Shown one piece after another: positions 1 to 13,765 of a stretch of DNA of 13,765 bases. Location: the NCBI GenBank assembly GCA_947649215.1, contig CANSQW010000013.1:1-13765 (forward strand). The letters run 5' to 3'. A model generated the notes under the pieces. The model had not been told where the DNA came from, did not search any database, and saw nothing but the letters and a program-made list of their open reading frames with translations. The stretch is from an uncultured bacterium (GTDB lineage: Bacteria > Actinomycetota > Coriobacteriia > Coriobacteriales > Eggerthellaceae). Made by a program: the position numbers and the translations under genes. Within the stretch, counting starts at the first letter, position 1. Each line of letters starts with the position of its first letter.

Positions 1-767
1 TCGGTGCCGTTGCGCAGGCGCAGCTGCAGGACGGAGCGGGTGGCCAGCCAGTTGACGCGCGGATCGATGGTCACGAGCTTTGCGCCGCGCTTCATGAGGT
101 CGATGATCGCGTGGCCGAAGAAGCCGTCGGGGTTGGAGGCCAGCGGCATCTTGCCCCACAGGATCATGAGCTCGGGCACCGTGTACTCGGGATCGTCGTA
201 GCCGCCCTCCAGGCCGCCGGCGTAGTCGAGCTCGGGATAGAGCGCGCCGAGCACCATCTGGGACGACATCATGCGCGGCTGGTAGCAGGCGTAGCCGGAC
301 TGGGTGTAGGCCAGGTTGGGCGTGCGGAAGATGGACAGCTGGAAGTCCTGCGAGAGCATGCCGTCGCGGCCGGTGCCCACGAAGATGGCGAGCGTCTCGC
401 GGCCGTACTCGTCGGTGAGGCGTCGCCAGTTGTCCATGATGATGTCAAGGGCCTCATCCCAGCTGCAGCGCTCCCAAGCCTCGGCGTTGCCGCGCTCCTC
501 CCGGGCGCGCTTCTGGGGGTAGATGACGCGCGTGGGGTTGTAGATGTAGTCCTTGAGCGCCACGCACCGCGGGCACAGGCGGCCACCGGTGACCGGGTCG
601 TTCTCGTCGCCCTCCACGTGGTCGAGGCGACCGTCCTTGTCCACGTAGAGCTTGATGCCGCACCCCACCGGATGGCAGCCCGGGGGCGACCACACCGAAG
701 ACCGGATGACGGTGAAGTCCCCATCTTGGAACTTCCACGGCTTGCCAAGGTCGTTCTTGAATTCCAT
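1..767 (-). CDS. Molybdopterin oxidoreductase without Tat signal, catechol-dehydroxylase-like (partial, N-terminal 255 codons)
   Basis: The reading frame is open from an ATG at 767 down to the left edge, so only the N-terminal third or so is present. An AGAGGAAG-type ribosome binding site lies just upstream. The protein opens MEFKNDLGKPWKF with no twin-arginine signal, so it should stay in the cytoplasm. The expected Fe-S region is seen as C31, C36, C65 and C68 (GCHPVGCG and RLCPRC), an altered spacing relative to the common CxxCxxxC-C pattern. Residues around 74-110 (YNPTRVIYP, then CSWDEALDII) are typical of the DMSO reductase superfamily. C161 in SGYACYQPR lies where Cys-ligated members bind Mo. 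An MFS transporter gene sits 72 bp upstream on the same strand, probably in the same operon. From memory, Gordonibacter catechol dehydroxylases share this layout (no export signal, MFS neighbour). The substrate is inference; acetylene hydratase- or transhydroxylase-like chemistry is also possible. Confidence 0.88.
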   Translation of the reverse strand, partial: MEFKNDLGKPWKFQDGDFTVIRSSVWSPPGCHPVGCGIKLYVDKDGRLDHVEGDENDPVTGGRLCPRCVALKDYIYNPTRVIYPQKRAREERGNAEAWERCSWDEALDIIMDNWRRLTDEYGRETLAIFVGTGRDGMLSQDFQLSIFRTPNLAYTQSGYACYQPRMMSSQMVLGALYPELDYAGGLEGGYDDPEYTVPELMILWGKMPLASNPDGFFGHAIIDLMKRGAKLVTIDPRVNWLATRSVLQLRLRNGT

Positions 768-839
768 GCTTCCTCTTTCCTCTCTACTCTCTTGTTTCTC
801 TTCTCAGATGACGGATAGGCAGTTGGATGAAGGGGGCGG

Positions 840-2084
840 CTAGGCGGCGCGCTTGGCGTCGCGGGACCTGATGACCGCGAACAAGGCGATGGAGCCGACG
901 ATGAGAACCGCGCCCACGCCCATGAGCAGGCCGGTGCAGGCGCCCCAGCCGGCGCTCGACACCACCACGCCCACGAGGCCGAACAGGATGCCGCCGACGC
1001 ACTGGCCGCAGCTCATGAGCGATGAGGAGATGCCCGCCAGCTCGGGCCGCGGGGCAATCTCGGCCACCATGGTGAAGAAGACGGCCGGCACCACGCCGTT
1101 GGACAGGCCGAACACGATCAGCCAGGGAACGAGCAGCCCCTCGCTGATGGAGTACGCCAGGGAGAACGACGCGCCGAGCACCACGGAGGCTGCCACCAGG
1201 ATGGCCAGGCGCTGGCCGTTGCCCGTGACGAGGTTCATGACGACGCCGATGGCGATGCCGCCGACCACCACGGCGATGTTCGCGATGTTCATCATGCCGT
1301 TGGCGGCCAGCTGGTCCATGCCCATGGTCTGCACCAGGTAGAGCGTCTCGAAGTTCATGACGCAGGCGGTGCCCAGCGAGAACGCTGCGAAGGCGATCAT
1401 GGAGATCCAGCAGGACAGGCTCTTGAAGCCCTCGGACATCTTGGGCTTGGGCGCCGCGGGATCCTGCTCCTCAAGGTAGGACACCTGCGGGTCGCGGATG
1501 GCGGCCACCCACAGCACTGTGACGATGACCAGGAGCGCCACCACGAACCAGAACACGTTGTGGTAGGTCTGCGGGTCGCCCACGGTGAAGAAGAAGCCGG
1601 AACTGGCCATGATGAACATGGAGCCGAGCGGCACCCACACGGAGAACAGGCCCATGGGCACGCCGCGCTTGGACGGCGGGAACCACTCGGAGATGATGAC
1701 CGGCACCGTGGAGCCGATGCAGGCGTAGCCGACGCCCTCGATGAGGCGGCCGACCATGAGCACCGCCACGTCCGTGGCCGCGGCGCTGATGACGGCGCCC
1801 ACCGCGGCGCAGGCCAGCACGAGCGTGGTGGCCTTGCGCGCCCCGAACCGCATGATGATGGCGGCCACGACGAACGTCATGATCAGGCCGACGTAGCCGT
1901 TGAGCGACATGATGTTGGCGAACATGCCCTCGTCCATGCCGAGCGCCGGGATGATCAGCGATGCGGTAGCCGGGAGCTTGTTGCAGTTAACCGAGATCAG
2001 AATGGAGGCGATGATGGCGACGCACGCCACGATCCACGCCCTGCCAGACTGGAATACCTCGGCCCTCTTCTCTTCCTTCGTCAT
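840..2084 (-). CDS. MFS transporter, partner of the adjacent molybdoenzyme
   Basis: A 414-residue major facilitator superfamily protein with about 12 hydrophobic segments in two halves. They are separated by a charged loop (RDPQVSYLEEQDPAAPKPKMSEG) near residues 200-225. Loop 2-3 carries a degenerate MFS signature (MRFGARKATT). The stretch after TM4, GRLIEGVGYACIG then SEWFPPSKRG, is typical of MFS organic-anion and nitrate-type porters. I chose the ATG at 2084 (MTKEEKRAEV) over the ATG at 2132 because a purine-rich GAGAAGGGG lies just before it, and the 16-residue extension is basic and not membrane-like. Both are in frame. It is the first gene of a leftward operon with the molybdoenzyme 72 bp downstream, and is divergent from a TetR regulator. 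I infer import of the molybdoenzyme's substrate or export of its product; the sequence alone does not show the substrate. Confidence 0.9.
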   Translation of the reverse strand: MTKEEKRAEVFQSGRAWIVACVAIIASILISVNCNKLPATASLIIPALGMDEGMFANIMSLNGYVGLIMTFVVAAIIMRFGARKATTLVLACAAVGAVISAAATDVAVLMVGRLIEGVGYACIGSTVPVIISEWFPPSKRGVPMGLFSVWVPLGSMFIMASSGFFFTVGDPQTYHNVFWFVVALLVIVTVLWVAAIRDPQVSYLEEQDPAAPKPKMSEGFKSLSCWISMIAFAAFSLGTACVMNFETLYLVQTMGMDQLAANGMMNIANIAVVVGGIAIGVVMNLVTGNGQRLAILVAASVVLGASFSLAYSISEGLLVPWLIVFGLSNGVVPAVFFTMVAEIAPRPELAGISSSLMSCGQCVGGILFGLVGVVVSSAGWGACTGLLMGVGAVLIVGSIALFAVIRSRDAKRAA

Positions 2085-2251
2085 AGGCGACCCCTTCTCT
2101 CCTTTCACGCGATCGATGAGTCTTCGTCTCATTCGACGATAGGGAGAAGGTAGGCGGCGAACGGCGGCTAACTCAAGGAGCGATGGCCTTGGAGCGTTCC
2201 GAGTGATGGGACAAATCTGGCAAAACGTCCTTTTAGGTTAGATTTTCATCC

Positions 2252-2270
2252 TCGATCGCACTATGATCGA
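2252..2270 (+). promoter_or_regulatory. Dyad in the divergent TetR/MFS gap overlapping a -10-like box (candidate TetR operator)
   Basis: The arms TCGATC (2252-2257) and GATCGA (2265-2270) are perfect inverted repeats around a 7-nt spacer. The right half overlaps TATGAT (2262-2267), a 5/6 match to a sigma-70 -10 box reading toward the TetR gene, 45 bp before its start. The matching -35 is weak (TAGATT at 2239-2244, 17-bp spacer). Operators covering the promoter between a TetR gene and its divergent target are normal for this family, so autoregulation and control of the MFS-molybdoenzyme operon are plausible. The leftward promoter could not be located confidently. The rest of the 228-bp gap shows nothing else I can name. 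Confidence 0.4.
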
Positions 2271-2312
2271 CTTTGCATTCCGGACTTCCGTCCTTAGCAG
2301 ACAGGAGACGCC

Positions 2313-2936
2313 ATGGCAAATCAGGCAACCTCGCACAACCGCGTCTACTCGCGTTCGTACCTCACGAAGATGAAGGTAGCCGAGGCCATGGACAGGCTCT
2401 GTTACCAGAAGCCCTTCGGTAAGATCCGCATCGAGGACATCGTGCGCGAGTCAGGCGTGAGCCGCTCGAACTTCTACCACAACTTCGAGGACAAGAACGC
2501 CGTGGTCAACTGGCTGAGCCGGCAATGCCACGCCAATGGGATCTTCCGCATCGGCCGCGACCTCACGTGGTTCGAGGGGCACCTGATCACCACCCGCGAC
2601 ATGGCGCGGTTCACCTGCCTCTTCCGCGAGGCGTCCAACTGCGATGACTACGACGCTGCCGTGCCGTCCTTCGTACGCGGACGCCAGCAGAACCTGCGCG
2701 AGACCATCCTCGAGTTCCAGCGCAAGCCCCTCACCGACCAGCTGGAGTTCGAGATACTCGCCTTTCCGACCTGCGAGGTGGTCATGGCGTCGCGATTCCG
2801 CAACAACGAGCTTCCCTATACGCTCAAGCAGTTCTGCGAGCACCTGGTGGCCATGACGCCGCGCGCCCTCTACCAGGCCCTCGAGCACCCTGTCTCAGCG
2901 CCCCTCGCCGGGGAGATAGCCGAGGCGCGGGGCTAG
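2313..2936 (+). CDS. TetR/AcrR-family transcriptional regulator
   Basis: A 207-residue protein, a usual length for TetR regulators. The N-terminal DNA-binding domain covers about residues 15-70, with the helix-turn-helix near 38-66 (KIRIEDIVRESGVSRSNFYHNFEDKNAVVNWL), a close match to the TetR_N pattern. The C-terminal ligand domain (about 75-200) shows no signature I recognise. The start is supported by ACAGGAGACGCC before the ATG. The gene is divergent from the MFS-molybdoenzyme operon and is followed 161 bp later, on the same strand, by the three-gene molybdoenzyme operon. It could therefore control either side. The dyad at 2252-2270 and the divergent layout favour the left operon. An inducer such as a phenolic or catechol substrate is inference only. 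Confidence 0.92.
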   Translation: MANQATSHNRVYSRSYLTKMKVAEAMDRLCYQKPFGKIRIEDIVRESGVSRSNFYHNFEDKNAVVNWLSRQCHANGIFRIGRDLTWFEGHLITTRDMARFTCLFREASNCDDYDAAVPSFVRGRQQNLRETILEFQRKPLTDQLEFEILAFPTCEVVMASRFRNNELPYTLKQFCEHLVAMTPRALYQALEHPVSAPLAGEIAEARG

Positions 2937-2953
2937 GCGCGCTCCGGAGGATT

Positions 2954-2970
2954 CCGCGCCCCCTTCGCGG
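2954..2970 (+). other. Small GC hairpin after the TetR gene
   Basis: CCGCG (2954-2958) and CGCGG (2966-2970) can form a 5-bp stem about 18 nt after the TetR stop, with a CTTTT run only at 2981-2985. It is a weak terminator candidate at best. In the rest of the 161-bp gap to the molybdoenzyme operon I found no convincing promoter, so read-through from the TetR gene cannot be excluded. Confidence 0.2.
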
Positions 2971-3097
2971 CACGCTCAACCTTTTGGTTTCAGATGGCTT
3001 CTGAGGCTGTTACGGATGAGGCTGCCAAGAGGCTCTTCGTCCATGCCACCTCCACAATGGGGGAATCACTGGCATCGACACGAGAAGGCGAGGGCCT

Positions 3098-5746
3098 ATG
3101 AAACTTCCTGACATCAGCCGGCGCACCTTCGTCGCTACCGCCGCGGCGGGTGGGGCGGCCGTGGGACTGGGCGCCATCGGGGGCGCCGATCCCGCTGATG
3201 CGCTCACCCCAGCCGAGCCCCTCGGGGGCAGCTGGGTGCGCACCACCTGCTCGCCCAACTGCACCGGCGCCTGCGGTGTCGAGGCGTGGGTGGAAGACGG
3301 CCAGGTGCGCATGGTGCGCCAAGCCGCCGACTATCCCTACGAGCACTACAACCCGCGCGGGTGCCTCAAGGGACTCTCCGTCAACACCATCCTCCACGGG
3401 CCCGACCGCCTGACCATGCCCCTCGTGCGCAACGAGGCCGGCGAGCAGGTGGAAGCGGACTGGGACACCGCGCTCGACGACGCCGCCGGCCGGCTGCGCG
3501 CCATCATGGACGAGTACGGCCCCAATTCCGTGGGCGTCATCTACCAGGTGCAGGGCACCGGCCACATCCAGAAGGGCGCGCTCGTGCGCATTGCCAACAC
3601 CTTCGGCTGGTCGGTCATCGGCGGCTATGAGCTCAACGGCGACCTGCCGATGTTCTGGCCCGAGACCTTCGGCTGCCAGAGCGAGGAGCTGGAGTCCTAC
3701 TGCTGGGAGGACTCGCGGCTCACGCTCATCTTCGGCTCCAACATCATGGTCACGCGCATGCCCGACGCGCACTTCCTCACCTATTCCCAGGAGGCGGGCG
3801 GCAAGGTCATCTACTTCGATCCCAACTACTCCGCCTCGGCGGAGAAGGCCGACGAGTGGGTGCGCATCGCGCCCGACTCCGACGGCGCCTTCGCGCTGGC
3901 CATGGCCAAGGTCATCATCGACGAGGGGCTCTACGACGCCCACTTCATGGCCACCTACACCGATGCGCCCCTGCTCATCAACTTGGCCACCGGCAAGCGC
4001 ATCCTGGCCGACGACGTGGCGGGGCTCGCCGCCGTGCCCGACGTTCCCGACTATCGGTCGAGCTTCGTGGCCTTCGACCAGGCGAGCGGCGCGCTGGCCG
4101 CGGTGACGCCGCTTGAGCTGCCCGACAACGCCTACGCGCTGACCGGCTCCTTCGACGTGCCCCTCAAGGACGGCAGCACCGTCCAGGCCAAGACGGGCTT
4201 CCAGCTGCTGACCGAGCAGCTGGAAGCGTACACGCCCGAGGACGCCTCCGTCATCTGCGGCATCGACCCCGACGTCATCACGCGCATCGCCCGCGAGGCC
4301 GCCACGGTGAAGCCTCTGCACATCATCTTCGGCGGCGGCACCCAGCAGTGGTACCACGGCGACCTGAAGGGCCGCGCCTGCGCGCTCGTGGCGTGCCTGA
4401 CGGGCAACATCGGCCAGCTGGGCGGCGGCATCTCCACCTATGTCGGCCAATACAAGACGCGCTTCAACACCGCCAGCTGGATGGTGCCGCCCGACGCCGT
4501 CAAGGCGTCCTGCCCGTTCCACTACGCGGTGAACGGCCCCACGCCGCTCATGAAGGCCACCTACCCCAAGGACGGCTTCAAGGCCCTCGTGGTGGGCTGG
4601 GGCAACCCGCTCGAGCAGCACAACGTGGCCGACTGGCTGCGCGGCGCGCTGGCCTCGGGCCAGATCGAGTGCCTGGTGAGCCTGGACTTCCAGCGCACCC
4701 TCACCGTGGCCGAGTCCACCGTCGCCTTCCCCTGCGCCAGCTGGTACGAGAAGACCGAGCTCACCACCACCCCGCTGCACCCCTACGTGCAGCTCCAGCA
4801 GCGCATCGTCGACCCGCCGGGCCAGGCCCAGGAGGAGATCTGGGTGCTCACCGAGCTGGCCAACCGCATCGACCCGTCGAAGGCCGAGGCGTGGCCGCGC
4901 TTCGCCCCGGAGGACTCGGAGAAGCGCGCTGACGAGGTGCTGGCGCTGCTGCTGCGCGAGGGCGGCCCCACCATTAACCACCTCACGCCTGAACTGCTGC
5001 GCGAGGGCCCGGGCAAGCTGGCCCACAGCAACCCCGGCGAGAAGCGCATACCCTTCTGGGAGCAGGTCAACGAGCGCATCCCCTTCCCCACCGTCTCGCG
5101 CCCGAACCCCCTCGACGTCACCTCCAAGTTCGTGCGCTCCGGGCGCATCGAGTTCTACCGCGACGAGGACATCTTCCTCGACCTGGGCGAGCAGCTTCCC
5201 TGCTACAAGCCGCCCTTCGAGGACACGGAGTACGCCGCCAACCCCGACGCGCGCGAGCTCTACCCGCTGGGCTACACCACGCGCAACAGCGCCTTCCGCG
5301 TCCACGCCACCTACGTGAACAGCCCGTTCATGCTGGAGATGCAGGACAACACGCCCAAGGTGTGGCTCAACCCCGCCACCGCCGCCGAGCGCGGCCTCAA
5401 GAACGGCGACTGGGTAGAGGTCTACAACGACCGCGGCACCGTGCAGGGCCAGCTCGTGGAAGATCCCGGCGTCTATCCCACGCAGTGCATCTTCGACCAG
5501 GGCTGGTGGTCGCACTACGACAACGGCACGAGCTACAACTCGCTCATCTGGCCGTGGATCAACCCCACCAACGAGGCGTACTACCTGGTGAGCGTCTGGT
5601 CGCCCAACATGGCCTGGAACGAGACCGCCTGCAACGTGCGCCTGTACGAGGGAGGCCGGCCTCAGGTGGTCACCGACACCGGCAAGAGCGTCCTCCAGGG
5701 CGGCGCGGGGGCGGCCTCGCCCGTCGAGTACGGGAAGGAGGCGTAG
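3098..5746 (+). CDS. Tat-exported molybdopterin oxidoreductase catalytic subunit, NarG/type II DMSO reductase-like
   Basis: An 882-residue catalytic subunit. A Tat signal is clear (SRRTFVA at residues 7-13, hydrophobic stretch to about 29, likely cleavage near ADA at 33-35), placing the enzyme outside the membrane. A 4Fe-4S site follows: C51, C55, C59 and C89. NGDLPMFWPETFG puts D182 at the place of the aspartate Mo ligand of NarG (CDLPPASPQTWG). The similarity continues through GSN-x5-R-MPDAHFLT (about 213-228) and DSDGAFALAMA (about 260-270). The C-terminal molybdopterin-binding domain has RVHATYVNSPFML and VWLNPATAAERGLKNGDWVEVYN, again NarG-like. Known type II enzymes act on nitrate, selenate, chlorate, dimethyl sulfide or hydrocarbons; the substrate here cannot be read. 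It differs from NarG in having Cys rather than His as first Fe-S ligand, and an NrfD-type anchor downstream. A GAAGGCGAGG motif precedes the ATG. No dedicated TorD/NarJ chaperone gene is seen nearby. Confidence 0.93.
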   Translation: MKLPDISRRTFVATAAAGGAAVGLGAIGGADPADALTPAEPLGGSWVRTTCSPNCTGACGVEAWVEDGQVRMVRQAADYPYEHYNPRGCLKGLSVNTILHGPDRLTMPLVRNEAGEQVEADWDTALDDAAGRLRAIMDEYGPNSVGVIYQVQGTGHIQKGALVRIANTFGWSVIGGYELNGDLPMFWPETFGCQSEELESYCWEDSRLTLIFGSNIMVTRMPDAHFLTYSQEAGGKVIYFDPNYSASAEKADEWVRIAPDSDGAFALAMAKVIIDEGLYDAHFMATYTDAPLLINLATGKRILADDVAGLAAVPDVPDYRSSFVAFDQASGALAAVTPLELPDNAYALTGSFDVPLKDGSTVQAKTGFQLLTEQLEAYTPEDASVICGIDPDVITRIAREAATVKPLHIIFGGGTQQWYHGDLKGRACALVACLTGNIGQLGGGISTYVGQYKTRFNTASWMVPPDAVKASCPFHYAVNGPTPLMKATYPKDGFKALVVGWGNPLEQHNVADWLRGALASGQIECLVSLDFQRTLTVAESTVAFPCASWYEKTELTTTPLHPYVQLQQRIVDPPGQAQEEIWVLTELANRIDPSKAEAWPRFAPEDSEKRADEVLALLLREGGPTINHLTPELLREGPGKLAHSNPGEKRIPFWEQVNERIPFPTVSRPNPLDVTSKFVRSGRIEFYRDEDIFLDLGEQLPCYKPPFEDTEYAANPDARELYPLGYTTRNSAFRVHATYVNSPFMLEMQDNTPKVWLNPATAAERGLKNGDWVEVYNDRGTVQGQLVEDPGVYPTQCIFDQGWWSHYDNGTSYNSLIWPWINPTNEAYYLVSVWSPNMAWNETACNVRLYEGGRPQVVTDTGKSVLQGGAGAASPVEYGKEA

Positions 5747-5749
5747 ATC

Positions 5750-6475
5750 ATGCGATACGCCATGGCAATCGACCTCGACCGCTGCATCGGGTGCCGGACC
5801 TGCGCGGTGGTCTGCAAGAACTTCAACGCCCAGCCCCAGGGCATCTGGTGGAACCGCGTGTTCACCAGCGGCACCCCGGAATACGACGTGGCCGTGAAGG
5901 TGGACGGGCAGCTGCGGATGGAGTTCGTCCCCATCAGCTGCCAGCACTGCACCGACGCCCCCTGCGTCACCGCCTGCCCCACGCAGGCGTCCTACGTTGA
6001 CGCGGACACGGGCACGGTGCTCATCGACTACGAGCGCTGCATCGGGTGCCGCATGTGCGCGAGCGCCTGCCCCTACGGCGTGCGCCAGTACAACTGGGGG
6101 AAGCCCGCCAAGATGGTGGGCTTGGGCGACACCGTCTACGAGTACGGCTACCCGCGCGACTACCGCGACGACGGCCACCTGGTGTACGCGCCCGAGCGCC
6201 CCGAGGGCGTCATGGAGAAGTGCACCTTCTGCGCGCAGCTCACCTCCCAGGGCGAGGATCCGGCCTGCTGCACCGCGTGCCCGGGCAACGCGCGCATCTT
6301 CGGCGACCTAGACGACGCGAGCTCGGCCATCCGGACGTACCTGGACGGCACCGACCGCGAGCCGTTCACCTTGGGCGACGAGTACCACACCGAGCCCAAC
6401 GTCTTCTACCTGGCATCCCATGAGGTGTCGCAGGAAAACCCGCTGGAAGACGCGGCTGACGAGAAGGGGGCGTAG
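5750..6475 (+). CDS. Four-cluster ferredoxin-like electron transfer subunit (DmsB/NrfC/PsrB type)
   Basis: A 241-residue subunit that carries electrons between the membrane anchor and the catalytic subunit. Four Cys clusters are visible: C12-C15-C18-C22 (CIGCRTCAVVC), C64-C67-C72-C76 (CQHCTDAPCVTAC), C97-C100-C103-C107 (CIGCRMCASAC), and C158-C161 with C173 and C177 (CTFC, then CCTACPGNA). All four have a full Cys set, whereas NarH replaces one ligand by Trp; this suggests four 4Fe-4S centres. There is no signal peptide, as expected for a subunit carried by the Tat signal of its partner. The start codon is only 3 nt after the stop of the catalytic gene, with GGAGG overlapping that gene's end, so translational coupling is likely. 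The tail after about residue 215 is acidic and not conserved. Confidence 0.95.
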   Translation: MRYAMAIDLDRCIGCRTCAVVCKNFNAQPQGIWWNRVFTSGTPEYDVAVKVDGQLRMEFVPISCQHCTDAPCVTACPTQASYVDADTGTVLIDYERCIGCRMCASACPYGVRQYNWGKPAKMVGLGDTVYEYGYPRDYRDDGHLVYAPERPEGVMEKCTFCAQLTSQGEDPACCTACPGNARIFGDLDDASSAIRTYLDGTDREPFTLGDEYHTEPNVFYLASHEVSQENPLEDAADEKGA

Positions 6476-6479
6476 GGTC

Positions 6480-7724
6480 ATGGAGAAGTCAACGCGCATC
6501 GTGGGCATCGTCGGCGCCGTGCTGCTGGTCGCCGGCGCCGTCGGCTGGGGAATCCAGCTCTCGGGGGGCCTGCTCGCCCACTCGGGCATGACCAACATCT
6601 TCCTGTGGGGCGTCATGATAGCCATGTTCGCCTTCCTGGTGGGCTTCGGCGCCGGCTCGCAGCTGGTGGCCAGCGCCATCTGGCTGACCGGCCGCGAGGA
6701 TCTGCGGCCGCTGGCGCGCACCGCCGCCACGTGGGGGCTCGCCTGCGTGGCCGGCGCCGGCGTGGCCATCCTGGCCGACCTGGGCGCCCTGCGCAACATC
6801 CTGGCCATGATCGTGGGCCTGAACCTGCGCTCGCCCCTGGCCTGGGACATGATCGCCATGACGGCGTTCATCGTGCTGGCCGTCATCGAGCTGGTGGCCA
6901 TGGCCCGGCAGTCCCCGCGCACCCAGCTGTGGGCGGTGCTGGCCGGCGTGGCCGCGGTGGCGCTCCAGGTGGTGGAGGGGCTGCTGTTCTCCACGCAGAA
7001 CGCGCACAGCTGGTGGGCCACGCCCATCATGCCGGTGGACTTCCTGGCCGTGGCCTTCGTGAGCGGCTCGGCGCTCATGCTGCTCATCGCCTGCATGAGC
7101 GGCCGGCTGCGGAAGGAGGGCGCGGCCGAGGCCCCCAGGGCCGACCATGCCGCCCCCGCCGAGGAGGGCGCCGGGGCCGCAGGGGCCGTCTCGTGGCTGG
7201 CGCGCTTCTGCGCCTGGGCCATCGCGGCGCACCTGGTGCTCGCCCTGGCCGACCTGGCCCTGGTGGTCGCCGAGGGTACGCCGCAAGCCGGCGGCGTGCT
7301 GGATGTGCTGAGCGCCTACGCGCCGCTGTACGCGAGCGAGCTGGTGCTTCCCGCCGTAGCCATGGCCATCCTGTTCTCCGCGGGCCGCAAGGGCAGCCGG
7401 CCGTGGTGCGCGGCGGCCGCCGTGCTCACCATGGCGGGCATCCTCGCCCACCGGATGATGCTGCTGTACCCGGCATACAACGCGCCGTCGCTGTACCTCC
7501 AGCTGTCGGGGACGCCCTACACCACCGGGCCCTACCCCATCTCGACCGGCCGCTACCTCGACTGGGACGCCACCTTCGGGCTTGCCACGGCCTACGTTCC
7601 CGCGCCAGCCGAGCTGCTGGCCACACTGCTGCCCGTAGGCGTCGCCCTGCTGGCAGCCGCCGTGCTCACCTGGATGGTGCGCCGCGCCGCCTGCCCCGGG
7701 GCACACGCCAACTGCGACTTGTAG
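6480..7724 (+). CDS. NrfD/PsrC-type membrane anchor subunit (quinone-interacting)
   Basis: A 414-residue integral membrane protein with about 10 hydrophobic segments, starting IVGIVGAVLLVAGAVGWGI and TNIFLWGVMIAMFAFLVGFGAG. The loop and helix HSWWATPIMPVDFLAVAFVSGSALML (about 180-205) resembles the NrfD family. An Ala/Glu-rich cytoplasmic linker (EAPRADHAAPAEEGAGAAG) separates the helices near residues 220-240. The family exchanges electrons with menaquinone and passes them to the Fe-S subunit. The ATG at 6480, 4 nt after the upstream stop, is preferred over the in-frame ATG at 6420, because the latter lies inside the Fe-S gene and would add a basic non-membrane leader. A G-rich GAAGGGGG lies 10-17 nt upstream. 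It is the last gene of the operon, and hairpins follow. An NrfD anchor beside a type II catalytic subunit is less usual than a haem-b gamma subunit. Confidence 0.9.
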   Translation: MEKSTRIVGIVGAVLLVAGAVGWGIQLSGGLLAHSGMTNIFLWGVMIAMFAFLVGFGAGSQLVASAIWLTGREDLRPLARTAATWGLACVAGAGVAILADLGALRNILAMIVGLNLRSPLAWDMIAMTAFIVLAVIELVAMARQSPRTQLWAVLAGVAAVALQVVEGLLFSTQNAHSWWATPIMPVDFLAVAFVSGSALMLLIACMSGRLRKEGAAEAPRADHAAPAEEGAGAAGAVSWLARFCAWAIAAHLVLALADLALVVAEGTPQAGGVLDVLSAYAPLYASELVLPAVAMAILFSAGRKGSRPWCAAAAVLTMAGILAHRMMLLYPAYNAPSLYLQLSGTPYTTGPYPISTGRYLDWDATFGLATAYVPAPAELLATLLPVGVALLAAAVLTWMVRRAACPGAHANCDL

Positions 7725-7735
7725 GCAACGGAGGG

Positions 7736-7769
7736 GCGGGCGCCGCTCGGTGAGCCCACGGGCGCCCGC
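7736..7769 (+). terminator. Hairpin after the NrfD-type gene
   Basis: GCGGGCGCC (7736-7744) pairs perfectly with GGCGCCCGC (7761-7769), and an inner GCTC/GAGC pair (7745-7748 with 7752-7755) extends it. It starts 11 nt after the stop of the membrane subunit. There is no T run, so termination efficiency is uncertain; many high-GC actinobacterial terminators lack one. Confidence 0.5.
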
Positions 7770-7775
7770 AGCGGG

Positions 7776-7801
7776 GCCTGGTCGGGCGGCCTGGTCGGGC
7801 G
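7776..7801. repeat. 13-bp perfect tandem duplication
   Basis: GCCTGGTCGGGCG occurs twice back to back (7776-7788 and 7789-7801). It lies between two hairpins and its second copy runs into the left arm of the next stem. It is probably replication slippage in non-coding DNA. Confidence 0.8.
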
Positions 7802-7838
7802 TGAGTGGGGCGCCGCTTCCTCGCCCCCCACTCACGCC
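7798..7838. terminator. Strong 13-bp hairpin between convergent genes
   Basis: GGCGTGAGTGGGG (7798-7810) pairs perfectly with CCCCACTCACGCC (7826-7838) around a 15-nt loop, followed by TT. It sits between the rightward molybdoenzyme operon and the leftward glnN gene, so it may serve as a bidirectional terminator. Confidence 0.6.
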
Positions 7839-7846
7839 TTCACGCA

Positions 7847-7882
7847 AGAGGGCCCCGGCGCCGCCTGGCACCGGGGCCCTCT
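7847..7882 (-). terminator. Terminator hairpin of glnN
   Basis: AGAGGGCCCCGG (7847-7858) and CCGGGGCCCTCT (7871-7882) form a perfect 12-bp stem. The stem begins 14 nt beyond the glnN stop in its reading direction. Only a short TT follows on the minus strand. Position and stem strength support a terminator. Confidence 0.65.
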
Positions 7883-7895
7883 GTTCTGCGCTTTC

Positions 7896-9989
<2,094 letters not shown>

Positions 9990-10145
9990 CGGGGTACGCT
10001 CCTCACTTGTCTCCGTGTCCCGGGTGGCTCCCTACCCGCCGCGGACGCGTATCTGGAAAAGATACCACGCGAGATCGAGAGCCTTCCCCTCAACTGCCGT
10101 CTATCAAGCTAAAGGCCGAATGTTTCCAGGAGTTTTCTAGGGAGG

Positions 10146-10220
10146 GAAGGCTGTGTTGCGCGCGGGCACGACGCGACCGGCGCGCGCGGGCGCAGGCGGC
10201 GCGCCCGCGCGGAAGCCTTC
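10146..10220. other. Nested GC-rich stem-loop in the glnN/arsenosugar divergent gap
   Basis: An inner perfect 11-bp stem, CGCGCGGGCGC (10183-10193) with GCGCCCGCGCG (10201-10211), lies inside an outer 7-bp pair, GAAGGCT (10146-10152) with AGCCTTC (10214-10220). It is in the roughly 380-bp gene-free gap between divergent genes, left of the arsenosugar promoter. It may shape a glnN leader or insulate the two units; its function is unknown. Apart from this and the promoter at 10259-10298, nothing else in the gap could be named. Confidence 0.5.
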
Positions 10221-10258
10221 GCGTGAGGCAATGCCAGCTAGGCCGGCCTGCGGGGCAG

Positions 10259-10298
10259 CCAATTCTCGTGACATTAATAGTAGATATAATCTATTATA
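10259..10298 (+). promoter_or_regulatory. Promoter with AT-rich palindromic operator of the arsenosugar operon (copy 1)
   Basis: An AT-rich island in GC-rich DNA. GTGACA (10268-10273) is a 5/6 -35 box, and TATTAT (10292-10297) a 5/6 -10 box at an 18-bp spacer; TATAAT also occurs at 10285-10290. The palindrome with core TAGATATAATCTA (10281-10293) lies between and over the boxes, as expected for a repressor or MerR-like site. The same sequence, including CCAATTCT upstream, recurs at 11989-12026. That recurrence is the main evidence that it is a specific regulatory element. Transcription would begin near 10304 and leave a leader of about 67 nt before the first gene. The regulator is not identifiable from the window. 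Confidence 0.7.
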
Positions 10299-10370
10299 TG
10301 CTTGTATCTAAGTAAGGAAGGACGCGCACGGACCGCCCGTCGAAAGGCGCGGCCGGGAGGAAGGAGCCCC

Positions 10371-10709
10371 ATGGAAAGCTACTACAACCCCGAGGATCTG
10401 AGTCTGTTCTCCGCCGACGGCGTGGGCGAGGGCGCACCCGAGCTGTGGGACCTGTACATGGCCTACTACGGCAAGGTGTTCGAGGAAGGCGAGCTGACCG
10501 CCCGGGAGAAGGCGCTCATCGCGCTGGCCGTGGCCGCCACCGTGCAGTGCCCGTACTGCATCGACGCCTACACCAACTCCTGCATGGAGAAGGGCGTCAC
10601 GCTCGAGCAGATGACCGAGGCCTTCCACGTGGCCAACGCCATTCGCGGCGGCGCGGCGCTGGCCCACGGCGTGCAGATGAAGAAGCTCGTCGAGCAGCTG
10701 GAGATGTAG
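10371..10709 (+). CDS. AhpD-like carboxymuconolactone decarboxylase-family protein, arsenosugar-associated
   Basis: A 112-residue alpha-helical AhpD/CMD-fold protein. The redox motif is C60-P-Y-C63-IDAYTNSC71. In AhpD the position four after the second Cys is a His proton relay (CxxCxxxH); here it is Y67, so classic peroxidase chemistry may be altered. The start at 10371 (MESYYNPEDL) is preferred over the in-frame ATG at 10302, because GGAGGAAGGAG lies directly upstream and the 23-residue extension (Arg-rich) does not belong to the fold and would lie almost at the transcription start. Genes of this type regularly accompany arsS (the 'arsenosugar biosynthesis-associated peroxidase-like' family). 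It lies 87 bp before arsS in the same operon. Its precise step is unknown; a redox partner for the ArsS Sec/Cys tail is an inference. Confidence 0.88.
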   Translation: MESYYNPEDLSLFSADGVGEGAPELWDLYMAYYGKVFEEGELTAREKALIALAVAATVQCPYCIDAYTNSCMEKGVTLEQMTEAFHVANAIRGGAALAHGVQMKKLVEQLEM

Positions 10710-10722
10710 GGGGCCGCGCCCC
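10710..10722 (+). other. Small GGGGC/GCCCC hairpin between the two operon genes
   Basis: GGGGC (10710-10714) pairs with GCCCC (10718-10722) around a 3-nt loop directly after the stop of the AhpD-like gene. It has no T run. It may slow or partly stop transcription, or protect an mRNA end, tuning the amount of arsS relative to its partner. Confidence 0.35.
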
Positions 10723-10796
10723 GATGACGAGCCGGGCGAGGCAGCGGCGCGCAAGGCAGCCGCTCCCCTCCGGCCCGCGCTACCCGAGGAGGAGCA

Positions 10797-11801
10797 ATGC
10801 CCGGATTAGAGGAGGTGCGGGAGGCACTGGCCGCATACCCGCCGTTCTGGGAGAGGGCCGACGCGTTCGGCACCACCGAGGACGCCCTGGACACCCTGCA
10901 GATCAACATCGGCCTGAAGTGCAACTTCGCGTGCAAGCACTGCCATGTGGAGTCGAGCCCCGCGCGCACCGAGGAGATGTCGCGCGAGACGCTCGAGCAG
11001 TGCCTGCGCGTCTTTCGCGACCGCGGCTTCAAGGTGATCGACGTCACCGGCGGCGCGCCCGAGATGAATCCGCATTACGAGTGGTTCCTGCGCGAGGCCG
11101 TGGCAGCCGGCGCCCAGGTGATGACCCGGTCGAACCTGGCCATCTGCGAGGAGCCGGGCTACGAGCACCTGCCCGAGCTGTGGGCCGACCTGGGCGTGAC
11201 CGTCATCGCATCGCTCCCCCACTACGTCAAGCGCACGTCCGAGAAGCAGCGCGGCGCAGACAGCTTCGACCCCGCCATCCGCCTGCTGCAGCGCCTGTGC
11301 GCGCTGGGCTACGGGCGCGGGCCGGGATTCGGGCCCGACGCGGGCGCACTCGAGCTCGACCTGGTGTTCAACCCCAACGGCGCCGTGCTGCCGCCCGACC
11401 AGAAGGCGCTCGAGCGCGAATACAAGCAGAAGCTGGCAGCCGACTTCGGCATCAGCTTCGACAACCTGTTCGTCATCACCAACGCGCCCGGCGGTCGCTT
11501 CGGCGCGCGGCTGCTGGACACCGGCAACATGGATCGCTATATGGGCAAGCTGATCGGCGCGTTCAACGGCGACACGCTGGAGGGCATGATGTGCCGCACC
11601 CAACTGTCGGTGCGCTGGGATGGGCGGCTCTACGACTGCGACTTCAACCAGGCGATGGAGCTGCCCTGCAGAAGCGGGCTCACCATCGCCGACCTGGCCG
11701 CCGACCCGTCGCTGCCGCTGCAGCGCAACATCGCCTTCGCCAACCACTGCTACGCCTGCACCGCTGGCGCGGGCAGCAGTTGAGGCGGCGCCACGGCGTA
11801 G
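10797..11801 (+). CDS. arsS: Arsenosugar biosynthesis radical SAM enzyme ArsS, predicted selenoprotein (Sec at codon 329)
   Basis: A 334-residue radical SAM protein. The SAM/4Fe-4S motif is C42-NFA-C46-KH-C49, followed by DVTGGAPEMNPHYEWF, as in ArsS. The C-terminal Cys-rich domain (DUF3641 type) has FNPNGAVLPPDQ, FDNLFVITNAPGGRF, CRTQLSVRWDGRLYDCDFNQ and HCYACTAGAGSS. Family members continue this last motif with Cys, or Sec in known selenoprotein members, followed by Gly. Here the next codon is TGA (11781-11783), then GGATA and TAG (11799-11801). A SECIS-like hairpin follows at the right distance, so I annotate to 11801. Known ArsS joins dimethylarsenic to a 5'-deoxyadenosyl group. GAGGAGGAG precedes the ATG. 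No arsM methyltransferase is in the window, and selenocysteine machinery is also outside it. The ArsS identity is firm; Sec decoding is strongly supported but unproven. Confidence 0.88.
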
Positions 11802-11810
11802 GTCTACGCC
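11784..11810 (+). promoter_or_regulatory. Bacterial-type SECIS element (selenocysteine insertion)
   Basis: GGCGTA (11795-11800) pairs perfectly with TACGCC (11805-11810) around the loop GGTC (11801-11804). The loop begins 17 nt after the UGA. In E. coli fdhF the SelB-bound hairpin also has a GGUC loop, 18 nt after its UGA. The bulged U of the E. coli upper stem is absent here. The stop codon of arsS (TAG, 11799-11801) lies inside this hairpin. Matching codon context, distance and loop make coincidence unlikely. Confidence 0.85.
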
Positions 11811-11823
11811 ACCTACCACCTGC

Positions 11824-11899
11824 GGCCGCGAGGGGCGCGCGGGCACCTGAGGGCGCGAGGGGCGCGACGGGTACCTGAGGGCGCGACGAGCACCTGAGG
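11824..11899. repeat. About 28-bp GC-rich tandem repeat, 2.7 units, after arsS
   Basis: Units run approximately 11824-11851, 11852-11879 and 11880-11899. Each has a GGCGCGAGGGGCGCG-like part and ends in CACCTGAG or TACCTGAG; the third lacks an internal ~9-bp piece. No reading frame or pairing explains it. The units are contiguous without spacers, so this is not a CRISPR array. Confidence 0.7.
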
Positions 11900-11988
11900 C
11901 CCTGCAGGCCAGCCTCCCTCCGGACGCCTTATCTGCAGATCGCCGGGAGCAGACCGCAGCCGGCGCCGACGTTTTGGAGGCAAGTTTC

Positions 11989-12026
11989 CCAATTCTGTTG
12001 ACTTTTATTAGATATAGTCTAATATA
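11989..12026 (+). promoter_or_regulatory. Second copy of the arsenosugar-operon promoter/operator
   Basis: CCAATTCT, a -35 box TTGACT (11998-12003, 5/6), and a perfect palindrome TATTAGA / TCTAATA (12006-12012 and 12018-12024 around TATAG) repeat the layout at 10259-10298. The 13-nt core TAGATATAGTCTA differs at one base from copy 1. The -10 is TAATAT (12020-12025, 4/6) with a 16-bp spacer, two bases shorter than copy 1. No gene start follows; a strong hairpin begins 20 nt downstream. Confidence 0.65.
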
Positions 12027-12031
12027 GGTGT

Positions 12032-12093
12032 CGGTCTGAAGCACAGGCGAAGCCGGGATCTCACCCCCTAGAGATTCCGGCTTCGCCCGTTTT
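12032..12093 (+). ncRNA. Candidate small RNA or attenuated leader, about 62 nt
   Basis: A start about 7 nt after the -10 box at 12020-12025 and an end at the T run 12090-12093 define a short non-coding transcript, most of it one long hairpin. The loop is ACCCCCTA (12063-12070), a C-rich sequence of the kind many bacterial small RNAs use against G-rich ribosome binding sites. I see no ORF with a start in it. The same elements could also simply be the terminator of the arsenosugar operon plus a weak internal promoter, or an attenuator of a longer transcript toward the MarR gene. Confidence 0.35.
12046..12093 (+). terminator. Strong intrinsic terminator downstream of arsS
   Basis: GGCGAAGCCGG (12046-12056) pairs perfectly with CCGGCTTCGCC (12077-12087). 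A G-T wobble and the inner pair ATCTC/GAGAT (12058-12062, 12071-12075) extend it to 17 pairs around an 8-nt loop. CG and then TTTT (12090-12093) follow. It would end transcripts from arsS or from the promoter at 11989-12026. Confidence 0.75.
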
Positions 12094-12104
12094 CGCCCCT
12101 CCTT

Positions 12105-12199
12105 CCCAGGCGGACACTCGCGCGCCGAGCGCCTCCTGCGCGCCTTCCTCGTGCCGGGCGGCCCCCCGCCGGACGCCCCCCTTCCCAAGCCGGGTCGCC
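12105..12199. repeat. 95-bp GC-rich direct repeat, copy A
   Basis: It begins CCCAGGCGGACACTCGCGCG and ends AAGCCGGGTCGCC. Copy B at 12338-12432 has the same length with 6 mismatches (about 94% identity). A more degenerate partial copy lies between them (about 12271-12310, GCGCACCTTCCTCGCACTGG). It is pyrimidine-rich on this strand with no credible gene on either strand. Confidence 0.85.
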
Positions 12200-12337
12200 G
12201 ACGTGCCGGGCCAGCCCTCGTCGCGCCGTGCCGCCCCCTTCGAGGCCGGCCTCTGTCGCACTGTCCCCACGCGCACCTTCCTCGCACTGGGTGGCCCCCA
12301 CCGGGTTGCCTTTCTTCCCCGCGCCAGTTCGCCCCCC

Positions 12338-12432
12338 CCCAGGCGGACGCTTGCGCGCCGAGCGCCTCCCGCGCGCCTTCCTCGTGCCGGGCGCCCCCCC
12401 GCCGGACGCCCCCCTTCCCGAGCCGGGTTGCC
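12338..12432. repeat. 95-bp GC-rich direct repeat, copy B
   Basis: It matches copy A at 12105-12199 end to end without gaps, starting 233 bp later. Since 233 is not a multiple of three, a single protein could not read both copies in the same frame, which argues against a coding repeat. A C9 run (12332-12340) runs into its left edge. A further short GCGCGCCTTCC match occurs near 12456. Confidence 0.85.
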
Positions 12433-12589
12433 CTCTCCTTTCCCGCGTACCGGAAGCGATCTGCGCGCCTTCCCCGAGCCGGGGCTCTTCGCGTCGTCTC
12501 CCAGCGTTTCTCAGCCTCGACCGTACAGCGGTCGCCACGCTTTAGCGTCACGTGTTCACGGCCGCATTGCGCCGGTTTTTGCGCCAAGA

Positions 12590-12605
12590 TGTTTCACGTG
12601 AAACA
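12590..12605. promoter_or_regulatory. parS site (ParB-binding centromere), copy 1
   Basis: TGTTTCACGTGAAACA is a perfect 16-bp palindrome identical to the conserved bacterial parS consensus. ParB loads here to organise origin-region segregation. Such sites cluster near the chromosomal origin; no parA/parB gene is in the window. Confidence 0.95.
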
Positions 12606-12813
12606 CTTGTTCTTGCATCGAGCCGCGCGAGGACGCGGACGTCGCGCCCCGTCCATTTCGAGGCTTTTCTGTTAGCTTTGCCGAACTCGCCAAGCGGCAC
12701 GCTGCGGGAGGTGTATTCTTTTCGCGCAAGCGCCGGAGACGCAGGGAGGGGCCGCCGCCGACCGCATCGCAACACACGCCGCAGCGCGCCCGCACCACGT
12801 CGAAGGGAAGCCC

Positions 12814-13269
12814 ATGGTCGAGAAGCACCGCCACCGCGAGTTCATCGGATACCAGGTGTATTCCACCCAGCGTTCCCTCGCCCGCTCGCTCGAGCTGTGC
12901 CTGGCGCCCTTCGGTATCACCACTGGCCAGTACAACGCGCTCAACCAGCTGGAAGAGCACGGCGCCATGACGCAGAAGAGCCTCGCCGAGCTGCTGAAGA
13001 AGGAGCAGGCCACCGTCGCCCGCTCGCTCGAACGCCTTGTGCAGCGCGGCCTGGTCACGCGCACGCCCGACCCGAAGGATCGTCGCGCGAACATCGTGGA
13101 GGTCACCCCCGAGGCCAGCCAGCTGCTCTCCGAGATCGAGCCCGTCGTCACCCAACGTCAGCGGCAGGTGGCCGAGGGCATCTCCGAGGAGGACCTCGAC
13201 GTATTCTTCGACGTCCTCGCCCAGATCGAGAGCAACGCCATCAAGGCCGCCGAATCCACCCGCGACTAG
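12814..13269 (+). CDS. MarR-family transcriptional regulator
   Basis: A 151-residue protein of usual MarR length. The winged helix domain spans about residues 35-100. ITTGQYNALNQLEEHGAMTQKSLAELLKKEQATVARSLERLVQRGLVTR gives the helix-turn-helix with the recognition helix near 64-78, and DPKDRRANIVEVTPE gives the wing with the typical D-x-R-R signature. Dimerisation helices flank it (about 8-32 and 105-148). GAAGGGAAG lies just before the ATG. It stands alone, 208 bp after a parS site; no convincing promoter or palindromic operator was found in the upstream 200 bp. Its targets cannot be read. It is the only regulator on the right side of the window, so it could in principle bind the duplicated operators at 10281 and 12006, but nothing in the sequence proves this. 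Confidence 0.93.
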   Translation: MVEKHRHREFIGYQVYSTQRSLARSLELCLAPFGITTGQYNALNQLEEHGAMTQKSLAELLKKEQATVARSLERLVQRGLVTRTPDPKDRRANIVEVTPEASQLLSEIEPVVTQRQRQVAEGISEEDLDVFFDVLAQIESNAIKAAESTRD

Positions 13270-13642
13270 CCCCGCCCCCGCCCCGCCTCGCACCAGCACC
13301 TGCGCTCCGGATCGCCCACGCGCCCGGCTCCTCCGCTCGCGCGCCTGCGGCTTGAGCCGCCGTCGGAACGCTAGCCGCCCAATCGCCTCGAGGTCCCTGC
13401 CCGAGCGCCCCGCAGCTCGACCCCCCCCCGGGGGGGGCTTCAGCCCTCCCTCAGCCAGCCCCTCTCGCACCCTCCTTCGAATCTGCCCGCATGTCACCTG
13501 GCGCCCGCGCTGGCCGCCTCGCATTCTCGCACCCGCAGACGACGGGCCTTCGCGCCATCATGCCGTCGCGTCGTCGCTCCACCGCTCCACCGCATCGACG
13601 AAGCGACGACCAAGGGCCTTCGCCGCATGTTCCGCAGACGAG
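13270..13642. other. Gene-free stretch after the MarR gene, hairpins only
   Basis: No reading frame here has a ribosome binding site or recognisable protein; the open frames are GC-driven and Ser/Arg/Pro-rich. It contains a C9-G8 self-complementary run (13421-13437) and a hairpin GTCGTCGCT (13570-13578) with AGCGACGAC (13602-13610). GGGCCTTCGC occurs twice, near 13545 and 13614. The C-G run may act as a terminator-like structure after the MarR gene. Confidence 0.5.
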
Positions 13643-13658
13643 TGTTTCACGTGAAACA
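13643..13658. promoter_or_regulatory. parS site (ParB-binding centromere), copy 2
   Basis: A second perfect TGTTTCACGTGAAACA, 1053 bp from the first. Two perfect sites this close argue for a true ParB-loading region rather than chance, and for an origin-proximal location. Confidence 0.95.
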
Positions 13659-13675
13659 TTCGTTCCCCGACGGCA

Positions 13676-13765
13676 CCCCCCCCCCCCACCGAACCGACGC
13701 CCCCGCGCCGCGGCGGGCCGGGGCTCTCGCCCGGCCGCGGGGCCGCGGCGCCCGGGGGGGCCCGG
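13676..13765. other. Homopolymer and nested hairpin at the right edge
   Basis: A C12 run (13676-13687) is followed by a nested stem: CCGCGGC (13708-13714) with GCCGCGG (13742-13748) outside, GGCCGGG (13716-13722) with CCCGGCC (13730-13736) inside. It then continues with GGGGGGG and CCCGG at the edge. No gene is visible. Such DNA often marks an assembly break, and the homopolymer lengths may be unreliable. Confidence 0.6.

Follow-up and report, generated by a model that had tools for sequence, protein, structure and literature searches.

The SECIS hairpin of E. coli fdhF has a GGUC apical loop as well as a bulged U and is situated within the coding sequence. Bacterial SECIS (bSECIS) elements have been described by a broader rule, given in the accessible part of PMC13188914 as a loop of 3-9 nt, a stem of 4-16 bp, a G at loop position 1 or 2, a distance of 16-37 nt from the UGA and an energy of -7.5 kcal/mol or lower. 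Predicted selenoproteins also include a 'Radical SAM domain protein, TIGR04167', with AAR34688.1 as the example, according to the accessible parts of two reviews (PMC13188914, PMC9312934), and NCBIfam already names this family '(seleno)protein ArsS'. We analysed a window, that is, the whole stretch of 13,765 nt from an uncultured member of the Eggerthellaceae, and found that its arsS gene very probably encodes such a radical SAM selenoprotein, in which UGA 329 would be read as selenocysteine (Sec) by means of a hairpin overlapping the true stop codon. The window's ArsS shares with described TIGR04167 members the family, the domains, the C-terminal Sec/Cys position and the TIGR04169 neighbour, and it ends in GSSU at the place where the accessible review table gives GxxU. 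The window's gene differs in host lineage and in that its putative SECIS overlaps the stop codon.

The assignment to a known selenoprotein family, as a new member and not as a new family, is strongly supported. A sequence-only reading of the same DNA had claimed that the ArsS family contains selenoproteins, which agrees with the NCBIfam name and with the predictions in the accessible parts of PMC13188914 and PMC9312934; the novelty that it implied was overstated for the same reason. What is new here is this ArsS member together with a tight and conserved layout in which the stop codon lies within the SECIS. We did not meet this layout among the titles listed from the accessible open-licence literature on bSECIS, bacterial selenoproteins and ArsS, nor in the accessible parts of PMC13188914, PMC9312934 and PMC12013277, which is no proof of novelty. 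Among open-licence papers, none was found that joined selenoprotein, arsenosugar and radical SAM, no title listed for ArsS and selenoprotein concerned this enzyme, and the titles on Eggerthellaceae and selenocysteine dealt with unrelated subjects.

With UGA taken as Sec, the arsS coding sequence spans 10797..11801 on the + strand and comprises 334 residues with Sec329 and a UAG stop, as judged from translation, TIGR04167 and Pfam. An AGGAGG, Shine-Dalgarno-like, was seen directly at 10787..10792 (+), 4 nt 5' of the ATG, and directly upstream of arsS lies a gene for an arsenosugar biosynthesis-associated peroxidase-like protein (10371..10709, +; NCBIfam TIGR04169, 168.5 bits vs a cut-off of 120). 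ArsS itself scored 374.4 bits against TIGR04167 (arsenosugar biosynthesis radical SAM (seleno)protein ArsS; curated cut-off 300), with the Pfam domains Radical_SAM (40.7 bits) and, at the C-terminus, DUF3641 (166.7 bits). Its putative role in arsenosugar biosynthesis follows from the family name, with which the TIGR04169 neighbour agrees. The open reading frame closed by TGA (11781..11783, +) runs from 10797 to 11783 and encodes 328 amino acids, the last of which read ...NHCYACTAGAGSS. The same frame 3' of the TGA continues with GGC GGC GCC ACG GCG (GGATA) and then reaches TAG at 11799..11801 (+). Re-reading of the sequence reproduced exactly the frame, the TGA, the TAG, the hairpin and the 17-nt spacing that the sequence-only reading had reported near the end of arsS. 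The window had no Rfam match at gathering thresholds, and ARAGORN found no tRNA within it.

The UGA codon aligned with Cys or Sec in 66/66 rows of an alignment (A3) for whose rows the selecting motif demanded that codon 329 encode Cys or be a stop, in agreement with the claim that the frame stops one residue before a conserved Cys/Sec. Over a larger set of 124 rows from 122 loci, chosen by a motif needing Cys or a stop at 329, codon 329 was TGC in 70, TGT in 34 and TGA in 20, that is, Cys in 104. This motif was passed by all 30 ArsS loci of the family search and by all 80 of the wider search, the latter being the best 80 of at least 528 confirmed loci. The family search returned 81 single ArsS matches over the cut-off, of which the TGA ones (18/18) were all taken in and the Cys ones in part; two repeats (L043 of L016, L060 of L037) were left out of the codon count, and one locus (L048) missed the row filter, nonetheless carrying Cys at the 329 position. 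Neither TAA nor TAG occurred at codon 329 in any of the 124 rows collected, so the homologues with an ordinary stop that had been named beforehand as evidence against Sec did not appear. Because Cys and UGA replace each other at one column (104 Cys, 20 TGA, no TAA or TAG), these counts support the Sec reading.

Sec329 would be the fifth conserved position beside Cys 266, 281, 318 and 321, which are invariant in 66/66 rows, 318 and 321 belonging to the collecting motif. The radical SAM motif CxxxCxxC (C42/C46/C49) was likewise present in 66/66 rows, having doubled as a selection rule. Profile positions 260-315 weakly matched an anaerobic sulfatase-maturating enzyme (E 0.003), and anaerobic sulfatase maturase is a SPASM enzyme. 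Judging from conservation and this weak profile match, the four C-terminal Cys residues may hold an auxiliary Fe-S cluster, and a chemical role for Sec329 near that cluster is our guess.

The putative SECIS stem-loop occupies 11795..11810 (+), with a 6-bp stem, GGCGUA/UACGCC, formed by the arms 11795-11800 and 11805-11810, and the loop GGUC at 11801-11804 between them. The distance from TGA to loop is exactly 17 nt (11784-11800). As had been claimed, the stop codon forms part of the stem: the U and A of UAG are paired and the G is loop base 1. The window's hairpin has the GGUC loop of the fdhF SECIS at nearly the same spacing, but neither its bulged U nor its position inside the coding sequence. 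In comparison with the bSECISearch consensus in the accessible part of PMC13188914, it has a loop of 4 nt, a stem of 6 bp, a G at loop position 1, a 17-nt distance and an energy of -9.0 kcal/mol, all within the published ranges, the energy holding for a 26-nt piece only, as longer pieces fold otherwise; it departs from the consensus in containing the true stop and lying half outside the coding sequence. The 26-nt piece has this hairpin as its minimum-energy fold, and 12/200 shuffles were equally good. On a 32-nt piece it lies within the minimum-energy fold (-12.0 kcal/mol), together with a second small hairpin, with 62/200 shuffles as good, and on 50- and 61-nt pieces a different structure was preferred over it.

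On its own, the hairpin is modestly unusual. Under a strict rule (a loop containing GG or GU and starting at 16-20 nt), which was devised after the loci had been inspected, 6 bp were reached by 76/5000 dinucleotide shuffles, and 746/5000 matched it under the looser published geometry. Such numbers are what one might expect if the TGA were an ordinary stop that ends a truncated ArsS at Ser328, with a hairpin that is there by chance or is otherwise employed, and the absence of a selA or selD match from the window's metagenome-assembled genome (MAG) points the same way. We nevertheless consider an ordinary stop highly improbable, and the window's hairpin goes beyond chance because it is conserved together with the TGA across relatives. 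ArsS over the cut-off was found in 54/138 genomes of Eggerthellaceae, with a single in-frame TGA in 18, the window's included. In 17 of these 18 TGA genes, spread over 12 genus codes, the TGA is followed by five codons, TAG and a hairpin whose loop begins inside the stop codon; after the TA, these 17 loci read GGTC in 12 cases and GTTT, GGTT or GGGT in the rest. The 18th gene (L042) encodes an 11-residue tail and has its hairpin 5' of the stop. The five-residue tail is kept alike in Cys and TGA genes, which also argues against termination at Ser328, as do the sel genes carried by genomes with TGA arsS and the paired changes in the stem, both described below.

The hairpin followed the TGA when distinct genes were counted, one record (L069) being left out as presumably identical to L034. 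Under the strict rule it was present in 18/19 TGA genes vs 0/25 family Cys genes and 3/79 other Cys genes, the sole miss among the TGA genes being L066 from Lachnospiraceae. The loose published geometry was matched by 19/19, 5/25 and 17/79, respectively. On a fixed 28-nt piece, -7.5 kcal/mol was reached by 14/19 TGA genes, 5/25 family Cys genes, 2/14 short Cys copies and 2/79 other Cys genes. The short Cys-type ArsS of the family matches the window's ArsS as far as residue 328 and in most cases also in the tail GG-x-TA; unlike the window's TGA arsS, it has TGC or TGT at codon 329, no strict-rule hairpin and a variable stop.

Several further observations were made on these genes. The TGA arsS of L066, from an uncultured Lachnospiraceae bacterium, ends in a TAA stop, and a hairpin GUUCC-GUC-GGAAC was seen by eye right after that stop. 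In one family gene (L045, G033:C188), the end of TGA ArsS reads GSSU-CGETA, with Cys next after Sec, a position that is mostly Gly in the other TGA members of the family. Many ArsS-like matches in family genomes lie in open frames of more than 600 codons (for example L013, L016, L018, L033, L037 and L059); they carry Cys and tails such as CEGTLVQ or CGGTLVQ, no TGA was marked inside those over the cut-off, and they are perhaps a fused or extended paralogue. Three genomes of the window's own genus have no TGA arsS, and the ArsS matches there are long open frames with Cys, which counts against the Sec reading.

The stop codons separate the two gene types in a similar manner. TAG was the stop in 17/17 stop-in-hairpin loci vs 5/14 short Cys copies (Fisher 1e-4, a guide only, as the sequences are related), the 14 short Cys arsS of the family ending in TAA (8), TAG (5) and TGA (1). 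With UAG, the first two bases (UA) can join the stem and the third (G) the loop, which is the likely reason for the choice of UAG. UAA would be disfavoured because the loop would lose its first G, and UGA as the end stop because the A-U pair would become G-U and the loop would open with an A; the bSECIS model, as given in the accessible part of PMC13188914, does not strictly forbid either.

Covariation was scored on seven of the 19 TGA loci, those sharing a 4-nt loop, a small and related set whose selection leans towards structure; the 17-row alignment was kept out of the scoring, as its loop lengths differ. Pairing was kept in 42/42 cells of the seven loci, and the pair types were GC, CG and GU at column 15 and GC, CG and UA at column 18. 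These columns correspond to third codon positions (Thr and Ala), and the two-sided changes occur there. The covariation score of 0.413 was reached by 0/500 shuffles, and every slid version scored below it. At least as many further pair types arose in 7/500 shuffles, and at least the two pairs observed with a two-sided change in 130/500. The best tree of 54 rows placed eight Sec/Cys changes, with 7-8 in bootstrap trees and five forced by well-supported (starred) branches. In this tree the window's ArsS clusters with four Sec proteins (G018, G030, G056 and G057; branch 100/99), and a Cys clade neighbours this Sec group with weak support (84/67).

The machinery for Sec insertion was then sought in the window's genome (G000), a partial assembly of 1.7 Mb in 316 contigs that is 56.55% complete. 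A tRNA-Sec gene (selC) was identified at C146:478-570 with 71.2 bits, and ARAGORN agreed, giving the anticodon tca. Just before it, at the contig edge of C146, lies the 3' end of selB, matching profile positions 515-579 only with about 36 bits. Searches of this 56.55%-complete assembly gave no match to selA or to the rest of selB, and no selD match over the cut-off. A 38-bit selD match (L012) was rejected as HypE, for which it scored 447.5 bits vs a cut-off of 251.6. Contigs C146 and C110 are collinear with the sequences that flank selA and 5' selB in a genome of the same genus, G058 (86.5% and 93.6% identity), and we attribute the lack of selA and 5' selB in G000 to an assembly gap because this collinearity puts their place there. 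The sequence-only reading had offered an absence of selB and selC from the complete genome as grounds for abandoning Sec; selC and the 3' end of selB are present, while selA, the rest of selB and selD were not found in the 56.55%-complete assembly.

Two formate dehydrogenases of G000, L161 on C110 and L162 on C6, have TGA at the Sec position, within the motifs RVUHSPTVAGL and RTUHGPTVVGL, respectively. One of the two enzymes is full-length and 96% identical to that of G058, which exceeds the TIGR01553 cut-off, and the other scored 807.9 bits vs 666.25 for TIGR01591; both are likely further selenoproteins of G000. Because the genome carries tRNA-Sec, the selB 3' end and these two formate dehydrogenases, the Sec reading of arsS gains support. 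It is exceedingly improbable that the UGA is instead suppressed as Trp or Cys, a possibility listed for completeness and for which no supporting point was found; against it stand the tRNA-Sec with anticodon TCA in G000 and the fact that every other row has Cys at this column. A molybdopterin oxidoreductase query gave 70 match rows in G000, with several rows per gene possible, including the window's own gene at 3098-5746.

In the 17 other genomes with TGA arsS, matches over the cut-off were found for selA in 17 and for selD, selB and tRNA-Sec in 16 each. One of them (G066) lacks selD and selB, and another (G081) gave no tRNA-Sec match, but the first part of the gene was seen at a contig end. 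The 14 genomes with short Cys arsS had selA in 3, selB in 3, selD in 4 and tRNA-Sec in 4. This association of sel genes with TGA is limited because the genomes are related: three independent pairs on starred branches agreed or were uninformative, a number too small for significance, and a sign test was not significant. In the family as a whole, selD was found in 73 genomes and a credible tRNA-Sec in 74. tRNA-Sec hits scoring 47-50 bits with lengths of 75-76 nt were rejected as ordinary tRNAs by length and score, and they were the sole matches in G044, G090, G091, G092, G120 and G122, leaving 74 of the 80 matching genomes as credible.

Five genomes have tRNA-Sec but no selD, namely G000 (57% complete), G066 (82%), G125 (77%), G058 and G059 (both 97%). 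These last two belong to the window's genus and are the only family genomes more than 90% complete that combine a credible tRNA-Sec with no selD. Six-frame profile searches of whole genomes gave no selD over the cut-off in the same-genus G058 and G059 (97%) and G060 (77%), and the sel loci of G058 were also inspected directly in 18 kb and 8 kb around them. This gap is a weak point for Sec insertion in the window's genus. It would fit a genus whose Sec system is failing, so that a UGA that until recently specified Sec now mostly ends translation, as selD was found neither in G058 and G059 nor in the window's MAG. We regard such a recent failure as very unlikely, however, as selA, selB and selC are retained in both G058 and G059, the TGA is kept in the 96%-identical Sec formate dehydrogenase of G000 and G058, and the stem of the window's arsS is still fully paired. 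Besides selA and selB, G058 carries two tRNA-Sec genes, and a Sec formate dehydrogenase gene adjoins its selA. The second of these tRNA-Sec genes (L155, C1:727224-727316) is divergent, agreeing with that of G000 at 77/93 bases vs 90/93 for the copy beside selB. A fuller proposal, which we put forward as speculative and rather unlikely as a whole, is that ArsS and the two formate dehydrogenases are made as selenoproteins in this genus by means of selA, selB and selC, no canonical SelD and an unrecognised protein as the supplier of selenophosphate, and that throughout its family the SECIS has captured the ArsS stop and holds it as UAG.

The Sec reading of the arsS UGA made in the sequence-only reading is thus supported by the Cys/TGA exchange, the conserved hairpin, the covariation and part of the sel genes, all at the level of sequence, and the following course of decoding is proposed. 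When the ribosome arrives at UGA 329 of the arsS mRNA, SelB with Sec-tRNA(Sec) would bind the hairpin with the GGUC loop, the stem of which is separated from the UGA by 11 nt, and Sec would be delivered at UGA 329 in place of termination. The ribosome would then continue for five codons, melt the hairpin and terminate at the UAG inside it. The steps proposed for arsS follow established SelB-dependent decoding.

These results correct the end of the arsS gene and add to arsenic metabolism a group of selenoproteins with good support. The lack of a recognisable selD in the window's genus is an oddity that can be tested. With its repeated exchange of Sec and Cys, ArsS is an enzyme in which the benefit of Sec can be studied in a natural setting. 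The layout with the stop inside the SECIS is a clear example in which an RNA signal seems to constrain which stop codon is used.
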